A DNA stretch of 64,000 nt, taken from assembly GCF_010685995.1 (NCBI RefSeq), contig NZ_JAAGWK010000021.1, forward strand, positions 1 to 64,000, read 5' to 3'. Source of the DNA: Goekera deserti (GTDB lineage Bacteria; Actinomycetota; Actinomycetes; Mycobacteriales; Geodermatophilaceae). Under the pieces are notes generated by a model. The model was not told where the DNA came from. It saw only the letters and a program-made list of their open reading frames with translations, and made no database searches. The position numbers and the translations under genes were made by a program. The stretch's first letter is position 1. Each line of letters begins with the position of its first letter. Positions 1 to 64,000 of the stretch are shown one piece after another.

Positions 1-68
1 GAAGCGCGCCGGGAGCAGGCGCCGGGAGCGGGTGCGTGAAGCGCGCCGGGAGCAGGCGCCGGGAGCGC
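1..68. repeat. 38-bp direct repeat at window edge
   Basis: Bases 1-30 recur exactly at 39-68, separated by an 8-base linker, giving a 38-bp period. A third, degraded version follows up to about 110. The unit is GC-rich and carries no convincing coding signal. It is cut by the window edge, so the array may be longer. Confidence 0.7.
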
Positions 69-159
69 ACGCCGGGGGCAGGAGCAGGGGGCGGGTGCGT
101 GGAGCGCGCCGACGCACCTGGCTGCACGCCGACCGCACCGCCATCCACGGACCCACGCT

Positions 160-229
160 GCTCTTGCGGTGTTGTTGACGCTCTCGCGGCCCCTTACCAC
201 CGCAGGAGCGACGACAACACCGCAAGAGC
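160..229. repeat. 70-bp imperfect palindrome, copy 1
   Basis: Two 30-base arms (160-189 and 200-229) are inverted copies matching at about 26 of 30 positions around a 10-base loop. The outermost 16 bases of each arm pair perfectly. The transcript would form a long hairpin. A second copy with the same 30-10-30 geometry lies at 333-402. Confidence 0.75.
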
Positions 230-332
230 GGCCCGGAAGCGCGGTCGGCAGAGGCGGTTTGCGGCGGGTGGCGAGCCAGCGCCCGCGTGGGTGACAGCAC
301 GGCGATCACCCGCCTTGCACCGACCGACCTGT

Positions 333-402
333 GCTCCTGCGGTGTTGTTGACGCTCTTGCGGCCTTCCAGCACCGCTGGAGCGACGGCAACACCGCAAGA
401 GC
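333..402. repeat. 70-bp imperfect palindrome, copy 2
   Basis: Arms at 333-362 and 373-402 pair at about 24 of 30 positions around a 10-base loop. The sequence is clearly related to copy 1 at 160-229, 173 bp upstream. The pair looks like a dispersed palindromic (REP-like) element rather than a terminator, since no gene ends nearby. Confidence 0.75.
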
Positions 403-454
403 AGCGCCGGCGGCACAGCAGCACCGTCCTGCGCGGCCGGGGCGCGAGGGCGCG

Positions 455-508
455 AGGGCGCCGGGGCGCCGGGGCGCCGGGGCGCCGGGGCGCCGGGGCG
501 CCGGGGCG
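455..508. repeat. 9-bp tandem repeat, about six copies
   Basis: A perfect or near-perfect 9-bp unit (GCGCCGGGG) is repeated about six times, preceded by two diverged 8-bp GCGCGAGG-type units. It lies about 85 bp upstream of the uricase start. Such a tract can change length by slippage. Nothing else is recognisable between 403 and 592. Confidence 0.8.
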
Positions 509-592
509 GGATGATGGCGGGGTCGGCGTCCGTCGGGGCCGGCAGGTTCCACGTGCAACACCGCGGCAACACCGATCGGAGAAGGTGCGCCC

Positions 593-1495
593 ATGGCGAT
601 CGTGCTCGGACCCAACCAGTACGGGAAGGCCGAGGTGCGGGTGGTCGCGGTCGACCGCACCACCGCCCGGCACACCCTCGTGGACCTCAACGTGTCGTGC
701 GCCCTGCGCGGGGACTTCGACGCGGCGTTCACCGACGGCGACAACAGCCACGTGCTGACCACGGACACGCAGAAGAACACCGTGTTCGCCTTCGCCCGGG
801 ACGGCATCGGGACGCCGGAGGAGTTCGGGCTGCGGCTGGCCCGGCACTTCGTGGGCACGTCCGAGTGGGTCACCGGCGCCCGGATCGCGGTCGAGTCCTA
901 CGGCTGGGACCGGCTGAGCGTCGGTGGCACGCCGCACGACCACGCCTTCCGCCGCTCCGGGGGCGAGGTGCGCACCGCGGTGGTCACCGTCGACGGCGAG
1001 GACGCGCACGTGGTGGCCGGGCTCAGCGACCTCGTCGTCCTGAAGTCGACGGGCTCGGAGTTCTGGGGCTACCCGGTCGACCGGTACACCACCCTGCCGG
1101 AGACCCGGGACCGCATCCTGGCCACCGCGGTCACCGCCCGCTGGCGCTACACGTCGGCGGAGCTGGACTTCGCCGGCGTCTACGACGGCGTCCGGACGAC
1201 GATGCTGGAGACCTTCGCGAGCGTGCACTCCCTGGCGCTGCAGCAGACCCAGTTCGCGATGGGCACCGCGGTGCTGGAGCGGCACCCCGAGGTCGCCGAG
1301 GTGCGGATGTCGATGCCCAACCGGCACCACTTCCTGCAGGACCTGTCCGCGTTCGGGCTGGACAACACCCTGGACGGCCCCGGCGTGGTCTACCACGCCG
1401 ACGACCGGCCCTACGGGCTGATCGAGGGCTCGGTACTGCGCGACGACGTGCCCGCCGCCGAGGTCGCCTGGCAGGGGACGCCGGGCTTCTGCTGA
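593..1495 (+). CDS. pucL: Urate oxidase (uricase)
   Basis: A 300-residue cofactor-free uricase, which oxidises urate to 5-hydroxyisourate with O2. The length is the usual one for the family. The N-terminus (LGPNQYGKAEVRVV) and the two T-fold repeats are typical: NTVFAFARDG around residue 65 lies in the first half, and MSMPNRHHFLQDLSAFGLDN near 240-260 is the conserved C-terminal signature. The ATG follows a GAGAAGG ribosome site. The next gene, a phosphoribosyltransferase 80 bp downstream, also fits purine turnover. No allantoinase or HIU hydrolase gene is nearby, so the rest of the pathway must lie elsewhere. Confidence 0.93.
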   Translation: MAIVLGPNQYGKAEVRVVAVDRTTARHTLVDLNVSCALRGDFDAAFTDGDNSHVLTTDTQKNTVFAFARDGIGTPEEFGLRLARHFVGTSEWVTGARIAVESYGWDRLSVGGTPHDHAFRRSGGEVRTAVVTVDGEDAHVVAGLSDLVVLKSTGSEFWGYPVDRYTTLPETRDRILATAVTARWRYTSAELDFAGVYDGVRTTMLETFASVHSLALQQTQFAMGTAVLERHPEVAEVRMSMPNRHHFLQDLSAFGLDNTLDGPGVVYHADDRPYGLIEGSVLRDDVPAAEVAWQGTPGFC

Positions 1496-1576
1496 CCCCA
1501 CCGCCCGACCGCAGCGCCCGACCCCGGGCGCTCGAACCCCGGAGCCCGTCCCAGGCCGGTACGGCACCATGCACGC

Positions 1577-2071
1577 GTGAGCGACGAGCGCGAGACCCTG
1601 ACCTACGAGCTGTTCGGCACCGCCGCGCGCGAGCTGGCGCAGCAGGTCGCCGACGACGGGTACGAGCCGGACCTGGTCCTGTCCATCGCCCGGGGCGGGC
1701 TGTTCCTCGGCGGTGCGCTGGGCTACGCGCTGTCGGTGAAGAACATCTTCGTGATGAACGTGGAGTTCTACACCGGCGTCGACCAGCGCCTCGAGCTGCC
1801 GGTGGTCCTCCCGCCCACGCTGGACCGGGTCGACCTGACCGGGGCCAACGTGCTGATCGCCGACGACGTCGCGGACACCGGCAAGACCCTGGAGCTGGTG
1901 CGCGACTTCTGCGCCGGCTACGTCGCCGAGGTCCGCTCGGCCGTGGTCTACGAGAAGCCGCGCTCGGTGGTGCGCTGCGACTACGTGTGGAAGCGCACCG
2001 ACCAGTGGATCGACTTCCCCTGGTCGTCGCTGCCCCCGGTGGTCTCCCGGGCCGGCGCTGCCGGTCACTGA
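1577..2071 (+). CDS. Phosphoribosyltransferase, xanthine/hypoxanthine type
   Basis: A 164-residue type I phosphoribosyltransferase. The PRPP-binding loop VLIADDVADTGKTL lies near residues 94-107. The N-terminal LVLSIARGGLFLGGALGYAL matches the flexible-loop side of bacterial xanthine-guanine and hypoxanthine enzymes. Family knowledge says such enzymes transfer ribose-5-phosphate from PRPP to a purine base. Its position just after uricase suggests purine salvage balanced against urate oxidation. The GTG start is chosen because the conserved region starts soon after and no better start lies upstream. Exact base preference cannot be read from sequence. Confidence 0.85.
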   Translation: MSDERETLTYELFGTAARELAQQVADDGYEPDLVLSIARGGLFLGGALGYALSVKNIFVMNVEFYTGVDQRLELPVVLPPTLDRVDLTGANVLIADDVADTGKTLELVRDFCAGYVAEVRSAVVYEKPRSVVRCDYVWKRTDQWIDFPWSSLPPVVSRAGAAGH

Positions 2072-2101
2072 CGCACCGACACACCCGGGACACCGGCGGC
2101 C

Positions 2102-3685
2102 TCAGCAGCGGAAGCTGGCGACCGCCGCGTTGAGCTCGGCGGCCATCCGGGTGACGGCGTCGATGCCCTGCTCGGCGTCGTGCATGCCCGCCGCGGTGGA
2201 CTCCGAACCCCGGGCCACACCGGCGATGTTGGCCGCGATCTGCTCGGCGCCACCGGCTGCCTCGGCCACGTTGCGGTCCATCTCGGCGACCGTGGCGGTC
2301 TGCTCCTCGACGGCCGCGGCGATCGAGCCCTGCGCGTGGTTGATCCGGGCGATGATCGAGGCGATCTCGGCGATGGCCGCGACCGCGCCGTCGGTGTCGG
2401 CCCGGATGGCGTCCACCCGGGCGGTGATCACGGTGGTCGCGGCCGCGGTCTCCTGGGCCAGTTCCTTGACCTCGTTGGCGACGACGGCGAAGCCCTTGCC
2501 GGCCTCGCCGGCGCGGGCGGCCTCGATGGTGGCGTTCAGGGCCAGCAGGTTGGTCTGCTCGGCGATGGCGGTGATCGTCTTCACCACGCCGGCGATCTCC
2601 TGCGAGCTGTCGCCGAGGCGCGCGACGGTGGTCGTCGTCCGGTCGGCAGCGCGGACGGCCTCACCGGCGACCAGGGTGACCTCGGCGGCGTTCCGGGCGA
2701 TCTCGCGGACGGCGATGCCCATCTCGGCCGACCCGGCGGCGACGGTCTGGATGTTGCGGGACACCTGCCCGGCGGCGTCGGCCACCACCGCGGTGCCGGT
2801 CGAGGCCTCGGCGGCGAGCCGGGAGACGCCGGCGCTGCCGGTGCCGAGCTGCGAGGTGGCCGCGGCGAGGGTGGTGGCGCTCGCGCCGATGGTCGAGACG
2901 AGCGAGCGCAGGCCGACCAGGGAGCGGTCGACGGCCGCGGCGATGTCACCCACCTCGTCCCGGCTGCGCACGCCGGTGGTGCCGCGCAGGTCGCCCTCGG
3001 CCAGGCGACCCACCACGGCGGCGACCCGGCGCAGCGGTCCGACGACCGAGCGGGTCACGGTCTCGCCGAGCGCGAGCAGCACCAGCACCGCGGCCACCGC
3101 GAGGACGACCAGCGTCCGGACGGCTCCGGTGCGCTCGGTGGCGTTGGCGGCCACCACGTCGGCGGCGTGCGTGGAGACGGCCTCGCCCACCACGGGCAGT
3201 GCCTCCTCCAGCGCCTCGAAGGCACCGAGGAACGACGGGTAGGCGGTACGGGCGGCGAGCACGTCGACACCGGCCTGCCGGGTGATGTCCTGCGCCGTGG
3301 TCAGGTAGCCCTCCACCGCGGGGGACACCTCGTCGACCGCAGCGGCGACGTCGGCACCCAGGCCGACCGCCGACACCCCGGCGAGGGTCTCGCGCAGGGT
3401 AGCGGAGTGGTCGGCGAGCTCGGTGACGGCCGCGTCGTACTGCGGGCCGGCACCGGCGAGCAGGGCCTGGAGGACGTCGGCGCGGACGGCGTCGTGCATC
3501 ATGTCCGCCTCGAGAGCCAGCGCGATCGCCTCACTGCTGGCCAGCAGCACCGTCGAGCGCTCCCCCGCCTCGGTGAGCGCGTCCACGGCCACCAGGCTGA
3601 GGGCACCCATGCCGAGGGCGCCGGTCGCGACGATCGCTGCCAGCTTCACGCGCATCGGCCGGTCGGTCCACCACGTCTGCGCCAC
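2102..3685 (-). CDS. Methyl-accepting chemotaxis protein
   Basis: A 527-residue membrane chemoreceptor. An N-terminal transmembrane helix (about residues 13-35) is followed by a four-helix-bundle-like extracellular domain to about 185, a second membrane helix (about 190-210), a HAMP domain (to about 265) and a methyl-accepting signalling domain. The signalling hairpin tip ([20 protein letters not shown], then [19 protein letters not shown]) is well conserved. It would signal to CheA through CheW, but no other che gene is in the window. It starts with GTG after a GGAG-type site. A HAMP fragment of a second receptor lies at 9031-9324. Confidence 0.93.
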
Positions 3686-3763
3686 AGGAACTCCAGGACC
3701 ACCCGGCCGGCCGGGCTCACGAGGAACGGTGCCGCGGATCGGGCACCTGCCTCCTCATCGGCA

Positions 3764-5635
3764 TCAGCAGACCGAAGTGCAGTCCAAGCGAGTCGGCCTG
3801 TCATGGGCGTCGACGTCGAGGTCAGCGGTCCACCGCACGTCCGCGGCCGGTACCGCCCGGGCGAGGAGCCACCCCTGGGCGTACCGGCAGCCGAGCCGGC
3901 GGAGCACCGCCAGCTGCCCCGGCCGCTCCACCCCCTCGACGACGACCTCCATGCCGAGATCCCGGCCCAGCTGCAGCAGCGCCGCGACGAACCGCTCCGC
4001 GCCCGGGTCGGTGTCCAGGTCCCGGGTGAAGGAGCGGTCGATCTTGAAGGTGGCCAGCGGGATGTGGCGCAGGTGCCGCAGCGAGGAGTAACCGGTGCCG
4101 AAGTCGTCCAGCGACAGCGGCGTGCCGAGGGCCTGCAGCCGGGCGGTCACCACGGCGGCGGCGTCCAGGTCGGTCAGCAGCGCGTCCTCGGTGATCTCCA
4201 GCACCAGCTGGTCGGCCCGCACGCCGTGCCGGGCCAGGCAGCCGGCGACCAGGTCGGGGAAGGCGGGGTCGGTCAGGGAGTCCGGGGAGACGTTGACCCC
4301 CACCCGGGTGCCGGGGTGCCCGGGGTCCGCGGACCAGCGGGCCAGCTGGGCGCAGGCCGTGTCCATCAGGTGGGCGGTCAGCGCCGGCAGCAGGCCACTG
4401 CGGGCGGCCAGCGGGACGAAGACCTCCGGCGGCACCCACCGCCCGCCGAGCCGCCACCGGGCCAGCGACTCGAAGGAGCGCACGTCGGGCTCGCCGAGCT
4501 CGACGATGGCCTGGTAGTGCAGCTCCACGTCCCCCGCGGCGATCGCCCAGCGCAGCGCCCCCAGCAGCCGCAGCGCGGGGTCGGCCGGGAGCAGGTCGTG
4601 CACGCCGACCGGGCTCTCGACGGCGTGCTCGTCGGAGTACCGGGCCGCGTCCGGGCGGGCCAGCACGGCGTCCACGTCGGTCGGCGGGTGGTCGACCGGC
4701 AGCTCGACGACGCCCACGCTGCAGTGCACGGTGACGCTCGCCCCGTGGGCCTCGACCGGTGCTCGCAGGCAGTCCAGCACCCGCCCCGCGGCGGCGTGCG
4801 GGTCGCCGCCGTCCTCGATGAGGACGGCGAACGCGTCGTGGTCGAGCCGGGCGAGGGTGTCCCCGGCCCGCAGGGTGCCGGCCACGCGCCGCGCGACCTC
4901 GGCGTGCACCCGCTCGGCGGTGGCGTGGCCGTCCGCTCCGTCGACCACCGGGCCGTCGACCACCGGGGCGTCGACCACCGGGCCGTCCGGACCGTCGACC
5001 ACCGTGACGCCGTCGACGTCCAGCAGCAGGACGCCGAGCGGGTGCCGCTGGCGACGTCGCACGGCCAGGGCGTGCTGCACCCGCTGGGAGAACAGCACCC
5101 GGTTGGGCAGGCCGGTCAGCGGGTCGTGGGTGGCCCGCCAGCAGAGGTCCGCCGCACCGTGGCGGGCCTCGGCCTCCCGCTGGTCGCCCTGCAGCACCTG
5201 CCCGAGCAGGGCGGCGAGCAGCTCCAGCAGCGGGGCGTGCCGCAGCAGGTCGTCCGCACCGACCATCGGGTCCTGCCCGTACAGGGAGCCGACCACCGAG
5301 CCGTCGGCGGCGCGCACGGGCGCCCCGGCGTAGGTGCCGACCACGAGCCCGAGGGCCAGCGCCCTGGCGGCGTACTCCGGCACCGCGGAGACATCGGGCG
5401 CGATCGGTGGGGTCTCACCGGCCACCATGCTGCGGCAGAAGGAGTCGGCCCAGGCGCGGCTGTCACCGGCGACCGCACCGTAGACGTCGTCCTCCACCGC
5501 CACGAACACCTGGCGGTCGCCGTCGTGCCGGGTGACCGCCCAGGAGGCCAGCGGGATCGTGCGCTTGAGCGTGGACACGACCGCCCGGCAGGCCTGCTCG
5601 AAGCTCATCAGCGACAGCCGAGCTGCCAGTTCCAT
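3764..5635 (-). CDS. GAF-GGDEF-EAL cyclic-di-GMP protein
   Basis: About 623 residues. A GAF-like sensor (roughly 1-160) leads into a GGDEF domain starting at DPLTGLPNRVLFSQRV and then an EAL domain. The GGDEF active site has become LDHDAF and carries an insertion of repeated VVDGP/APVVDG units, so cyclase activity is unlikely. The EAL domain keeps its metal and base residues: ESL in place of EAL, NVSPDSL, LEITEDAL, LDDFGTGYSSL, KIDRSF and VEGVE. It is therefore probably a c-di-GMP phosphodiesterase with a pseudo-GGDEF. I chose the ATG at 5635 because an AGAGGGGA ribosome site precedes it; a longer start at 5761 is possible. Confidence 0.88.
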   Translation of the reverse strand: MELAARLSLMSFEQACRAVVSTLKRTIPLASWAVTRHDGDRQVFVAVEDDVYGAVAGDSRAWADSFCRSMVAGETPPIAPDVSAVPEYAARALALGLVVGTYAGAPVRAADGSVVGSLYGQDPMVGADDLLRHAPLLELLAALLGQVLQGDQREAEARHGAADLCWRATHDPLTGLPNRVLFSQRVQHALAVRRRQRHPLGVLLLDVDGVTVVDGPDGPVVDAPVVDGPVVDGADGHATAERVHAEVARRVAGTLRAGDTLARLDHDAFAVLIEDGGDPHAAAGRVLDCLRAPVEAHGASVTVHCSVGVVELPVDHPPTDVDAVLARPDAARYSDEHAVESPVGVHDLLPADPALRLLGALRWAIAAGDVELHYQAIVELGEPDVRSFESLARWRLGGRWVPPEVFVPLAARSGLLPALTAHLMDTACAQLARWSADPGHPGTRVGVNVSPDSLTDPAFPDLVAGCLARHGVRADQLVLEITEDALLTDLDAAAVVTARLQALGTPLSLDDFGTGYSSLRHLRHIPLATFKIDRSFTRDLDTDPGAERFVAALLQLGRDLGMEVVVEGVERPGQLAVLRRLGCRYAQGWLLARAVPAADVRWTADLDVDAHDRPTRLDCTSVC

Positions 5636-5812
5636 GGGTCCCCTCTGCTCGAGGACGACGGTGCGGATCACCTGGTCATCGGCCGGGGCGCCGCCCCGGT
5701 ACGGCCCGCCGGCGCTCATCGTGCGCACGATGGAGACCTGCGTCACTCCATCGAACGACATCCTGGGGATCCGCGGGGAGTGCGCCCCCGGTGCCCGGCC
5801 CGGCGGGTGCGC

Positions 5813-6937
5813 TCAGCGACGAGCCGACGCCGTCACCGTGAACTTCTGGTCCCGGGACACCTGGCGGGTGGGACCCACCAGCCTGGTGAGCGTCGGCCGG
5901 TACTGCAGGTGGGAGTTGTACACCGTCCACAGCTCACCGCCCGGCCGCAGCACCCGGGCCGCGGCGGTGAACAACCGCTCGGCGACGCCGTTGGTCACCG
6001 CCGTGCCCTGGTGGAAGGGCGGGTTGCACACCACGAGGTCGACCGAGGCGTCGGCCAGCCCGGACAGCGCGTCCTCCCGGACGACGTCCACCCGCCCGGC
6101 GAGCCCGTTGGCGGCCACCGTGGCCGACGCCGAGGCGACCGCGGCCGTCGACTGGTCGCTGGCCCGCACCCGCAGCCCCGGCCGGGACCGGACCAGCGCC
6201 GCAGCGAGAAGTCCGGTGCCGCAGCCGAGGTCCACGGCGGTGGCCGCCGCGGGCATCGCCCCGGGCAGCACCGCCAGCAGCGCCCGGGTGCCCAGGTCGA
6301 GCTTGGTGCCGGCGAAGGCAGCGCCGTGCGCGCACACCTGCAGGCCCAGCTCGCCGTCCGTGCGGCACTGCGGGAACGTCGGCCCGGGCGCCGGTACGCG
6401 GGGGCCCGCGGCGACCAGCACCCGTGACTTCTGCCGGGCGAGCGTGGCGTGGACGTCGGTGAACGCGTCACCCAGCACGTCGTTCATCGCCCGGGTCATG
6501 TGCTTGACCCGCCCGCCGACGAACAGGGTGACGTCGGGGGCGGCGTGGCCGGCGACGGCCTCGGCGATCTCGCGCAGCGCGGCCAGGCTCTTGGGTGCCT
6601 GCACCAGCACCACCCGGGCGCCGGTCAGCAGCTCCGGGCCCAGCGGATGCGACCGGTAGCTGCCGGCCAGCCCGGTGCGCTCGGCGTTGGCCGCGAGCGC
6701 CAGCTCACCCACCAGCAGGTCCTGGCCCACCCGCGGCGACCGGGCACCGTGCAGCGCCACCGCGCCGAGGGTCAGCGCGCCGTGCGAGTCGTCGATCACC
6801 GCGACGTCGTCAGGGTGCACGGCGACCGCGGCGGCTGCCTCGTCCAGCAGCAGCCGGTCGGTGGCGTCCACCGCGACCAGGTCGGGTGCCTCGACGTCGG
6901 GGGCTCGGCGCAGCTGGTCGAACAGGGTCTCGGACAC
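5813..6937 (-). CDS. RlmG/RsmC-like rRNA guanine-N2 methyltransferase
   Basis: A 374-residue class I SAM methyltransferase with the duplicated architecture of RsmC/RlmG. The degenerate N-terminal half binds RNA. The C-terminal half has the SAM motif AVDLGCGTGLLAAAL (about residue 230) and the catalytic NPPF signature in DLVVCNPPFHQGTAVTNGV. These enzymes methylate guanine N2 in 16S or 23S rRNA. The frame stays open for 465 bases further upstream, but that part overlaps the divergent SDR and reads like antisense. I therefore place the start at the GTG at 6937, which gives the usual family length. It precedes the GAF-GGDEF-EAL gene on the same strand. Confidence 0.85.
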   Translation of the reverse strand: MSETLFDQLRRAPDVEAPDLVAVDATDRLLLDEAAAAVAVHPDDVAVIDDSHGALTLGAVALHGARSPRVGQDLLVGELALAANAERTGLAGSYRSHPLGPELLTGARVVLVQAPKSLAALREIAEAVAGHAAPDVTLFVGGRVKHMTRAMNDVLGDAFTDVHATLARQKSRVLVAAGPRVPAPGPTFPQCRTDGELGLQVCAHGAAFAGTKLDLGTRALLAVLPGAMPAAATAVDLGCGTGLLAAALVRSRPGLRVRASDQSTAAVASASATVAANGLAGRVDVVREDALSGLADASVDLVVCNPPFHQGTAVTNGVAERLFTAAARVLRPGGELWTVYNSHLQYRPTLTRLVGPTRQVSRDQKFTVTASARR

Positions 6938-7079
6938 CCGTCCACTGTCCACGACGCCCCCCGCCCACCGCCGGCGCCCTCGCTGAGCCCACCCAGGCCG
7001 CTCACCGGGCGCGGGCGGCGCCCCGGTGTGAAGGTGGTCGGGGCCCCGGCCCGCACCCACCGACACGAACGAGGAGCGC

Positions 7080-7892
7080 ATGAGCACGCCTGAGGACGAC
7101 ACCGGTCGAGACGAGACCACCACCGGCGAGCTGACCGGCCGGGTGGCCCTGGTGACCGGCGGGGCCAGCGGCCTCGGCCGCGCCGTGGGCCTGATGCTCG
7201 CCGTCGCCGGCGCGCACGTCGTGCTCGGCGACGTCGACACCGCCGGCGCGCAGCGGACGGCGGCCGAGGTGGCCGAGGCCGGCGGCAGCGCGGAGGCCGT
7301 GGAGCTCGACGTCACCGACGACGAGGCGCGCCGCCGGGTCACCGCCGGGCTGTTCGACCGCTTCGGCGACCGCTTCGACCTGCTGGTCAACGTGGCCGGC
7401 ATCGACCGGCCCGGCTACGCCACCGACATCGACCTTGCCGACTACCGCACCGTGCACGCGGTCAACTGCGAGGGCCCGGTCTTCCTCACCAGCGAGTTCC
7501 TCAAGCGCGCCCAGCACCGCCCGGCCGGCAGCATGTCCGACGTCGTGCAGGTCACCAGCCTGTCCGCGGTGACCTCCGGCAGCGGGGCGATCGCCTACAA
7601 CAGCTCCAAGGCCGCGTTCCGCAGCGCCACCCGCTGCATCCAGCGCGAGCTGCGGGAGAAGGCCACCGTGACCTCCGACGGCGTCGAGGTGCCGTTCCCG
7701 GCGCGGGTGCACAGCATCGTGCCGGCGGCGATGGACACGCCGATGATGCACCGCTGGGGCATCCCGGCCCACCGGATGATGCCGCCGGCCGACGTCGCGC
7801 GGATGGTGCTGGTGATGGTGACGTCCCCGCCGTCCAGCTACGTGCCGGAGATGACGATCGTGCCGCGCAACGAGCCGGACTTCCCGCGATGA
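7080..7892 (+). CDS. Short-chain dehydrogenase/reductase
   Basis: A 270-residue classical SDR. The cofactor loop TGGASGLGRAVG is at about residues 25-36, and the aspartate of LGDVDTA suggests NAD preference. The catalytic serine (VTSLSAV), and the YNSSK tyrosine-lysine pair near 170 are present. The substrate is unknown. The ATG has a GAGGAG site. The NADP-dependent oxidoreductase 55 bp downstream is probably co-transcribed, since both are carbonyl/alkene reductases of small molecules. The gene is divergent from the rRNA methyltransferase. Confidence 0.88.
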   Translation: MSTPEDDTGRDETTTGELTGRVALVTGGASGLGRAVGLMLAVAGAHVVLGDVDTAGAQRTAAEVAEAGGSAEAVELDVTDDEARRRVTAGLFDRFGDRFDLLVNVAGIDRPGYATDIDLADYRTVHAVNCEGPVFLTSEFLKRAQHRPAGSMSDVVQVTSLSAVTSGSGAIAYNSSKAAFRSATRCIQRELREKATVTSDGVEVPFPARVHSIVPAAMDTPMMHRWGIPAHRMMPPADVARMVLVMVTSPPSSYVPEMTIVPRNEPDFPR

Positions 7893-7947
7893 CCGGGCCC
7901 GCGCCGCGCCGTCCCGCAGTGACCCCGCCCGCCCCGGAGGCAGCCCG

Positions 7948-8961
7948 ATGAGCACCACGACCCGCGAGTGGCACCTGGCGGCACGGCCGCACGGCGAGCC
8001 GACCCCGGCGGACTTCCGGCTGGTCGAGACCGAGCTGGCCGACCCCGCAGACGGGCAGGTGCTGGTGCGCACCACCGCGATGTCGGTCGACCCGTACATG
8101 CGGGGCCGGATGAACGCCGGCCGCTCCTACGCCGCAGCCTGGGAGCTGGGCGAGCCGATGCAGGGCGGCGCGGTCGGCGAGGTGCTCCAGAGCCGGTCCG
8201 ACCGCGTCCCGGTGGGCTCGCGGGTGCTGCACGGGCTGGGCTGGCGCGAGCACGCCGTCGTCGACGCGAGCCAGGTCGTGGTGCTGCCCGAGCTCGAGGG
8301 CATCCCGCTGACCTACCACCTGGGTGTGCTCGGGATGCCCGGGCTCACCGCATGGGCCGGGCTGTTCCGGCTGGCCGAGTTCCACGAGGGCGACGCCGTG
8401 TTCGTCTCCGGGGCCGCCGGCGCCGTGGGCAGCCTGGTCGGGCAGTTCGCCCGGCTGCGGGGTGCCTCGGCGGTGGTCGGCAGCGCCGGTACGCCGGAGA
8501 AGGTGCGCTGGCTGACCGAGGAGCTCGGCTTCACCGCCGCCTTCGACTACCACGACGGACCGGTGCGGACGTCGCTGGCGGCTGCGGCGCCCGACGGCAT
8601 CGACGTCTTCTTCGACAACGTGGGCGGCGAGCACCTGGAGGCGGCGATCGGCGCGCTGCGCCTGCACGGCCGGGCCGCGCTGTGCGGGGCGATCTCCGGC
8701 TACAACACCACCGAGGCCCCGCCCGGACCGCGCAACATGATGCTGGTCGTGGGCCAGCAGCTGAGCCTGCGCGGGTTCATCGTGGGCAGCCACACCGACC
8801 TGCGCCCGGAGTTCCAGGAGGCCGTGGCCGGCTGGCTGCGCTCGGGCGAGCTGGTGGCGCGCGAGACCGTGGTCGAGGGCCTGGACCACGCGGTCACCGC
8901 CTTCCTGGACATGTTGCGCGGGGCCAACACCGGGAAGATGGTCGTCCGGGTCGGCGGGTGA
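7948..8961 (+). CDS. NADP-dependent zinc-free oxidoreductase, CurA/PTGR-like
   Basis: A 337-residue medium-chain reductase that lacks structural and catalytic zinc ligands. The MSVDPYMRGRM motif (about residues 45-55) and the NADP-binding VSGAAGAVGSLVGQ (about 152-165) are those of curcumin reductase and prostaglandin/leukotriene reductases. Family members reduce the C=C of alpha,beta-unsaturated carbonyls, often for detoxification. A GGAGG site lies 8 bases before the ATG. It probably forms a two-gene unit with the upstream SDR. Confidence 0.9.
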   Translation: MSTTTREWHLAARPHGEPTPADFRLVETELADPADGQVLVRTTAMSVDPYMRGRMNAGRSYAAAWELGEPMQGGAVGEVLQSRSDRVPVGSRVLHGLGWREHAVVDASQVVVLPELEGIPLTYHLGVLGMPGLTAWAGLFRLAEFHEGDAVFVSGAAGAVGSLVGQFARLRGASAVVGSAGTPEKVRWLTEELGFTAAFDYHDGPVRTSLAAAAPDGIDVFFDNVGGEHLEAAIGALRLHGRAALCGAISGYNTTEAPPGPRNMMLVVGQQLSLRGFIVGSHTDLRPEFQEAVAGWLRSGELVARETVVEGLDHAVTAFLDMLRGANTGKMVVRVGG

Positions 8962-9030
8962 CGGGCGCGGCGCCGCGCCGGCTCCCGTCGACGTGAGCCG
9001 ACGCCTCGCCCGGCCGGCTGCGGACGGTCG

Positions 9031-9324
9031 GGGCCCCTGCTCGTCGGGGTGCTCGTCGCCCGGGGCACCTCCCGCGGGCTCGGGCGGGTGCGCACCTCGC
9101 TGGAGCGGCTGGCCGACGGCGACCTGACCCACGACACCGGCATCGACCAGCGCGACGACGTCGGCCGGATGGCCGCCGCACTGGACAGCGCCCTGGGGTC
9201 GCTGCGCTCGGTGATGGCGTCGGTGGCGGCCAGGACCGCGCTGGGCAGCACGCAGGTCGCCGTCGACGAGCTCTCCCGGATGGCCGTGGACCTCCGCGGG
9301 TCGGTGGCGCGGTCCCGGTACTGA
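9031..9324 (+). pseudogene. Relic of a chemoreceptor HAMP domain
   Basis: The frame holds the end of a membrane helix (PLLVGVLVARG), then a HAMP domain (LGRVRTSLERLADGDLT, DDVGRMAAALDSALGSLRS) and a short stretch like the start of a signalling domain, then a stop. The sensor domain and the methyl-accepting hairpin are missing. An open frame of 91 codons could start at GTG 9049, but it would make a lone HAMP. It most resembles the matching part of a receptor like the one at 2102-3685, so I read it as a truncated copy. Confidence 0.65.
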
Positions 9325-9526
9325 GGTGCCGGCGGGCGGCGACGTCGCCGCCCGCCGGACCCACCCGGCGCCGTCCGGGCGGGCGCGTGCCCGGCGGCGC
9401 ACCGAGCGTCGATCCCGTGGGCATCGGCCCGGGACCGGCCGTTCCCCCTCCGGGAGTGGCCGTTCCGGGGCCGATGCTCCGGCGGACGGCGGGTTGGGAG
9501 GGTGGGGTTCGGGGAACGGGGCGGGC

Positions 9527-9745
9527 ATGTGGCTCTTCTTCACCCGGCGGCTGCGCACGTGGCTGGTCCTGACCGTCGTCGTCCCGCTCGTCTCCAGCGT
9601 GCTGCGCTCGGCCGGACTCGCCGTCCAGCGCCGGGGCGGCCCGCCCGCGGTCAGCGGTGCCCTGCTCAAGGGCGGGGCGCTCGCCGAAGGGGCCCGCCGG
9701 CGCTTCGGCCCGCAGCCCCGGAAGAAGCGCTTCGGCCTCTTCTGA
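9527..9745 (+). CDS. Small hypothetical membrane protein
   Basis: A 72-residue protein. It has a hydrophobic stretch (LVLTVVVPLVSSVLRSAGLAV, roughly residues 13-33) flanked by arginines, and an Arg/Lys-rich tail ending KKRFGLF. Third codon positions are almost all G or C. It follows the HAMP relic and precedes the alpha/beta hydrolase. No known family is recognised. Confidence 0.55.
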   Translation: MWLFFTRRLRTWLVLTVVVPLVSSVLRSAGLAVQRRGGPPAVSGALLKGGALAEGARRRFGPQPRKKRFGLF

Positions 9746-9883
9746 CCCCCGCCCCCCGACCCCTGCCGCTCCAGCGACCGGGTGCTGCGACGGAGATCAC
9801 ATGCGCCCCCCGCCCACCGGGACGACGCTGGATCGCGAACGCCGGAGCGCCGCCCCGGTCGTGCGGCGCTGACTGGAGGAACC

Positions 9884-10573
9884 GTGGAGCACCCGAGACT
9901 GGAGACGCGCCCCGCCGAGGGCGAGACGCGCGGCATCGCCGTCTTCTGCCACGGCGGTACGGCGGCCAGCGTCTCCCCGCCCAAGGACAAGGCCCTGTCC
10001 CTGGTGCGCATGCGGGCCTTCGAGCAGTTCGTGCACCGCAGCGCCGCCGAGCGCGGCATCGCCACCTGCCTGGTCCGCTACCGCGTTGCCGGCTGGAACG
10101 GGGAGGCCGCCGACGCCTTCGCGGACGTCCGCTGGGCGATCGGGCAGATGCGGGCCGAGCACGGCGCCGACGTGCCGATCGTGCTGGTCGGCCACTCCAT
10201 GGGCGGGCGCGCGGCGCTGCGGGCCGGCGGGGAGCCCTCGGTGACCGGGGTCTGCGCGCTGGCGCCGTGGACGCCACCGGGCGAGCCGGTCATGCACCTG
10301 CGCGACCAGACCGTCACGATCCTGCACGGCCGGGCCGACCGCTGGGTGCCGGCCAAGCTCTCCGCGGACTTCGCGGTGCGGGCCCGGCGCGCCGGCGCCC
10401 GCGTGGCCCGCTTCACCGTGGCCGGTGGACACGGCATGCTTCGCTCGGCGCACCAGTGGCACACCTTCGCCCGGGACGCGGTGCTCGCCGGCACCGGACT
10501 CGAACCGATGCGGGCCGATGTGTCGAACGCGCTGCGGCAGCCGAGCCCGGAGGGTCTCGCCGTCCCCCTGTAG
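9884..10573 (+). CDS. Alpha/beta hydrolase
   Basis: A 229-residue serine hydrolase. The nucleophile elbow GHSMGGRAAL lies near residue 107, the acid is in LHGRADRWVP (about 150), and the base histidine is in VAGGHGML (about 183). The N-terminal IAVFCHGGTA provides the oxyanion-hole strand. The substrate is unknown; it resembles small dienelactone-hydrolase-like esterases. The GTG start is preceded by a perfect GGAGGA. The frame extends further upstream but without coding character. Confidence 0.85.
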   Translation: MEHPRLETRPAEGETRGIAVFCHGGTAASVSPPKDKALSLVRMRAFEQFVHRSAAERGIATCLVRYRVAGWNGEAADAFADVRWAIGQMRAEHGADVPIVLVGHSMGGRAALRAGGEPSVTGVCALAPWTPPGEPVMHLRDQTVTILHGRADRWVPAKLSADFAVRARRAGARVARFTVAGGHGMLRSAHQWHTFARDAVLAGTGLEPMRADVSNALRQPSPEGLAVPL

Positions 10574-10656
10574 GGGTGCGGCGGTACGCGCGGACCTGGG
10601 CTTCCGGGAGCCCAGAGCCCGTCCTGGGCAGAGTCCGCGCGAGGGAGCACACCGCC

Positions 10657-11007
10657 ATGCCCGTCCTGTCCCGAGTGCTCGGCGTGGCCACCGCCGGGTT
10701 CGGTGTCCTCGAGTTCGCCCGGCCCGACCTGTACGGCACGGCGGCTGGACTGGGTCCGCCGTCGCGCGCACTGCGCACGCTGCACCACACGCTCGGGGTG
10801 CGCGACGTGGTGATCGGGGTGGGCATGACGCTCGCCCCTGCCGGCACGCCGCTGCGCACGGTCACCGCGGTCCGGGTGTTCTCCGACCTGACCGACGCGG
10901 TCGCCTTCGGGTTGAACGCCCCGGCCGACAAGCGCGCGAAGTCCCTCGCCGTCGCCCTGGGCTACGCCGGTCTCTGCGCGCTCTCGCTGCGGTGGGCCGA
11001 CCGGTGA
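10657..11007 (+). CDS. Conserved hypothetical small membrane protein
   Basis: A 116-residue protein with three or four weak hydrophobic segments (LSRVLGVATAGFGVLEFARP; VIGVGMTLAPAG; VTAVRVFSDLTDAVAFGLN; LAVALGYAGLCALSL). It has a GAGGGA site before ATG. Its stop overlaps the GTG of the flavin oxidase, so it is the first gene of the lipid operon. I do not recognise its function; it may be a membrane accessory of the neighbouring lipid enzymes. Confidence 0.75.
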   Translation: MPVLSRVLGVATAGFGVLEFARPDLYGTAAGLGPPSRALRTLHHTLGVRDVVIGVGMTLAPAGTPLRTVTAVRVFSDLTDAVAFGLNAPADKRAKSLAVALGYAGLCALSLRWADR

Positions 11008-12278
11008 CCCGGCCCACCGCCGCCGTCGTCGGCGCGGGGGTGTCCGGCCTGACCGCCGCCTACCTGCTGCAGAAGACGCACGACGTCACCCTGTTCGAGA
11101 GCGAGCCGCGCCTGGGCGGGCACGCGCACACCCACGACGTCGAGACCCCCGACGACCGGGTGGTGCCCATCGACACCGGCTTCATCGTGCACAACGAGCG
11201 CACCTACCCGAACCTGTTGCGGCTGTTCGCCGAGCTCGGGGTGGCCACCCAGCCCACCGAGATGAGCATGTCGATCAGCTGCGGCGGGTGCGGGCTGGAG
11301 TACGCCGGGGCGCGCGGGCTGCCCGGGGTCTTCGCGCAGAAGAAGCAGCTGGCCAACCCGCGGTACCTGAAGATGCTCACCGAGGTGACCCGCTTCCACG
11401 CGCAGGCCCGGCGCCTGCTGGCCGCCGCGGACGCCGGCACCGGCTTCGACGGCCTGACCCTCGGCGCGTTCCTGGCCCTGGGCGGGTACTCCGACTACTT
11501 CGTGCGGCACTTCATGGTGCCGGTGGTCAGCTGCGTGTGGTCCTCGGGCACCGGGCTCTCGCTGCAGTACCCGGCCGAGTACCTGTTCCGGTTCCTGGCC
11601 AACCACGGCATGCTCTCGGTCTCCGGCTCGCCCCAGTGGCGCACGGTCACCGGCGGCTCCCGGGCCTACGTGGAGAAGGCCGCCAAGGGCCTCACCGCGG
11701 TGCAGACCGGGGCCGGCGTCCGGTCGCTCACCCGGCACCCGGACGGCGTGCAGCTGGTCGACGGGGACGGCGAGCGGCACGAGGCCGACGTCGTCGTGGT
11801 GGCCACGCACCCGGACCAGGCGCTGCGCCTGCTGGGCGACCCGACCGACGCCGAGCGGGCCGCACTGGGCGCGTTCTCCTACTCGCGCAACGAGACGGTG
11901 CTGCACACCGACTCCACCGTGCTGCCGCGGGCGCAGGCCGCCCGGTCGTCGTGGAACTACCGGATGGGTGCCTGCGACCAGCAGGTCGAGGCCGTGCAGG
12001 TGACCTACTGGATGAACCGGCTGCACGCCATCGACGAGCCGCTGGACTACCTGGTCACGCTGAACGGCACCGACCGCGTGCCGGCCGGGTCGGTGCTGCG
12101 CCGGATGGTCTACGAGCACCCGCTGTACACCCCGGAGTCGGTGGCCGCGCAGCGGCTGCTGCCCGCGCTGAACACCGGCCGCACGGCCTTCGCCGGGGCC
12201 TACCACGGCTGGGGTTTCCACGAGGACGGCTGCGCCTCCGGCGTGCGGGCCGCCGAGTCGCTGGGCAGCGGCTGGTGA
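11004..12278 (+). CDS. FAD-dependent amine oxidase-like desaturase
   Basis: A 424-residue flavoprotein. The dinucleotide fold VVGAGVSGLTAAYLLQ starts near residue 6, and the FAD-binding extension is FESEPRLGGHAHTH. A cysteine-rich motif (SCGGCGLEYAG) lies near residue 95. The family is annotated as amine oxidase, but genes in this setting act on lipids: a member of this type desaturates methylated fatty acyl chains in furan fatty acid synthesis. The four-base overlaps with both neighbours show one operon with DUF1365 and the fatty acid methylase. The acyl substrate is inferred from context. Confidence 0.88.
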   Translation: MTRPTAAVVGAGVSGLTAAYLLQKTHDVTLFESEPRLGGHAHTHDVETPDDRVVPIDTGFIVHNERTYPNLLRLFAELGVATQPTEMSMSISCGGCGLEYAGARGLPGVFAQKKQLANPRYLKMLTEVTRFHAQARRLLAAADAGTGFDGLTLGAFLALGGYSDYFVRHFMVPVVSCVWSSGTGLSLQYPAEYLFRFLANHGMLSVSGSPQWRTVTGGSRAYVEKAAKGLTAVQTGAGVRSLTRHPDGVQLVDGDGERHEADVVVVATHPDQALRLLGDPTDAERAALGAFSYSRNETVLHTDSTVLPRAQAARSSWNYRMGACDQQVEAVQVTYWMNRLHAIDEPLDYLVTLNGTDRVPAGSVLRRMVYEHPLYTPESVAAQRLLPALNTGRTAFAGAYHGWGFHEDGCASGVRAAESLGSGW

Positions 12279-13135
12279 CGCTGGTCTCACCCCCGTCACC
12301 CGCGCCTGCTCCCCCGGCCCAGGACTGGACGCCGTTCGGCACACCGGCGCTCTACGACGTCCGGATCGGGCACACCCGCACGCACCCGCTGCACAACACG
12401 TTCAGCTACCGCGGCTACCAGTGGCTGGTCGACCTGGACGCCCTGCCGCAGCTGCCTCGCGGGCTGCGCGGGCTGGCCCGGTTCGCGGCGAGCGACCACC
12501 TGGGCGACCCGTCGCGCTCGATCAAGCAGAACGTCGTCACGTTCGCCCGGCTGCGCGGGGTGGACGACGTCGTCCGGGTGCTGATGCTGGCCAACGCGCG
12601 CTCGGGCCGGTACGTGTTCAACCCGCTGTCCACGTACTGGTGCTACCGGGCCGACGGCTCGCTGAGCTGCATCGTCGCCGAGGTGCACAACACCTACGGC
12701 GAGCGGCACGCCTACCTGCTGAGCCCCGACGAGGCCGGCCGGGCGGAGGTGGACAAGGCCTTCTACGTGTCGCCGTTCGCAGGAGTCGACGGCCGGTACC
12801 TGATGCGCTTCTCCGCCCCCGCGGCCCAGCTGCGGGTGGCCATCGCGCTGCGCCAGGGCGACCGGACGCCGTTCACCGCGTGGATGCGCGGCACCGCCCG
12901 CCCGGCCACCACGGCCGCGGTGCTGCGCACCGTGCTGCGGTGGCCGTTCATGGCGCTGTGGGTCAGCACGCTCATCCGCTGGCAGGGGATCCGCCTCTGG
13001 GCACGACGGTTGCCGCTGGTCAGGCGGCCGCCACACCATCCGGTACCCGGGGTGGGCACGAACACCGGCGAGCACGCGGGCCCCGACGCCGCGGCCCAGC
13101 ACACAGCGCACGCGGACGGCGAGGAGAGGTCATGA
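12275..13135 (+). CDS. DUF1365 protein of lipid modification operon
   Basis: A 286-residue DUF1365 protein. Family marks are LYDVRIGHTRTHPLHNTFSY at about residue 27, the ENVVTF-like IKQNVVTFARL near 85, the FNPLSTYWCY motif near 112 and EVHNTYGERHAYLL near 130. Biochemistry of the family is not settled; it nearly always sits between a flavin oxidase and a cyclopropane synthase. The start overlaps the upstream stop (GTGA), and its own stop overlaps the next ATG. The C-terminal 30 residues are polar and variable. Confidence 0.88.
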   Translation: MTLVSPPSPAPAPPAQDWTPFGTPALYDVRIGHTRTHPLHNTFSYRGYQWLVDLDALPQLPRGLRGLARFAASDHLGDPSRSIKQNVVTFARLRGVDDVVRVLMLANARSGRYVFNPLSTYWCYRADGSLSCIVAEVHNTYGERHAYLLSPDEAGRAEVDKAFYVSPFAGVDGRYLMRFSAPAAQLRVAIALRQGDRTPFTAWMRGTARPATTAAVLRTVLRWPFMALWVSTLIRWQGIRLWARRLPLVRRPPHHPVPGVGTNTGEHAGPDAAAQHTAHADGEERS

Positions 13136-14418
13136 CAACGGTGGAGCACAAGCCGACGGACGCCGACGACGCACGGTTCCCGGTGCCGCGCCCGGACGAG
13201 TGCGTCTGGCCGGGTCTCGCCGTCCCGCCGCACGACGCGTTCCGCGCCCGGATCGCCGAGGCGCTGTTCAAGAAGGCCGTCGCCACGCTTCCCGTGCGGG
13301 TGGTCTACCCCGACGGCACCGTGCTGGGCAGCGGCGACCGCTCGGCACCGGTGATGCGGATGGTCCGGCCGGCCACCGTCTACCACCGCCTGGGGGCCGA
13401 CGCGAAGATCGGCTTCGGCGAGGCCTACATGACCGGCGACTGGACGACGGGGCTGGACACCGACCTCGCCGACCTGCTGGCGCCCTTCGCCGCCCGGATG
13501 TCGCACCTGGTGCACCCGCTCCTGCAGCGGCTGCGGCACGTCGCCGAGCGCACCCAGCCGATCGGGGAGGAGAACACCAAGGAGAACAGCCGGCACAACA
13601 TCAGCCGGCACTACGACCTCTCCAACGAGCTGTTCGAGGCCTTCCTCGACGAGACGATGACCTACTCGTCCGGCTGGTTCGAGCCCGGCGACGACCTGCT
13701 CGCCGCCCAGGTGCGCAAGATCGACGGCGTCCTGGACATGGCGCGGGTGCGCGAGGGCATGCACGTGCTGGAGATCGGCTCGGGCTGGGGTGCCCTGGCG
13801 ATCCGGGCCGCCCGTGACCGCGGCGCCCGGGTCACCACGCTGACCCTGTCCACCGAGCAGCAGGCGCTGGCCCGCCGCCGCGCCGAGGACGCCGGCGTGG
13901 GCCACCTGGTGGAGGTGCGGCTGCAGGACTACCGGGACGCCCGCGGGCAGTACGACGCCGTCGTCTCGGTGGAGATGATCGAGGCGGTCGGCGAGAAGTT
14001 CTGGGCCACCTACTTCACCGCGCTGGACACGCTGCTGAAGCCGGGCGGCCGGGTCGGCCTGCAGTCGATCACCATGCCGCACGACCGGATGATGGCCAGC
14101 CGGCGCGCGTACACGTGGATCCACAAGTACGTCTTCCCGGGCGGGATCATCCCCTCGATCCGGTCGATCGAGCAGAACCTGGACGCGCACACCCGGCTCT
14201 CCATCGTCGAGCGGCGCGACCTGGGGCCGCACTACGCCCGCACGCTGCAGCTCTGGCGCGAGCGGTTCGGAGCCAACTGGGACTCCCTGGACGGCTCGTT
14301 CGACGAGACCTTCCAGCGGATGTGGGAGTTCTACCTGGCCTACTGCGAGGCCGGGTTCCGGGTGGGCTACCTGGGGGTCAGCCAGCTCGGTCTGGCGCGC
14401 CACCCGTTCCCGGCCTGA
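13132..14418 (+). CDS. cfa: Cyclopropane/methyl fatty acid synthase
   Basis: A 428-residue SAM-dependent fatty acid methylase of the CFA synthase family. An N-terminal domain (1-145) precedes HYDLSNELFEAFLDETMTYS, the SAM motif VLEIGSGWGALAIRAA (about 205), SVEMIEAVGEKFW (about 282) and KYVFPGGIIPS (about 330). It transfers a methyl(ene) group to the double bond of phospholipid acyl chains at the membrane. It has an excellent GAGGAGAGG site and a four-base overlap with DUF1365. Whether the product is a cyclopropane, a branched (10-methyl) or a furan precursor acid cannot be decided from sequence. Confidence 0.93.
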   Translation: MTTVEHKPTDADDARFPVPRPDECVWPGLAVPPHDAFRARIAEALFKKAVATLPVRVVYPDGTVLGSGDRSAPVMRMVRPATVYHRLGADAKIGFGEAYMTGDWTTGLDTDLADLLAPFAARMSHLVHPLLQRLRHVAERTQPIGEENTKENSRHNISRHYDLSNELFEAFLDETMTYSSGWFEPGDDLLAAQVRKIDGVLDMARVREGMHVLEIGSGWGALAIRAARDRGARVTTLTLSTEQQALARRRAEDAGVGHLVEVRLQDYRDARGQYDAVVSVEMIEAVGEKFWATYFTALDTLLKPGGRVGLQSITMPHDRMMASRRAYTWIHKYVFPGGIIPSIRSIEQNLDAHTRLSIVERRDLGPHYARTLQLWRERFGANWDSLDGSFDETFQRMWEFYLAYCEAGFRVGYLGVSQLGLARHPFPA

Positions 14419-14439
14419 GCCGGCAGCACCTGCTCCACC

Positions 14440-14472
14440 GACGGCCGTCCGGGACCTCCCCGGGCGGCCGTC
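14440..14472. terminator. Hairpin after lipid operon; 397-bp gap
   Basis: A 13-bp stem with one mismatch (GACGGCCGTCCGG against its inverted copy) starts about 20 bases after the cfa stop and is a likely terminator, without a T-tract as is common at this GC content. The rest of the gap (14473-14815) shows no gene or motif I can support. Confidence 0.6.
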
Positions 14473-14815
14473 GGCGCGTCCGTTGCCCCGCCCCCGGGTG
14501 ATGCCCCGTCAGGGTGCACCCTCGGGGGCCGGATCCGTGGTCCACGCGGTCGTGACAGCGTGGACGGCTGGTTCCGGTGCCCCGGTCTCCGCCTCGAGCT
14601 GCAGCACGTCCGTGGGCAGGGCGCGGCGGGTATCAGGCCGTCGAGCACCGTCACCAGGAACCGGGCCCGCTGATCCACTGCGCCCGGGGGGAACGCGGCC
14701 GCGGGTCGCGGCACCCGACGGAGTCTGGGATCGTCGGGGGTGCCGGCAAGCCACGCCGGCGTGGACGGGGCCCGGGCGTGCAGCGCTCTCGCCTCCACCC
14801 GCGAGGGTCCATCTC

Positions 14816-15868
14816 ATGCCGATCACCGCCCAGTCGTCGTCGTCCCTGGCCGAGGGAGCGCGGGCAAGCGGCCTGTCCGCCGAGGCGCTGTACCGGGCCC
14901 AGCTCGCCCTCACCGGCGACCTGACACCCACCCAGGTCCAGGCCATGCTCGACGACGACCTCCCCGACGTCACCGATCACGACCGCAGCGCTGTGGAAGC
15001 CGCGGTCAACGACGCCCGCATCGACCGCGAAGCGGTGCGCCAGCTGCGAGCAGGTCCTGACCTGTCCCCGGCAGCGGGCGCGTCACGGAGGAAGACGGCA
15101 CGGAGTGCACGGCCGGGCGACCATGTGTCCATGACAGAGGGACCCGCGTCCACCCCACGCCCGGGCGCCGACGCGGACGACGTGCTGCCCCAGCTGGCCG
15201 ACCTGGCCCGCTCCCTGCAGGGCACCCCCGGGGTGCAGGGCCGGCTGGAGACCGCGGTGCGCGCCGCCCTGGTCACGATCCCCGGTGCCGAGCAAGCCAG
15301 CGTGAGCGCCGTCCGCGACCACCGCGAGGTGCACACCCTGGCCGCCACCGGCCCAGCGGCACGCGAGCTGGACCAGTCGCAGTACGACACCGGGCAGGGC
15401 CCGTGCCTGGACACCCTGTTCGGCCGGCACACCGTCCGGCTCGAGGACCTGGCCGCGGAGTCCCGGTGGCCGGCGTTCACCGCCCGTGCCCGACAGCTGG
15501 GGGTGGGCAGCATGCTGAGCGTGCAGCTGTTCGTCGACGGCCAGCACGGGGAACTGGGAGCGCTGACCGTCAGCAGCAGCGCGCCGCGGGCGTTCACCGG
15601 CGACTCCGAGCTGGTCGCGCTGGCGGTGGCCGCGCACGCCGCGGTGGCGGTGGCCGAAGCGCTCAGCGACGAGCACCTGCGCGCCGCGGTGGTCACCCGG
15701 GACGTGATCGGCATGGCCAAGGGCGTGCTCGTCGAGCGGTACAAGGTGACGCCCGACCAGGCGTTCGCGTTGCTGGCAGCGGCCAGCCAGCGCACCAACC
15801 GCAAGCTGCACACCGTCGCCGACGAACTCGTCACCACCGGAGCCCTCCCCACCGGACCAGGCACCTGA
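14816..15868 (+). CDS. GAF-ANTAR regulator with N-terminal extension
   Basis: A GAF sensor (about residues 125-255) is followed by an ANTAR RNA-binding domain (AVVTRDVIGMAKGVLVERYK, DQAFALLAAASQRTNRKLH). ANTAR proteins bind paired hexaloop hairpins in mRNA leaders and block termination. Such proteins normally have about 245 residues, which matches an in-frame ATG at 15131. However, that ATG has no ribosome site, while the ATG at 14816 is preceded by GAGGG and the intervening 105 codons are open and carry coding-like bias. The 350-residue form is therefore given, with an unfamiliar helical N-terminal extension. A second GAF-ANTAR gene is at 59767. Confidence 0.82.
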   Translation: MPITAQSSSSLAEGARASGLSAEALYRAQLALTGDLTPTQVQAMLDDDLPDVTDHDRSAVEAAVNDARIDREAVRQLRAGPDLSPAAGASRRKTARSARPGDHVSMTEGPASTPRPGADADDVLPQLADLARSLQGTPGVQGRLETAVRAALVTIPGAEQASVSAVRDHREVHTLAATGPAARELDQSQYDTGQGPCLDTLFGRHTVRLEDLAAESRWPAFTARARQLGVGSMLSVQLFVDGQHGELGALTVSSSAPRAFTGDSELVALAVAAHAAVAVAEALSDEHLRAAVVTRDVIGMAKGVLVERYKVTPDQAFALLAAASQRTNRKLHTVADELVTTGALPTGPGT

Positions 15869-16385
15869 GCTCCCTGGAGCCCGCGTGGGGAGACCGCTCC
15901 GCCGGCCGAGCCGTGATCACCCAGCCGACACGACCGGCCGGGATCGGCCGGGCGCGGCGACAGCACCGGCTCGGCGTCGGACTCCGGCAGCTGCTGGTCG
16001 GTCATGGCGGCGCCGGTCCGCGGATCGTCGAGGGCTGTGGTGCCCTCGGTGGGGCCGCGAGCGATGTGCACGGGCATGGTGGCCCTGGTGGTCCTCGTCG
16101 TCGCCGGACTGTCGGTGGCCGTCCCGCAGCTCGTCCAGACGGTCCCCCGGCCCCACCGATCGCCGGCTCGACGACCTCGCCAGCTGACACCCGGCGCTCG
16201 CCCCCGGCCGGGGCTGCCCTGGCTCCCGCCTCACGGCACTCGCGGCCAGCGTGACAGCACCGGAGGTCACCCCGCGTGACCGCCGGTGTAGTTGAACAAG
16301 CACATCGGGTGACGCGGGATGCCGGCGATCCGGGGCACAGTGGGTCTCGTTCCGGCGAGACCGACTGGCCGAGGGGGTGCGTGCG
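15869..16385. other. Intergenic region, possible 71-codon ORF
   Basis: No supported gene. A plus-strand frame from ATG 16064 to 16279 encodes one hydrophobic helix (MVALVVLVVAGLSVAVPQL) and a basic tail, but has no ribosome site. A possible promoter for the downstream repeat protein is TTGAAC at 16292-16297 with CGGGAT at 16315-16320 (17-base spacing). Confidence 0.3.
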
Positions 16386-17441
16386 GTGTCCGATCACGGC
16401 CGCCTGCCTCCCTGCGAGACCGCTCCCGGCCCGCGTCGGCCGGCACTGGCCCGGATGGCGGGCCGCGCCCTGGTCGTCGCCGGGCTCGGTGCCGGCCTGT
16501 GGCTGGCCGGCCAGGGCGTGGCCGACGCCACGGAGCCGGTTCCGGCCCCCTCGCTCGGCCAGACCCTCGCCGGGCTGACCGGCCCGGTCACGTCGGCAGT
16601 CACGCCGCTGACCAGGGCGGTCGGTTCCGTGACCGCGCCGGTGACCGAGGCGGTCGCGCCGGTGGTGGGCGGCGTCGTCGCCCCCGTGGTCACGCCCGTC
16701 GCGCAGGAGGCGGCACCGGTCGTCCAGGCCGCGGCGCCTGTCGTGACCCCCGTGGTGCAGGCTGCCGCACCCGTCGTAGGGCCCGTCGTACGCACCGCCG
16801 CGCCCGTCCTGACGCCGGTGGTCCAGGCAGCTGCGCCGGTCCTCGCGCCCGTGGTCCAGGCCGCAGCACCCGTGGTCCAGGCCGCCGCGCCCATCCTGGC
16901 GCCCGTGGTCAGGGCCGCCGCCCCCGTCCTCGCGCCCGTGGTCCAGGCCGCCGCGCCCGTGCTGGCACCGGTCGTCCCGGTCGGCGCGGTGTCGGCCGGG
17001 ACCGCGCCGGTGATCACGGCGCCCGCCCTGCCGCTCCTGCCCGCGCCGGACGCGACCGGGGTGCTGCTGCCCGGTACCGGCGCCGCCACCACGGACGCCG
17101 GTGACGTGCCCGACCCCCGCATCGTCGCCGGCCCGGCCGACGCCGTCCGTGGATCCGTGCTGGACCGCGTCCCCGCCGCCGGCGCGGGCACGCCCACCCC
17201 GATCGACGCCCCTGCTCCCGGCGCCCCCGCTCCGCTGCCCGTGCCGCTGCCGCTGCCCGCCGGTGCGCCGGCCGGTGGCTGCGGCGGCGCGGCCGGGCCC
17301 ACGCAGCACCCGGACCGCGTGTCCGGCGACCTGGCCGCCGCCTCCGGCGCGGCGGCCGTGCTGGCGCTGTCGGCGGTCGCCGACACCGCCCGGGACGCGG
17401 TGGCCACCCCGGCCACCGACCCCTCCTTCGCACCCGACTGA
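16386..17441 (+). CDS. Secreted protein with 11-residue APVV repeats
   Basis: A 351-residue exported protein. The signal peptide has a hydrophobic core (ALVVAGLGAGLWLAGQG, about residues 29-45) and a cleavage-like VADA. Residues 75-205 are built from about eight copies of an 11-residue unit of the form APVLAPVVQAA. The C-terminal half is Pro/Ala-rich with a single cysteine and no sorting signal. GTG 16386 is chosen because a GAGGGG site lies 8 bases before it; GTG 16377 and ATG 16455 are alternatives. A cell-surface or matrix role is inferred from the adjacent LAXTG protein. No known family is recognised. Confidence 0.7.
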   Translation: MSDHGRLPPCETAPGPRRPALARMAGRALVVAGLGAGLWLAGQGVADATEPVPAPSLGQTLAGLTGPVTSAVTPLTRAVGSVTAPVTEAVAPVVGGVVAPVVTPVAQEAAPVVQAAAPVVTPVVQAAAPVVGPVVRTAAPVLTPVVQAAAPVLAPVVQAAAPVVQAAAPILAPVVRAAAPVLAPVVQAAAPVLAPVVPVGAVSAGTAPVITAPALPLLPAPDATGVLLPGTGAATTDAGDVPDPRIVAGPADAVRGSVLDRVPAAGAGTPTPIDAPAPGAPAPLPVPLPLPAGAPAGGCGGAAGPTQHPDRVSGDLAAASGAAAVLALSAVADTARDAVATPATDPSFAPD

Positions 17442-17531
17442 GACCGCCGCCGTCAGCCCCGCGCTGACCCCGGCACACCCCACCGGCCCCGTCCGGGACC
17501 GGTCCCTCAGTCACCTCGAAGGACACCTCTC

Positions 17532-19109
17532 ATGAACGTGTGGATCACACGCGGCCTGCAGACCGGCCTGCTCACCGCAGGCCTGCTCGCCGCCGGCGCC
17601 GGCATCGCCTCCGCCGACACCCCCGCCCCCTCGCACACCACCACCGCCGGGCTGTTCGCCGGCAGCCTCGACGTCCACGGCCTGGACGTGGACGTCACCG
17701 CCCCGATCACCGTCGCCGGCAACGGCGTCGGCCTGCTCGGCACCGGCACCGGCAGTGCGCCGGCCGGCACCCCCACCAGCGGGGACGACGGCGGCATCGA
17801 CGTCGCCGTGCCGGTGACCATCGCCGGCAACGGCATCGGCCTGCTGGGCGAGGGCACCGGCGCCGCCCCGGGCAGCACGCCCACCGGCGGTACCTCCGCC
17901 GCCGCCGTCGACGGCGGCGGCATCGACCTGAGCGTTCCGCTGACCGTGGCCGGCAACGGCACCGGTGTCCTGGGTGAGGGCACCGGTGGCGCCCCGGCCG
18001 GCATCCCCACCAGCACCGGCTCCGGCAGCGGCACGGGGATCGACCTGGCCGTGCCGGTGACCGTCGTCGGCAACGGCATCGGCGTGCTCGGTGAGGGCAC
18101 CGGCACCGCGCCGGCAGGCACGCCGGCGACCGGCGGGGCCGTGGCCGGCCCCGGCGGCGGCATCGACGTCGCCGTGCCGGTCACCGTCTGCGGCACCGGT
18201 GTCGGCGTCCTCGGCGAGGGCACCTGCACCGCACCGGCTCCGGCCACCGGCGGCACCAACGGCGGCCTCGACGTGACCGTCCCGGTCATCGTCGCCGGCA
18301 ACGGCGTCGGCGTCCTGGGCAGTGGCGCCGGGACGGGCTCCGCCCCGGCCACCGGCACCGCGCCCACCACCGGCACGACACCCGCCACCGGCACGACGCC
18401 CACCTCCGGCGGCATCGCCGTCACCGTGCCCGTCCTGATCGGCGGCAACGGCATCGGCGTCATCGGCACCGGCACCGGCACCGGCACCGGCAGTGCTCCG
18501 GCCAGCGGGACGACGCCCTCCACCGGCGGCGGTCTCGTGGTCACCGTGCCCGTCACGGCCTGCGGCACCGGCATCGGCCTGCTCGGCAACGCCACCGGCA
18601 CCTGCACCACCCCCGGCAACGGCACCGGCACCACGCCGGGCAGCGGCAGCACGCCCGGCAGCACCACCCCGGGCACCGGCACCACCCCCGGCGGCACGGT
18701 CACCGTCCCGGTGACCGTCTGCGGCACCGGCATCGGCCTGCTCGGCGACGCCACCGGCACCTGCACCGCCCCCGGCACCACGCCCACCACCCCCACCAAC
18801 CCGACCACCCCGAGCACCCCGGAGACCCCCACCACCCCGACGACCCCGACCTACCCGCTGCTGCCCGCGACCGTCGCCACCACCCCGGCGGCAGCACCAC
18901 TCACCCCGGCGACCGGCACCAGCCCGGCCGCCACCGTCCGGACCACCGTCGCCCCCCGCGCCGACGCCAGCCCGGAGACCACCACCGCCGCCACCGACGG
19001 CCGGCTGGCCTACACCGGCACCAGCACCCTCCCAGTGCTGCTCGCCGGCCTGCTCGCCCTCGCCCTCGGCCTGGCCATCACCACCGGCACCCGCCGCCGG
19101 CAGCAGTAA
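17532..19109 (+). CDS. LAXTG-anchored surface protein with chaplin-like repeats
   Basis: A 525-residue cell-wall protein. A signal peptide ends near residue 28 (GIASA). Nine repeats follow, each about 35-50 residues, with a core like VDVAVPVTVAGNGIGVLG and a Gly/Thr/Pro-rich linker. Repeats 5, 8 and 9 replace GNG with CGTG and add a second Cys, making Cys pairs as in chaplins. The C-terminus is a sorting signal: LAYTG (about 492), a hydrophobic helix and a TRRRQQ tail. LAXTG is the class E sortase motif of GC-rich actinobacteria. A GAAGGA site precedes the ATG. No sortase gene is in the window. Confidence 0.88.
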   Translation: MNVWITRGLQTGLLTAGLLAAGAGIASADTPAPSHTTTAGLFAGSLDVHGLDVDVTAPITVAGNGVGLLGTGTGSAPAGTPTSGDDGGIDVAVPVTIAGNGIGLLGEGTGAAPGSTPTGGTSAAAVDGGGIDLSVPLTVAGNGTGVLGEGTGGAPAGIPTSTGSGSGTGIDLAVPVTVVGNGIGVLGEGTGTAPAGTPATGGAVAGPGGGIDVAVPVTVCGTGVGVLGEGTCTAPAPATGGTNGGLDVTVPVIVAGNGVGVLGSGAGTGSAPATGTAPTTGTTPATGTTPTSGGIAVTVPVLIGGNGIGVIGTGTGTGTGSAPASGTTPSTGGGLVVTVPVTACGTGIGLLGNATGTCTTPGNGTGTTPGSGSTPGSTTPGTGTTPGGTVTVPVTVCGTGIGLLGDATGTCTAPGTTPTTPTNPTTPSTPETPTTPTTPTYPLLPATVATTPAAAPLTPATGTSPAATVRTTVAPRADASPETTTAATDGRLAYTGTSTLPVLLAGLLALALGLAITTGTRRRQQ

Positions 19110-19133
19110 CCGCGAGCACCGCACACCGACGGC

Positions 19134-19157
19134 CCGGCCACCCCCACGGGTGGCCGG
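19134..19157. terminator. Terminator hairpin after surface protein
   Basis: A perfect 10-bp stem (CCGGCCACCC with its inverted copy) and a four-base loop start 24 bases after the stop codon of the LAXTG protein. Confidence 0.7.
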
Positions 19158-19199
19158 ACCACCGGCGTGCCGCCGGGCCGGCACCGCGACCCAGCGACC

Positions 19200-19285
19200 C
19201 GGACCCGTGCCGAGCGGGACCCGGACCCGTGCCGAGCCGGACCCGGACCTGGACCCGTGAACCGGACGAGGACCCGGACCCGTGG
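19200..19285. repeat. 22-bp imperfect tandem repeat
   Basis: Units like GGACCCGTGCCGAGCGGGAC recur two to four times with decay, all built from GGACCC words. The tract lies between the terminator of the surface protein and the rhodanese gene, and has no start or ribosome site. Confidence 0.6.
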
Positions 19286-19399
19286 ACGGCACCGGACCCG
19301 AGCCCACCGCGCGAGCCGCCGTACCTCGGCCGGATCGACGCGGTCGGCGGCAGTCCGGCACCTGGTGCGCCCACCGCCTGGCACCGGAGCATCACCTCC

Positions 19400-19843
19400 G
19401 TGACCACCGACTGGGCCGAGCCCGCCGACGCCGTCGCCCACCTGCGCCGGCGGCTGTCCACGGAGACCGACGTGAGCGACGTGCACGCGGCGCTGGAGTC
19501 CGGCGTCCCCGGGTTCGTGCTGCTGGACAGCCGGAGTGCGGAGTCCTGGGCGCAGGGGCACGTGCCCGGCGCCGTGCACCTGCCCGGCGCCCGGATCACC
19601 ACCGAGGCAGCCGGCCTGCTGGACCCCGGCGTCCCGGTGGTCACCTACTGCTGGGGACCGGGCTGCAACGGCGCGACCCGGGCCGCACTGGCGCTCGCCC
19701 TGCTGGGCTTCCGGGTGCGGGAGATGCTCGGCGGCTTCGAGTACTGGGCGCGCGAGGGTCTGCCGGTGCAGACCGCGGCCGGCGTGCAGCGCGGCTCCGT
19801 CGACCTGCTCACCGCGCCCGCCGGGCTCAGCTGCGGCTGCTGA
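19400..19843 (+). CDS. Rhodanese-like sulfurtransferase
   Basis: A 147-residue single-domain rhodanese. The active-site loop is YCWGPGCNGATRA near residue 80, with the catalytic cysteine in GPGCNGA, and the domain ends in the usual GGFEYWAREGLPV. It probably moves sulfane sulfur or acts as a thiol switch in the cytoplasm. A C-terminal GLSCGC adds two more cysteines. The GTG start is preceded by GGAG; the frame upstream is the repeat tract. Its end overlaps the convergent acetyltransferase by 17 bases. Confidence 0.85.
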   Translation: MTTDWAEPADAVAHLRRRLSTETDVSDVHAALESGVPGFVLLDSRSAESWAQGHVPGAVHLPGARITTEAAGLLDPGVPVVTYCWGPGCNGATRAALALALLGFRVREMLGGFEYWAREGLPVQTAAGVQRGSVDLLTAPAGLSCGC

Positions 19844-20381
19844 TCGGCGCCGGCGGGTCGTCCGACAGCCTCGACCAGAGCAGCTCGTCGTGCCTGACGC
19901 CGTCGCCGTAGCGGTGGGATCGGCGCAGCCGGCCCTCCAGCGTGAAGCCGGCCCGCGCCGCCACCCGGCCCGAGGGCTCGTTCTCCACCGCGTGGAACAG
20001 CTGGACCCGGTCGACGGCGAGGGTCGCGAAGCCCCAGCCGCACACCACGTCGACGGCGCGGACGGCGACCTGCCGGCCACGGGCCGCCGGGACGACCCAG
20101 TAGCCCATCTCGGCGTCGGCCTGGTCCCGGTCGATCGCGTGCAGCGACACCGACCCGAGCAGCAGCCCGGCCTCGTCGGTGACGGCGAACGACGCGTGGT
20201 CGCCGGCGCTCCAGTCCGCACGCCGGGCCACAAGCGCCGCGGTGTCCTCCCGGGAGCCCGCGCCGCTGCCGTTCCACAGCCGGATGTCCGGGTCGGCCAG
20301 GGCCGCGTGCACGGCGTCGACGTCGTCCGGGGTCCAGGGGCGCAGCAGCAGCCCGGGCGCGCGCAGGGTCACCGGCTCCAC
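19827..20381 (-). CDS. GNAT acetyltransferase, RimJ/RimL type
   Basis: A 184-residue N-acetyltransferase of the RimJ/RimL group (Acetyltransf_3). It starts LLLRPWTPDDVDAVHAALAD, carries the acetyl-CoA site in VVPAARGRQVAVRAVDVV (about residues 95-112), and has VENEPSGRVAARAGFTLEG near 133-151. The target is unknown; relatives acetylate ribosomal protein N-termini, antibiotics or amino acids. It is convergent with the rhodanese gene. Confidence 0.85.
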   Translation of the reverse strand: MEPVTLRAPGLLLRPWTPDDVDAVHAALADPDIRLWNGSGAGSREDTAALVARRADWSAGDHASFAVTDEAGLLLGSVSLHAIDRDQADAEMGYWVVPAARGRQVAVRAVDVVCGWGFATLAVDRVQLFHAVENEPSGRVAARAGFTLEGRLRRSHRYGDGVRHDELLWSRLSDDPPAPISSRS

Positions 20382-20436
20382 GGACGACGATGATGCCGCC
20401 CACCGCAGCGGCGCGCGAGTGCCCTACCGTCGGGTC

Positions 20437-20958
20437 GTGAGCAACGCCGAGCCGGTCCGCGAGCGCACCACGACCTGGGGCGACCCGATGGTCACCGCCC
20501 TGGCCACCCGCACCCGTGCCGGGCTGGAGCTGCTGCAGGCCGTCGCCGCCGGCGAGCTGCCGGCCACCCCGATCGGCCGCACGCTGGGCTTCGAGCTGGA
20601 GTCGGCCGAGCCCGGCCGGGTGGTGTTCACCCTGGTGCCGGCCGAGTTCCACTACAACCCGATCGGCTCGGTGCACGGCGGCGTCTACGCCACCCTGCTG
20701 GACTCGGCCACCGGCTGCGCGGTGCACTCCCGGCTGCCCGCCGGGGTCGGCTACACCAGCCTGGACCTGACGGTGAAGTTCCTCCGGGCGATGACCGTGG
20801 ACACCGGCCGGGTGCGGTGCACCGGCACGGTGACCCACCTGGGCCGCCGGGTGGCGCTGGCCGAGGCGACGCTGCACGACTCCGCCGACCGGCTGCTGGC
20901 CACCGCGACCAGCAGCATCCTGATCGTGCAGCCGGAGCCCGGCACCGCCGTCGGCTGA
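20437..20958 (+). CDS. PaaI-type hotdog thioesterase
   Basis: A 173-residue hotdog-fold protein. The signature NPIGSVHGGVYATLLDSATG (about residues 73-92) carries the catalytic-site aspartate, and YTSLDLTVKFLRAM is the second strand signature. Family members hydrolyse aryl- or acyl-CoA thioesters. It may serve the CoA ligase of the adjacent catabolic operon, but it is separated from that operon by the TetR gene. The GTG start lies just after a short unstructured leader. The stop is 17 bp from the convergent TetR stop, within a small hairpin. Confidence 0.82.
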   Translation: MSNAEPVRERTTTWGDPMVTALATRTRAGLELLQAVAAGELPATPIGRTLGFELESAEPGRVVFTLVPAEFHYNPIGSVHGGVYATLLDSATGCAVHSRLPAGVGYTSLDLTVKFLRAMTVDTGRVRCTGTVTHLGRRVALAEATLHDSADRLLATATSSILIVQPEPGTAVG

Positions 20959-20974
20959 CACCGCCGCCCGGCGG

Positions 20975-21631
20975 TCAGCGGGCGAGGGCGTCCCGGACGG
21001 CGGGCAGCGGGCGGGCCACCATCTCCGCGGCCTCGGCCCGGTCGAGGCCGAAGGCGCGCAGCAGCCGTTCGGCCAGGTCGTCCGACAACGACGCGGCGTC
21101 CGCCTGCGGGTCGGACTCGAGCAGGGCCAGCAGGCCCAGCAGCGCGCCCCCGGTGGTCGCCAGGGCGAGCGACACGTCGGTGACGTCGAACCGGCCCGCC
21201 CGCACGGCCCCGGCGACGTCCCGGCGGGCGAACTGCATCAGCCCGTGGTCGACGAGCAGATAGCTCGTGCCGCCGCGCAGCACCACCCGGGCCAGCTCCG
21301 GCTCCTCCCGCGCGAGGCGCCCGATCAGCCGCAGGCCGACGCAGAACACCTCGGCCGGGTCGTCGCCCTCGCTGGTGGCCTGGTCGATCAGGTCGCCCTG
21401 CAGCTCGAGCACCTCCAGGATGGCGACCTTCCAGAGCTCGTCCTTGTCACGGAAGTGGTTGTAGAAGGACCCGAAGCCGACGTCGGCCTGCTCGGTGATC
21501 TGCTGGATGCTCACCTCGGTGAGGCCCGCGGCCAGCAGCTGCTGGGCCGCCCGCACGAGCGCCGCCCGGGTCTGGGCCTTGCGCCGCTCGCCGCGGGACA
21601 CGCGCCCGTCCTCTCCGACCTCCGACGTCAC
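20975..21631 (-). CDS. TetR-family regulator of the catabolic operon
   Basis: A 218-residue TetR regulator. The N-terminal helix-turn-helix (VSIQQITEQADVGFGSFYNH, about residues 40-60) is typical, with a helical ligand-binding domain behind it. It is divergent from the P450 operon. A perfect 18-bp palindrome at 21728-21745 lies on the P450 start site and is the likely operator, so this protein probably represses the operon until a pathway ligand binds. GTG start. The ligand cannot be predicted. Confidence 0.9.
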   Translation of the reverse strand: MTSEVGEDGRVSRGERRKAQTRAALVRAAQQLLAAGLTEVSIQQITEQADVGFGSFYNHFRDKDELWKVAILEVLELQGDLIDQATSEGDDPAEVFCVGLRLIGRLAREEPELARVVLRGGTSYLLVDHGLMQFARRDVAGAVRAGRFDVTDVSLALATTGGALLGLLALLESDPQADAASLSDDLAERLLRAFGLDRAEAAEMVARPLPAVRDALAR

Positions 21632-21694
21632 GGCCCGAGGCTAACCACCGCACCGCCCGTCACTCCCCGGCGCCCCGAGTCACCCGCCCGGGGT

Positions 21695-21723
21695 GTGACA
21701 GGGGGCGCATCTGACGCTATGGT
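21695..21723 (+). promoter_or_regulatory. Promoter of catabolic operon
   Basis: GTGACA at 21695-21700 and TATGGT at 21718-21723 are 17 bases apart, a good housekeeping-sigma promoter. The expected transcription start, about 21730, lies next to the ATG at 21732, so the mRNA would have no leader. Confidence 0.65.
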
Positions 21724-21727
21724 CATC

Positions 21728-21745
21728 ACTGATGAGATCATCAGT
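21728..21745. promoter_or_regulatory. 18-bp palindromic TetR operator
   Basis: ACTGATGA and TCATCAGT flank a two-base centre (perfect 8-bp arms). The site covers the predicted transcription start and first codons of the P450 gene, an ideal repression position for the divergent TetR protein. Confidence 0.7.
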
Positions 21746-22973
21746 TAGTGGTCTGGAGCACGCTCCCACACCCACGTACGACGAGGACCTGTACCGGCGT
21801 GCCGCGCTGCTGGACCCGTACCCGCACTACGCCCGGCTGCGAGCGCTCGGGCCGGTCGTCCGGCTCCCCCGGCACCGGGCATTCGCCGTCTCCCGGCACG
21901 CGGAGTGCAAGCAGGTCCTGCTGGACGACGAGACCTTCCGGTCCGGGGCGGGTGTCGCGATGAACCCGGTCATCAACCGGATGAGCCGCGGCACGACGCT
22001 CAACAGCGACGGCAAGGAACACCAGGACCGTCGCGACCTGGTGGCCCACCGCCTCACCCCCCGCGCCCTGCGCGCGATGGAGGAGGTCGTGGACGAGAAG
22101 GCCGCCGCGGTCGTCGACGCTGCGCTCTCCCGTCGGCACGTCGACGCCGTGGACGACCTGGCCCGGGCGCTCCCTGTGGCCGTGGTGCCCGACCTGGTGG
22201 GCTGGCCGCTCGAGGGGCGTGACCAGCTGCTGCGCTGGGCCGCCGCGACCTTCGACGTGCTGGGCCCGGCCAACCGACGGGCGGTGCGCGCGGTCCCGGC
22301 CGCCCTGGCGATGACCCGGTTCACCAAGCGCGTCTCCCGCACCCGGACGCTGCTGCCGGACAGCATGGGCGCCGACCTGCTGCGCGCGGTCGACGAGGGC
22401 CGGATCGGCCCCTCGGAGTGCCCGGCGCTGCTCATCGACTACGTGGCGCCGTCGCTGGACACCACGATCAGTGCGATATCCAGCGCCGTGCGGCTGCTGG
22501 CCGAGCACCGTGACCAGTGGGCGCTGCTCAAGGACGACCCCTCGTTGGTCAAGGCGGCGGTGAACGAGGTCGTGCGGTTCACCTCCCCCATCCGGGCCTT
22601 CTCCCGCCGGGTGCACGGCAACGGCGTCACGCTGGCCGGCACGCCGCTGCCGGCCGGGTCGCGGGTGCTCGTGCTCTACGCGTCGGCCAACCGCGACGAG
22701 CGCGTCTTCCCCTCCCCGGACACCTTCGACATCACCCGCGACACCAGCCAGCAGCTCGGCTTCGGCCACGGTGCGCACGGCTGCGCCGGCCAGGGTCTGG
22801 CGCGCATGGAGACCGCGGCGATCCTGCGCCAGCTGCTCGCCAAGGTCGAGCGCATCGAGCTGCGCGGCACCCCCACCTGGGGCCTGAACAACGTCGTCCG
22901 CACGCACAGCAGCGTGCCGGTCGAGCTCGTCCCCGCCGCCTCCGCGGCACCCGACACCAGGAGAGAGCCGTGA
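21732..22973 (+). CDS. Cytochrome P450
   Basis: A 413-residue soluble bacterial P450. The heme-binding loop LGFGHGAHGCAGQG (about residue 340) holds the cysteine ligand. The I-helix oxygen-binding motif is VAPSLDTTISAISS (about 238), and the K-helix ExxR is NEVVRF (about 278). It would hydroxylate a small organic substrate using electrons from the ferredoxin and reductase encoded next. Only this ATG is available in frame near the start of homology, and it lies inside the operator, pointing to leaderless translation. The stop overlaps the ferredoxin GTG. The substrate is inferred to be a cyclic or aromatic compound from the downstream genes. Confidence 0.93.
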   Translation: MRSSVSGLEHAPTPTYDEDLYRRAALLDPYPHYARLRALGPVVRLPRHRAFAVSRHAECKQVLLDDETFRSGAGVAMNPVINRMSRGTTLNSDGKEHQDRRDLVAHRLTPRALRAMEEVVDEKAAAVVDAALSRRHVDAVDDLARALPVAVVPDLVGWPLEGRDQLLRWAAATFDVLGPANRRAVRAVPAALAMTRFTKRVSRTRTLLPDSMGADLLRAVDEGRIGPSECPALLIDYVAPSLDTTISAISSAVRLLAEHRDQWALLKDDPSLVKAAVNEVVRFTSPIRAFSRRVHGNGVTLAGTPLPAGSRVLVLYASANRDERVFPSPDTFDITRDTSQQLGFGHGAHGCAGQGLARMETAAILRQLLAKVERIELRGTPTWGLNNVVRTHSSVPVELVPAASAAPDTRREP

Positions 22974-23167
22974 AGATCATCGTCGACCGGGCCCGCTGCG
23001 AGGGCCACGGGCTCTGCGAGGACGTCGCCCCCGACCTCTTCAGCCTCGACGACGACGGCGAGCTGGTGGTCGCCCACGAGGGCGACGAGCTGCCCGAGCA
23101 GTCCGAGACCGCGGCCCGGGCCGCCGTGTCCAGCTGCCCGGTGGCCGCGCTCCGGGCCACCCCGTGA
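22970..23167 (+). CDS. 3Fe-4S type ferredoxin
   Basis: A 65-residue ferredoxin of the P450-partner kind. Cluster cysteines are in RARCEGHGLCEDVAPDLF (first two) and SSCPVAAL (last); the CxxHxxC spacing with a missing fourth cysteine indicates a [3Fe-4S] or His-ligated cluster. It carries electrons from the following reductase to the preceding P450. It overlaps both neighbours by four bases. A GAGAGAG site precedes the GTG. Confidence 0.93.
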   Translation: MKIIVDRARCEGHGLCEDVAPDLFSLDDDGELVVAHEGDELPEQSETAARAAVSSCPVAALRATP

Positions 23168-24327
23168 GCCAGGCAGGGCCCCGTGTCGTGGTGGTGGGCG
23201 AGTCGGTGGCGGGCGCGACGACCGTCCGGCGGCTCCGCGCGCTGGGCCACACCGGCCCGCTGACCCTCGTCGGTGCCGAGCCCGGCGGGGGACCGAACCG
23301 GCCCCCGCTGTCCAAGCACGTGCTGGACGGCGCCCAGCACGACGACACCCTGGGCCACGCGCTGGACGGCCTGGACATCGAGCTGGTCCGAGTCGCCGCC
23401 ACCGGCCTGGACCCGGCCGCGCGGACGCTCTGCCTCGCCGACGGCCGGGCGCTGGCCTACGACGCGCTGGTGCTGGCGACGGGCGCCGAGCCGCGCCGGC
23501 TCGCCGGCCCCGGCCAGCGCGGCGAGCTCGTGCTGCGCACCCTCCCGGACGCGCAGGCGCTGCGCGCCCGCCTCGACACCGCGCGCAGCGCGCTGGTCGT
23601 CGGGTCGGGGGTGCTCGGCATGGAGGTCGCCAGCGCCTGCGCCCGTCGCGGCGTCCCGGTCACCGTGGTCGACCGGCAGCCGCCCCTGGAGCGGGTGCTG
23701 GGCGGGTACCTCTCCGGGCTGCTCACCGCGCGGGCCGAGGCCGCGGGCATCGAGGTCCTGGTGGTGGACGGCGACGTCGCCCTGGTCGGCGACCCGGTCA
23801 GCGGGCTGCGGCTGCCCGACGGCACCGTGCTCTCCGCCGACGTGGTGGTCACCTGCGCCGGCGACACCCCGTGCACCAACTGGCTCGCCGGCACCGAGCT
23901 GGCCGGCCCGCACGGCGTGCACGTCGACGAGCAGTGCCGCACCGCCGTGCCCGGCATCTGGGCCGTCGGCGACGTCGCCTGCCTCGACACCCCCTGCTCG
24001 GGCCGCACACCGTTCTGGTCCCAGGCCGTCGCCATGGCCGGGGTGGCCGCCGCCTCGGTGCTGGGCCTGCCGCCGTCCGGGCCGCCCACCGACGACTACT
24101 TCTGGACCTCGGTGGCCGGCACCTCCGTCAAGGCGGTCGGTCCGCTGCCGGTCCACGGCCCCCCGGACGACGTCGAGGGCGACCCCGACACCGGCAACGC
24201 GCTGCTGACCTGGCGGCACGACGGCGGCCCCGACACCGTCGTCGCCCACGGCCGTCCCATCACCGCCGGCCGGCTGCGGGCCCGCTCGCGGGCCGGTGCG
24301 CGCAGCTCGGTCCCGGCACCGGCATGA
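23164..24327 (+). CDS. FAD ferredoxin reductase for P450
   Basis: A 387-residue pyridine-nucleotide-disulfide-type reductase like putidaredoxin and rhodocoxin reductases. The first dinucleotide fold is VVVVGESVAGATTVRRL (the usual second glycine is changed to E-S), the second NAD site is ALVVGSGVLGMEVASAC (about residue 140), and the FAD-binding GIWAVGDVACLD lies near 265. It would pass electrons from NAD(P)H to the ferredoxin. GTG start with a four-base overlap. Confidence 0.92.
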   Translation: MSQAGPRVVVVGESVAGATTVRRLRALGHTGPLTLVGAEPGGGPNRPPLSKHVLDGAQHDDTLGHALDGLDIELVRVAATGLDPAARTLCLADGRALAYDALVLATGAEPRRLAGPGQRGELVLRTLPDAQALRARLDTARSALVVGSGVLGMEVASACARRGVPVTVVDRQPPLERVLGGYLSGLLTARAEAAGIEVLVVDGDVALVGDPVSGLRLPDGTVLSADVVVTCAGDTPCTNWLAGTELAGPHGVHVDEQCRTAVPGIWAVGDVACLDTPCSGRTPFWSQAVAMAGVAAASVLGLPPSGPPTDDYFWTSVAGTSVKAVGPLPVHGPPDDVEGDPDTGNALLTWRHDGGPDTVVAHGRPITAGRLRARSRAGARSSVPAPA

Positions 24328-24379
24328 CCTGGCAGCCCAGTCCCCGGATCCCCCACCCCCTGCTCGAGAGGAGCTCGCG

Positions 24380-25513
24380 GTGATCGAACAGCACGGAACC
24401 CACGACGACCTGCACAGCGAACGAGGCGCCCTGGCCGGTGAGCACCCCGGCCGGTCGCGGAACCCGCTGGTCAAGGTGCGCGACCTCGCCTGGCTGGAGT
24501 TCCAGAAGCCCGACCTGGACGGCGCGGCGCGCTTCGCCCGCTCCTTCGGCTTCGTGCCCACCCTGCAGACCCGCGACGAGCTGCACCTGCGCGGCGTGCT
24601 GGCCGGGGCGCCGTGCCTGGTGGTGCGCCGCGGACCCCGCTCGGCGTTCCTGGGGCCGACGTTCCTGGCCGCCGAGGCGGTCGACCTGGCCACCCTCGCC
24701 GACGCCCTCGGCAGCCGCGTGGAGCCGCTCGCCGATGCCCTGGGCGGCTGGGGCGTCCGGCTGCACGACCCCAGTGGCCTGCCGGTCCGGGTCGTGGCCG
24801 GGCTGCTCGAGCACGCCGCGCTGCCCACGCAGGCCCCGCTCACCTGGAACGTGGGGCACGAGCTGCACCGGGTGAACGCCACCCAGCGCCCGCCGCGCGA
24901 GCCGGCCCGGGTGGAGCGACTGGGCCACGTGGTGCTGCAGTCCAACCGTTACCGCCAGACCCTCGACTGGTACCTGGACACCCTCGGGATGATCGTCAGC
25001 GACTTCCTGTACTACGAGGGTCAGCGCGATCGTGGCCCCACCATGAGCTTCATCCGGTGCGACCGGGGGTCCGAGCCGGCCGACCACCACACCCTGGCGA
25101 TGGCGCTCGGCCCGACCAACCGCTACGTGCACTCCGCCTACCAGGTGGCCGACATCGACGCCCTCGCCGCGGGCGGGGAGCACCTGCTCGAGGAGGGCTA
25201 CACCCGCTCGTGGGGCATCGGCCGGCACATCCAGGGCAGCCAGATCTTCGACTACTGGCGCGACCCGGACGGCTTCCTGGTCGAGCACTTCTCCGACGGT
25301 GACCACTTCGACAACACGCTGGAGCCCGGCTGGGCGCCGATGACCGCCTCCGGCCTGGCCCAGTGGGGTCCGCCGGCCAGCAAGGACTTCCTCGGCCTGT
25401 CACCCCGCAAGTCCAGCCTCGAGGAGCTCGCCGGCATCGCCCGAGCACTGCGCGAGGAGAACGAATTCGATCTCGAGCGCCTGCGTGGCCTCGTGAAGGT
25501 GGGACTGTCATGA
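24380..25513 (+). CDS. VOC-family extradiol dioxygenase
   Basis: A 377-residue two-domain vicinal-oxygen-chelate protein like type I extradiol ring-cleavage dioxygenases. The C-terminal domain carries the metal ligands: His in RLGHVVLQSNRY (about residue 185), His in RYVHSAYQVADIDAL (about 245) and Glu in PDGFLVEHFSDGD (about 300). It would cleave a catechol next to its hydroxyls. The GTG at 24380 follows GAGAGGAGC and gives a family-like length. Its last codon overlaps the FAH hydrolase start. The C-terminal 50 residues are an extension. Confidence 0.88.
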   Translation: MIEQHGTHDDLHSERGALAGEHPGRSRNPLVKVRDLAWLEFQKPDLDGAARFARSFGFVPTLQTRDELHLRGVLAGAPCLVVRRGPRSAFLGPTFLAAEAVDLATLADALGSRVEPLADALGGWGVRLHDPSGLPVRVVAGLLEHAALPTQAPLTWNVGHELHRVNATQRPPREPARVERLGHVVLQSNRYRQTLDWYLDTLGMIVSDFLYYEGQRDRGPTMSFIRCDRGSEPADHHTLAMALGPTNRYVHSAYQVADIDALAAGGEHLLEEGYTRSWGIGRHIQGSQIFDYWRDPDGFLVEHFSDGDHFDNTLEPGWAPMTASGLAQWGPPASKDFLGLSPRKSSLEELAGIARALREENEFDLERLRGLVKVGLS

Positions 25514-26451
25514 GCCGCTCCGTCCTCCGCACCAGCGACGCCTGGTACGTGCTCACCGATGCCGGGGCGGTGCGCGTGGACACGTCCGCGACCACCACCC
25601 GAGAGCTGCTCGCCGACCGGGCCGCCGTCGACGCGGCCGCGTCGTCCGGCGGACCCGCGGTGCCGGTCGACGAGCTGGCGCTCGTCTCCCCCGTCACCGC
25701 CCCGTGCCGCGTGGTGGCCCAGATGACCAACTACGAGTCGCACATCCGCGACTCCAACATGGACCCGGCGACCGTGCCGCTCACGTTCTTCCGCAAGTCC
25801 TCCGGGTCGATCTCCGGCCCGCACGCGGACGTCGTCCGGCCGGCGCACGTGCGCTTCCTGGACTACGAGGTGGAGATCGGCCTGGTCATCGGCCGGGACC
25901 TGCCCGTCGGCACCGACGTCACCGCCGGCGACCTCACCGACCTCGTGGCCGGGCTGGTGATCACCAACGACGTCTCGGCGCGCGACGTGCAGCTGCCCAA
26001 GACGCAGTTCTACGAGGCCAAGTCCTACCCGACGTTCACCCCCGTCGGGCCGGTGCTGCTGCTGCTCGACGCCGGGGAGTTCGCCCGGTTCGGCGAGCTG
26101 CGGCTCCGGCTGTGGGTCAACGGCTCCGTGCGGCAGGACAGCACGGTGGCGGACATGGTCTACCAGCCGCTGGAGGCACTGCAGGCCCTGGCCCGCTTCC
26201 AGCAGCTGCAGGCCGGCGACCTGCTGCTCACCGGCACCCCGGGTGGCACGGCACTCAAGGCACCGGCCCGACCGATCGAGCTGATCGGCGCGCTGCTGCC
26301 CCCGCACGTGAAGTGGAAGACGTTCTTCCGCCGGCAGGCGGCCAACCCCGACTACCTGCAGGACGGCGACGTCATGGAGCTGGCCATCGGCACCCCCGAC
26401 GGTGCCCTGGACCTGGGCCGGCAGCGGACCGTGGTGCGGTGGGCGCGATGA
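25510..26451 (+). CDS. Fumarylacetoacetate hydrolase-family enzyme
   Basis: A 313-residue FAH-family hydrolase. Metal ligands are in FLDYEVEIGLVIGRD (about residues 116-130), and the ITNDVSARDVQ and LLTGTPGGTA motifs follow near 155 and 240. FAH enzymes hydrolyse C-C bonds of diketo acids or hydrate/decarboxylate meta-cleavage products. Directly after the dioxygenase, the natural role is processing the ring-fission product. ATGA overlap with the upstream gene. Confidence 0.9.
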   Translation: MSRSVLRTSDAWYVLTDAGAVRVDTSATTTRELLADRAAVDAAASSGGPAVPVDELALVSPVTAPCRVVAQMTNYESHIRDSNMDPATVPLTFFRKSSGSISGPHADVVRPAHVRFLDYEVEIGLVIGRDLPVGTDVTAGDLTDLVAGLVITNDVSARDVQLPKTQFYEAKSYPTFTPVGPVLLLLDAGEFARFGELRLRLWVNGSVRQDSTVADMVYQPLEALQALARFQQLQAGDLLLTGTPGGTALKAPARPIELIGALLPPHVKWKTFFRRQAANPDYLQDGDVMELAIGTPDGALDLGRQRTVVRWAR

Positions 26452-28346
26452 CCGACGTCGCCGTGACCGAACTGGTCTGGGCCGAGTGCTCCGGACCGGA
26501 GGACCTGACGCGGATCGAGCAGGTGCCGCTGGAGGAGCGCGGCCTGCCCGGCACCAGCTACGAGGCCCTGGCGCGTGCCGCCCGGCTCTGGCCCGACCGC
26601 ACCGCGGTGGCCGTGCTGCCCGACGCCGAGCAGTACGAGACGCCGGCCACCCGCACGTTCGCACAGCTGCTGGCCGACGTGCACCGCGCGGCCAACCTGC
26701 TGCACGCCCTGGGGGTGCGGCGGGACGACGCCGTCGCGCTGCTCTCCCCGAACTGCGCCGAGCTGCTGCCCGCCCTGCTGGCCGCGCAGACCGCGGGCAT
26801 CGTCCAGCCGGTCAACCCCGCGCTGGCCGAGACGCACGTCGCCGAGCTGGTCCGCCGCTCCGGCGCCCGGGTGCTGGTCACGTCGTCCCCCGCGCTGGAC
26901 CCGACCGCCTGGTCGACCGCCGGGGCGCTGGCCGAGCAGGGCCTGCTCGACACCGTGCTGGTGCTCGCGCCCACCGGCGCGTCGGTGGGCGACGTCCCGG
27001 ACGACCTGCACGGCGTGGCCGTCCTCGGGCTGGCCGACGCCGCCGCGGCCCACGACGACGGCGCGTTCGCCGGTACGCCGCCGACGGCGGAGAGCCTGGC
27101 CTCGCTCTTCCACACCGGTGGCACCACGGGCACACCGAAGCTCGCCGCGCACACCCACCGCAACGAGATCAGCGACGCCTGGATGATCGCCACCAGCAGC
27201 GAGTTCACCGAGGACAGCACGGGCTTCGCCGCGCTCCCGCTGTTCCACGTGAACGCGCTGGTCGTGACCCTGCTCGCCCCGCTGCTGCGCGGCCAGCGGG
27301 TGGTGTGGGCAGGGCCCCTGGGCTACCGCGAGCCGGCGCTCTACGGCTGCTTCTGGAAGATCGTGGAGCGCCACCGGATCGCGGCCATGAGCGCCGTGCC
27401 CACCGTCTACGCGGTGCTCACCGCCTGCCCGGTCGACGCCGACGTCTCCTCGCTGCGGTTCGCCCTCGTCGGGGCGTCCCCGCTGCCGGACTCCGTGCGT
27501 GCCGGGTTCCGCGAGCACACCGGCCTGGACCTCGTCGAGGGGTACGGCCTGACCGAGGCCACCTGCGCCACCGCGCGCAGCTTCCCGGCCGACCTGCGTG
27601 CCGGGTCGGTGGGCCAGCGCCTGCCCTACCAGGAGGTCCGCGCGGTCACCGTCGCCGGCGACGGCAGCTGGCAGGACCTGCCGGCCGGCGAGACCGGCCG
27701 GCTGGTCATCAGCGGGCCCACCGTCTTCCCCGGCTACGTGGTGGGCCGGGACGCCTCGGGGCTGCAGCTGGACGGGCTCGGTGCGCTGGTCGACGGCTGG
27801 CTGGACACCGGCGACCTCGGCTCGGTCGACGCCGACGGGTTCATCCGGCTCTCCGGCCGGGCCAAGGACCTGATCATCCGGGGTGGCCACAACATCGACC
27901 CCTCCACCGTGGAGGACGCGCTGCTGAGCCACCCCGCCGTCACCGGTGCCGCCGCCGTCGGCCGGCCCGACGTGCACGCCGGTGAGGTGCCGGTGGCCTA
28001 CGTGACCCTCGCCCCGGGCGCCGAGGCCGACGAGCAGGCGCTGCGCGAGTGGGCGGCCGGCCACGTCCCGGAGCCGGCCGCGGCGCCGCGCTCGGTGACC
28101 GTGCGGCCCGACCTCCCGGTCACCGACGTGGGCAAGCCGTACAAGCTCCCGCTGCGCGCCCACGCCGCCGGGCAGGCCCTCGCCGAGGCGCTGGCCGACC
28201 TGCCCGGCGTCGTCGGCACCGAGGGCGCGGTCGAGGACGGTACGGTCGTCGTCACGGTCACGGTCGCGGCCGACCGGGACACCGCCGAGGTGACCGCGGT
28301 GCTGGAGCAGTTCACCGTGCGGGCCCGCGTGGAGGTACAGGCATGA
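26448..28346 (+). CDS. Acyl-CoA synthetase (AMP-forming)
   Basis: A 632-residue ANL-superfamily ligase. The phosphate loop is LFHTGGTTGTPKLAAH (about residue 224), the aromatic motif LVEGYGLTEATCATA is near 362, and the ATP-binding TGDLGSVDADGFIRLSGR is near 450 with the C-terminal lysine in TDVGKPYKLPL (about 560). It activates a carboxylic acid as its CoA thioester. It carries an extra C-terminal domain of about 70 residues beyond the usual end. Within the operon it may activate the starting acid or a cleavage product. Confidence 0.9.
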   Translation: MTDVAVTELVWAECSGPEDLTRIEQVPLEERGLPGTSYEALARAARLWPDRTAVAVLPDAEQYETPATRTFAQLLADVHRAANLLHALGVRRDDAVALLSPNCAELLPALLAAQTAGIVQPVNPALAETHVAELVRRSGARVLVTSSPALDPTAWSTAGALAEQGLLDTVLVLAPTGASVGDVPDDLHGVAVLGLADAAAAHDDGAFAGTPPTAESLASLFHTGGTTGTPKLAAHTHRNEISDAWMIATSSEFTEDSTGFAALPLFHVNALVVTLLAPLLRGQRVVWAGPLGYREPALYGCFWKIVERHRIAAMSAVPTVYAVLTACPVDADVSSLRFALVGASPLPDSVRAGFREHTGLDLVEGYGLTEATCATARSFPADLRAGSVGQRLPYQEVRAVTVAGDGSWQDLPAGETGRLVISGPTVFPGYVVGRDASGLQLDGLGALVDGWLDTGDLGSVDADGFIRLSGRAKDLIIRGGHNIDPSTVEDALLSHPAVTGAAAVGRPDVHAGEVPVAYVTLAPGAEADEQALREWAAGHVPEPAAAPRSVTVRPDLPVTDVGKPYKLPLRAHAAGQALAEALADLPGVVGTEGAVEDGTVVVTVTVAADRDTAEVTAVLEQFTVRARVEVQA

Positions 28347-29893
28347 CCGGGAGCGCCGCCCACCCGGTCGTGGTGCTGGGGGCCGGCCCGGCCGGCGTCG
28401 TCGCCGCTTTGCTGCTGTCCCAGCAGGGCGTCCCGGTCCTGGTCCTGGACCGCTGGTCCTCGGTGTACCCGCAGCCTCGCGCCGTCCACCTGGACGACGA
28501 GGTGTACCGGCTGCTCGGCCGCCTCGGCCTGGCCGGCGCCTTCGCGGCGATCAGCCGGCCGGCCCTGGGCCTGCGGGCGCTGTCGGCCGACCACCGGGTG
28601 CTCGCGGAGTTCAGCCGGTCGGAGGCCACCGGCGTGCACGGCTACCCCCAGGCCAGCATGTTCGACCAGCCCGACCTGGAGGCCGCGCTGCGCGCGGACC
28701 TGCAGCAGCGGCCCGAGGTGACCTTCCGCGGCGACGTCGAGATCACCGGGCTGTCCACCTCGCCCGGTGGCTCGGTGCGGGTCGAGCTGCAGGACCGGCT
28801 GACCGGGGTCGAGGAGCACGTCACCGCCGAGTACGTGCTGGGCTGCGACGGCGCGAACAGCCTGGTGCGGCAGGTCCTCGGCATCGGCGTCCGCGACCTC
28901 GGCTTCGCCCAGCGCTGGCTCGTCGTCGACGTGGCCACCACGGCGGAGATGGACGCGTGGGAGGGCGTGCACCAGGTGTGCGACCCCCGCCGGGCCGGCA
29001 CCTACATGCGGATCGGCACCACCCGCTACCGGTGGGAGTTCCAGCTGCTGGCCGGCGAGTCCGCGGCGGACTACACCGACCTCGCCCGGCTGCGCACGCT
29101 CATCGACCCGTGGGCCGCGCACGTGGCCGACGAGGAGCTCACCGTGCTGCGCACCGCCGAGTACGAGTTCCGGGCCCAGGTGGCCGAGCAGTGGCGGTCG
29201 GGCCGGGTGTTCCTGCTCGGCGACGCCGCCCACCTGACCCCGCCCTTCATCGGCCAGGGCATGGGCGCCGGGCTGCGGGACGCCGCGAACCTCTCCTGGA
29301 AGCTGGCCGGGGTGCTGCGGGGTGAGCTGCCCGGCGACGTGCTGGACACCTACCAGGCCGAGCGCAAGCCGCACGCCACGGCGATGGTGCGCCTGGCCAT
29401 CGGCCTCGGCCGGGCGATGACCGACGGCGGCCGCCTCGGCGACCTGCTGCGCGAGCTGGTCGCCCCGCGGCTGCAGCTGCTGCCCGGGGTGCGGGCCCGG
29501 GTCCTGGACAGTGCCACGCCGCGGCTGTCGGCCGGGCCGCTCGTGCGACGCAGCCTGCGCAGCGGCCCGCTGCCCGGCCGGCTCTGCCCGAATGCCCTGG
29601 TCGACGGGCAGCGCCGGCTCGACGAGGTCGCACCCGACCAGTTCCTGCTGGTCAGCCGCCAGCCGTTCACCGGTCAGCAGCGGGACACGGTGGAACGCCG
29701 GGGCGCCGTCCCGCTGCAGGTGCGGGCCGGGGAGCCGCTGGAGCGGTGGCTGCGCCGGGGCCGGGCCGGCGCCGTCGTCGTCCGGCCCGACGGCACCGTG
29801 CTGGCCGCGGACCGGACGGTCGCCGCCGTCCTGCCGCACCTGCCCTCGTTCCGGGTGCCGGCCACCACGCGACCCGCGCTGCGGGTCGGCTGA
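28343..29893 (+). CDS. Flavin aromatic hydroxylase, MhpA-like
   Basis: A 516-residue group A flavoprotein monooxygenase. It has the FAD fold VVVLGAGPAGVVAALLL, the DG motif CDGANSLVRQ (about residue 170) and the second FAD motif FLLGDAAHLTPPFIGQGMGA (about 290). Sequence style and C-terminal thioredoxin-like domain fit 3-(3-hydroxyphenyl)propionate hydroxylase and related resorcinol/phenol hydroxylases. It would make the catechol used by the extradiol dioxygenase. It overlaps the ligase gene by four bases and is the last gene of the operon. Confidence 0.9.
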   Translation: MTGSAAHPVVVLGAGPAGVVAALLLSQQGVPVLVLDRWSSVYPQPRAVHLDDEVYRLLGRLGLAGAFAAISRPALGLRALSADHRVLAEFSRSEATGVHGYPQASMFDQPDLEAALRADLQQRPEVTFRGDVEITGLSTSPGGSVRVELQDRLTGVEEHVTAEYVLGCDGANSLVRQVLGIGVRDLGFAQRWLVVDVATTAEMDAWEGVHQVCDPRRAGTYMRIGTTRYRWEFQLLAGESAADYTDLARLRTLIDPWAAHVADEELTVLRTAEYEFRAQVAEQWRSGRVFLLGDAAHLTPPFIGQGMGAGLRDAANLSWKLAGVLRGELPGDVLDTYQAERKPHATAMVRLAIGLGRAMTDGGRLGDLLRELVAPRLQLLPGVRARVLDSATPRLSAGPLVRRSLRSGPLPGRLCPNALVDGQRRLDEVAPDQFLLVSRQPFTGQQRDTVERRGAVPLQVRAGEPLERWLRRGRAGAVVVRPDGTVLAADRTVAAVLPHLPSFRVPATTRPALRVG

Positions 29894-29903
29894 CCCACCC
29901 CGC

Positions 29904-29920
29904 GTGGCACTGAGTGCCAC
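29904..29920. promoter_or_regulatory. 17-bp perfect palindrome before mftD
   Basis: GTGGCACT and AGTGCCAC surround one central base. The site lies between the hydroxylase stop and the MftD homologue, about 100 bases before its start, and looks like an operator. The regulator is unknown. Confidence 0.5.
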
Positions 29921-30021
29921 CCGGGGGGCGATGCGTGTCACACTGACGTGCCGGGGCTGGACCGGGCCGCGGCACGTCAGTGGACCGCCAGCAACGGAGC
30001 TGGCCGAGGAGGAGCACGCCC

Positions 30022-31233
30022 ATGGCCAACGCCTGGTTCGAGTCGGTCGCCGAGGCGCAGCGCCGCGCCCGGAAGCGCCTGCCCTCCGGGGTCTACGGGG
30101 CGCTCGTCGCCGGGTCCGAGCGCGGGCTGACCGCCGACGACAACACCGCCGCCTTCGCCGAGCTGGGTTTCGCCCCGCACACCGCGGGCCTGAGCAACAA
30201 GCGCGAGCTGGGCACCACGGTGATGGGCCAGCAGGTCTCGCTGCCCGTGCTGATCAGCCCCACCGGCGTCCAGGCCGTGCACCCGGACGGCGAGGTCGCC
30301 GTCGCCCGGGCCGCCGCCTCCCGCGGCGTGGCGATGGGCCTGAGCTCCTTCGCCTCCAAGCCGGTCGAGGAGGTCGTCGCCGCCAACCCGAAGACGTTCT
30401 TCCAGATGTACTGGGTCGGCAGCCGCGAGGACATGGTCGCCCGGATGCACCGCGCCCGCGCCGCCGGCGCCGTCGGCATGATCGCCACGCTCGACTGGTC
30501 CTTCGCCTACGGCCGGGACTGGGGCAGCCCGTTCATCCCGGAGAAGATCGACCTCGAAGCCGTGCGGAAGTACGCCCCGCAGGTGCTCCTGCGCCCGCGC
30601 TGGCTGGCCGCCTTCGCCCGGACCGGCCGGATCCCGGACCTGTCCGTGCCCAACATGACGACGGCACCCGGCGCCCCGGCGCCCACGTTCTTCGGCGCCT
30701 ACGGCGAGTGGATGGCCTCGCCCATGCCCAGCTGGGACGACGTCGCCTGGCTGCGCGCCCAGTGGGACGGACCGTTCATGCTCAAGGGCGTCATGCGGGT
30801 CGACGATGCCCACCGGGCCGTCGACGCCGGCGTCACCGCGATCTCGGTGTCCAACCACGGCGGCAACAACCTCGACGGCACCCCCGCCTCGATCCGTGCC
30901 CTGCCGGCGGTCGCCGAGGCGGTGGGCGACCAGGTCGAGGTGCTGCTGGACGGCGGCATCCGGCGCGGCGGCGACGTCGCCAAGGCCCTGGCGCTGGGCG
31001 CGAAGGCCGTCATGATCGGCCGGGCGTACCTGTGGGGTCTCGCGGCCAACGGGCAGGCCGGCGTGGAGAACGTGCTGGACCTGATGCGCGACGGGCTGGG
31101 CTCGGCGCTGGTCGGACTCGGGCACGAGTCGGTGCACGACCTGCGCCCCGACGACGTCGTCGTCCCCCCGGGTTTCGAGCGGCGCCTGGGCGCCGGGTCC
31201 CCCGCCCCGCAGGGGACGCCGACCCCCGGGTGA
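30022..31233 (+). CDS. mftD: Mycofactocin oxidase-like FMN dehydrogenase MftD
   Basis: A 403-residue FMN-dependent alpha-hydroxy-acid dehydrogenase-family protein. From its start (MANAWFESVAEAQRRARKRL) to VHDLRPDDVVVPPGF it closely follows, as I remember it, MftD, the enzyme that oxidises pre-mycofactocin. FMN/phosphate motifs are ISVSNHGGNNLDGTPASIRA (about residue 280) and LLDGGIRRGGDVAKAL. The GAGGAGGAG site is strong. None of the peptide, chaperone or radical SAM genes (mftA, B, C) lie in the window, so this is either a detached mftD or a paralogue. The subfamily call is recalled, not searched. Confidence 0.8.
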   Translation: MANAWFESVAEAQRRARKRLPSGVYGALVAGSERGLTADDNTAAFAELGFAPHTAGLSNKRELGTTVMGQQVSLPVLISPTGVQAVHPDGEVAVARAAASRGVAMGLSSFASKPVEEVVAANPKTFFQMYWVGSREDMVARMHRARAAGAVGMIATLDWSFAYGRDWGSPFIPEKIDLEAVRKYAPQVLLRPRWLAAFARTGRIPDLSVPNMTTAPGAPAPTFFGAYGEWMASPMPSWDDVAWLRAQWDGPFMLKGVMRVDDAHRAVDAGVTAISVSNHGGNNLDGTPASIRALPAVAEAVGDQVEVLLDGGIRRGGDVAKALALGAKAVMIGRAYLWGLAANGQAGVENVLDLMRDGLGSALVGLGHESVHDLRPDDVVVPPGFERRLGAGSPAPQGTPTPG

Positions 31234-31258
31234 GCGCCGCCGGTGCGGGCGGCCGCGG

Positions 31259-31768
31259 TCAGCCGGCTGCCGGCGGGCCGCCCGGCGCCACCTCGGGCAG
31301 GGGTTCGCCGGCCATCCACACCTCGTGGATCCGGACGGTGGCGAACCGCCAGCCCTCCGGGGTGCGGCGCAGCGTGCAGTCGTACCAGCCGGCGCCGTCG
31401 GCGTGCCGGTGCTTGTCCTCGGTGAACCGGTGCACGCCGATCAGGTAGGACCGCGTGGTGGCGGTGTCGCCGTCGACGTGGATCGCGTGGTTGGCCGACA
31501 GGTGCCAGGTGGCGTGCCACTTGGCCAGACCGGTCGGTGACCCGGTCCGCATGAGCTGCTCGTGCCCGACCAGCACGAACGGGGCGCCCTCGACGGTGAA
31601 GGTGCCGTCGGGCAGGTACAGGGCCGTGTTCGCCTCGAAGTCCTTCTCGTCCAGCGTCCGGGCGAACTCGACGAGCAGGTCGCTGATCGCGGCCCGGTCG
31701 ACCAGCCACTGCAGCTGCTCGGCCGGGTCGGTCGGTGGTGCCGGGACGCGTGCGGTGGGGGTGCTCAT
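31259..31768 (-). CDS. SnoaL-like (NTF2-fold) protein
   Basis: A 169-residue SnoaL_4-type NTF2-fold protein. AISDLLVEFARTLDEKDFEA (about residues 28-47) is the first helix pair with the polar pocket residue, followed by ATWHLSANHAIHVDGDTATT and GWYDCTLRRTPEGWRFA. Such proteins are small-molecule isomerases, hydratases or binding proteins. It points toward the mftD gene (convergent, 26 bp apart) and may act on products of the same catabolism, which is inference. Confidence 0.82.
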   Translation of the reverse strand: MSTPTARVPAPPTDPAEQLQWLVDRAAISDLLVEFARTLDEKDFEANTALYLPDGTFTVEGAPFVLVGHEQLMRTGSPTGLAKWHATWHLSANHAIHVDGDTATTRSYLIGVHRFTEDKHRHADGAGWYDCTLRRTPEGWRFATVRIHEVWMAGEPLPEVAPGGPPAAG

Positions 31769-31976
31769 CTGCGGGTGTCCTCCGGGTCGGTGGTACGGGG
31801 CGGTGGGTGGTGCAGGGGCTGGTCGAGCGGGTGACGCCGCTGATCAGGACGGCACGGCGCTGCCGGGGACAGCATGCTGCAGTCCTCCCCGGCGGTCTGC
31901 GGCACCAGCGCGACAGCACCCGACCGCCGGGGACGGACGTGCGGGGCCCGGGCAGGGTGCTGGCAGGGTGTGCCCG

Positions 31977-32756
31977 GTGGACATCGCAACGGCACGGGTG
32001 TGGGTCACCGGCGCGTCGTCGGGCATCGGGGCGGCGCTGGCCCGGGAGCTGGCCGACCGTGGCGCGCGCGTCGCGATCAGCGCCCGGGACGCCGAGCGGC
32101 TGACCGCGGTGGCGGCGGGGCGGATGCACGTGCAGCCGGTCGACGTCACCGACCGGGCCGCCACGGTGGCCGCCGGTGCCGCGGTGCGCGAGGCGCTGGG
32201 CGGGCTGGACCTGGCGGTGCTCAACGCCGGCACCTGGTCGCAGTTCCACGTGGAGCAGTGGGACTCCCAGGCCTTCGCCGACCACCTGCAGGTCAACCTG
32301 ATGGGCACCGTGCACTCGCTGGAGGCGGTGGTGCCGGCGATGCTGGCCGCCGGCCACGGGCAGATCGCCGGGATGGCCTCGGTCGCGGGCTACCGGGGCA
32401 TCCCCGGGTCGGAGGCCTACGGCGCGAGCAAGGCGGCGCTGCTCAACCTCCTCGAGAGCCTGCGCGCCTCGCTGGGCGTGCGCGGGATCGTGGTGCAGAC
32501 CATCTCCCCGGGTTTCGTCCGCACCCCGATGACCGACCGCAACCGCTTCCCGATGCCGTTCATGGTCGAGCCGGAGCAGGCCGCACGCTCCATCGCCGAC
32601 GGGATCGCCAAGGGCAAGGCGGAGATCGTCTTCCCGGCCCCGATGATGGTCGCGATGAAGCTCGCCCGACTGGTCCCGGTGCGCCCGTGGACGGCCCTGA
32701 CCGCCGTGCTGGCCCGCCGCGGGCTGCACGGCGGTCCGGCCAACCGCGCCGGCTGA
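31977..32756 (+). CDS. Short-chain dehydrogenase/reductase
   Basis: A 259-residue SDR. The cofactor loop is VTGASSGIGAALAREL (about residue 9), the NAG motif VLNAGTWSQ is near 80, the serine lies in GMASVAGYRG and the YGASK pair is near 147. ARDAERL after the second strand suggests NADP(H). The extended C-terminus (APMMVAMKLARLVPVRPW) resembles membrane-associated SDRs. GTG start. A clean terminator hairpin follows. Confidence 0.88.
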   Translation: MDIATARVWVTGASSGIGAALARELADRGARVAISARDAERLTAVAAGRMHVQPVDVTDRAATVAAGAAVREALGGLDLAVLNAGTWSQFHVEQWDSQAFADHLQVNLMGTVHSLEAVVPAMLAAGHGQIAGMASVAGYRGIPGSEAYGASKAALLNLLESLRASLGVRGIVVQTISPGFVRTPMTDRNRFPMPFMVEPEQAARSIADGIAKGKAEIVFPAPMMVAMKLARLVPVRPWTALTAVLARRGLHGGPANRAG

Positions 32757-32763
32757 CCCGGTC

Positions 32764-32789
32764 GGACGACGGTCCGGTGACCGTCGTCC
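32764..32789. terminator. Terminator hairpin after SDR
   Basis: A perfect 10-bp stem (GGACGACGGT and its inverted copy) with a six-base loop starts 8 bases after the SDR stop. The remaining bases up to 32977 show no feature I can support. Confidence 0.7.
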
Positions 32790-32977
32790 TGTCACCTGAC
32801 CGGGCCATCGACGTGCACGGGTCAGGAGGAGGGGCACCGGGTGGGAGACGCACCACCTGCGCGCGTCCGGGACGCGCGACCCCTGAGCGACAGCGACCGA
32901 CCCGTGTCCCGCGGCTCCACCGGGTCGCCGCCGGGGCCCAGGTGTGCCCGGCCAGGTCCGCCGACGGAGTCGTCGGC

Positions 32978-34180
32978 CTACCGGCAGGTCGGCCACGCCG
33001 GCAGCTCGTACTGGTCCGCCGGCGGCGAACCGATGCCACCGAGGACGCCGCCCAGTCGCTGCGCGGGCGCGCTGCCGATGACCCGCAACGCGGCGCCGAA
33101 GGCCTTGGTGCCCAGCGCGCTGCGGGGGTTGGCCACCCGTGGGGTGCCCGGCGGCAGCGACTGCGCCTTGCCGACGAAGGGCCGCATCCGTCGCTCGTAC
33201 TCGGCGAGTCCGGCGTGGTGGTCGGTGGCCCCGGCGAGGCACGCGGCCAGCGTGTAGGCGCCGGACAGTGCCAGCGTGGTGCCGATGCCGCTGACCGGGG
33301 TGGCGCACCAGGCGGCGTCCCCGACGACCGCGACCCGGCCGGCCGACCAGGTGGGCAGGCGCATCTGCGCGAGGTCCTCCAGGTAGAACGGGGCCCCGTC
33401 CTCCAGCGCCGCCAGCACCCGGGGGGCTGCCTGCTCGACGTCGGCGAACGCCCGCCGCAGCACGATCACCTGACCGGAGCGGTCCAGCTCGTCCAGCCCA
33501 CGCGTGTCCGACATCAGGTTGACCGACGCGCGGATGGTGCCGACGTCGTCCGGACGCAGACTCACCCCACGCCCACCGCCGACGACGAACCAGCGCCACT
33601 CGTCCGTGTCGTCGTCCCGGCGCGGGATCGTCAGGTATGCGACGTACATGCCCAGGTGCTGCTTGCGGGCGTCGGGGAGGACCAGGGCGCGGCTGCGCGA
33701 GTTGACACCCTCGGCCAGGACGACGAGGTCGAAGCGCTGCTCGCGGCCGGAGGCGAAGGTGACGTCGACGCCGCCGGCGTCCTGCCCCAGCCCGGCGATC
33801 TGGTCGCCGAACAGGTACGAGACGTCCCCGGCGGTGGCGTCGTGCAGGAGCGCGCCGAGCCGGCCACGGAGGATCTCCAGCTCGGCGGTGGGGCCGGACG
33901 TGTCGTCGGTGCCGGCGGTGAAGCGGGCGAGCTCGCGGCCCTGTGCGTCGAGGAAGACGGTGCCCTGCTCGCCGGTGGTGGCAGCCAGCGCGGCGTCCTC
34001 GAGCCCCATCCGGCGGAGCACCTCGCGGGCGGCGCCGCGCACGTCGATGTTCTGCCCCTCCTCGCGCAGGGCGTCGGTGCGCTCGACGACGGCGACCTCC
34101 CAGCCGGCGCGGGCGAGCCAGTAGGCCAGGGTGGGTCCGGCGATGCTGGCGCCGGAGACGAGGATGCTGCGTGAGGTCAT
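32978..34180 (-). CDS. FAD-dependent monooxygenase, TetX-like
   Basis: A 400-residue flavoprotein monooxygenase. The FAD fold is ILVSGASIAGPTLAYWLARA, and the second FAD motif is RVAVVGDAAWCATPVSGIGT (about residue 285). The family includes TetX and other drug-inactivating or tailoring hydroxylases. It is divergent from a MarR gene, a common pairing in which the repressor responds to the enzyme's substrate, so a xenobiotic role is likely. The ATG faces the shared operator region at 34181-34228. Confidence 0.88.
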   Translation of the reverse strand: MTSRSILVSGASIAGPTLAYWLARAGWEVAVVERTDALREEGQNIDVRGAAREVLRRMGLEDAALAATTGEQGTVFLDAQGRELARFTAGTDDTSGPTAELEILRGRLGALLHDATAGDVSYLFGDQIAGLGQDAGGVDVTFASGREQRFDLVVLAEGVNSRSRALVLPDARKQHLGMYVAYLTIPRRDDDTDEWRWFVVGGGRGVSLRPDDVGTIRASVNLMSDTRGLDELDRSGQVIVLRRAFADVEQAAPRVLAALEDGAPFYLEDLAQMRLPTWSAGRVAVVGDAAWCATPVSGIGTTLALSGAYTLAACLAGATDHHAGLAEYERRMRPFVGKAQSLPPGTPRVANPRSALGTKAFGAALRVIGSAPAQRLGGVLGGIGSPPADQYELPAWPTCR

Positions 34181-34188
34181 GACCTCAG

Positions 34189-34211
34189 TAGACAGGTAGC
34201 TAGATTGTCTA
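34189..34211. promoter_or_regulatory. Candidate MarR operator
   Basis: TAGACA and TGTCTA form an inverted repeat 11 bases apart in the only AT-rich stretch between the divergent monooxygenase and MarR genes. It lies within 10-40 bases of both start codons, so binding would block both promoters. Confidence 0.5.
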
Positions 34212-34228
34212 GCAAATCAGGAGGTGTG

Positions 34229-34672
34229 GTGGCCGACGACGCGACGATGCCGGGACTGGCCCCGGCGACCGTGGGTCTGCGGGACCTGATGAACGCCTCC
34301 CGCGAGCTGACCGGCCGGATGGCCCGCCGCCTGGACATGCCCGCCACCGACGTGGCCGCGGTCGGCCAGCTGGACATGGCCGGCCCGTTGACCGTGGGCG
34401 CGTTGGCCGACCGGCTGGGCATCCGGACGGCGTCCGCGACCGTGCTGGTCGACCGGCTGGTGGCCGCGGGGCGGGCCGAGCGCCGTCCGCACCCGACCGA
34501 CCGGCGCAGCACCGTGGTGCACCTGACCGGCCCCGCGCGGGAGGAGAGCTGGGCGGTGTGGGAGCCGGTGATCCGGGCGATGGACTCGGTCGCGGCCGGC
34601 CTGCCCGCCGAGCAGCAGGCCGTGGTGACCGACTACCTGCAGCGGGTCACGGCCACGATGCTGGCGTCCTGA
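34229..34672 (+). CDS. MarR-family regulator
   Basis: A 147-residue MarR protein with a winged helix: LTVGALADRLGIRTASATVL (about residues 52-71) is the helix-turn-helix, and RRPHPTDRRSTVVHLT is the wing with its conserved DRR. AGGAGG precedes two adjacent GTG codons; the second (34229) has the better spacing, though 34226 or TTG 34205 could be used. It probably represses the divergent TetX-like gene and itself. Confidence 0.87.
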   Translation: MADDATMPGLAPATVGLRDLMNASRELTGRMARRLDMPATDVAAVGQLDMAGPLTVGALADRLGIRTASATVLVDRLVAAGRAERRPHPTDRRSTVVHLTGPAREESWAVWEPVIRAMDSVAAGLPAEQQAVVTDYLQRVTATMLAS

Positions 34673-34753
34673 GTCGCGGCCGCGACAGCTCGGTACCGGT
34701 CGACGACCACCTGCCGGTCAGGACCGCTGGCACCGGCATCGGCGTGGCCAGGA

Positions 34754-34791
34754 GGACCTCCGGGACGGGCGCGGCCTGCACCCGGAGGTCC
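34754..34791. terminator. Bidirectional terminator hairpin
   Basis: Perfect 11-bp arms (34754-34764 and 34781-34791) with a 16-base loop lie between the convergent MarR and FabG genes. Confidence 0.65.
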
Positions 34792-34807
34792 ACCCGACGC
34801 GCCGGGT

Positions 34808-35566
34808 CTAGTCGCGCGGGCCACCGGCCACGTAGATGACCTGACCGGAGACGAAGCCGGCACCCTCGCTGACGAGGAACGAGACGGTGTGCGCGATGTC
34901 CTCGGGCTGACCGACGCGCTGTACCGGGATGTCCTTGGCGGCGAACGCCTTGAAGTCCTCGAAGGACATCTTCAGCCGGGCTGCGGTGGCCACGGTCATC
35001 TCGGTCTCGATGAAGCCGGGGCCGATCGCGTTGGCGGTCACGCCGAAGCGGCCGAGCTCGAGGGCGAGGGTCTTGGTGTACCCCTGGATCCCGGCCTTGG
35101 CCGCGGAGTAGTTGACCTGACCGCGGTTGCCCAGCGCCGAGACGCTGGAGAGGTTCACGATCCGACCCCACTGAGCCGACACCATGTAGCTCTGCGTCGC
35201 CCTGGCCATCAGGAACGCACCGCGCAGGTGCACGTCCATGACCAGGTCCCACTCGTCGACGCTCATCTTGAACAGCAGGTTGTCCCGGGTGATGCCGGCG
35301 TTGTTGACCAGCACCGTGGGCGCGCCCAGCTCGGTGGCGACCCGCTCGACGGCGGCATTCACCGACGCCTCGTCGGCGACGTCCGCCTCGACGGCGAGGG
35401 CCTGCCCACCGGCGGAGGTGATGGCCTCGACGGTCCCCGCGCAGGCCCCCTCGTCCAGGTCGAGCACGGCCACGGCCATGCCGTCGGCGGCCAGCCGCTG
35501 GGCCACGCCCGCGCCGATCCCCCGTGCCGCCCCGGTGACGATGGCCGTCCTGCGTTCGGTTGCCAC
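34808..35566 (-). CDS. fabG: 3-oxoacyl-ACP reductase-like SDR
   Basis: A 252-residue SDR of the FabG/PhaB group. The cofactor loop is IVTGAARGIGAGVAQRL, the NNAG motif is VLVNNAGITRDNLLFKM, the active site is VNLSSVSALGNRGQVNYSAA with YSAAK, and the end is GQVIYVAGG. It reduces beta-ketoacyl thioesters with NADPH for fatty acid or polyester synthesis. GTG 35566 is preceded by GAGGAG; an upstream in-frame extension to 35764 overlaps the divergent riboswitch leader and is not coding-like. Confidence 0.88.
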   Translation of the reverse strand: MATERRTAIVTGAARGIGAGVAQRLAADGMAVAVLDLDEGACAGTVEAITSAGGQALAVEADVADEASVNAAVERVATELGAPTVLVNNAGITRDNLLFKMSVDEWDLVMDVHLRGAFLMARATQSYMVSAQWGRIVNLSSVSALGNRGQVNYSAAKAGIQGYTKTLALELGRFGVTANAIGPGFIETEMTVATAARLKMSFEDFKAFAAKDIPVQRVGQPEDIAHTVSFLVSEGAGFVSGQVIYVAGGPRD

Positions 35567-35766
35567 GTTGCATCTCCTCGCTGTCGAGAGCGGGTGAGCC
35601 GGCGAGGAGCTGATGCCCTCGCGTCGCCCGCCGTCCTCTGGTCCGGACCCGATCTCACCACGGGGACGCCGGGCACCCGCCGAGCGGGGCACCCGCGGCC
35701 CGCGTCGCGGCCCCCCGGCAGCTCCTGGAGACGGCGGGGTACCTTGCAGCGCACAGAGCACCACAC

Positions 35767-35846
35767 GACAGGGGAGCGCCTCGGCGCTGAGAGTGCGGGC
35801 AACCGCAGACCCTCGTACCTGATCTGGGTCATGCCAGCGCAGGGAG
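35767..35846 (+). ncRNA. TPP riboswitch (THI element)
   Basis: The leader of ykoE has the conserved thiamine pyrophosphate aptamer parts: GCTGAGAGTGCGG at about 35785-35798, then ACCC, CCTGATCTGGGTCATGCCAG and GCGCAGGGAG ending near 35846. The ribosome site GGAGGA at 35851-35856 follows at once, so ligand binding would hide it and switch off the transporter operon when thiamine is plentiful. Confidence 0.95.
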
Positions 35847-35859
35847 TCCTGGAGGAACC

Positions 35860-36489
35860 ATGGCCGACCAGGCCGTCCGTCCGTCGTCCGCTGCCGATGC
35901 CACGGCGCCGCGCCGCTCGTGGCGCACCGTCGACATCGTCGTCACCGCCGTCCTCGGCGTCGCCTTCGGCGTCGTCTTCTGGGGCTGGAACCTGCTCAAC
36001 AGCACGCTCGCGACCCCGCTGGACTTCTTCCCCCCGATCAAGGGCCTGCTCAACGGCGTCTACCTGATGCCGGGCGTCGTGGCCGGGCTGCTCGTGCGCA
36101 AGCCGGGCGCCGCCACGTTCGCCTCCACCCTGGCCGCGACGGTCAGCATCCTGCTCGGCTCGCCCTACGGCGGCATCATCGTCGTCTACGGCCTGGTCCA
36201 GGGCCTGGGCGGCGAGCTGGGCTTCCTGCTCACCCGCTACCGCAGCTTCGGCTGGGCGACGGCGGTGCTGGCCGCGGTCACGGCCGGGCTGTCGACGTCG
36301 GTCATGGACCTGGCGCTGTACTACCCGGTGTCGGCCGAGTTCCCGTTCGCGTCGTTCGCGCTGCCGTACGTGCTGTCCACCGTGGTCTCCAGCGTGGTGC
36401 TGGCCGGGGTGGTGGGTGTCCTGCTGGTGCGGGCACTGGCCGGCACGGGTGCGCTGACCGCCTTCGCCTCCGGTCGCCAACGCGTCTGA
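35860..36489 (+). CDS. ykoE: ECF transporter S component YkoE
   Basis: A 209-residue membrane protein with about five or six helices, for example VVTAVLGVAFGVVFWGWNLL, YLMPGVVAGLLVRKPGA and GGIIVVYGLVQGLGGELGFL. It matches the YkoE substrate-binding component that captures the thiamine precursor hydroxymethylpyrimidine or thiamine in ECF transporters. The TPP riboswitch in its leader supports this directly. ATG with GGAGGA. It is the first gene of ykoEDC. Confidence 0.93.
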   Translation: MADQAVRPSSAADATAPRRSWRTVDIVVTAVLGVAFGVVFWGWNLLNSTLATPLDFFPPIKGLLNGVYLMPGVVAGLLVRKPGAATFASTLAATVSILLGSPYGGIIVVYGLVQGLGGELGFLLTRYRSFGWATAVLAAVTAGLSTSVMDLALYYPVSAEFPFASFALPYVLSTVVSSVVLAGVVGVLLVRALAGTGALTAFASGRQRV

Positions 36490-36499
36490 ACCGCGCCCG

Positions 36500-37930
36500 G
36501 TGACCACCGCCGACCCCGCCGTCCCGATGGCCGGCCAGCGGGACCGACGCCCGGCCCGCGTGCTCGCGCGCGGGCTGGGCGTGCGGCACGCGGGCCGGCT
36601 GGCCTGGGCGCTGCGCGACGTGGACCTCGTCGTCGAGCCGGGCGAGCGGGTGCTGGTGACCGGCGCGTCCGGGGCCGGGAAGTCCACCCTGCTCACCGCC
36701 GTGGCCGGCCTGCTCGACCCCGACTCGGCCGAGCTCACCGGTGAGCTGACCGTGGACGGGCACCCGCCGCGGGACCGGCGCAGCGGGCTGGGCCTGCTCG
36801 CCCAGGACCCGGACAGCCAGCTGGTCATGACCCGCGCCGGGGACGACGTCGCGTTCGGGCTGGAGAACGCCGGCGTGCCCGCCGAGCAGATCTGGCCGCG
36901 GGTCGACGCGGCGCTGGCCGCGGTGGGCTTCCGGCACGGCCGGGACCGGCCCACCCAGGCGCTGTCCGGCGGGGAGAAGCAGCGCCTCGTGCTGGCCGGC
37001 GCGCTGGTGCGCCGGCCCGGCCTGCTGCTGCTCGACGAGCCCACCGCCCAGCTCGACCCGGACGGCGCAGCCCTGGTGCGCTCCGCGGTGGCCCAGGCGA
37101 CCGCGGACCGGGCGGTGACCGTGCTGGTCGTGGACCACGACGCCGGGCCGTGGCTGCCGCTGGTCGACCGGGTCGTGCAGGTCGGCCCGGACGGCGTCGT
37201 CGAGCACGGGCCGGACTGGCGGCCCGTGCCGCGGACGAGCGGGCTGCAGCTCCCGCCGGGTGGTGACGGACCGGTCCTGCTCGCCGCCCACGCCGCCGGC
37301 TGGACCTACCGCGGGGCGGCGGCGCCGGCGCTGCCGCCCACCGACGTGGAGCTGCGGGCGGGTCGGGCCGTGGCCGTGACCGGCCGGAACGGCACCGGGA
37401 AGTCCACCCTCGCGCTGCTGCTGGCCGGTCTGCGGGCGCCGACCACCGGGCGGGTGGAGGCCGCCGACGAGCTGACCGCGGGAGCCCGCCGGCGGGAGCC
37501 GCACCGCTGGCGGGCCGCGGAGCTGGTCACCCGGATCGGCACGGTCTTCCAGCAGCCCGAGCACCAGTTCCTCACCGGCCGGCTGCGCGACGAGCTGGCC
37601 CTGGGGCCGCTGCGCTCCGGGTCCGGCGACGCCGCCGCCCGGGCGATGGCCGACGAGCTGCTGGAGCGCCTCGGCCTCGCCGCGTTCGCCGACGTCAACC
37701 CGTTCACGCTGTCCGGCGGGCAGCAGCGCCGGCTGTCGGTGGCGACCGCGCTGGCGACGTCCCCGCGGGTGCTGGTGCTCGACGAGCCCACCTTCGGCCA
37801 GGACGCCGCGACCTGGCGGGAGCTGGTGCAGCTGCTGGCCGAGCGCCGCGCCGCCGGGTGCGCGGTCGCGGTGGTCACGCACGACGCCGACCTGGTCGAC
37901 GTGCTGGCCGACGAGGAGCTGCGGCTGTGA
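36500..37930 (+). CDS. ykoD: ECF transporter double ATPase YkoD
   Basis: A 476-residue fused pair of ABC ATPases that powers thiamine-precursor uptake. The first half has Walker [11 protein letters not shown] (about residue 54), signature LSGGEKQRL and Walker [13 protein letters not shown]. The second has [10 protein letters not shown] (about 294), [11 protein letters not shown] and [12 protein letters not shown]. Both sites look intact. GTG start, 10 bases after the ykoE stop. Confidence 0.93.
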
Positions 37931-37988
37931 CCGCCTCCCTGCTCCCAGAACCCGCTGTGGCCCCCGCCCTGCCCCCGGACCCCGCCCT

Positions 37989-38753
37989 GTGACCGCCTCG
38001 CTCGCTCTGGGGCCCACGCCCGACGTCCCGCTGTCCCGGGTCAACCCGGTCGCCCAGCTCGCCGCGATCGTCGCGGTCACCGTCGTCCTGCTGACCAGCC
38101 TGGACGTCGTCACGCCGGCGGTCGTGCTGGCCGCCGAGCTGTGCCTGCTGCCCGCCGCCGGCCTGACCAGCCCCCGTGCGCTGTGGCTGCGCACCTGGCC
38201 GTTGCTGTTCGGCGCGGTGATGGTGGGCGTGGTCAACGTCGTGCTGTCCCGGGACGCCGCGCTGGTCACCGGCCTGGGCCTGGCCCTGCGGGTGGTCGCG
38301 CTGGCCCTGCCCGGCGTCCTGCTGGTGGCCGCCACCGACCCGGTGCGGCTGGCCGACGCGCTGACGGTGCACTGGCGGCTGTCCACCCGGTTCGCCTACG
38401 GCGCGCTGGCGGCGCTCCGGCTGGCCCCGCTGCTGGTCGTGGAGCTGGAGTCGGTGCGGCTGGCCCGGCGCACCCGCGGCGTCGACGCCGGCCGCAACCC
38501 GGTCGCCCACGCGCGGCTGCTGGCCGGGATCGGCTTCCTGCTGCTGGTCAGCGCGGTGCGCCGGGGCACGCGGCTGGCCACCGCCATGGACGCGCGCGGC
38601 TTCGACTCCGGCATCCCGCGCACCAACGCCCGCGGCTCCACGCTGCACGCCAGGGACGCGGTGTTCGTGGCCGGCACCGTCGCGGTCTGCGCCCTCGCCG
38701 TCACCACCAGCGTGCTCACCGGCGCCTGGGACCCGATCTTCGTCGGCGGCTGA
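37989..38753 (+). CDS. ykoC: ECF transporter T component YkoC
   Basis: A 254-residue EcfT-family coupling protein with several membrane helices (LAAIVAVTVVLLTSLDVVTP, LLFGAVMVGVVNVVLS, VVALALPGVLLVAAT). It has the two short cytoplasmic ATPase-binding motifs typical of T components: ARRTRGVDAGRNP and AMDARGFDSG, the latter with the Ala-Arg-Gly signature. It couples YkoD hydrolysis to YkoE. GTG start. The sequence CTGTGACCGCCTC occurs both at the ykoD stop and here. Confidence 0.9.
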   Translation: MTASLALGPTPDVPLSRVNPVAQLAAIVAVTVVLLTSLDVVTPAVVLAAELCLLPAAGLTSPRALWLRTWPLLFGAVMVGVVNVVLSRDAALVTGLGLALRVVALALPGVLLVAATDPVRLADALTVHWRLSTRFAYGALAALRLAPLLVVELESVRLARRTRGVDAGRNPVAHARLLAGIGFLLLVSAVRRGTRLATAMDARGFDSGIPRTNARGSTLHARDAVFVAGTVAVCALAVTTSVLTGAWDPIFVGG

Positions 38754-38769
38754 CCCCACCCGACGGCCC

Positions 38770-38948
38770 TCCCCGCGCAAACGGCCGCCGGTGCGCCCGA
38801 CCCCCCAGCCCTTTCCGCGGAAATGGCCGCCGGAGCACGACCCTCGGCGGCCCTTTCCGCGGAAACGGCCGCCGGTGCCCGACCCCGACGGCCGTTTCCG
38901 CGGAAGTGGTCGGGGGCGCGCGACCCTGGGCGGCCGTTTCCGCGGGAA
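38770..38948. repeat. Five-unit tandem array of a 42-bp palindrome repeat
   Basis: Five units start at 38770, 38812, 38854, 38895 and 38937, each 41-42 bp apart. Each is centred on TTTCCGCGGAAA or a close variant and flanked by GGCC and GCCGCCGG words. The first unit is the most decayed. The array exactly fills the gap between the convergent ykoC and ABC permease genes, so it may also stop transcription in both directions. Confidence 0.88.
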
Positions 38949-38957
38949 GGGCCGGAG

Positions 38958-40502
38958 TCAGGTGCGGGAGGAGTGGGCGGTGTGCACGGCGACCGCGCCG
39001 AGCAGCAGGGCCCAGCCGAGCTGGACGGTGAGCAGCAGCTGGGTCGGCTCACCCACCAGCAGCGCGACGACGAACGGCAGCGTGCCGACGACGCCGACGT
39101 CGAGACCGCGCACCAGCGTCGCGCCCACACCACTGGGCACAGCCCCCATCGGCGAGGACACCACCGGCCCGGACCAGTCCAGCTCGGGCCGGTAGCCGCC
39201 GCGCACCGCGGCACCCGCCCAGGCCGGGGCGGCGGCCGCGCCGAGCAGCAACCAGCCCACCGGCAGCCCGGCGCCCTGGCTGACCAGCAGCGCAGAGACG
39301 CCGCACACGCCCACCAGCACCACCAGTGGGACGACGGCGCGCGCCCGCACCACCTCCCGGTCGGCCAGCGGCAGCATCCGGTCCGCGGCCGGTGCGGCCT
39401 GCGCGTGCCGGCTGGGCTCGCCGAGGGCCACCGCGGCCAGGGCCCAGCCGAGCACCACGGCGATGCCGACCAGCGGCGGGGACTCCCCCAGGCCCTCGGT
39501 GCGGGCCACCAGCACCGGCAGCAGGCAGCCCACCACCAGCTGCCCCCAGCGCCACGGCGAGCGGGTCAGCACCGCGAGGTCGGAGGCGACGACCGCCTGT
39601 GCCGCGGTGCGCACCCGGCCGAACGCGGCCGGCCGGCGGCCCCGGCGCACCGGCCGGGCCAGCGCCCGCCCGATCGCCCGGGTGTCCAGGGACAGCACCG
39701 ACGCCGAGGCGTACTGCACCGTCTCCCCGCCGGCCCGCAGCACGCCGGCCCGCAGCCCGGCCAGACCCCGGTCGCCCAGCACCAGGCCCGCGACGGCCAG
39801 CAGCGCTGCGGGCACCAGCAGCCACCAGGACCCGCCGGCCACCAGCACCGGCCAGGACGACGGCAGGCACAGCTCCAGCCAGTACGGCGGGTCGCCGACG
39901 GCGGCGCCGAGGGCGTGCGCGGCGGTGCCGCCCAGGGCCGGTAGCGCCACGGCCAGCACCGTCACCAGCCCGGCGGCGGCACTGACCCGACCCCCGCGCC
40001 CGGCACCCTGGGCGGCGGCCAGCAGCCCGGTGACGGCGGCGCCCAGCAGCCCCGCGCAGGCCAGCCCCAGCAGCACCCCGGTCACGGTGGGCGAGCGCGC
40101 CCCGGACAGCACGACCGGCAGCCCGAGCACGACCGAGACGACGACGGCGACCAGGCCGATCCGCCACAGCTCACCGCGCAGCAGGCCCCGGCGGGCCGCC
40201 GGCAGCGGCAGCCACCACGCGGCGGCCGGCGGCGTCGCGCTGACCGGGCCCAACTGGTCCAGCAGGCCCGCCAGGGCGGCGGCCACCACCAGGCCCGCGA
40301 CCGCGGCGCTCACCGACCCGGGCAGCACCGCCGAGACGGTGTCCTCCCGGGAGCGGATGTCCTCCCGCAGCGAGGTGATCGTGCTGCCCAGCGCGGCAAC
40401 GACGACGGCGGCGCCGGTCACGTAGGAGACCAGGTCGCCCAGCAGGGTCAGCCAGCTGGTGTCGGCCCGCGCCGCGGAGGCCCGCCGGGTGAACCGCCGC
40501 AC
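38958..40502 (-). CDS. ABC transporter permease, DUF6297-like
   Basis: A 514-residue polytopic protein with roughly ten to twelve hydrophobic segments and no catalytic motif. It is the only membrane partner for the ATPase encoded 66 bp upstream, so the two should form a complete ABC exporter. Substrate unknown. The GTG start is the only one in frame after the ATPase stop codon. Resemblance to DUF6297 is from memory of such actinobacterial permease pairs. Confidence 0.8.
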   Translation of the reverse strand: MRRFTRRASAARADTSWLTLLGDLVSYVTGAAVVVAALGSTITSLREDIRSREDTVSAVLPGSVSAAVAGLVVAAALAGLLDQLGPVSATPPAAAWWLPLPAARRGLLRGELWRIGLVAVVVSVVLGLPVVLSGARSPTVTGVLLGLACAGLLGAAVTGLLAAAQGAGRGGRVSAAAGLVTVLAVALPALGGTAAHALGAAVGDPPYWLELCLPSSWPVLVAGGSWWLLVPAALLAVAGLVLGDRGLAGLRAGVLRAGGETVQYASASVLSLDTRAIGRALARPVRRGRRPAAFGRVRTAAQAVVASDLAVLTRSPWRWGQLVVGCLLPVLVARTEGLGESPPLVGIAVVLGWALAAVALGEPSRHAQAAPAADRMLPLADREVVRARAVVPLVVLVGVCGVSALLVSQGAGLPVGWLLLGAAAAPAWAGAAVRGGYRPELDWSGPVVSSPMGAVPSGVGATLVRGLDVGVVGTLPFVVALLVGEPTQLLLTVQLGWALLLGAVAVHTAHSSRT

Positions 40503-40568
40503 CCCGGCGGCGGTGAGCTCACCGGCCTGGTCGGCGTGGGCGTGCCCGGGCAGTGCGGTGTCCGTGGC

Positions 40569-41255
40569 TCAGCCCTCGTGCAGCGCGGCGACGGCCTCGG
40601 CCGGGCCGGTGAGCCGGCAGGCGTCGTCCCCGACGATCAGCACCCGGCGGGCGAGGGTGGCCAGGAACTCCGGATCGTGGCTGGCGAACACCACGGTCAG
40701 CCCGTCGGCGACCTCCTCGCGCAGCCGCTCGGCGAGCCGGCGCCGCATCCGGGTGTCCAGCCGGCGCTCCGGCTCGTCGAGCACCAGCAGCCGGGCCGGC
40801 CGGACGAACGCGGCCGCCAGCGCCAGCCGCCGCCGCTGGCCGGAGGAGAGCGCCGAGGGCAGGGCGTCGGCCCGGTCCTGCAGCCCGAACTCGGCGATCT
40901 CCGCGGCAACGACGTCCTCCGCGGCGTCGACGCCGTGCCCGCGGGCGGTGAGCAGCAGGTGCTCCTGGCCGGTGAGCGAGGGGAAGAAGGCGTCGTCGTC
41001 CAGCACGGTGGCGACGTCCCGGCGGAACCCGGCCTCCCGCTCGTCGACGTCCCGGCCGTCGAACTGGACGCTGCCGCTGATCGGGGCCAGCAGCCCCACC
41101 ATCGTCTGCAGCACCGTGGACTTGCCGGCGCCGTTCGGGCCGACCACGCCCAGGGCGGTGCCCTCGGTGACGGCGACGCTGACCGGCGCGCACACCGGGT
41201 CGGTGCCGTAGCCCACGACGAGGTCGCGGGCGATGATCAACCCCTTCGTCGCCAC
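40569..41255 (-). CDS. ABC transporter ATP-binding protein
   Basis: A 228-residue ATPase. Walker A is GVVGPNGAGKST (about residue 35), the signature is ALSSGQRRRLAL (LSSGQ, a variant of LSGGQ), Walker B is LLVLDEPERRLD, and the switch histidine is in VVFASHDPEF. GTG start; an upstream ATG extension has no coding character. It is co-transcribed with the downstream permease and probably exports an unknown substrate. Confidence 0.9.
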   Translation of the reverse strand: MATKGLIIARDLVVGYGTDPVCAPVSVAVTEGTALGVVGPNGAGKSTVLQTMVGLLAPISGSVQFDGRDVDEREAGFRRDVATVLDDDAFFPSLTGQEHLLLTARGHGVDAAEDVVAAEIAEFGLQDRADALPSALSSGQRRRLALAAAFVRPARLLVLDEPERRLDTRMRRRLAERLREEVADGLTVVFASHDPEFLATLARRVLIVGDDACRLTGPAEAVAALHEG

Positions 41256-41573
41256 GCCGGGACTGTAGGCCCTGCGACTGGGCTGCCTGGTGCTGCCGGA
41301 GGCCCGAACCACTCGGGACGAGACCGCGCCCGGGACCTCGACCAGTCCCGGAGAGGCCGGTCAGGTCGGCGGCGGGAGGATCGAAAGACACGTCCCCGTC
41401 CGCGTGGAGCGGTTGTCGATGTCCCCGTGACCGCCGACCCAGCTGATCGCCGCGTCGCCGGCGCTCGGCTGCGGAGGTCCTCGGTAAAGCGATCCCGCTG
41501 GTGAAACAGAAGGCGTCGGCCGCGACAAGTAGTGGATGACACGACCGCGCCACGACCGCAAGGGGCAACGCAC
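41256..41573. other. Intergenic region
   Basis: This 318-base region between the divergent ABC ATPase and the anti-sigma-like gene has no supported gene. It must hold promoters for both sides, but no strong consensus pair was found. Its GC content drops slightly after 41470. Confidence 0.4.
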
Positions 41574-42323
41574 ATGAGCACGAACGCCGACCCGCTGGAC
41601 ACGATCCTGCGGAGAGCAGCGCCGGTGGACCAGGCGTCACTGGACACACCTGAGGTCCACGATGCCATCGGCGCGATGCTGGCCCAGGCCCACTCCCGCG
41701 GGGACGTCGACGGGCAGGACGGGGCCGACGTGCTCCCCCTCACCGGCGAACGCACCGGATCGCGGACCGCAGCGCGACGTCGGACGACAGTGTTCCGCGC
41801 CGCCGTCGCGACCTCGCTGGTCCTCGCGGCGGGTACCGGCGTCGCTGCCGCGACCGGCTTCCTCGAGCTGCACACCGGTGTCTTCGGAGAGCCGGGCATG
41901 ACCGAGAACGACACCTCAGAGCTCCTCCGCGCGGCGTCGCCCGAGGTGCCGGACCTGCTGCGCAGCTACGTGGCGGAGCTGCCCCTGGCACCCGGCTTCG
42001 ACGCGGAGCCGCTCATCGACCGGTTCATGGCCGGCGACCACGGTTTGGTCCAGGCAGACGGCCTGCGCGGCCAGACGTTCTTCTGGAGCGTCTGCTCGTG
42101 GGAACTGTCCTGGCTGGACGCCCACGCGGCGGGCGACGCCGAGGCGCAGGACCGGGCGACGGTGCAGCTCGCCCGCTTCCCTGACGAGCCGGTACTGGGC
42201 GACATCGACGGTGCAGGCGTCACTGAGTCCCTGCGGCAGATCGCCGCGGCCGCTCAGGCTGGCGACCCTCGCCCGATCCAGCGCGACACCGACGTCAACT
42301 GCGACCTCGACATCGCCAGATGA
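41574..42323 (+). CDS. Putative membrane anti-sigma factor
   Basis: A 249-residue protein with one membrane helix (VFRAAVATSLVLAAGTGVAAAT, about residues 72-93). A charged cytoplasmic N-terminus and an extracytoplasmic domain of about 150 residues surround it. It has the layout of an anti-sigma factor and overlaps the ECF sigma gene by four bases (ATGA). It lacks the HxxxCxxC zinc motif of common anti-sigma proteins, so the role rests on topology and gene pairing. Unusually, it precedes the sigma gene. Confidence 0.65.
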   Translation: MSTNADPLDTILRRAAPVDQASLDTPEVHDAIGAMLAQAHSRGDVDGQDGADVLPLTGERTGSRTAARRRTTVFRAAVATSLVLAAGTGVAAATGFLELHTGVFGEPGMTENDTSELLRAASPEVPDLLRSYVAELPLAPGFDAEPLIDRFMAGDHGLVQADGLRGQTFFWSVCSWELSWLDAHAAGDAEAQDRATVQLARFPDEPVLGDIDGAGVTESLRQIAAAAQAGDPRPIQRDTDVNCDLDIAR

Positions 42324-42856
42324 GCGGCATGCCGCCGGTCGAGGAGCAGATCGCGGCGCTGTACCGCGAGCACGGGCACCGGGTCCTCGGCTACCTGGCG
42401 CGGCGCGTGCAGCCCGTCGAGGACGCGGCTGACCTGCTCAGCGAGACGATGCTGATCACCTGGCGCCGCCGCGCCGACCTGCCGGTCTCACCCCACGACG
42501 TCCCGTGGCTGTTCGGTGTGGCCCGGAACGTGCTGGCCAACCACCGCCGGTCGACCACGCGGCGCCACACGGCTACCGCGCACCTCGCCAGCCTGCTCAC
42601 CGAACGTACGCAGCCCTCGGCCGGTGGGCACGTCGACGCAGGTCTCGACGCCCGCCGCGCGTTGGGCCAGCTGTCGGAGGTCGACCGGGAGATCGTCACG
42701 CTCATTGCGTGGGACGGTCTGACGTCGGCGGAGGTCAGCATGGTTTTGAACCTCCCGAGTGCCACCGTCCGCACACGGCTCGCGCGATCCCGACGACGCC
42801 TGCGGCAGCTCATGAGCGACTACGCCCCGGAGGAGGACCCAGCGCGCATGGTCTAG
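42320..42856 (+). CDS. ECF sigma-70 family factor
   Basis: A 178-residue ECF sigma factor. Region 2 begins IAALYREHGHRVLGYLARRV, with ADLLSETMLITWRR and PWLFGVARNVLANHRR following. Region 4 is VDREIVTLIAWDGLTSAEVS and TVRTRLARSRRRLR, the promoter -35 reading helix. It directs RNA polymerase to a small regulon in response to a cell-surface signal, probably sensed by the overlapping membrane protein. The target promoters cannot be told from this window. Confidence 0.92.
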   Translation: MSGMPPVEEQIAALYREHGHRVLGYLARRVQPVEDAADLLSETMLITWRRRADLPVSPHDVPWLFGVARNVLANHRRSTTRRHTATAHLASLLTERTQPSAGGHVDAGLDARRALGQLSEVDREIVTLIAWDGLTSAEVSMVLNLPSATVRTRLARSRRRLRQLMSDYAPEEDPARMV

Positions 42857-43048
42857 CTGACCGCACTGGGCTGATCACCGGAGACGACGCCCGTGCCCGG
42901 CCGCTCCTGGGCGCGGCCGACGGTCGCCGACCCGACCGGGCGACCTGGATTCGGTCCGCAGCGACTCTCGTGCCTCGGGCGGGCTGGCAGCCAGACCCCT
43001 GCCGCGACTGCGCTGGCCGGCCTCGAGTCGGGGTGCCACGCTCGCGGG

Positions 43049-43486
43049 ATGAGCGAGGTGACCGGTGTGCCCGTCGTGCGGCAGGTGGTGCTCGACTGCC
43101 GCGACCCGCGGGCGCTTGCGGAGTTCTACCGGGAGCTGCTGGGCCTGCGCTACCGCGCCGGCGACGAGCCGCCACCGCCCGGCCAGCCCGACCCGGCCGG
43201 CGCGGACTGGCTGTGCCTGCGCCGTCCGGACGGCGAGCCGTGCCTGGCGTTCCAGGCGGTCCCCGGCCTGCCGGAGCCCGGCTGGCCGGACGGCCCGCAC
43301 CCGCAGATGCTGCACCTGGACTGCACCGTGCCGACGGTGGCCGACCTGGACCGGGCGCACGGGCGGGCGCTGGCCCTGGGCGCCCGGCTGCTGCGTGACC
43401 GGTCGGACGACCCGGAGGAGCCGCTGCGGGTGTACGCCGACCCCGCCGGCCACCCGTTCTGCGTCTTCGTCGTCCCACCGGACTGA
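43049..43486 (+). CDS. Glyoxalase-like VOC protein
   Basis: A 145-residue single VOC protein of the Glyoxalase_6 type. VVLDCRDPRALAEFYRELLG (about residues 13-32) and MLHLDCTVPTVADLDRAHGR (about 90-109) start the two beta-alpha-beta modules, and RVYADPAGHPFCVFV ends the fold. It may be a dioxygenase, isomerase or resistance-type binding protein; the function is not predictable. The 190 bases before it (after the sigma gene) hold nothing I can support. Confidence 0.82.
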   Translation: MSEVTGVPVVRQVVLDCRDPRALAEFYRELLGLRYRAGDEPPPPGQPDPAGADWLCLRRPDGEPCLAFQAVPGLPEPGWPDGPHPQMLHLDCTVPTVADLDRAHGRALALGARLLRDRSDDPEEPLRVYADPAGHPFCVFVVPPD

Positions 43487-43999
43487 ACCAGGCCGTTGCT
43501 GACCCCGCTCGATGCCGGGCTCGACGATCGGCTTCGAGGTCGGCGAGCTGGTCCTCCGCTTGGTGGGGCCACCTCGCCCTACAACGGGTTCGTCATCGAC
43601 GATGCCCCTCCTCCGCCGCAGACGCCAGGACGCCCTCGGACGCATGACCCCGATCGAGTTCGAGACGCTGACCCCAGCCGCTCACGCGGCCCTGATCGCC
43701 CGATCGATCCAAGTCAACTGACGACTGGGCAGTCCCATTCTCTGTGCGCGCGATGCCGAGACCCGGAGCCCTTGCCCATCTCCCCCTGTAGGAGCTCACC
43801 GAGATCTCACAGCTTCTCCACACGCCATGAGCGCGGGTTGCACACATCGACAGAGAGCGGCAGATTGCACGGCGCAACCACCTGGTTGTCACTCTGAGTC
43901 CGAGCTTGCAGACCGCAGTGGAGTTCCGGCGATGCATCGTGCGATGAGGTCTTCGATTGCTGGGCTGGCGGCCCCGCTCGTCTCTGCAGGGCGGTCAGC
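43487..43999. other. Lower-GC gap with degraded sequence
   Basis: This 513-base stretch is visibly poorer in G and C than its surroundings from about 43720 on and holds only short broken frames. It includes the transposase-like fragment at 43602-43721. No intact gene, inverted terminal repeat or tRNA was seen. Confidence 0.5.
43602..43721 (+). mobile_element. Possible IS3-type transposase C-terminal relic
   Basis: Thirty-nine codons read MPLLRRRRQDALGRMTPIEF and then ETLTPAAHAALIARSIQVN before a stop. This resembles the end of IS3-family OrfB proteins, which commonly close with RRHSALGxxTPxEFE. The DDE catalytic region is absent and the upstream frame does not continue the match. The identification is weak and based on this tail alone. 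Confidence 0.35.
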
Positions 44000-44680
44000 A
44001 TGGCCGAGCCAGCCTCGGCGTCGGTCGCCGACGGCAACTACGCGGTGTGCGGCTTCGGCACGACGCAGACCGAATGGACCGGCAAGGACCCTCGGACCTG
44101 TGGAGGTCAGTACTACTGGCTCTTCGAGAACAACACCCCGGTCCTGAAGATCCAGTACCCCCAGGGGAAGAGGGACGTCTGGTCGGAGATCGAACAGGGT
44201 CACGACGCCGTGCAGCAGTGGTGTTCCTCGAACTCGGCCACCTGCACACTCATCACGTCCGTCGGGGTCGCCGTGGTCCAGTCCCTTCTGGACTGGTTGT
44301 CCCCCCTGGCGCAACACAGCGGGACGGTGAGCGGCCCGCATCGACGGCCAGCATCACATCAATCGTCAGCTCGCGCACGACGCCTTCGTACTGGAGGGAA
44401 GACTGGTGAACACCCTGCCCATGCCGCCGATGCAAGGTGCCGAGAAGCGAACATCGGCCATTGCGATCCTGGGGGCAGTACTGGGATTGGCGATCGTCGC
44501 GCTGGTCCCGGCGAGCAACCTCTTGTTGTACGTCGGTGTCGCGCTGATCACCTCGTCCACGATCACGTGCCTGAAGGCGTGGGCACGGCAGCGTCGCTGA
44601 ACGACTGGTTCTCCACACGCCTCGTGCCGGGCCGCCCACCCAACGCCCACAGCGGCCAGGACTCACCCGACGTCTGCTGA
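44000..44680 (+). CDS. Unknown Cys-containing protein, damaged 3' half
   Basis: The frame runs 226 codons. Codons 1-110 look genuine, with strong third-position GC and a polar, aromatic, four-cysteine sequence (YAVCGFGTTQTEWTGKD, TCGGQYYWLFENN, QQWCSSNSATC) and a hydrophobic end. After about 44330 the coding bias vanishes in this frame, while the next frame reads DGQHHINRQLAHDAFVLEGR into the small gene at 44406. A signal-peptide-like MRSSIAGLAAPLVSA lies just upstream in another frame (43944). This suggests an exported protein broken by frameshifts. No family recognised. Confidence 0.4.
   Translation: MAEPASASVADGNYAVCGFGTTQTEWTGKDPRTCGGQYYWLFENNTPVLKIQYPQGKRDVWSEIEQGHDAVQQWCSSNSATCTLITSVGVAVVQSLLDWLSPLAQHSGTVSGPHRRPASHQSSARARRLRTGGKTGEHPAHAADARCREANIGHCDPGGSTGIGDRRAGPGEQPLVVRRCRADHLVHDHVPEGVGTAASLNDWFSTRLVPGRPPNAHSGQDSPDVC
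44406..44600 (+). CDS. Small hypothetical membrane protein
   Basis: A 64-residue protein with two hydrophobic helices (SAIAILGAVLGLAIVALVPA and NLLLYVGVALITSSTITCL) and a basic tail. A strong GGAGGGA site lies 8 bases before the GTG. It overlaps, in another frame, the doubtful 3' part of the upstream gene. Its codon use is less GC-biased than the rest of the window, consistent with the foreign-looking patch. Function unknown. Confidence 0.5.
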   Translation: MNTLPMPPMQGAEKRTSAIAILGAVLGLAIVALVPASNLLLYVGVALITSSTITCLKAWARQRR

Positions 44681-44896
44681 GTTCCGGGGCCATGGCGAGA
44701 GCCGTTCGGCGGCGATCGCGGCCCCCAGGCGGTGTCGGCAGCCAGCCAGCGGCGTGCTCCTCCGCGCGGGCCTCCCTCGCGCGCTGGGCCTGCGCCAGGG
44801 CGGTGACGGCGGCGTCCTCGGCTGCCAGCGGCACCCACGGCTCACCGACCGCGCGTCCTGCCGTGCCGACGGTGACCCCGGACTGCCGACGGCGAC

Positions 44897-45493
44897 TCAG
44901 GGCGGGCCGGCGAGCGCGTGCACGTGCGCGCGCAGCACGGCGCGCACGTGCTCGGCGGGGTACCGGTCGGGCCACAGCGTGCTGTGCAGGGCCAGCCCGT
45001 CGACCAGCGGGTACAGCAGGTCCACCGCCGACGCGGGGTCGCGGTCGGGGTGCAGCCCACCGTCCCCGGCCAGCAGCCGCACCGCCGCCGCGACAGCCTG
45101 CCGGCTGGCGGCCTCGGCGACCCCGCGGATCTCCCGCAGCGGCCCCTCGGCGTGCGGCCGGCCGAGGAAGGCCAGGTACACCTCGGTCTCGGCCCGGCGC
45201 TGCTCGTCCAGCGGCAGCATCTGCTCCAGCAGGAACAGTGCCGCCTCCACACCGGCCAGCCCGGGCAGCGAGACCGCCAGCCGCTCCCCCACCCGGTCGA
45301 CGACGGCGCGCAGCGAGAACGCGGCCAGCTCGTCCTGGGTGGCGAACCAGTGCCGCAGCGCGCCGGCGCTGGTGCCCGCCTCGGCGGCGACCGAGCGCAC
45401 CGAGATGCCGTCGATGCCCTCGCGGCGGACCACCCGCCAGAGGGCCTCGGCGAGCTCGCGGCGGCGCGCCTCGCGGTCGACGGTCCTCGGCAC
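44897..45493 (-). CDS. TetR-family regulator
   Basis: A 198-residue TetR protein. The helix-turn-helix is ISVRSVAAEAGTSAGALRHW (about residues 30-49), and the C-terminal domain (TetR_C_6-like) is all helical. It is divergent from a membrane protein, with a large inverted repeat at 45506-45542 between them, so it most likely represses that gene and itself. GTG start almost at the predicted transcription start. The 296 bases between 44601 and 44896 show no supported gene. Confidence 0.9.
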   Translation of the reverse strand: MPRTVDREARRRELAEALWRVVRREGIDGISVRSVAAEAGTSAGALRHWFATQDELAAFSLRAVVDRVGERLAVSLPGLAGVEAALFLLEQMLPLDEQRRAETEVYLAFLGRPHAEGPLREIRGVAEAASRQAVAAAVRLLAGDGGLHPDRDPASAVDLLYPLVDGLALHSTLWPDRYPAEHVRAVLRAHVHALAGPP

Positions 45494-45505
45494 GCCCCTT
45501 TTCTA

Positions 45506-45542
45506 ACACAGTTGTACTGCTATGGTTCCAGCACAACTGTGT
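45506..45542. promoter_or_regulatory. Symmetric divergent promoter and TetR operator
   Basis: ACACAGTTGT and ACAACTGTGT form perfect 10-bp inverted arms 17 bases apart. Read rightward, TTGTAC (45512-45517) and AACTGT (45535-45540) make a -35/-10 pair with a 17-base spacer. Read leftward, TTGTGC and AACTGT do the same. One palindrome thus holds both promoters and the operator. Confidence 0.65.
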
Positions 45543-45561
45543 CGGAACGAGGGGGTGCGGG

Positions 45562-46101
45562 ATGATCGCCGCGATCATCGCCTGCGAGATCGGCTTTTGG
45601 GTCGTGCTGGGCGCCGGGCTGCTGGCCCGCTACGTGCTGCGCCGTCCGCGGCTGGGGGCGGCCCTGCTGGTCTGCGTGCCCCTGGTCGACGTCGTCCTCC
45701 TGGTCCTCACCGCCGTCGACCTCGGGCGCGGGGCAGAACCGGAGTCGGCGCACGGCCTGGCCGCGCTGTACCTGGGCTTCTCGGTGGCCTTCGGGCACGA
45801 CATGGTGCGCTGGGCCGACGTCCGGGTGGCCCACCGGTTCGCCGGCGGGCCGCCGCCGGCCCCTCGCCCGCCGGCCGGCAGCCCGGCCCGGCAGGCCCTG
45901 GAGTGGCGGTCGTTCCGGCTCGCGCTGCTGGCCGCCGCCGTGGCCGCCACGGTGCTCGGCGGCCTGCTGCTGGTCGTGCCGGATGGCACCGACACCACGG
46001 CACTGCGCGACTTCTTCCCCGTCCTGGGCGTCGTGCTGGCGGTGTGGCTGGTCACCGGCCCGCTGTGGACCGCCCGCCGCCGGCCGGTGCCCACACCCTG
46101 A
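45562..46101 (+). CDS. Membrane protein under TetR control
   Basis: A 179-residue protein with four or five membrane helices (IACEIGFWVVLGAGLLARYV, ALLVCVPLVDVVLLVLTAVD, AALYLGFSVAFGHDMVRW, LALLAAAVAATVLGGLLLV, FFPVLGVVLAVWLVTGPLW). It has a GAGGGGG site before ATG. Pairing with a divergent TetR suggests a response to a membrane-active or toxic small molecule, which is inference. No named family recognised. Confidence 0.75.
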   Translation: MIAAIIACEIGFWVVLGAGLLARYVLRRPRLGAALLVCVPLVDVVLLVLTAVDLGRGAEPESAHGLAALYLGFSVAFGHDMVRWADVRVAHRFAGGPPPAPRPPAGSPARQALEWRSFRLALLAAAVAATVLGGLLLVVPDGTDTTALRDFFPVLGVVLAVWLVTGPLWTARRRPVPTP

Positions 46102-46102
46102 G

Positions 46103-47161
46103 TCAGCCGGGCGGCACCGGGCCGGTGGTGGTGCCCGGGCGCAGCTCGACCGGCAGCTCCACGTCGGCCGGGGTGCGCCCGGCCAGCAGCTCGGCCACCG
46201 CATGCCCGGCGGCGCGGCCCTTCGCCGCGGTCGGCTGCACGACCGTGGTCAGCCGCACCGGGGCCAGCCACGGCAGGTCGGCACCGTCGAAGCCGGCCAC
46301 GCTGAGGTCGCCGGGCACCTGCAGGCCCAGGTCCGCGGCAGCCCGCAGCGCGCCGGCGGCGAGCACGTCGCTCTGCGCGACGAGTGCGGTCGGTCGATCC
46401 GCGGCGGGCACGTCGAGCACCAGGCGTGCCGCCGCCTCACCCTCCTCGACGCTGTTGCCGGCCGCCTCCACCGCGGGGGCACCCGGCAGCACCGAGCGCA
46501 GCCCGACCAGCCGCCGGCGGGCGTCCCGGTACACCCCGCGCGCCAGCCGCTCGGCGTCCACCGGCCCCCGCCGGCCGTCCAGCCGCATCGGCAGCGTGAC
46601 GACGACGACCCGGGCGTGGCCCAGCCGCTGCAGGTGCCGGGCCAGCTCGGCGCTGCCCCGCTCGTCGTCGATGGCGATCAGCGGCACCCCGGCGGCGACC
46701 GGGCCCTCGACGGCGACCAGCGGGACGCCGCGGGCCTGGAGCAGCGTGAACGCCGGGTCGTCCTCCAGGCCGCAGGTGGCGAACACCGCGGCGTCCAGCG
46801 GCAACCGGGACAGCTGGGCCGGGCTCGGACCCGAGCGCATGGCGTCACCGGCCAGCAGCAGCAGGCCGACGTCGAGCCGGCTCAGCTCCTCCGTGAGGCC
46901 GTCGAGCAGCTGCACGGCCACCGGGTCGCGGAACGCGTACAGCAGGCGCTCGCCCACGACCGCCCCGACGACGCCGGACCTGCCGCTGCGCAGCGAGGCC
47001 GCCACCGGGTCCGGGCTGTAGCCCAGCTCGGCCGCGGCCGCCTGCACCCGCGCGCGCGTGGCCGCGGCCACCCGGCCGGCACCGGAGAGCGCCACGGAGG
47101 CAGTGGACGGGGACACCCCAGCCCGCGCGGCGACGTCCTCCAGCCGGGCTCGCTGCCGCAC
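46103..47161 (-). CDS. LacI-family regulator
   Basis: A 352-residue LacI-type repressor. The N-terminal helix-turn-helix and hinge (RLEDVAARAGVSPSTASVAL) lead into a periplasmic-binding-protein-like ligand domain (GVVGAVVGERLLYAFRDPVA, LVAQSDVLAAGALRAAADLG, LSVAGFDGADLPWL). It is divergent from the MFS gene and should bind the palindrome at 47230-47245. The effector is probably the solute moved by that transporter. GTG start; the frame continues upstream without coding features. Confidence 0.9.
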   Translation of the reverse strand: MRQRARLEDVAARAGVSPSTASVALSGAGRVAAATRARVQAAAAELGYSPDPVAASLRSGRSGVVGAVVGERLLYAFRDPVAVQLLDGLTEELSRLDVGLLLLAGDAMRSGPSPAQLSRLPLDAAVFATCGLEDDPAFTLLQARGVPLVAVEGPVAAGVPLIAIDDERGSAELARHLQRLGHARVVVVTLPMRLDGRRGPVDAERLARGVYRDARRRLVGLRSVLPGAPAVEAAGNSVEEGEAAARLVLDVPAADRPTALVAQSDVLAAGALRAAADLGLQVPGDLSVAGFDGADLPWLAPVRLTTVVQPTAAKGRAAGHAVAELLAGRTPADVELPVELRPGTTTGPVPPG

Positions 47162-47195
47162 CGCACCCTCCGTCCGCCGGTGTTGCCGAATCGGT

Positions 47196-47245
47196 TTGAC
47201 AAGGTACGGGACCACCCCCGACAGTGAGTGCCGAATCGATTCGGC
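47196..47245 (+). promoter_or_regulatory. MFS promoter with LacI operators
   Basis: TTGACA at 47196-47201 and GACAGT at 47220-47225 form a promoter with an 18-base spacer. A perfect 16-bp palindrome, GCCGAATCGATTCGGC (47230-47245), covers the expected transcription start. A second, partial copy (TTGCCGAATCGGTTTGAC) at 47183-47200 overlaps the -35 region, giving two LacI-type sites about 46 bp apart. Confidence 0.75.
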
Positions 47246-47285
47246 ACCAGGCTGGTCGACACGTACCGCACCGGGGGACCGCACC

Positions 47286-48503
47286 GTGGAGCAGCCGACC
47301 ACCGCCGAGCACAGCGCCGCCCGGGTCGACCGGGCACGGGTCGCCGTCGGGGTGGTGTTCACCCTGAACGGGCTGGCCTTCGCCTCGTGGGCCGCCCGCG
47401 TGCCGGCCATCCGCGGCGCGCTGGACCTCAGTGCCGGCGGGGTGGCCCTGCTGCTGCTCTGCGTGTCCTCCGGCGCGCTCGTCGCGCTGCCGCTGTCCGG
47501 GGCGCTGGTCGCCCGGGTCGGCGCGTCACGCGCGGTCGTCGGCGGCGTGCTCACGGTGGTGCTGGGGTCGCTGACCATGGCCCTCGGGCTGGCCACGGCC
47601 ACCGCCGCGCTGGTCGGCGCCGGGCTGTTCGTGCTCGGGCTGGGCACCAGCACCTGGGACGTCGCGATGAACATCGAGGCCGCCGACGTCGAGCGCCGTC
47701 TGGGCCGCACGATCATGCCCCGCTTCCACGCCGGCTTCAGCCTGGGCACCGTGCTGGGCGCAGGCGTGGGCAGCGGCTGCGCGGCGATCGACGTCCCGCT
47801 GCAGGTGCAGCTGCTGCTCACCACCCCGGTCGTGCTGGGCGCGGTGCTCGCCGCCCGGGCGTTCCTGCCCGTCACCGCACCCCCGGACGACGGCACCGCA
47901 CCGGCCGGCCCCCGCCCGTCGGCGCTGTCGGCGTGGCGCGAGCCGCACACCCTGCTGCTCGGCGTGATGGTGCTGGCGTTCGCGCTCTGCGAGGGCATCG
48001 CCAACGACTGGCTGGCCCTGGCGCTGGTCGACGGCTACGACGCCACCGAGGCGCTGGGCGCCGCGGTGTTCGGCGTGTTCGTCGCGGCGATGACCCTCGG
48101 GCGGCTGGTCGGTGGCACGGTGGTCGACCGGCTGGGCCGGGTGGTGGTGCTGCGGGTCAGCGCGGCGGTGGTCGCCGCGGGGGCGCTGGCCGTCGTGGTC
48201 TCACCCGGCCTGCCGGGCGCGGTCGCCGGGGCAGCCCTGTGGGGCGTCGGGGCGTCGCTGGGCTTCCCGCTGGGCATGAGCGCCGCTGCCGACGACCCCG
48301 CGCACGCCGCCGTCCGGGTGTCGGTGGTCGGGTCGATCGGCTACTGCGCGTTCCTCGGCGGGCCGCCGCTGGTGGGGCTGGTCGCCGAGGGCTCCGGGGT
48401 GCGCAGCGCGCTGGTCGTGGTGGTGGCCGCAGCGCTGGTCGGCCTGCTCACCAGCAGCGCCAGCCGCTCCCGGAGGGAGCCGGCAGCCGCCGCTCAGGCC
48501 TGA
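47286..48503 (+). CDS. MFS transporter
   Basis: A 405-residue, about 12-helix major facilitator protein of the sugar/fucose-permease or YbjJ-like branch. Signature loops include RVPAIRGALDLS after helix 1, STWDVAMNIEAADVERRLGR in the first half and the GRLVGGTVVDRLGR loop between helices 8 and 9. It is controlled by the divergent LacI protein, so it probably handles a sugar or sugar derivative. GTG start with a GGGGGA site. The direction of transport is unknown. Confidence 0.9.
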   Translation: MEQPTTAEHSAARVDRARVAVGVVFTLNGLAFASWAARVPAIRGALDLSAGGVALLLLCVSSGALVALPLSGALVARVGASRAVVGGVLTVVLGSLTMALGLATATAALVGAGLFVLGLGTSTWDVAMNIEAADVERRLGRTIMPRFHAGFSLGTVLGAGVGSGCAAIDVPLQVQLLLTTPVVLGAVLAARAFLPVTAPPDDGTAPAGPRPSALSAWREPHTLLLGVMVLAFALCEGIANDWLALALVDGYDATEALGAAVFGVFVAAMTLGRLVGGTVVDRLGRVVVLRVSAAVVAAGALAVVVSPGLPGAVAGAALWGVGASLGFPLGMSAAADDPAHAAVRVSVVGSIGYCAFLGGPPLVGLVAEGSGVRSALVVVVAAALVGLLTSSASRSRREPAAAAQA

Positions 48504-48562
48504 GGGGTGCGCCCGTGGGCACCGGCGTGCGCGGCCAGGACGTCGTCCCGGGCCTCATCGAC

Positions 48563-49270
48563 TCAGCGGGGCCGTTCGGCGAGCACCCAGCGCTGCGGTG
48601 GGAAGGTGCGCGGGACCCGCTCGTGCCGCAGCACGCGCAGACCGTCGGCGGTGAACCACGCCGCGAGGTCGTCGGTGCCGGCCAGGTCGCTGACCGCGAC
48701 GGTCCCGCCGGGTGCGAGCACCCGGGCCATCTCGCCGGCGGCCCGGCGGCGGCCGGCGTCGTCGATGTTGTGCAGGCACAGGCTGCTGAGCACGACGTCG
48801 ACGCTGCGGTCGGGCAGGTCGAGCTCCCGGGCGTCGACGGTGCGCGCGTCGACCCGGTCGGCGACGCCCTCCAGCCGGGCGTTGCGGCGCAACCGGTCCA
48901 CCCCGTTGCCCGAGAGGTCGGTGCCGACCCACAGGTCCACGCAGTGCACCCGCCCGCGCGGCACCCGGCGGGCGGCGCCCAGCCCGAGCAGCCCGGCGCC
49001 CGACCCGACGTCCAGCACCACCTCGTCGCCGCGCCAGGTCACCGCGTCCAGCAGCCGGTCGCGGAGCAGCAGCTTGCCGCTGCGCACGTAGTCGACGCCC
49101 AGCCCGGCCGGCACCAGGGCGCCGGCCGCGGCGACCGCGAGCGCACCCGCCCACCGGCCGCGGCCGGCCCGCGCGGCCAGCACCGCGCCGAGCGACGTCA
49201 GCGCACCGGAGCCGGCCAGCCCGAGCACGTAGGGCCAGCCGTCGACGCCGTAGCTCGCGCGGGAGGTCAC
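48563..49270 (-). CDS. Membrane-anchored class I methyltransferase
   Basis: A 235-residue protein. Two N-terminal hydrophobic helices (PYVLGLAGSGALTSLGAVLA and GALAVAAAGALVPAGLGVDY) precede a SAM methyltransferase domain with VVLDVGSGAGLLGLGAA (about residue 80), VHCVDLWVGTDLSGNG and SSLCLHNIDD. The arrangement is typical of small-molecule or quinone-type methyltransferases tied to the membrane. Substrate unknown. It starts GTG, 12 bp after the stop of the upstream PrmC-like gene. Confidence 0.85.
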   Translation of the reverse strand: MTSRASYGVDGWPYVLGLAGSGALTSLGAVLAARAGRGRWAGALAVAAAGALVPAGLGVDYVRSGKLLLRDRLLDAVTWRGDEVVLDVGSGAGLLGLGAARRVPRGRVHCVDLWVGTDLSGNGVDRLRRNARLEGVADRVDARTVDARELDLPDRSVDVVLSSLCLHNIDDAGRRRAAGEMARVLAPGGTVAVSDLAGTDDLAAWFTADGLRVLRHERVPRTFPPQRWVLAERPR

Positions 49271-49281
49271 GCCCGGGGACG

Positions 49282-50058
49282 CTAGAGCACGCGCGCGCCG
49301 ACCACGACGGTGGCGCACAGCTCGTCGGAGGTCAGCACCCGGGCGTCCAGGCCGCCGTCCCGGACGGCCCGCACGGTGAGCGGAGCCTGGTCCTGCCCGG
49401 TCTCGACCAGCAGGTGTCCCCCGGGTGCCAGCCACTCCCCGGCGCCGGCGGCGACGCGGCGCTGCACGTGCACGCCGTCGTCCCCGCCGTCCAGGGCGGT
49501 GTGCGGCTCGTGGTCGCGCGCCTCGGGCGGCATCAGCGCGATCGCGTCGCTGGGCACGTACGGCGCGTTGACCACCAGGACGTCGACCCGGCCGCGCAGC
49601 CCGGCGGGCAGCGCCTCGTACAGGTCGCCGACGTGGGCCTGCCCGCCGAACGCGGCGACGTTGCGCCGGGCGTGCCCGACGGCGACCGGGTCGACGTCGG
49701 CGACGTGCAACTGCACGCCCGGCACGCGGGCGGCCACCGCGGCACCCACCGCACCGCACCCGCAGCACAGGTCCACCACGACGGCGCCCGGGGCGCAGCG
49801 GGCGACGGCCTCGGCGACCAGGAACCGGGTGCGCCGGCGGGGCGTGAACACCCCCGGGCCCACCGACATGCGGGTGCCGCAGAACTCGACCCAGCCGAGC
49901 AGGTGCTCCAGCGGCAGACCGGCCACCCGGGAACGGACCAGTCCGTCCAGCTCCGCCGGCGACGCCGCGGCCACCAGCAGCAGGTCGGCCTCCTCCTCGG
50001 CGAACACGCACCCGGCGGCCCGCAGCCGCGCGGTCACCTCGTCCCGGACGGCACTCAT
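49282..50058 (-). CDS. PrmC-related putative glutamine methyltransferase
   Basis: A 258-residue HemK/PrmC relative. It has the SAM site VVVDLCCGCGAVGAAVAAR (about residue 95) and the catalytic loop VLVVNAPYVPSDAI (about 165), with NAPY in place of NPPY. The NAPY form is the mark of the actinobacterial putative protein N5-glutamine methyltransferase subfamily, separate from the release-factor enzyme. The target is unproven. ATG start. It is co-transcribed with the membrane methyltransferase. Confidence 0.88.
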   Translation of the reverse strand: MSAVRDEVTARLRAAGCVFAEEEADLLLVAAASPAELDGLVRSRVAGLPLEHLLGWVEFCGTRMSVGPGVFTPRRRTRFLVAEAVARCAPGAVVVDLCCGCGAVGAAVAARVPGVQLHVADVDPVAVGHARRNVAAFGGQAHVGDLYEALPAGLRGRVDVLVVNAPYVPSDAIALMPPEARDHEPHTALDGGDDGVHVQRRVAAGAGEWLAPGGHLLVETGQDQAPLTVRAVRDGGLDARVLTSDELCATVVVGARVL

Positions 50059-50204
50059 CCGCGGCTCCGCGCGCAGGTGTGCACCACGCCGCCACGGCGT
50101 GCGACCGGCTGGTGCCGCGCGGGGCTGCTCACGGACTGAGTGTTCGCCGCCGGCCGACACCCGGGTCGTCGACACCGGCCGGGAGGCCGTGGTCGACTCG
50201 CACG

Positions 50205-50735
50205 GTGCCCGTACCGCTGACCACCGCCCGGCTGACCCTGCTGCCGTGGGCACTCACCACCGAGGCACACCGGGACGGCCTGGTCACCGCCTGGGACGAC
50301 CCGGAGGTCTGGCACTGGGTCGGGGCGGGACGCGACGGGTTCACCCGCGCCGACCTCGACAGCGCGATCGAGCGGGCGACCGCGCAGGGCCGGCTGGACG
50401 ACGAGTTCCTGGTGGTGCGCACCTGCGACGGCACCGTCCTGGGCGTCTGTGGCCTGTACCCGTCGTCGAACGACGGCGGTGACCCGGCCGAGTGGGACCT
50501 CGGCTACCGCTACGGCCGGCTGTCCTGGGGCCAGGGCCACGGGTTCGAGGCGGCAGCTGAGGTGCTGCGCTGGGCGCGGGAGGAGCGGGGCCTGCGCCGG
50601 GTGGGCAGCAACGCACAGCTGCCGAACGAGGCCAGCCACCGGATCCTGCGGCGCCTCGGCTTCACACCCATCGGCACCCGCCCGGACAGCCGGGACCCGG
50701 CCCGCACCACGCTCTGGTATGCCTGGACGGCGTAG
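50205..50735 (+). CDS. GNAT acetyltransferase
   Basis: A 176-residue N-acetyltransferase of the RimJ/RimL type. It starts TARLTLLPWALTTEAHRDGL, then has YRYGRLSWGQGHGFEAAAEV (acetyl-CoA loop, about residues 105-124) and NEASHRILRRLGFTPIG near 147-163. Target unknown. GTG start; the frame upstream lacks coding features. It is convergent with the membrane protein of the reverse transcriptase locus, 44 bp away. Confidence 0.85.
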   Translation: MPVPLTTARLTLLPWALTTEAHRDGLVTAWDDPEVWHWVGAGRDGFTRADLDSAIERATAQGRLDDEFLVVRTCDGTVLGVCGLYPSSNDGGDPAEWDLGYRYGRLSWGQGHGFEAAAEVLRWAREERGLRRVGSNAQLPNEASHRILRRLGFTPIGTRPDSRDPARTTLWYAWTA

Positions 50736-50779
50736 CCGGCGGCATGCCCCCTGCTGTCGTGTCACCTGTGGGTGTCGCT

Positions 50780-51418
50780 TCACCCGCGGGCGTCCAGCGC
50801 CAGCCGGACCAGCAGGGTGAGCGGCACCAGCGCCGCCACCGCCCACCGCCGGGTGGAGCGGTGCCCGGGCAGCACCAGGACGACGAACCCCGCCACCAGC
50901 ACGTCGGCCAGCAGCTGGACCGGCCGGGTGCCCAGCTGCTCGGACAGCGCCTGCGCCCACAGCCGGCCGACCGCACCCCGGGCCAGCGTCACCGCACCCG
51001 CGAAGGCCAGCAGCAGCCCGGGCAGCGCGCCGGCCCGCCGCGTCGCCGTCCAGACGGTGACGCCGAAGGCCGGCACGGCGGTGACCGAGAGCAGCAGCCA
51101 CAGCGGCAGCTGCACGCTCCAGCCGAAGTCGAGCACGCCGGCCGCCCAGGAGTAGTAGGCGACCGTCATGGCGCAGAAGAACACCGCCGACCGGACGGCG
51201 GCCGCCCGCGCGCTGCCCGCGCCCCGCGCCAGCAGCGCCACCGCGAGCACCCAGGCCGCCGGTAAGGTGCCCAGGTCGGCGGCCCACCGCCACGGCGACT
51301 CGTCGGCCGCCTTGGCCGCCGCACCGGCCAGGGCGCCCAGGCCGGCGAGCAGCACCAGCAGCCGCCGCTCCCCCACCGCCGCGGGTGGCCGCACCCGCGC
51401 CGGGTCGATGGAGCTCAC
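50780..51418 (-). CDS. Polytopic membrane protein coupled to reverse transcriptase
   Basis: A 212-residue protein with about seven hydrophobic segments, for example RLLVLLAGLGALAGAAAKAA, AAWVLAVALLARGAG, AVFFCAMTVAYYSWAAGV, LPLWLLLSVTAVPAFGVTVW and LLADVLVAGFVVLVLPG. No soluble domain is visible. Its GTG start overlaps the stop codon of the reverse transcriptase (GTGA), so the two are translated together. Some retrons use membrane effector proteins, though those are usually two-helix proteins, so an effector role here is a hypothesis. No catalytic motif is seen. Confidence 0.75.
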   Translation of the reverse strand: MSSIDPARVRPPAAVGERRLLVLLAGLGALAGAAAKAADESPWRWAADLGTLPAAWVLAVALLARGAGSARAAAVRSAVFFCAMTVAYYSWAAGVLDFGWSVQLPLWLLLSVTAVPAFGVTVWTATRRAGALPGLLLAFAGAVTLARGAVGRLWAQALSEQLGTRPVQLLADVLVAGFVVLVLPGHRSTRRWAVAALVPLTLLVRLALDARG

Positions 51419-52776
51419 GACGCCGGCCCGGACCAGTCCACCCGGTCGAGCAGCGCCCGCAGGCGCCGTCCCCGCTCGGGGTCCAGCTGGGCCACCCACG
51501 CCACCCGCCCGGTCAGGTGCGCGCGCAGGTCGGGGTGCTCGGCCAGGTCGCGCGCCGACGGGCCCCGGCGGGCGGCGTTGAACAGCTGGGCGCGCAGCGC
51601 GTCGTACTCCGGGCGGGGCACGGTCGGCCGCTCGTTGACCACGATGCCGGTGACCGACTGCCGGCTGCCCCGCCCGCGCACCCGCGTCTTGTCCACGTTC
51701 AGCCGGAAGCCCTCCTCGCGCACCACCGCACCCACCCCGCTGATCAGCGGGCCCGCCCGGAACCGCCCGGAGAAGGTGAGGTCGTCGGCGTACCGCGTGT
51801 AGACGGCGCCGACCGAGCCGGCGTACCCGGCGAGCCGGCGGTCCAGCCGCTGCGCGCACAGGTTGGCCAGGTGCGGCGCGCTGGGGCTGCCCTGCGGCAG
51901 GTGCGGTGCGGCCAGCGCCCGGCGCAGCGCCGACCGCTCCTGGTCGTCGCCGCCGGCGGGCATGGCCCGCAGGTCGGCGACCGGGGTGGCCACGGTGCAG
52001 ATGCCGGCCAGCGCGGAGGCCACCGGCTCGGGGTACCCGGCGGTGCGCAGCACCCAGTACACCCGGCGCACGTGCACGGTGGCGAAGAACGACAGCAGGT
52101 CCATCGAGACGACGACGCCGGCCCCGACGTGCTGCCGCGCCCCGGTCAGCGCGCTGCGCCCCGGCACGAAGCCGTGCGCCGCGGGGTGCGCCGGCACGGG
52201 TGCCAGCACCTGGTCGAGCACGAGCCGGTGCACCCGGCGCAGCCGCGGCGTGGGCACCTCCAGCAGCCGGGGCGTGCGGCCGGGCCGGGGCAGCCAGGCG
52301 CGGCGGTAGAGGTGCAGCCGGCCCGGCGGGTCGAGGCGCTGGCGGCCCTGTCCGTCGGCGTACCAGGCCACGTGTCCCGGGTCGACGTCCAGCAGCCGGG
52401 CCAGGTCCCCGAGGTCGTCCAGCGGGACGACCGGCCAGCGGGTGCGGCCCATCGCGGTGCTGGCGGGCAGCCGGCGCACGACCCGGACCGGCGCCCGGCG
52501 GCGCCTGCCCCGGGCGGTGACCGTCGGGTTGCCGGCCAGCAGCCCGGCCTCCAGCGCCGAGCTGGCCGCGAGGAACCCGGCCAGTTCGCCGGGGGCGTCC
52601 CTCGGCGGCTCCTGGTACGCCGTCGCCGCGGTGACGGCGACCGCCGCCAGCCAGGGCGGCCGGGCGCCGATCACCAGCTCGGCGCGGGCCAGCAGGGCCG
52701 AGGGCAGCCACACCGGTGCGCCGAGGAACGCGTCGGCGAGCGCCCGGGCGACCTCCTGGCCGCGGTCGGTGCTCAC
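51415..52776 (-). CDS. Retron-like reverse transcriptase
   Basis: A 453-residue RT. An N-terminal region of about 120 residues precedes the core: LLEVPTPRLRRVHRLVLDQV, AAHGFVPGRSALTGARQH (retron NAxxH position, Asn replaced by Gly), VVVSMDLLSFFATV (first Asp), LPQGSPSAPHLANLCAQRLD, the YTRYADDLTFSG active site with YADD, GFRLNVDKTRV, and SVTGIVVNERPTVPR carrying the VTG motif characteristic of retron RTs. The domain ends in the usual GRVAWVAQLDPERGRRLRAL. No maturase or integrase domain is present, so it is not a group II intron. The GTG at 52776 lies 10 bases after an inverted repeat; starts at 52851 or 52968 are possible. Confidence 0.88.
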   Translation of the reverse strand: MSTDRGQEVARALADAFLGAPVWLPSALLARAELVIGARPPWLAAVAVTAATAYQEPPRDAPGELAGFLAASSALEAGLLAGNPTVTARGRRRRAPVRVVRRLPASTAMGRTRWPVVPLDDLGDLARLLDVDPGHVAWYADGQGRQRLDPPGRLHLYRRAWLPRPGRTPRLLEVPTPRLRRVHRLVLDQVLAPVPAHPAAHGFVPGRSALTGARQHVGAGVVVSMDLLSFFATVHVRRVYWVLRTAGYPEPVASALAGICTVATPVADLRAMPAGGDDQERSALRRALAAPHLPQGSPSAPHLANLCAQRLDRRLAGYAGSVGAVYTRYADDLTFSGRFRAGPLISGVGAVVREEGFRLNVDKTRVRGRGSRQSVTGIVVNERPTVPRPEYDALRAQLFNAARRGPSARDLAEHPDLRAHLTGRVAWVAQLDPERGRRLRALLDRVDWSGPAS

Positions 52777-52786
52777 CGGGCAGGGG

Positions 52787-52952
52787 GTGCGGTGGGGCGG
52801 TTCGGCCAGTCCCGTCGTGCGGGCGTTGACCTGCGCGGAGCGCAGCGACACGCCTGCGTCGTGGTGGTGGAGGCTCCCTGCCGTGCCCGGGGCTGCCCCG
52901 GAGCTGCCGGTCCGCAGAGCGGTCCGGCGACCTCGACCCGTCCCCACCGCAC
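52787..52952 (-). ncRNA. Candidate msr-msd RNA of the retron-like RT
   Basis: A perfect 11-bp inverted repeat (52942-52952 and 52787-52797; GTGCGGTGGGG and its complement) encloses 144 bases and ends 10 bases before the RT start, where retron a1/a2 arms lie. Inside are three hairpins: 52906-52928, 52887-52900 and 52831-52845. This is inference; GC-rich DNA can give such arms by chance, and the interval is partly open in the RT frame. Confidence 0.35.
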
Positions 52953-53092
52953 GCGAGCACCCTCTCACCCGGGGCCGACGATGCGCCGCTTTCCATGAGG
53001 TGCATCACAATGTGTTTGGGAACTGGGTGATGAACGCAAGCACCTGCCGACGGGTCATGGCGGCGGCACCCGGAACGAGGCAGGGAGACCAG

Positions 53093-53557
53093 GTGGCCGG
53101 GAGGGCAGACCGGCGCCTGTGGTCCCCTGCTGCGGCCCCCGCGGTCGGGGCGGGGTGGAGCTGGTCACTGGCCCGGGTGAGCGACCTGCCCCGCGTGCGG
53201 GCCGAGCTCCGCCGTCACCTGGTCGGCGCCGGGGAGCACCGCGATCCGGACGCGGTGGCCGACGCGACCGACCAGCTGGTGCTCGCCTTCGACGAGATGT
53301 CCAGCAACGCGCTGCGGCACGGCGGCGGCGGGGTGGTCTCCTCGGTGCGCGGTTGCACCGGCGGCTGGCTGGTCGAGGTCTGCGACGACGACGCCCACAC
53401 CTCGCCCACACCCGCCGTCGACCGCGACCCCAGCCAGGGCGGGCTCGGCCTGTACCTGATCGCCGAGCTCGCCGTCGACCACGGCTGGCAGGTGCGCGCC
53501 GGGCACAAGGCCGTCTGGGCCGTGCTGCCCTGGCCGGCACCCGCGCCCCCCGCCTGA
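53093..53557 (+). CDS. RsbW-like anti-sigma ATPase
   Basis: A 154-residue GHKL ATPase of the HATPase_c_2 type. The N-box LAFDEMSSNALRHGGGG lies near residues 63-79, the D-box VEVCDDDAHTSPTP near 95, and the G-loop DPSQGGLGLYLIAELAVDHG near 112-131. Such proteins are serine kinases/anti-sigma factors that work with STAS antagonists; an STAS gene is at 59222. GTG 53093 follows GGGAG; an ATG at 53031 or 53058 would add up to 21 residues. It is divergent from the RT locus. Confidence 0.85.
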   Translation: MAGRADRRLWSPAAAPAVGAGWSWSLARVSDLPRVRAELRRHLVGAGEHRDPDAVADATDQLVLAFDEMSSNALRHGGGGVVSSVRGCTGGWLVEVCDDDAHTSPTPAVDRDPSQGGLGLYLIAELAVDHGWQVRAGHKAVWAVLPWPAPAPPA

Positions 53558-53558
53558 C

Positions 53559-53588
53559 GGCCCCGTCCGCCCGCGGCGGGACGGGGCC
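53559..53588. terminator. Bidirectional terminator hairpin
   Basis: GGCCCCGTCC (53559-53568) and its inverted copy (53579-53588) form a 10-bp stem with a 10-base loop between the convergent RsbW-like and protease genes. Confidence 0.7.
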
Positions 53589-53600
53589 GGGCGCGGTCCG

Positions 53601-54482
53601 TCAGGCGGCGGGCGTCACGCCGAACGTCGCCAGCCAGTCCTGCACGACGCCGATGTCCACCCGCTGCAGGCCGTCGATGTACCGGCAGTTGTCGGTGCGT
53701 CCGTAGCTGGTCACCGTGACGATGTCGCCGTCCAGGAACGACGGGCCCCCGGAGTCACCGAAGCAGGAGCCGCCGCCGGCGCGGTTGTCGTTCTCGTTGC
53801 CGTTGGTCTGCAGGATCTGCGGCGTCAGCTTCTGGCCGATCGCGTCGGTGTAGCGGCGCACGATCGGGTAGCTCATCGGGGTCGGCTTCTGCGGGCCGGC
53901 CACCGGCTTGCGCACCTCGGTGCCGTAGCCCACGACCGTCACCGCCGTCTTGTTCAGCGCCGGCTGCGCCACCTCGTCGAGCGCGCCCCGGTCGGCGATC
54001 GACGCCGGCGTGATGCCCGCCACCGGCTCGGCCAGCTGCACCACGCCCACGTCGTTCCAGTTGTCCAGGTCGGTGAAGTCGGAGTAGGCGGGGTGCGTCG
54101 ACGCGGTGCCGATCCGCCACTCCCCGTCGTCCGCCCCGAGGTCGCCGGGCTGGAAGCCGAGCGCCGGGTCGGCCGCGGTCGGGATCTCGGCGGCGGCCTC
54201 GGTCGGGGTGCGGGCGACGTCGGGGTCGAAGGTCACGATCGTGCCGCCGGACGTGCCGAACGTGCAGTGCCCGGCCGTGAGCAGCACGTCGGGCTGGACC
54301 AGCGTGGCGGTGCAGCGGTACCGCACGCCGTCGTCGTAGAACAGGATCAGCCCGACGTTGGAGTACCTGTTGGCGAGGTCCTCGGTGCCGCCGGTGATGG
54401 CGCCGGCCGTGCCCGGGGCGACCAGCCCCGCGGCGACCAGTGCCGCGGTCCCGATGGCCAGAGTGGTGAGCCTGCTGCGCAT
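53601..54482 (-). CDS. Secreted S1-family serine protease
   Basis: A 293-residue trypsin-like protease. A signal peptide (RLTTLAIGTAALVAAGLVAPG, ending near residue 28 at AGAITGG) exports it. The catalytic triad is visible: His in VLLTAGHCTFG (about 72), Asp in LDNWNDVGVVQLAEP (about 143) and Ser in GGSCFGDSGGPSFLDG (about 240). Cysteine pairs flank the His and Ser loops. The ATG at 54482 has an AGGGGA site; the frame upstream adds 19 residues before the signal peptide and is less likely. Confidence 0.9.
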   Translation of the reverse strand: MRSRLTTLAIGTAALVAAGLVAPGTAGAITGGTEDLANRYSNVGLILFYDDGVRYRCTATLVQPDVLLTAGHCTFGTSGGTIVTFDPDVARTPTEAAAEIPTAADPALGFQPGDLGADDGEWRIGTASTHPAYSDFTDLDNWNDVGVVQLAEPVAGITPASIADRGALDEVAQPALNKTAVTVVGYGTEVRKPVAGPQKPTPMSYPIVRRYTDAIGQKLTPQILQTNGNENDNRAGGGSCFGDSGGPSFLDGDIVTVTSYGRTDNCRYIDGLQRVDIGVVQDWLATFGVTPAA

Positions 54483-54569
54483 GTGCGTGTCCCCTGTGTC
54501 CGCTGTGCACGACCGGTTGGTGAGCACATCTGAGGACATCGGCGAAGCAGTGTCAACGCCGGGGCCCGG

Positions 54570-56492
54570 TCAGCGCCCGGCGGCGTACCCCTGCATGCCG
54601 CGCGGGTTCGCCGCACCGCGCAGGACGCCGGTCTCCGGGTCACGGGAGACCGCCGACAGCCGGCCCAGCGACCACGGCCCGGACACCGTGACGTCGTGGC
54701 CGCGGCGGCGCAGCTCGGCGATCACCTCCGGCCCCACCCGGTCCTCCACGACGACCTCGCCCGGTGTCATGTCCCGCGGGTAGAAGGACGACGGGAAGCT
54801 GGTGGTGTGCCAGGCCGGGGAGTCGATGGCCTGCTGCAGGTCCATCCCGCCGGCGGTGTGCGCCAGCCAGAAGCACAGCTGCCACTGCTCCTGCTGGTCG
54901 CCGCCGGGCGTGCCGAACGCCAGCGCGGGCACCCCGTCGCGCAGCGCGAGCGACGGGGTCAGCGTGGTGCGCGGCCGCTTGCCCGGCGCCAGCGAGTTGG
55001 GCAGGCCCGGCTCCAGCCAGAACATCTGCCCCCGGGTGCCCAGGGCGAAGCCCAGTGACGGGATGACCGGGGAGCTCTGCAGCCAGCCCCCGGACGGGGT
55101 GGCGGAGACCATGTTGCCCCAGCGGTCGACGACGTCGACGTGGCAGGTGTCGCCGCGGGTGGTGCCCTGCGGGGTGACCGACTGCTCGCCGGTCCGGGAG
55201 TCCACGCCGGGGACGACGTCCGCGTCGGCCCGGGCGACCGTCGGCTCCCCGACGCCGGCCGCGGCCGGTCGTGACGGAGCGGTCCCGCTCGCGGCGCGGA
55301 CGGCGAGCTCAGGGAGCCGTGGCGGGCGCCCGTCGGGTGACCCGGGCCGCAGCTCGGTGCTGGCCCGTTCCCCGATGAGCGCCCGCCGCTCGGCGGTGTA
55401 CTGCTGGGACAGGAGCGCCTCCACCGGGACGTCCACGACGTCCCCGCCGAGCGGCCCCCAGGTGCCGGGGTCGCCGTACCAGGCCTCCCGGTCGGCCATC
55501 GCCAGCTTGACCGACTCCACACAGCTGTGGATCAACTCGGCCGTGACGAAAGGCGTACCGGGTGACCGGTCGGACGACCCGACTGCCGGATCACCGTCCA
55601 GCATCGCCAGCGCCTGGAGCAGCGAGGGTCCCTGCGACCAGGGGCCGGCCTTCGCGAGCGTCCATCCACCCCGGTCCAGCGTGACCGGTGCCTCGTACGT
55701 CGGCGTCCACCCTGCGAGGTCCTGCCCGGTCAGAAACCCGGTGTGCGCACGACCGGAGTCGTCCATCACGGGGTACCGGCAGAACTCGTCGATCGCCTCG
55801 GCGACGAACCCCTGGTACCAGGCAGCCAGTGCCGCGTCGATCTGAGCCTCTCGGGTGGCACCGCGCGCTGCGACGAGCAGTCGGCGGTAGGTCGAGGCGA
55901 GGACCGGGTTGCGGAACAGGCGGCCGGCGGCGGGGGGTGCTCCGTCGGAGGTGAGCCAGGTGGCGGCCGAAGTGGGCCAGTGGGTGCGGAAGTGCTCGGA
56001 GACCGAGGCCACGGTCGCGGCCACCCGCGGGTGCACGGGGTGGCCGGTCTCTGCGTACTCGATGGCGAAGCGGAGGACGGCGTCCAACGGCTGGGTGCCG
56101 TGGTCGCGCAGGAGCGTCAGCCAGGCGCCTACGGCGCCCGGGACCGTCGCCGGGAGGAGTCCCGTCCCGGGGACCAGGTCGAGGCCGAGATCGCGGTGGG
56201 CAGCGATCGTCGCAGCGCTCGGGGCTGTCCCCTGACCTGCCAGGACGGTGGGCCCCGACCCGGCCCCGCCCGGCTGCCCCCGCCCGTCCCCGCGGGCGAA
56301 GAGGACGGGGACCTCCCCGCCCGGGCCGTTGAGGTGCGGCTCGACGACCTGGAGGGTGAAGCCGGCAGCGACTGCCGCGTCGACGGCGTTGCCGCCGCCC
56401 TCGAGGACGGCCATCCCAGCGGCGCTGGCGAGCCAGTGCGTGGAGGCGACCATGCCGAACGTGCCCGAGAGTTCCGGTCGGGTGGTGAACAC
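54570..56492 (-). CDS. ggt: Gamma-glutamyltransferase family enzyme
   Basis: A 640-residue Ntn hydrolase, synthesised as one chain and self-cleaved. Cleavage and catalysis use the Thr in GDTCHVDVVDRWGNMVS (about residue 438), followed by GGWLQSSPVIPSLGF and AFGTPGGDQQEQW. The N-terminus MVASTHWLASAAGMAVLEGG is typical. No signal peptide is visible, so it may be cytoplasmic or a relative such as an acylase. GTG start, with a possible promoter (TTATCGT) just upstream. A neighbouring frame from the preceding gene runs into its 5' end (see 56129-57829). Confidence 0.9.
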   Translation of the reverse strand: MFTTRPELSGTFGMVASTHWLASAAGMAVLEGGGNAVDAAVAAGFTLQVVEPHLNGPGGEVPVLFARGDGRGQPGGAGSGPTVLAGQGTAPSAATIAAHRDLGLDLVPGTGLLPATVPGAVGAWLTLLRDHGTQPLDAVLRFAIEYAETGHPVHPRVAATVASVSEHFRTHWPTSAATWLTSDGAPPAAGRLFRNPVLASTYRRLLVAARGATREAQIDAALAAWYQGFVAEAIDEFCRYPVMDDSGRAHTGFLTGQDLAGWTPTYEAPVTLDRGGWTLAKAGPWSQGPSLLQALAMLDGDPAVGSSDRSPGTPFVTAELIHSCVESVKLAMADREAWYGDPGTWGPLGGDVVDVPVEALLSQQYTAERRALIGERASTELRPGSPDGRPPRLPELAVRAASGTAPSRPAAAGVGEPTVARADADVVPGVDSRTGEQSVTPQGTTRGDTCHVDVVDRWGNMVSATPSGGWLQSSPVIPSLGFALGTRGQMFWLEPGLPNSLAPGKRPRTTLTPSLALRDGVPALAFGTPGGDQQEQWQLCFWLAHTAGGMDLQQAIDSPAWHTTSFPSSFYPRDMTPGEVVVEDRVGPEVIAELRRRGHDVTVSGPWSLGRLSAVSRDPETGVLRGAANPRGMQGYAAGR

Positions 56493-57829
56493 TCCCGCAC
56501 GATAAGCGTGACGACGGCGGACCGTCGGGGGGCGGGCAGGCCACAGGCCTGCAGGGTCGGCTGCGGGGCCGCGGGCGGGCGGTACGGCTGGTGCGAGGCG
56601 TGGCCGGAGGGCTGCCACACGTCGCGGGCGGCCATCCGCCCGGTCCACTGCACCGGCGGGTGCGCCGCGGCACGGCCGGCGAGCAGGCGTGCGGTGCCGG
56701 CCGGCGACGCCGGGGCGCGCAGGGCGGGCGCCGAGGGTCGCGGCGCGACGGTGGTGTGCCGCAGCGCGGCCGGGGCCGGGCGGGGCACGACGCGGGCGGG
56801 GGCCGGGGCCGGCGGCGCGGCCGGCACCAGCCGGGTCCCGGACACCGCGGCGTCGTGCCGGGCGGGGGCCGGGGCCAGCGGCGTCGGCGAGCCGGGGCGC
56901 AGCTGGAACGGGCTGGTCACCCCGCCCTGCCCCCGGACCCCACCCGTGCCCGGCGACCGGAACGGGCCGGGGCGGCGGTCCCGGCGGGTCACCCACACCT
57001 CGCGCCGGGACAGCCCGGCCGGCCAGCCGGACGAGCCGGCGGGGACGGCCGCCTTCGCGGGCGGGGGCGTCAGCGGGGCGCTCGGCCGCTCACGGACGGG
57101 GGCGGGGTCGTCGTCGTCGGGGTGCCGGTGCCGGGCGGTGACCGGGTCGGGTCCGTCCAGCACGAGCCGGTGCACGACCGGCTGGGGGGGCCGGTTCCAG
57201 GCCAGCCAGGCGCCGTCCGGCCCGGAGCCCCAGGAGCCCAGGGCGCGCCAGCCGCCGCGCAGCCGCGCCGCCAGCCCGCGGCGCGGGGTGGCGTGCACCG
57301 TCGGCACGGCGTGCCGGGCCGGGGTGCGCGTCCCGGCGTCGGTGCCGCGGGAGAGCACGGTGGACCCGGAGGGCGACCAGGCGGGGACGAACACCGCGGG
57401 CAGCTGCTCGGGCTGCAGCGGGCCCCGCTGGCGCTGGGCCAGGGCCGGCCGGGCCGGGCGGGCCTCGGCCGGGCGGGCCGCCACGGTGCGCGCCGGGACC
57501 CACGGGGCGGGCGCGGCGCGGCGCCGGTCCGGGCTGCTGGTCACCGGCGCACCGGTGGTGCCGGTACGGGGCGCCGCCGGGCGGGGGCGGCGGGCCTCGG
57601 AGGGTCGGGCGAGCACGGCGGCGCCGTCGGTCGCTCCTGCTCGGCCCCCGGACCCCGCCCTGGCCGAGCCGTCCCGGCGGGTCGCGCCGGTGCGCTGGGC
57701 GTGGCCGGGGGTGCGGCCGCCGTCCGGGGTGCCGGTACCGGAGAGAGGCGTGCCGGACGAGGTCCGCGGCCGGGGTGTGGCCGTGGACAGGTCGCCCGTG
57801 GGGCTGTCGGTGGTGCGGCGGATCGCCAT
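56129..57829 (-). CDS. Pro/Arg/Ala-rich disordered protein
   Basis: A 566-codon frame starting MAIRRTTDSPTGDLST after a good GGAGAG site. Third codon positions are almost all G or C from the start to about 56500, so that stretch is coding. It is mostly low-complexity, with two more ordered spots (RGGWRALGSWGSGPDGAWLA and AGLSRREVWVTRRDRR). From 56500 to the stop the bias disappears, and this part lies inside the gamma-glutamyltransferase gene. The true end may have been lost by mutation or the overlap may be real. No family recognised. Confidence 0.5.
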   Translation of the reverse strand: MAIRRTTDSPTGDLSTATPRPRTSSGTPLSGTGTPDGGRTPGHAQRTGATRRDGSARAGSGGRAGATDGAAVLARPSEARRPRPAAPRTGTTGAPVTSSPDRRRAAPAPWVPARTVAARPAEARPARPALAQRQRGPLQPEQLPAVFVPAWSPSGSTVLSRGTDAGTRTPARHAVPTVHATPRRGLAARLRGGWRALGSWGSGPDGAWLAWNRPPQPVVHRLVLDGPDPVTARHRHPDDDDPAPVRERPSAPLTPPPAKAAVPAGSSGWPAGLSRREVWVTRRDRRPGPFRSPGTGGVRGQGGVTSPFQLRPGSPTPLAPAPARHDAAVSGTRLVPAAPPAPAPARVVPRPAPAALRHTTVAPRPSAPALRAPASPAGTARLLAGRAAAHPPVQWTGRMAARDVWQPSGHASHQPYRPPAAPQPTLQACGLPAPRRSAVVTLIVRECSPPDRNSRARSAWSPPRTGSPAPLGWPSSRAAATPSTRQSLPASPSRSSSRTSTARAGRSPSSSPAGTGGGSRAGPGRGPPSWQVRGQPRALRRSLPTAISASTWSPGRDSSRRRSRAP

Positions 57830-58219
57830 GGCGTTCTCTCCGGGGAAGAAGTGGCCGCAGCCGGGGAAGGGACTGCGGTCGAGGAGAAAGATAGGGATCC
57901 GGACACCCCGCGCTCGCCTCCTGGGACACGCTCTGGAAGGCGCGTGACCCAACCGTTGTGCCCGCCCCGCCGGCGGGCCGGTGAGCGCCTCCCCCGGCAC
58001 CCACAAGTCGACTTGCTCGCCCCCGACCTGCGGTTTCATCGGTCAGCGACGGTCGGTCACCCCGGCGGCACGTACCGGGTCCCGGCGTGTCGGGTCTCGT
58101 CCGGGGCGCCGCGCGGGCCGGCCCCGGCCGACCCGGGCCCGGCGCGGCAGGTCGCGGGTGGGGGCGGCCGGACCCGTGCGCGCGGCCCGGCCGTGGCGGC
58201 GCTCTGGTGGGATGGCCGC
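57830..58219. other. Divergent intergenic region with CAAGTCGACTTG palindrome
   Basis: This 390-base gap separates the divergent Pro/Arg-rich and nucleoside hydrolase genes. A perfect 12-bp palindrome, CAAGTCGACTTG, lies at 58004-58015 in a locally AT-richer spot and may be an operator. A leftward -10-like TATCTT lies near 57885-57890. Nothing else is evident. Confidence 0.4.
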
Positions 58220-59164
58220 GTGACCTCCCGCATCCCGCTCGTGATCGACACCGACCCGGGCGTGGACGACGCCCTCGCCATCCTGCTGGCCCTGGCCAGC
58301 CCGGAGGTCGACCTCCGGCTCGTCACCACCGTGCACGGCAACGTCGGCCTGGCGCAGACCACCGAGAACGCGCTGCGGGTGCTGCACCTGGCCGGGCGCA
58401 GCGACGTGCCGGTCGCCGCCGGCGCCGCCGGGCCGCTGGTGCACCCGGTGCCCGAGCGCGCCGGGCACGTGCACGGCGTCACCGGCCTGGGCGGCGTCGA
58501 GCTGCCGCCGTCCCCGGCGACGGTGGACCCGCGGCCGGCCGTCGTCGCCCTGGCCGAGCTGCTGATGAGCTCCGACGAGCCGGTCACCGTGGCACCGGTG
58601 GGCCCGCTGACCAACATCGCCCTGCTGCTGGCCGTGTACCCGGAGGCGGCGGCCCGGATCGGCCGGCTGGTGTTCATGGGCGGCTCGGCGACCCGCGGTG
58701 GGAACACCACCGCCGCCGCCGAGTTCAACATCTGGGCCGACCCGGAGGCCGCCCATGCGGTGCTGACCTCCACGCTGCCCACCGTCATGGTGGGGCTGGA
58801 CGTCACGCTGCCGACGGTGCTCGACGACGCCGGCACGGCCCGGATGGCCGCCGGTGGACCGATCGGCGCCCGGGCGGCGGCGATCCTGGGGCACTACGCG
58901 GACTTCGCGCGGACCGCCTACGGCGTGGACGGCGTGGTGGTGCACGACGCACTGGCGGTGACCGAGGCGATCGTCCCGGGCACCCTCACCACGGTGCGCC
59001 GCGACGTCGTCGTGGACACCACGCAGGGGGCCGCCCGGGGGCAGACCCTGGTCGACCGGCGCCGGGTGTCCGACCGGCCCAGCGCGGTCGAGGTCGCCGA
59101 GCGCGTGGACAGCGCCGCCGCCGTGGAGTTCCTGGTGACCCGGATCGCCGGGCTGACCGGCTGA
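58220..59164 (+). CDS. Inosine-uridine-type nucleoside hydrolase
   Basis: A 314-residue nucleoside hydrolase. The calcium-binding DTDPGVDDALAILLA is at residues 9-23, and the rest of the active site is VAPVGPLTNIALLLAVYPEA (about 120), EFNIWADPEAAHAVL (about 170) and VVHDALAV (about 237). It cleaves purine or pyrimidine ribonucleosides to base and ribose. GTG start. Together with uricase at 593 it suggests nucleoside catabolism, though the genes are 57 kb apart. Confidence 0.93.
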   Translation: MTSRIPLVIDTDPGVDDALAILLALASPEVDLRLVTTVHGNVGLAQTTENALRVLHLAGRSDVPVAAGAAGPLVHPVPERAGHVHGVTGLGGVELPPSPATVDPRPAVVALAELLMSSDEPVTVAPVGPLTNIALLLAVYPEAAARIGRLVFMGGSATRGGNTTAAAEFNIWADPEAAHAVLTSTLPTVMVGLDVTLPTVLDDAGTARMAAGGPIGARAAAILGHYADFARTAYGVDGVVVHDALAVTEAIVPGTLTTVRRDVVVDTTQGAARGQTLVDRRRVSDRPSAVEVAERVDSAAAVEFLVTRIAGLTG

Positions 59165-59221
59165 CCGCCGCGCCCCGGCAGCGGGCAGCCCGGGTGGCAG
59201 GCGGCAGGGCCGCGACGCACG

Positions 59222-59650
59222 ATGGGGGCACGGTCCGGCGGCACGCCGGACGCGGCCGCAGCCTCCAGGAGGCCCGTCATAGCGACGACCAGCACGGACC
59301 CGCACGACCTGCCGTTCTCGGTCGAGCTCCGGCACCCGGACGACGGGGACGTCGTCGCCGCGGTGGCCGGGGAGCTCGACGCCGCCACCAACCCGGCCCT
59401 GCAGCAGGCGCTGCTGCGCGCCCTGCGGGAGGCGCGCGAGGTGCTCACCGTCGACCTGGAGGGCGTGACCTTCTTCGGCTCCGCCGGGGTCACCGCACTG
59501 GTCTGGCTGAGCCAGCACCCCGAGGCGCACGGCAAGCACGTCCGGGTGATCGCCACCAGCCGGGTGGTGACCGGACCGCTGGAGCTCACCGGGCTGCTGG
59601 CCAGACTCGACGTCCAGGGCATGCCGCCCGCCGGTCCGAGTACGACGTGA
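59222..59650 (+). CDS. STAS-domain anti-sigma factor antagonist
   Basis: A 142-residue STAS protein. DVVAAVAGELDAATNPALQQ opens the domain and VLTVDLEGVTFFGSAGVTAL holds the phosphorylatable serine (FFGSAG, about residue 85). Unphosphorylated antagonists free sigma factors by binding RsbW-type kinases such as the one at 53093. The ATG at 59222 has no clear ribosome site; a perfect AGGAGG (59266-59271) stands instead before an ATA codon at 59278 that would start exactly at the domain edge. Confidence 0.85.
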   Translation: MGARSGGTPDAAAASRRPVIATTSTDPHDLPFSVELRHPDDGDVVAAVAGELDAATNPALQQALLRALREAREVLTVDLEGVTFFGSAGVTALVWLSQHPEAHGKHVRVIATSRVVTGPLELTGLLARLDVQGMPPAGPSTT

Positions 59651-59671
59651 ACTCGCCGGGCAACCGAGACG

Positions 59672-59700
59672 TTGCGGGTCCGGTGGAGCGCACTTAGATT
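59672..59700 (+). promoter_or_regulatory. Promoter of GAF-ANTAR gene
   Basis: TTGCGG at 59672-59677 and TAGATT at 59695-59700 are separated by 17 bases, a good housekeeping promoter. It leaves a leader of about 60 bases. Confidence 0.6.
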
Positions 59701-59766
59701 GGGCGCCACCCGTCGGTCCGGGCCAGCCCACGGCCCGACACCGGCAGGACGAGAGGCGAACCACCC

Positions 59767-60489
59767 GTGACCGAGGCATCCGGGCCGCACCACGACGGCG
59801 GCCGGGTCGACTTCCTGCGGCTGCTCGCGGACACCGACGACCTCACCGCCTTCCTGCAGCAGGTGATCCAGGACGTGGTCGAGCACACCCCCGACGCCGC
59901 CTCGTGCGGCCTCACGCTGGAGCGCAACCGGCACGGGGTCACCGTGGCCAGCAGCGACGAGCTGGCCTCGCACGCCGACGCCCTGCAGTACGACGGTGAC
60001 ACCGGCCCCTGCCTGGACGCGATGCGCAGCGGTGCCGTGGTCACCGTGGACGACATGGCGGCCGAGCGGCGCTGGTCGCCGTTCCCGCAGCGGGCCAGCG
60101 CCGTCGGCGTCGCCGCCTCGCTGTCGCTGCCGCTGGTGATCGGCCAGGAGGGCCGCGGCGCGCTCAACCTCTACGCCCGCCGACCGCACGCCTTCGGCGC
60201 CGAGGACGAGGCGCGGGCCCGGCAGTGGGCCGACCAGGCGACCGGCGCGCTGGTGGTGGCGGCCCGGCTGGCCCGGCACCAGGACACCTCGCGGCAGATG
60301 GCCGAGGGCATGGAGAGCCGCTCGACGATCTCGCGTGCCGTGGGCCTGATCATGGGCCGGCAGGGCATCTCGGCCGACGCCGCCTTCGACGTGCTCAAGT
60401 CGACGTCCCAGCAGACCAACACCAAGATCCGGGACCTCGCGGCGCGCTACCTCGCCGACTACGAGGACCGGCTGCGCACCGGGGCCTGA
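59767..60489 (+). CDS. GAF-ANTAR regulator
   Basis: A 240-residue protein of the usual family length. The GAF domain (about residues 20-155) includes ALQYDGDTGPCLDAMRSGAV. The ANTAR domain (about 180-235) has MESRSTISRAVGLIMGRQGI and FDVLKSTSQQTNTKIRDLA. It senses an unknown small-molecule or redox signal and acts as an RNA-binding antiterminator. GTG start. It is a paralogue of the gene at 14816. Confidence 0.92.
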   Translation: MTEASGPHHDGGRVDFLRLLADTDDLTAFLQQVIQDVVEHTPDAASCGLTLERNRHGVTVASSDELASHADALQYDGDTGPCLDAMRSGAVVTVDDMAAERRWSPFPQRASAVGVAASLSLPLVIGQEGRGALNLYARRPHAFGAEDEARARQWADQATGALVVAARLARHQDTSRQMAEGMESRSTISRAVGLIMGRQGISADAAFDVLKSTSQQTNTKIRDLAARYLADYEDRLRTGA

Positions 60490-60521
60490 CCACGTCCCGC
60501 CAACTCGGTGGCACACGACGG

Positions 60522-60545
60522 GTGTGGGCTCGCCACAGCGGGTAG
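60522..60545 (+). promoter_or_regulatory. SigB/SigF-type stress promoter
   Basis: GTGT at 60522-60525, 14 bases, then GGGTAG at 60540-60545 matches the actinobacterial SigB/SigF consensus (GTTT or GNNT, 14-16 bases, GGGTAT). It lies about 40 bases before the membrane protein gene and fits the anti-sigma/antagonist genes nearby. Confidence 0.5.
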
Positions 60546-60586
60546 TGCGCTGGTGCCCCACAGTCTCGTCACCAGGAGTTCATCCC

Positions 60587-61189
60587 ATGGCCCGCAACAC
60601 CCTCTCCCGCCAGCTGCACGACGTCGGTCTCGCGGCCTGGTTCGGCGGCACGCTCGCCAACGCCGTCGCCCTGAACGCCGCGGCGGCCGAGGCCGGCAGC
60701 GACTCCCGCACCGGCGCCGTCGCCAACGCCGGCTGGGACCGCTGGACCCCGGTCAACGCCCTGGCGATCGGTGCCCACCTCGTCGGCAGCGTCGGCCAGC
60801 TCGGCGCCAACAAGACCCGCATCGCCCAGCAGCAGGGCGTGGCCGGCATGTCCACCGCGAAGACCGCGCTGACCGTCGCCGCCCTCGCCGTCACCGGCTA
60901 CAGCCGGGTGCTCGGCCAGCGCGTGTCCGCCGCCGGCGCCGTCCCGTCCAAGTCGGGCACCAAGCCCACCAAGCGCACCCGCTCCGACGCCGCCGCAGCC
61001 CAGGCCCAGCTGGACAAGCTGCAGTGGGTCATCCCGGCGCTGACCGGTGCGCTGGTCGCGATCAGCTCCTACGCCGGGGAGCAGCAGCGCCCCGAGGAGG
61101 TCATGCGGGGGACGGTGCTGAAGAACAACACCGCCACCGACAGCACGGTCGCCGCCGGGGCGGCCACCACCCCGACCACGGTCAGCTGA
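60587..61189 (+). CDS. Hypothetical membrane protein, stress-promoter linked
   Basis: A 200-residue protein beginning MARNTLSRQLHDVGLAAWFG. It has three or four weak hydrophobic segments (GLAAWFGGTLANAVALNAAA, VNALAIGAHLVGSVGQLG, TALTVAALAVTGYSRVLG, VIPALTGALVAISSYAG) and a basic linker. AGGAG lies before the ATG. The upstream promoter looks SigB-like, so stress expression is possible. No named family recognised. Confidence 0.75.
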   Translation: MARNTLSRQLHDVGLAAWFGGTLANAVALNAAAAEAGSDSRTGAVANAGWDRWTPVNALAIGAHLVGSVGQLGANKTRIAQQQGVAGMSTAKTALTVAALAVTGYSRVLGQRVSAAGAVPSKSGTKPTKRTRSDAAAAQAQLDKLQWVIPALTGALVAISSYAGEQQRPEEVMRGTVLKNNTATDSTVAAGAATTPTTVS

Positions 61190-61208
61190 CCTCCGGCGGA
61201 CCAGGGGA

Positions 61209-61301
61209 GAGCGGACCGTCCCCACTGCGGGGGAAGCAGGGGACGGTCCGCTCCTGCCCAGGATGCGGTGCACCGCGGCCCGAGAGCAGGGCCGCGGCAC
61301 C
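61209..61301. terminator. Tandem bidirectional terminator hairpins
   Basis: A perfect 15-bp stem (61209-61223 with 61239-61253, 15-base loop) is followed by a second stem with a two-base bulge (61267-61281 with 61289-61301). They separate the convergent membrane-protein and NYN genes. Confidence 0.85.
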
Positions 61302-61359
61302 CTCGTCACCCCCGCGGGTGAGCGGGAGCGGGTGCAGCCCGGCGGCTGGGCCCGGCGTC

Positions 61360-62043
61360 TCAGCCGCGCCGGTTGAGGAACGACATCGCCGCCTCGCGCA
61401 GGCTCCTGGTCGGCCGCAGCCAGGCACCGTCGACCGGCAGCGCGTCCAGCCGCACCCGGTCCAGCGGGGCCGCGAAGGCGCCCGGCACGTCCTCGATGTC
61501 GATGAAGTGCAGCAGCTCCGAGCTGATGGCGTAGCCCGCCACCTCGCTGAACGCGACCACGACGACCTCGGTGCCACCGCGGGCCAGCTGCTCCAGTGGC
61601 TCGGCGAAGTTGCGCCCGTCCCCGGAGAAGACCACCAGCCGGCGCAGCTCGTGGCTGTGCGCCCGCACGTCGATGTGGTCGAGCATGGACTGGTCGATGT
61701 CGTCGTCCGGCTGGCTCTTGGGCCGGGCGAAGACGGCGTACCCGAAGCTGCGCAGCGCCTCCACCCAGCGCTGCAGGGACGTGACGTGCTGCGGCGGCAC
61801 GTTGGCGAACACGCAGGCCTCGACCTCGGGCGCCCCGGGTGCGTCCGGGTCGCCGGCCCCCTCGACGAACCAGGACGCGATCGCGTCGAAGCGCGGCCGG
61901 GACGCCGGGGTCGGCCGGGCGCCGATCACGTTGGCCAGCGTCATGTCGATGTTCGGGGCGTCCCAGACCAGGAGGTCGAGCGCGGCGCGCCCACCCCCGG
62001 TCGGGTCGTCCCGCTGCCCTGCACCGTCGTCGACGTCAGTCAC
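61360..62043 (-). CDS. NYN-domain (PIN-like) protein
   Basis: A 227-residue protein with an NYN/LabA-type fold. ALDLLVWDAPNIDMTLANVI (about residues 20-39) has the first acidic/Asn residues, YAVFARPKSQPDDDIDQSML holds the middle acidic cluster, and LVVFSGDGRNFAEPLEQLAR the last Asp. The family are metal-dependent ribonucleases or regulators. Two adjacent GTG codons (62046, 62043) could start it. It follows the PAS-GGDEF-EAL gene by 66 bp on the same strand, so RNA turnover may be linked to c-di-GMP signalling. Confidence 0.82.
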   Translation of the reverse strand: MTDVDDGAGQRDDPTGGGRAALDLLVWDAPNIDMTLANVIGARPTPASRPRFDAIASWFVEGAGDPDAPGAPEVEACVFANVPPQHVTSLQRWVEALRSFGYAVFARPKSQPDDDIDQSMLDHIDVRAHSHELRRLVVFSGDGRNFAEPLEQLARGGTEVVVVAFSEVAGYAISSELLHFIDIEDVPGAFAAPLDRVRLDALPVDGAWLRPTRSLREAAMSFLNRRG

Positions 62044-62111
62044 CACCGCAGTCTGCCCGACCGGACCGCCCGGTGCGGACGACCGCCGGCGCCGACGCGC
62101 CCGCACTGGGG

Positions 62112-63812
62112 TCAGGCGGTGTCCAGCCACGGGGACGGGTCGGCCACCCGCGCCTTCATCCAGCGGCCCAGGTCGGCGGCCGGCATCGCCCGGGCGAACA
62201 GCCACCCCTGTGCGTAGTCGCAGCCGGCCTCGCTGACCATCCGCAGCTGGTCCAGGGTCTCCACGCCCTCCGCCGTCGAGCGCAGCCGCAGGCTGTCGGC
62301 CAGCGCGACGATCGCCGACATGACGTCGACCCCGTCGGAGGCGCAAACACCCTGCAGCAGCGACCGGTCCAGCTTCAGGGTGTCCATCGGCATGGCGAGC
62401 AGCCGGGCCAGGGTGGACCAGCCGGTGCCGAAGTCGTCGATCGCCAGCCGGACGCCCATGGCCACCAGCTCGCGCATCTGCTCACCACCGCGCACCGGGT
62501 CCTCGGCGATGCTGGTCTCGGTGAGCTCGAGCACCAGGTGGTCGGCCGGCAGGTCGTGCGCCGACAGCGCCCGGCGGACGTCGGCGACCAGGGTCCCGGA
62601 GCTCAGGTGGCAGGCGCTGATGTTGATGCCCACGCTCACGTCGACGCCCTCGACCGCCCACTCGGTGGTCTGCCGGATGACCTCGTCGAGCAACCAGCGG
62701 GTCATCGGCACCACCGCGCCGGTCTCCTCGGCGACCGGGATGAACGAGTCGGGCATCATGAGCCCGCGCTCCGGGTGCCGCCACCGGATGAGCGCCTCCA
62801 GCGCGCTGGCCTTGCCGCTGGGCAGGTGCATGATCGGCTGGTAGTGCACCTCGAGCTGGTCGTAGGTGGCCGGGTCGGCCAGCTTCGTGGCGACCTCCAG
62901 CCGCCAGCGCGCGGCGTCCCGCAGCTCGCGGGTGAACAGGTGGACGCGGTCGCGGCCGGCGCCCTTCGCCGCGTACAGCGCGGCGTCGGCGTCCCCGATC
63001 AGGGTGTCGGCGTCCACGCTGCCCGTGCGGCCGGCGGAGCTGGCCACGCCGATGCTCGCGGTCAGCGACAGGCGCATGCCGGCCAGCGCGAACGGCTCGG
63101 CGAAGGCGCCGCGCAGGTCCTCGGCGAGGGCCAGGCCGCGTTCCCCGTCGCAGTCGTAGGCCAGCACCAGGAACTCGTCGCCGCCGAGGCGGCCCATCAC
63201 GTCGCTGACCCGGGCCCGGCGGCCCAGGCGGTCGGCCAGCACCCGGATGAGCAGGTCGCCGACCTGGTGGCCGAGGGAGTCGTTGACGGTCTTGAAACCG
63301 TCGACGTCGAGGTAGAGCACGGTGCAGGGCTGCGGCCCGGAGAGGGCATCGGCGACGAGCCCGTACAGCCGGGCGCGGCTGGGCAGGGCGGTCAGCGGGT
63401 CCAGCCCCGCCTGCCAGGCGCGCGTCTTCTCGTCCGACACCCGACGGGTCACGTCGGTGTGGGTGATCACGATGTTGCCCGCGTCGTCGATCCGGGAGGC
63501 CTCCAGGTGGAACCAGGCACGGCCCGAGCGGATGGAGCAGGAGTACTCGTACTGGAAGCAGGCGGTCGAGCCGTCCATCACCGCGGAGAGGCCGGCTCGG
63601 ATGGCCGAGCAGTCTGAGGTGGGCAGCACCCGGGCCATGGCCGCGTGGTAGTCCGCACCCTCCCCGCGGCGCTCGACGCCCTTCGGCAGCAGCGCCTCGC
63701 CGGCCTCCCACCACGCGCGGTTGGCCCAGCCGATGAGCCCGCCGGGTTCCATCACCACTGTCGGCGAGGGCAGCGCGTCCAGTGCCGCGCTGCCCAGGTT
63801 CGGCTCATGCAT
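62112..63812 (-). CDS. PAS-GGDEF-EAL cyclic-di-GMP enzyme
   Basis: A 566-residue protein. The PAS domain (about 1-130) is followed by a GGDEF domain with intact RLGGDEFLVLAYD (about 218) and DPLTALPSRARLYGL at its start, and an EAL domain with ASALEALIRWRHPERG, VGINISACHL, LELTETSI, IDDFGTGWSTL, KLDRSLL and EGVET. Both catalytic sites look complete, so synthesis and breakdown are both possible. ATG at 63812; the frame stays open to 63971 without clear coding signs. The last 188 bases of the window hold nothing else I can support. Confidence 0.9.
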   Translation of the reverse strand: MHEPNLGSAALDALPSPTVVMEPGGLIGWANRAWWEAGEALLPKGVERRGEGADYHAAMARVLPTSDCSAIRAGLSAVMDGSTACFQYEYSCSIRSGRAWFHLEASRIDDAGNIVITHTDVTRRVSDEKTRAWQAGLDPLTALPSRARLYGLVADALSGPQPCTVLYLDVDGFKTVNDSLGHQVGDLLIRVLADRLGRRARVSDVMGRLGGDEFLVLAYDCDGERGLALAEDLRGAFAEPFALAGMRLSLTASIGVASSAGRTGSVDADTLIGDADAALYAAKGAGRDRVHLFTRELRDAARWRLEVATKLADPATYDQLEVHYQPIMHLPSGKASALEALIRWRHPERGLMMPDSFIPVAEETGAVVPMTRWLLDEVIRQTTEWAVEGVDVSVGINISACHLSSGTLVADVRRALSAHDLPADHLVLELTETSIAEDPVRGGEQMRELVAMGVRLAIDDFGTGWSTLARLLAMPMDTLKLDRSLLQGVCASDGVDVMSAIVALADSLRLRSTAEGVETLDQLRMVSEAGCDYAQGWLFARAMPAADLGRWMKARVADPSPWLDTA

Positions 63813-64000
63813 GTCCGGGCTCGCCACCTCGACGGTCAGCACGACGACGTCCGCCGTCGCATGACGCGGGCATGCGGCATCGGAGTTCCTCGGATGTCTG
63901 CCTCCCCGGCCGTTCCCCCACCCCGTGTGGCGTCGGATCTGTGGGGATCCGAGGCCGGGCCTTCCTGGCAACCTTCGCGCGATCTCAGGGAGTAAGGGAG

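Follow-up and report, generated by a model that had tools for sequence, protein, structure and literature searches.

What is a row of tandem palindromes doing between the ends of two convergent genes, and how would it be read? The question is raised by a short intergenic gap of Goekera deserti that lies within the window, the stretch of 64,000 nucleotides analysed here (positions 1 to 64,000 of contig NZ_JAAGWK010000021.1). Five 24-bp imperfect palindromes occupy positions 38764-38954 (the window array) with successive spacings of 42, 42, 41 and 42 bp, in agreement with the initial annotation, which had described five tandem units at these intervals between convergent genes. The genes are cbiQ and a gene encoding a DUF6297 protein, and the region is composed as follows.

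37989..38753, + strand: cbiQ, encoding a CbiQ-type transport protein (PF02361); its stop lies 10 nt ahead of the array
38754..38957, no strand: intergenic gap of 204 bp, nearly full of the array, with 10 nt before it and 3 nt after it
38764..38787, no strand: palindrome copy 1, degenerate, 3 mismatches (by reading of the sequence)
38806..38829, no strand: palindrome copy 2 (pattern match)
38848..38871, no strand: palindrome copy 3, an exact match to the 24-mer pattern (pattern match)
38889..38912, no strand: palindrome copy 4 (pattern match)
38931..38954, no strand: palindrome copy 5 (pattern match)
38958..40502, - strand: DUF6297 gene (PF19814), convergent to cbiQ; its end lies 3 nt beyond the array

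The palindrome had also been called perfect. This was true of two of the five units over the 12-bp core TTTCCGCGGAAA; two other units carried one mismatch in the core, the core of the first unit read TCCCCGCGCAAA with three mismatches, and over 24 bp all five units were imperfect palindromes. When up to two mismatches were allowed, the core matched five times in the window, four times in the array and once at position 40898, and none of 100 dinucleotide shuffles of the window reached five matches. The search of positions 38500-39200 against Rfam gave no score near the gathering score (top score 23.2 bits, cut-off 77.5), and a plasmid search gave two weak matches at 14% coverage.

A search for the motif across the genome (4.84 Mb, 61 contigs), as the initial annotation had proposed, detected 117 copies of the 24-mer CGGCCNTTTCCGCGGAAANGGCCG at up to three mismatches and none of the reversed control, and the exact core occurred only six times genome-wide. 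The window array is thus not unique: 114 of the 117 sites sit in extracted stretches, the window included, that were grouped into 32 loci, and three were unlocated. The clusters were located by DNA similarity, with 40 of 195 candidates scored and eight weak single matches left out. At up to five mismatches the 32 loci contained 136 sites, with at most seven copies in one array. Tandem arrays of at least two copies were present at 31 of the 32 loci; the remaining locus, L058, is a single copy at a contig end. The units were mostly arranged head-to-tail in the same orientation, with a few mixed arrays (e.g. L057, L061 and L068). The spacers were 6-30 nt long, with 39-40 nt in two gaps; they were mostly repeated inside one array and looked unrelated between arrays. 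A CRISPR array was rejected on these grounds, since CRISPR spacers are unrelated and of similar length. In viral contigs no tandem motif pair was detected, and two single sites were found with a looser pattern. We found no description of this palindrome family in the open-licence literature, where the core string also turns up in five papers unrelated by title.

We propose, with a probability of about 0.42, that the window array is part of a REP-like extragenic family, in which the palindrome is bound as duplex DNA by a putative dimeric protein and arrays presenting one face of the helix are favoured. A single ancestral copy would have spread and then been multiplied in place, the palindrome would be read as double-stranded DNA by the putative dimer, and one-face units would be favoured since neighbouring dimers could align into one complex. 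Located downstream of genes, the assembled dimers might act as a roadblock to readthrough transcription or as an anchor of the chromosome or of supercoiling.

The spacing of the copies bears directly on this proposal. Among copies at up to six mismatches, with gaps of at least 60 bp excluded, adjacent copies were 30-35 bp apart in 83 of 110 intervals, 40-44 bp in 17, 51-54 bp in nine and 37 bp in one. The spacing classes of 31-33, 42-44 and 53 bp are near multiples of 10.5; single spacings include 40 bp in L050 and 51 bp in L054, and the excluded long gaps, of 63 bp (L055) and 64 bp (L072), each contain a degenerate middle copy. With one median per array (29-31 arrays, three mismatch limits) the mean cosine at 10.5 bp was 0.77-0.83 and the best period was 10.6. 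Most arrays of this genome fall in the 31-33 bp class, and because this common class may reflect inheritance, not selection, the longer-period arrays offer a fairer test of phase. The seven to nine arrays with a period of at least 40 bp showed a mean cosine of 0.66-0.73, with P = 0.001-0.003 against uniform spacings; when the period was scanned from 9 to 13, P was only 0.015-0.045 depending on the mismatch limit, which counts against our reading. Out-of-phase cases were also observed, namely L067 (37 and 35 bp) and L061, which mixes 53 and 44 bp. The earlier suggestion that the spacing places the units on the same face of the helix is therefore upheld for most arrays of this genome with moderate statistics. 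Whole-turn spacing in most arrays would fit a protein-binding array, and the window array may work like one.

The exact core was present in 21 of 112 genomes of the family, with uneven copy numbers, and absent from 91; the motif is hence not confined to this genome, and the case that the initial annotation had named as favouring chance slippage, a unique array missing from every relative, does not apply. The core was detected in 'Streptomyces' NP160 as well. The genome groups g12 and g5 we take to be Blastococcus and Geodermatophilus. Exact-core copies numbered 65 in G093 (g5) and 44, 29, 27, 12 and 9 in five of the 23 g12 genomes, with none in the other 18. The 24-mer with the arms of this genome was matched in 10 of the 112 genomes and, besides this genome, exceeded four copies only in G093 (65) and G104 (15). 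This patchy presence favours a different explanation, in which the palindromes are selfish or neutral REP-like repeats without a host function, spread by a copying enzyme, tolerated downstream of genes and multiplied through replication slippage. Such an origin is possible, if rather unlikely. The spacing classes would on this account be inherited or produced by the slippage mechanism itself; however, spacings of 42-44 and 53 bp recur in arrays with unrelated spacers. The preservation of the core also stands against selfish repeats and supports our proposal: genera share an identical core, whereas the arms vary with the lineage (CTGCT/AGCAG in Blastococcus, GGCGG or GGCGA in Geodermatophilus and GCAC/GTGC in NP160).

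The spacing differed between genera as well: 23-25 bp in Blastococcus, mostly 33 bp (also 29 and 40) in Geodermatophilus and 41-42 bp in NP160, with mean phase cosines of 0.08 (out of phase), 0.51 (partly in phase) and 0.96 (in phase), respectively. Phasing is therefore not family-wide, which counts against dimers aligned on one face. A genome contig scan for pairs of exact cores separated by 16-46 bp yielded 42 stretches, 27 of which were read together with two g12 loci; the scan with an earlier pattern containing the arms of this genome gave no match. Some of the 42 stretches, in unrelated bacteria, may represent chance or another system. Exact cores with other arms were seen in clusters, five in about 2 kb of L126 (Mycolicibacterium) and four within a few kb in L105 (Gordonia), perhaps belonging to another system.

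The comparison of equivalent gene junctions in different genomes revealed that the elements come and go. In 20 relatives cbiQ could be located, and in three of these a DUF6297 homologue (60-67% identity) was directly convergent with it; the gaps at those three junctions measured 17, -4 and 3 bp and contained no array, as would be expected of selfish repeats. A single similar palindrome, CGTTCCCGCGGGAACG, was present 31 and 45 nt past the cbiQ stop in the g9 relatives L036 and L038. Its presence suggests that the family is broader and includes variant cores; an RNA hairpin would account for it equally well. The terminator scan left it unmarked. A second copy of CGTTCCCGCGGGAACG was seen in L038 at about position 2225. 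Just downstream of pafA, which encodes Pup ligase, four of 20 g12 genomes carried two motif copies starting 6-7 nt past the stop codon, an incidence that again favours selfish repeats; the linkers of the four pairs differ and the second copy sometimes has one mismatch. In G069 (L164) an unrelated long hairpin, whose arms measure about 23 bp, was found in place of the motif pair and in G063 another short hairpin; to judge by eye, only about 4-21 nt seem to separate pafA from the gene after it in G019 and G070, and the remaining junctions had other sequence, including that of G071, which has the core elsewhere.

The observation that a different hairpin can take the place of the motif pair, together with the finding that some Blastococcus pairs combine into one large palindrome and with the single CGTTCCCGCGGGAACG palindromes behind cbiQ, speaks for an element acting at the RNA level. 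The arrays would then be tandem hairpins at mRNA 3' ends, serving as bidirectional terminators free of a U tract or as barriers to exonucleases. We consider this explanation unlikely, and somewhat more so than selfish repeats. The position of the arrays relative to genes, determined from gene calls of a codon-usage script trained on the window and not from a standard gene finder, is one of its strengths. The 32 loci comprised 13 convergent, 15 tandem, three divergent and one unclassified setting, compared with 19 convergent, 68 tandem and 18 divergent neighbour pairs in a 124-kb sample of the window's contig. Convergent gaps were enriched (13 of 31 classifiable loci vs 19 of 105 sampled pairs, Fisher p 0.008); the shortage of divergent loci was not significant (p 0.20). 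Tandem loci lay at a median of 20 nt past the upstream stop codon and 73 nt ahead of the next start, and the stop was nearer in 12 of the 13 usable cases, L051 and L053 being excluded as loci that overlap a called ORF. In all 26 convergent and usable tandem loci the nearer stop codon was 0-62 nt away, and six of seven places in Blastococcus lay 6-9 nt past a stop codon, the seventh being divergent; these seven are not all independent, since two belong to one pafA junction and another two apparently to a second shared junction. The enrichment in convergent gaps and the closeness to the upstream stop support the preferred reading as well; against it stands that RNA hairpins, too, are expected at gene 3' ends. 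Three arrays were located in divergent (promoter) gaps, against the 3'-end rule (L054:3648-3934, L066:8693-8809 and L061:3006-3126); two of these three calls depend on short weak ORFs.

The folding of the palindromes tells for and against the RNA element. As RNA the whole window array folds very stably (-157 kcal/mol, z -6.8), and it is similar to an intrinsic bidirectional terminator in placing hairpin-forming sequence between convergent genes. Terminators of that kind differ from this array in its several repeated units, in its uncompensated mismatches and in its want of a T tract: no T tract (5 T in 8 nt) was detected on any of 272 copy sides (136 copies, both sides), and no terminator-like site was detected at positions 37000-41000, which include the array. 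The usual array consensus, when oriented, is CGGCCACTTCCGCGGRAASGGCCG. Positions 6 and 19 were unpairable in 30 of the 32 loci, in 29 of these as A-G or A-C, and positions 7 and 18 were C-A in 25 of 32 array consensuses; this shared asymmetry suggests one ancestral copy and counts in favour of selfish repeats. Both sides had changed at positions 7/18 in 1 of 136 sites (18.2 expected) and at positions 9/16 in 10 of 136 (13.9 expected), so neither pair is compensated, in counts inflated by the fact that sites within one array are not independent. With its conserved mismatches the hairpin has an energy of -11.2 or -12.3 kcal/mol compared with -17.6 if perfect, a cost of about 5-6 kcal/mol. Helical phasing would be unexpected for RNA, and neither transcribed strand was preferred, as the units of 14 tandem arrays (L050 excluded as unclear) were oriented 7:7 relative to transcription. 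Conserved and uncompensated mismatches, even orientation and the lack of T tracts favour a duplex-DNA site, which would explain the pattern more easily than a selected RNA stem. Since an array was found at only one of the 19 convergent junctions in the 124-kb sample, the motif does not serve this organism as its general terminator. For the window array, termination in both directions had been one of the functions first proposed; its position permits this, whereas the absence of T tracts and compensatory pairing, and gaps of at most 17 bp in three relatives, count against its being the main function. Many of the copies listed for G093 have GGCCA in one half and GGCGA in the other, again a one-sided mismatch.

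If the palindromes were copied as selfish repeats, a copying enzyme might be recognisable. Pfam01797 is, according to PMC2817692, the domain of RAYTs. No match to it was detected in 17 genomes of the family, with and without the motif and including that of Goekera deserti (E 0.001), in a search whose control was positive in 5 of 14 named genomes. A RAYT or IS200-type transposase as the source was rejected on this result, which weighs against selfish repeats. The family nevertheless resembles REP elements and BIMEs as characterised in PMC2817692 and PMC3733652, where these appear as short imperfect palindromes in many extragenic copies, mostly downstream of genes, often clustered and occupying convergent and unidirectional gaps alike. 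PMC1590033 allows a further comparison with REP by size, copy number and placement. REPs tagged with CGTC apparently have no dedicated transposase, to judge from PMC3733652, and share this trait with the family. Unlike REP and BIME, this family showed no Pfam01797 match and no conserved tetranucleotide tag (GTAG or CGTC) in the outer flanks of the 32 loci compared; unlike the alternating copies of BIMEs, its units are mostly head-to-tail with a locus-specific spacer and a spacing near whole helical turns. It differs from the CGTC-tagged REPs in its missing CGTC, its phased arrays and its core. We regard it as a REP-like palindrome family of unusual head-to-tail and helix-phased form with no known partner, a variant of dispersed extragenic palindromes.

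Palindromes in tandem are likewise found at partition sites. The F plasmid parS (sopC) is described in PMC6238139 as a series of twelve 43-bp units in tandem that contain 16-bp inverted repeats, close in unit length to the 41-42 bp of the window array. Unlike F parS, the palindromes occupy 32 chromosomal loci, and the window array has CbiQ and DUF6297 as neighbours with no partition genes beside it. The F parS sequence also differs from this palindrome. Noc sites are similar in being dispersed chromosomal palindromes, and the array core resembles parS and Noc binding sites. Neither of these two sequences was found in the text of PMC7383237 when it was searched for them. A role as ParB- or Noc-type sites of chromosome segregation or nucleoid occlusion is, despite these likenesses, very improbable. 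A single ParB_N match and no second ParB were detected in the genome, and Noc sites differ also in that the motif here stands in tandem arrays. The palindrome near parB was GTTCCACGTGGAAC in all seven family genomes looked at, the present one included (L153-L161), and is likely the chromosomal parS of Geodermatophilaceae; it differs from the array core, and ParB/Noc was rejected as the reader, a negative result that also counts against our proposal of a bound protein. The absence of the exact core from most of the family also argues against such sites. TTTCACGTGAAA was absent from eight genomes searched.

Relative to a uniform distribution the arrays had a bias towards the replication origin (p 0.0008-0.008). 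It was dropped because control places taken at even intervals along this genome show most of it (p 0.05-0.19), and this lack of significance also stands against segregation sites. The test employed 26 array-flank fragments (6 of the 32 loci were left out beforehand), of which 19, 20 and 20 were used after weak or doubtful matches were removed by hand, and the control, placed by an identical procedure, employed 40 evenly sampled places, of which 25, 28 and 28 were mapped. Orientation relative to replication was 13 to 4 (p 0.049), too weak to claim, with L048 dropped because the references disagreed.

Why palindromes are scattered downstream of bacterial genes is a long-recognised question, to which the usual answers are RAYT transposases or RNA hairpins. 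The present family combines no RAYT match, a core that crosses genera with changing arms and, in this genome, mostly whole-turn spacing, also in arrays with unrelated spacers. On a bolder view, speculative and in our judgement doubtful, the arrays would be docking sites for a DNA-organising system not yet described, present in Geodermatophilaceae and in certain other actinobacteria. In it a putative dimeric reader of TTTCCGCGGAAA, seated on phased arrays behind genes, would insulate transcription units or anchor the chromosome, and the arms would co-evolve with the protein. Recognition of duplex DNA is directly testable, with about 30 natural arrays of varied spacing in one genome and, in the patchy presence among relatives, natural negative controls. 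The genes beside the arrays of L054, L059 and L066 looked ordinary by eye. In L059 (3065-4309) a 302-aa gene that scores less well for codon usage is flanked by two arrays whose units point in opposite directions, and its product shows, judged by eye, an AbiEi-like/DUF559 resemblance.
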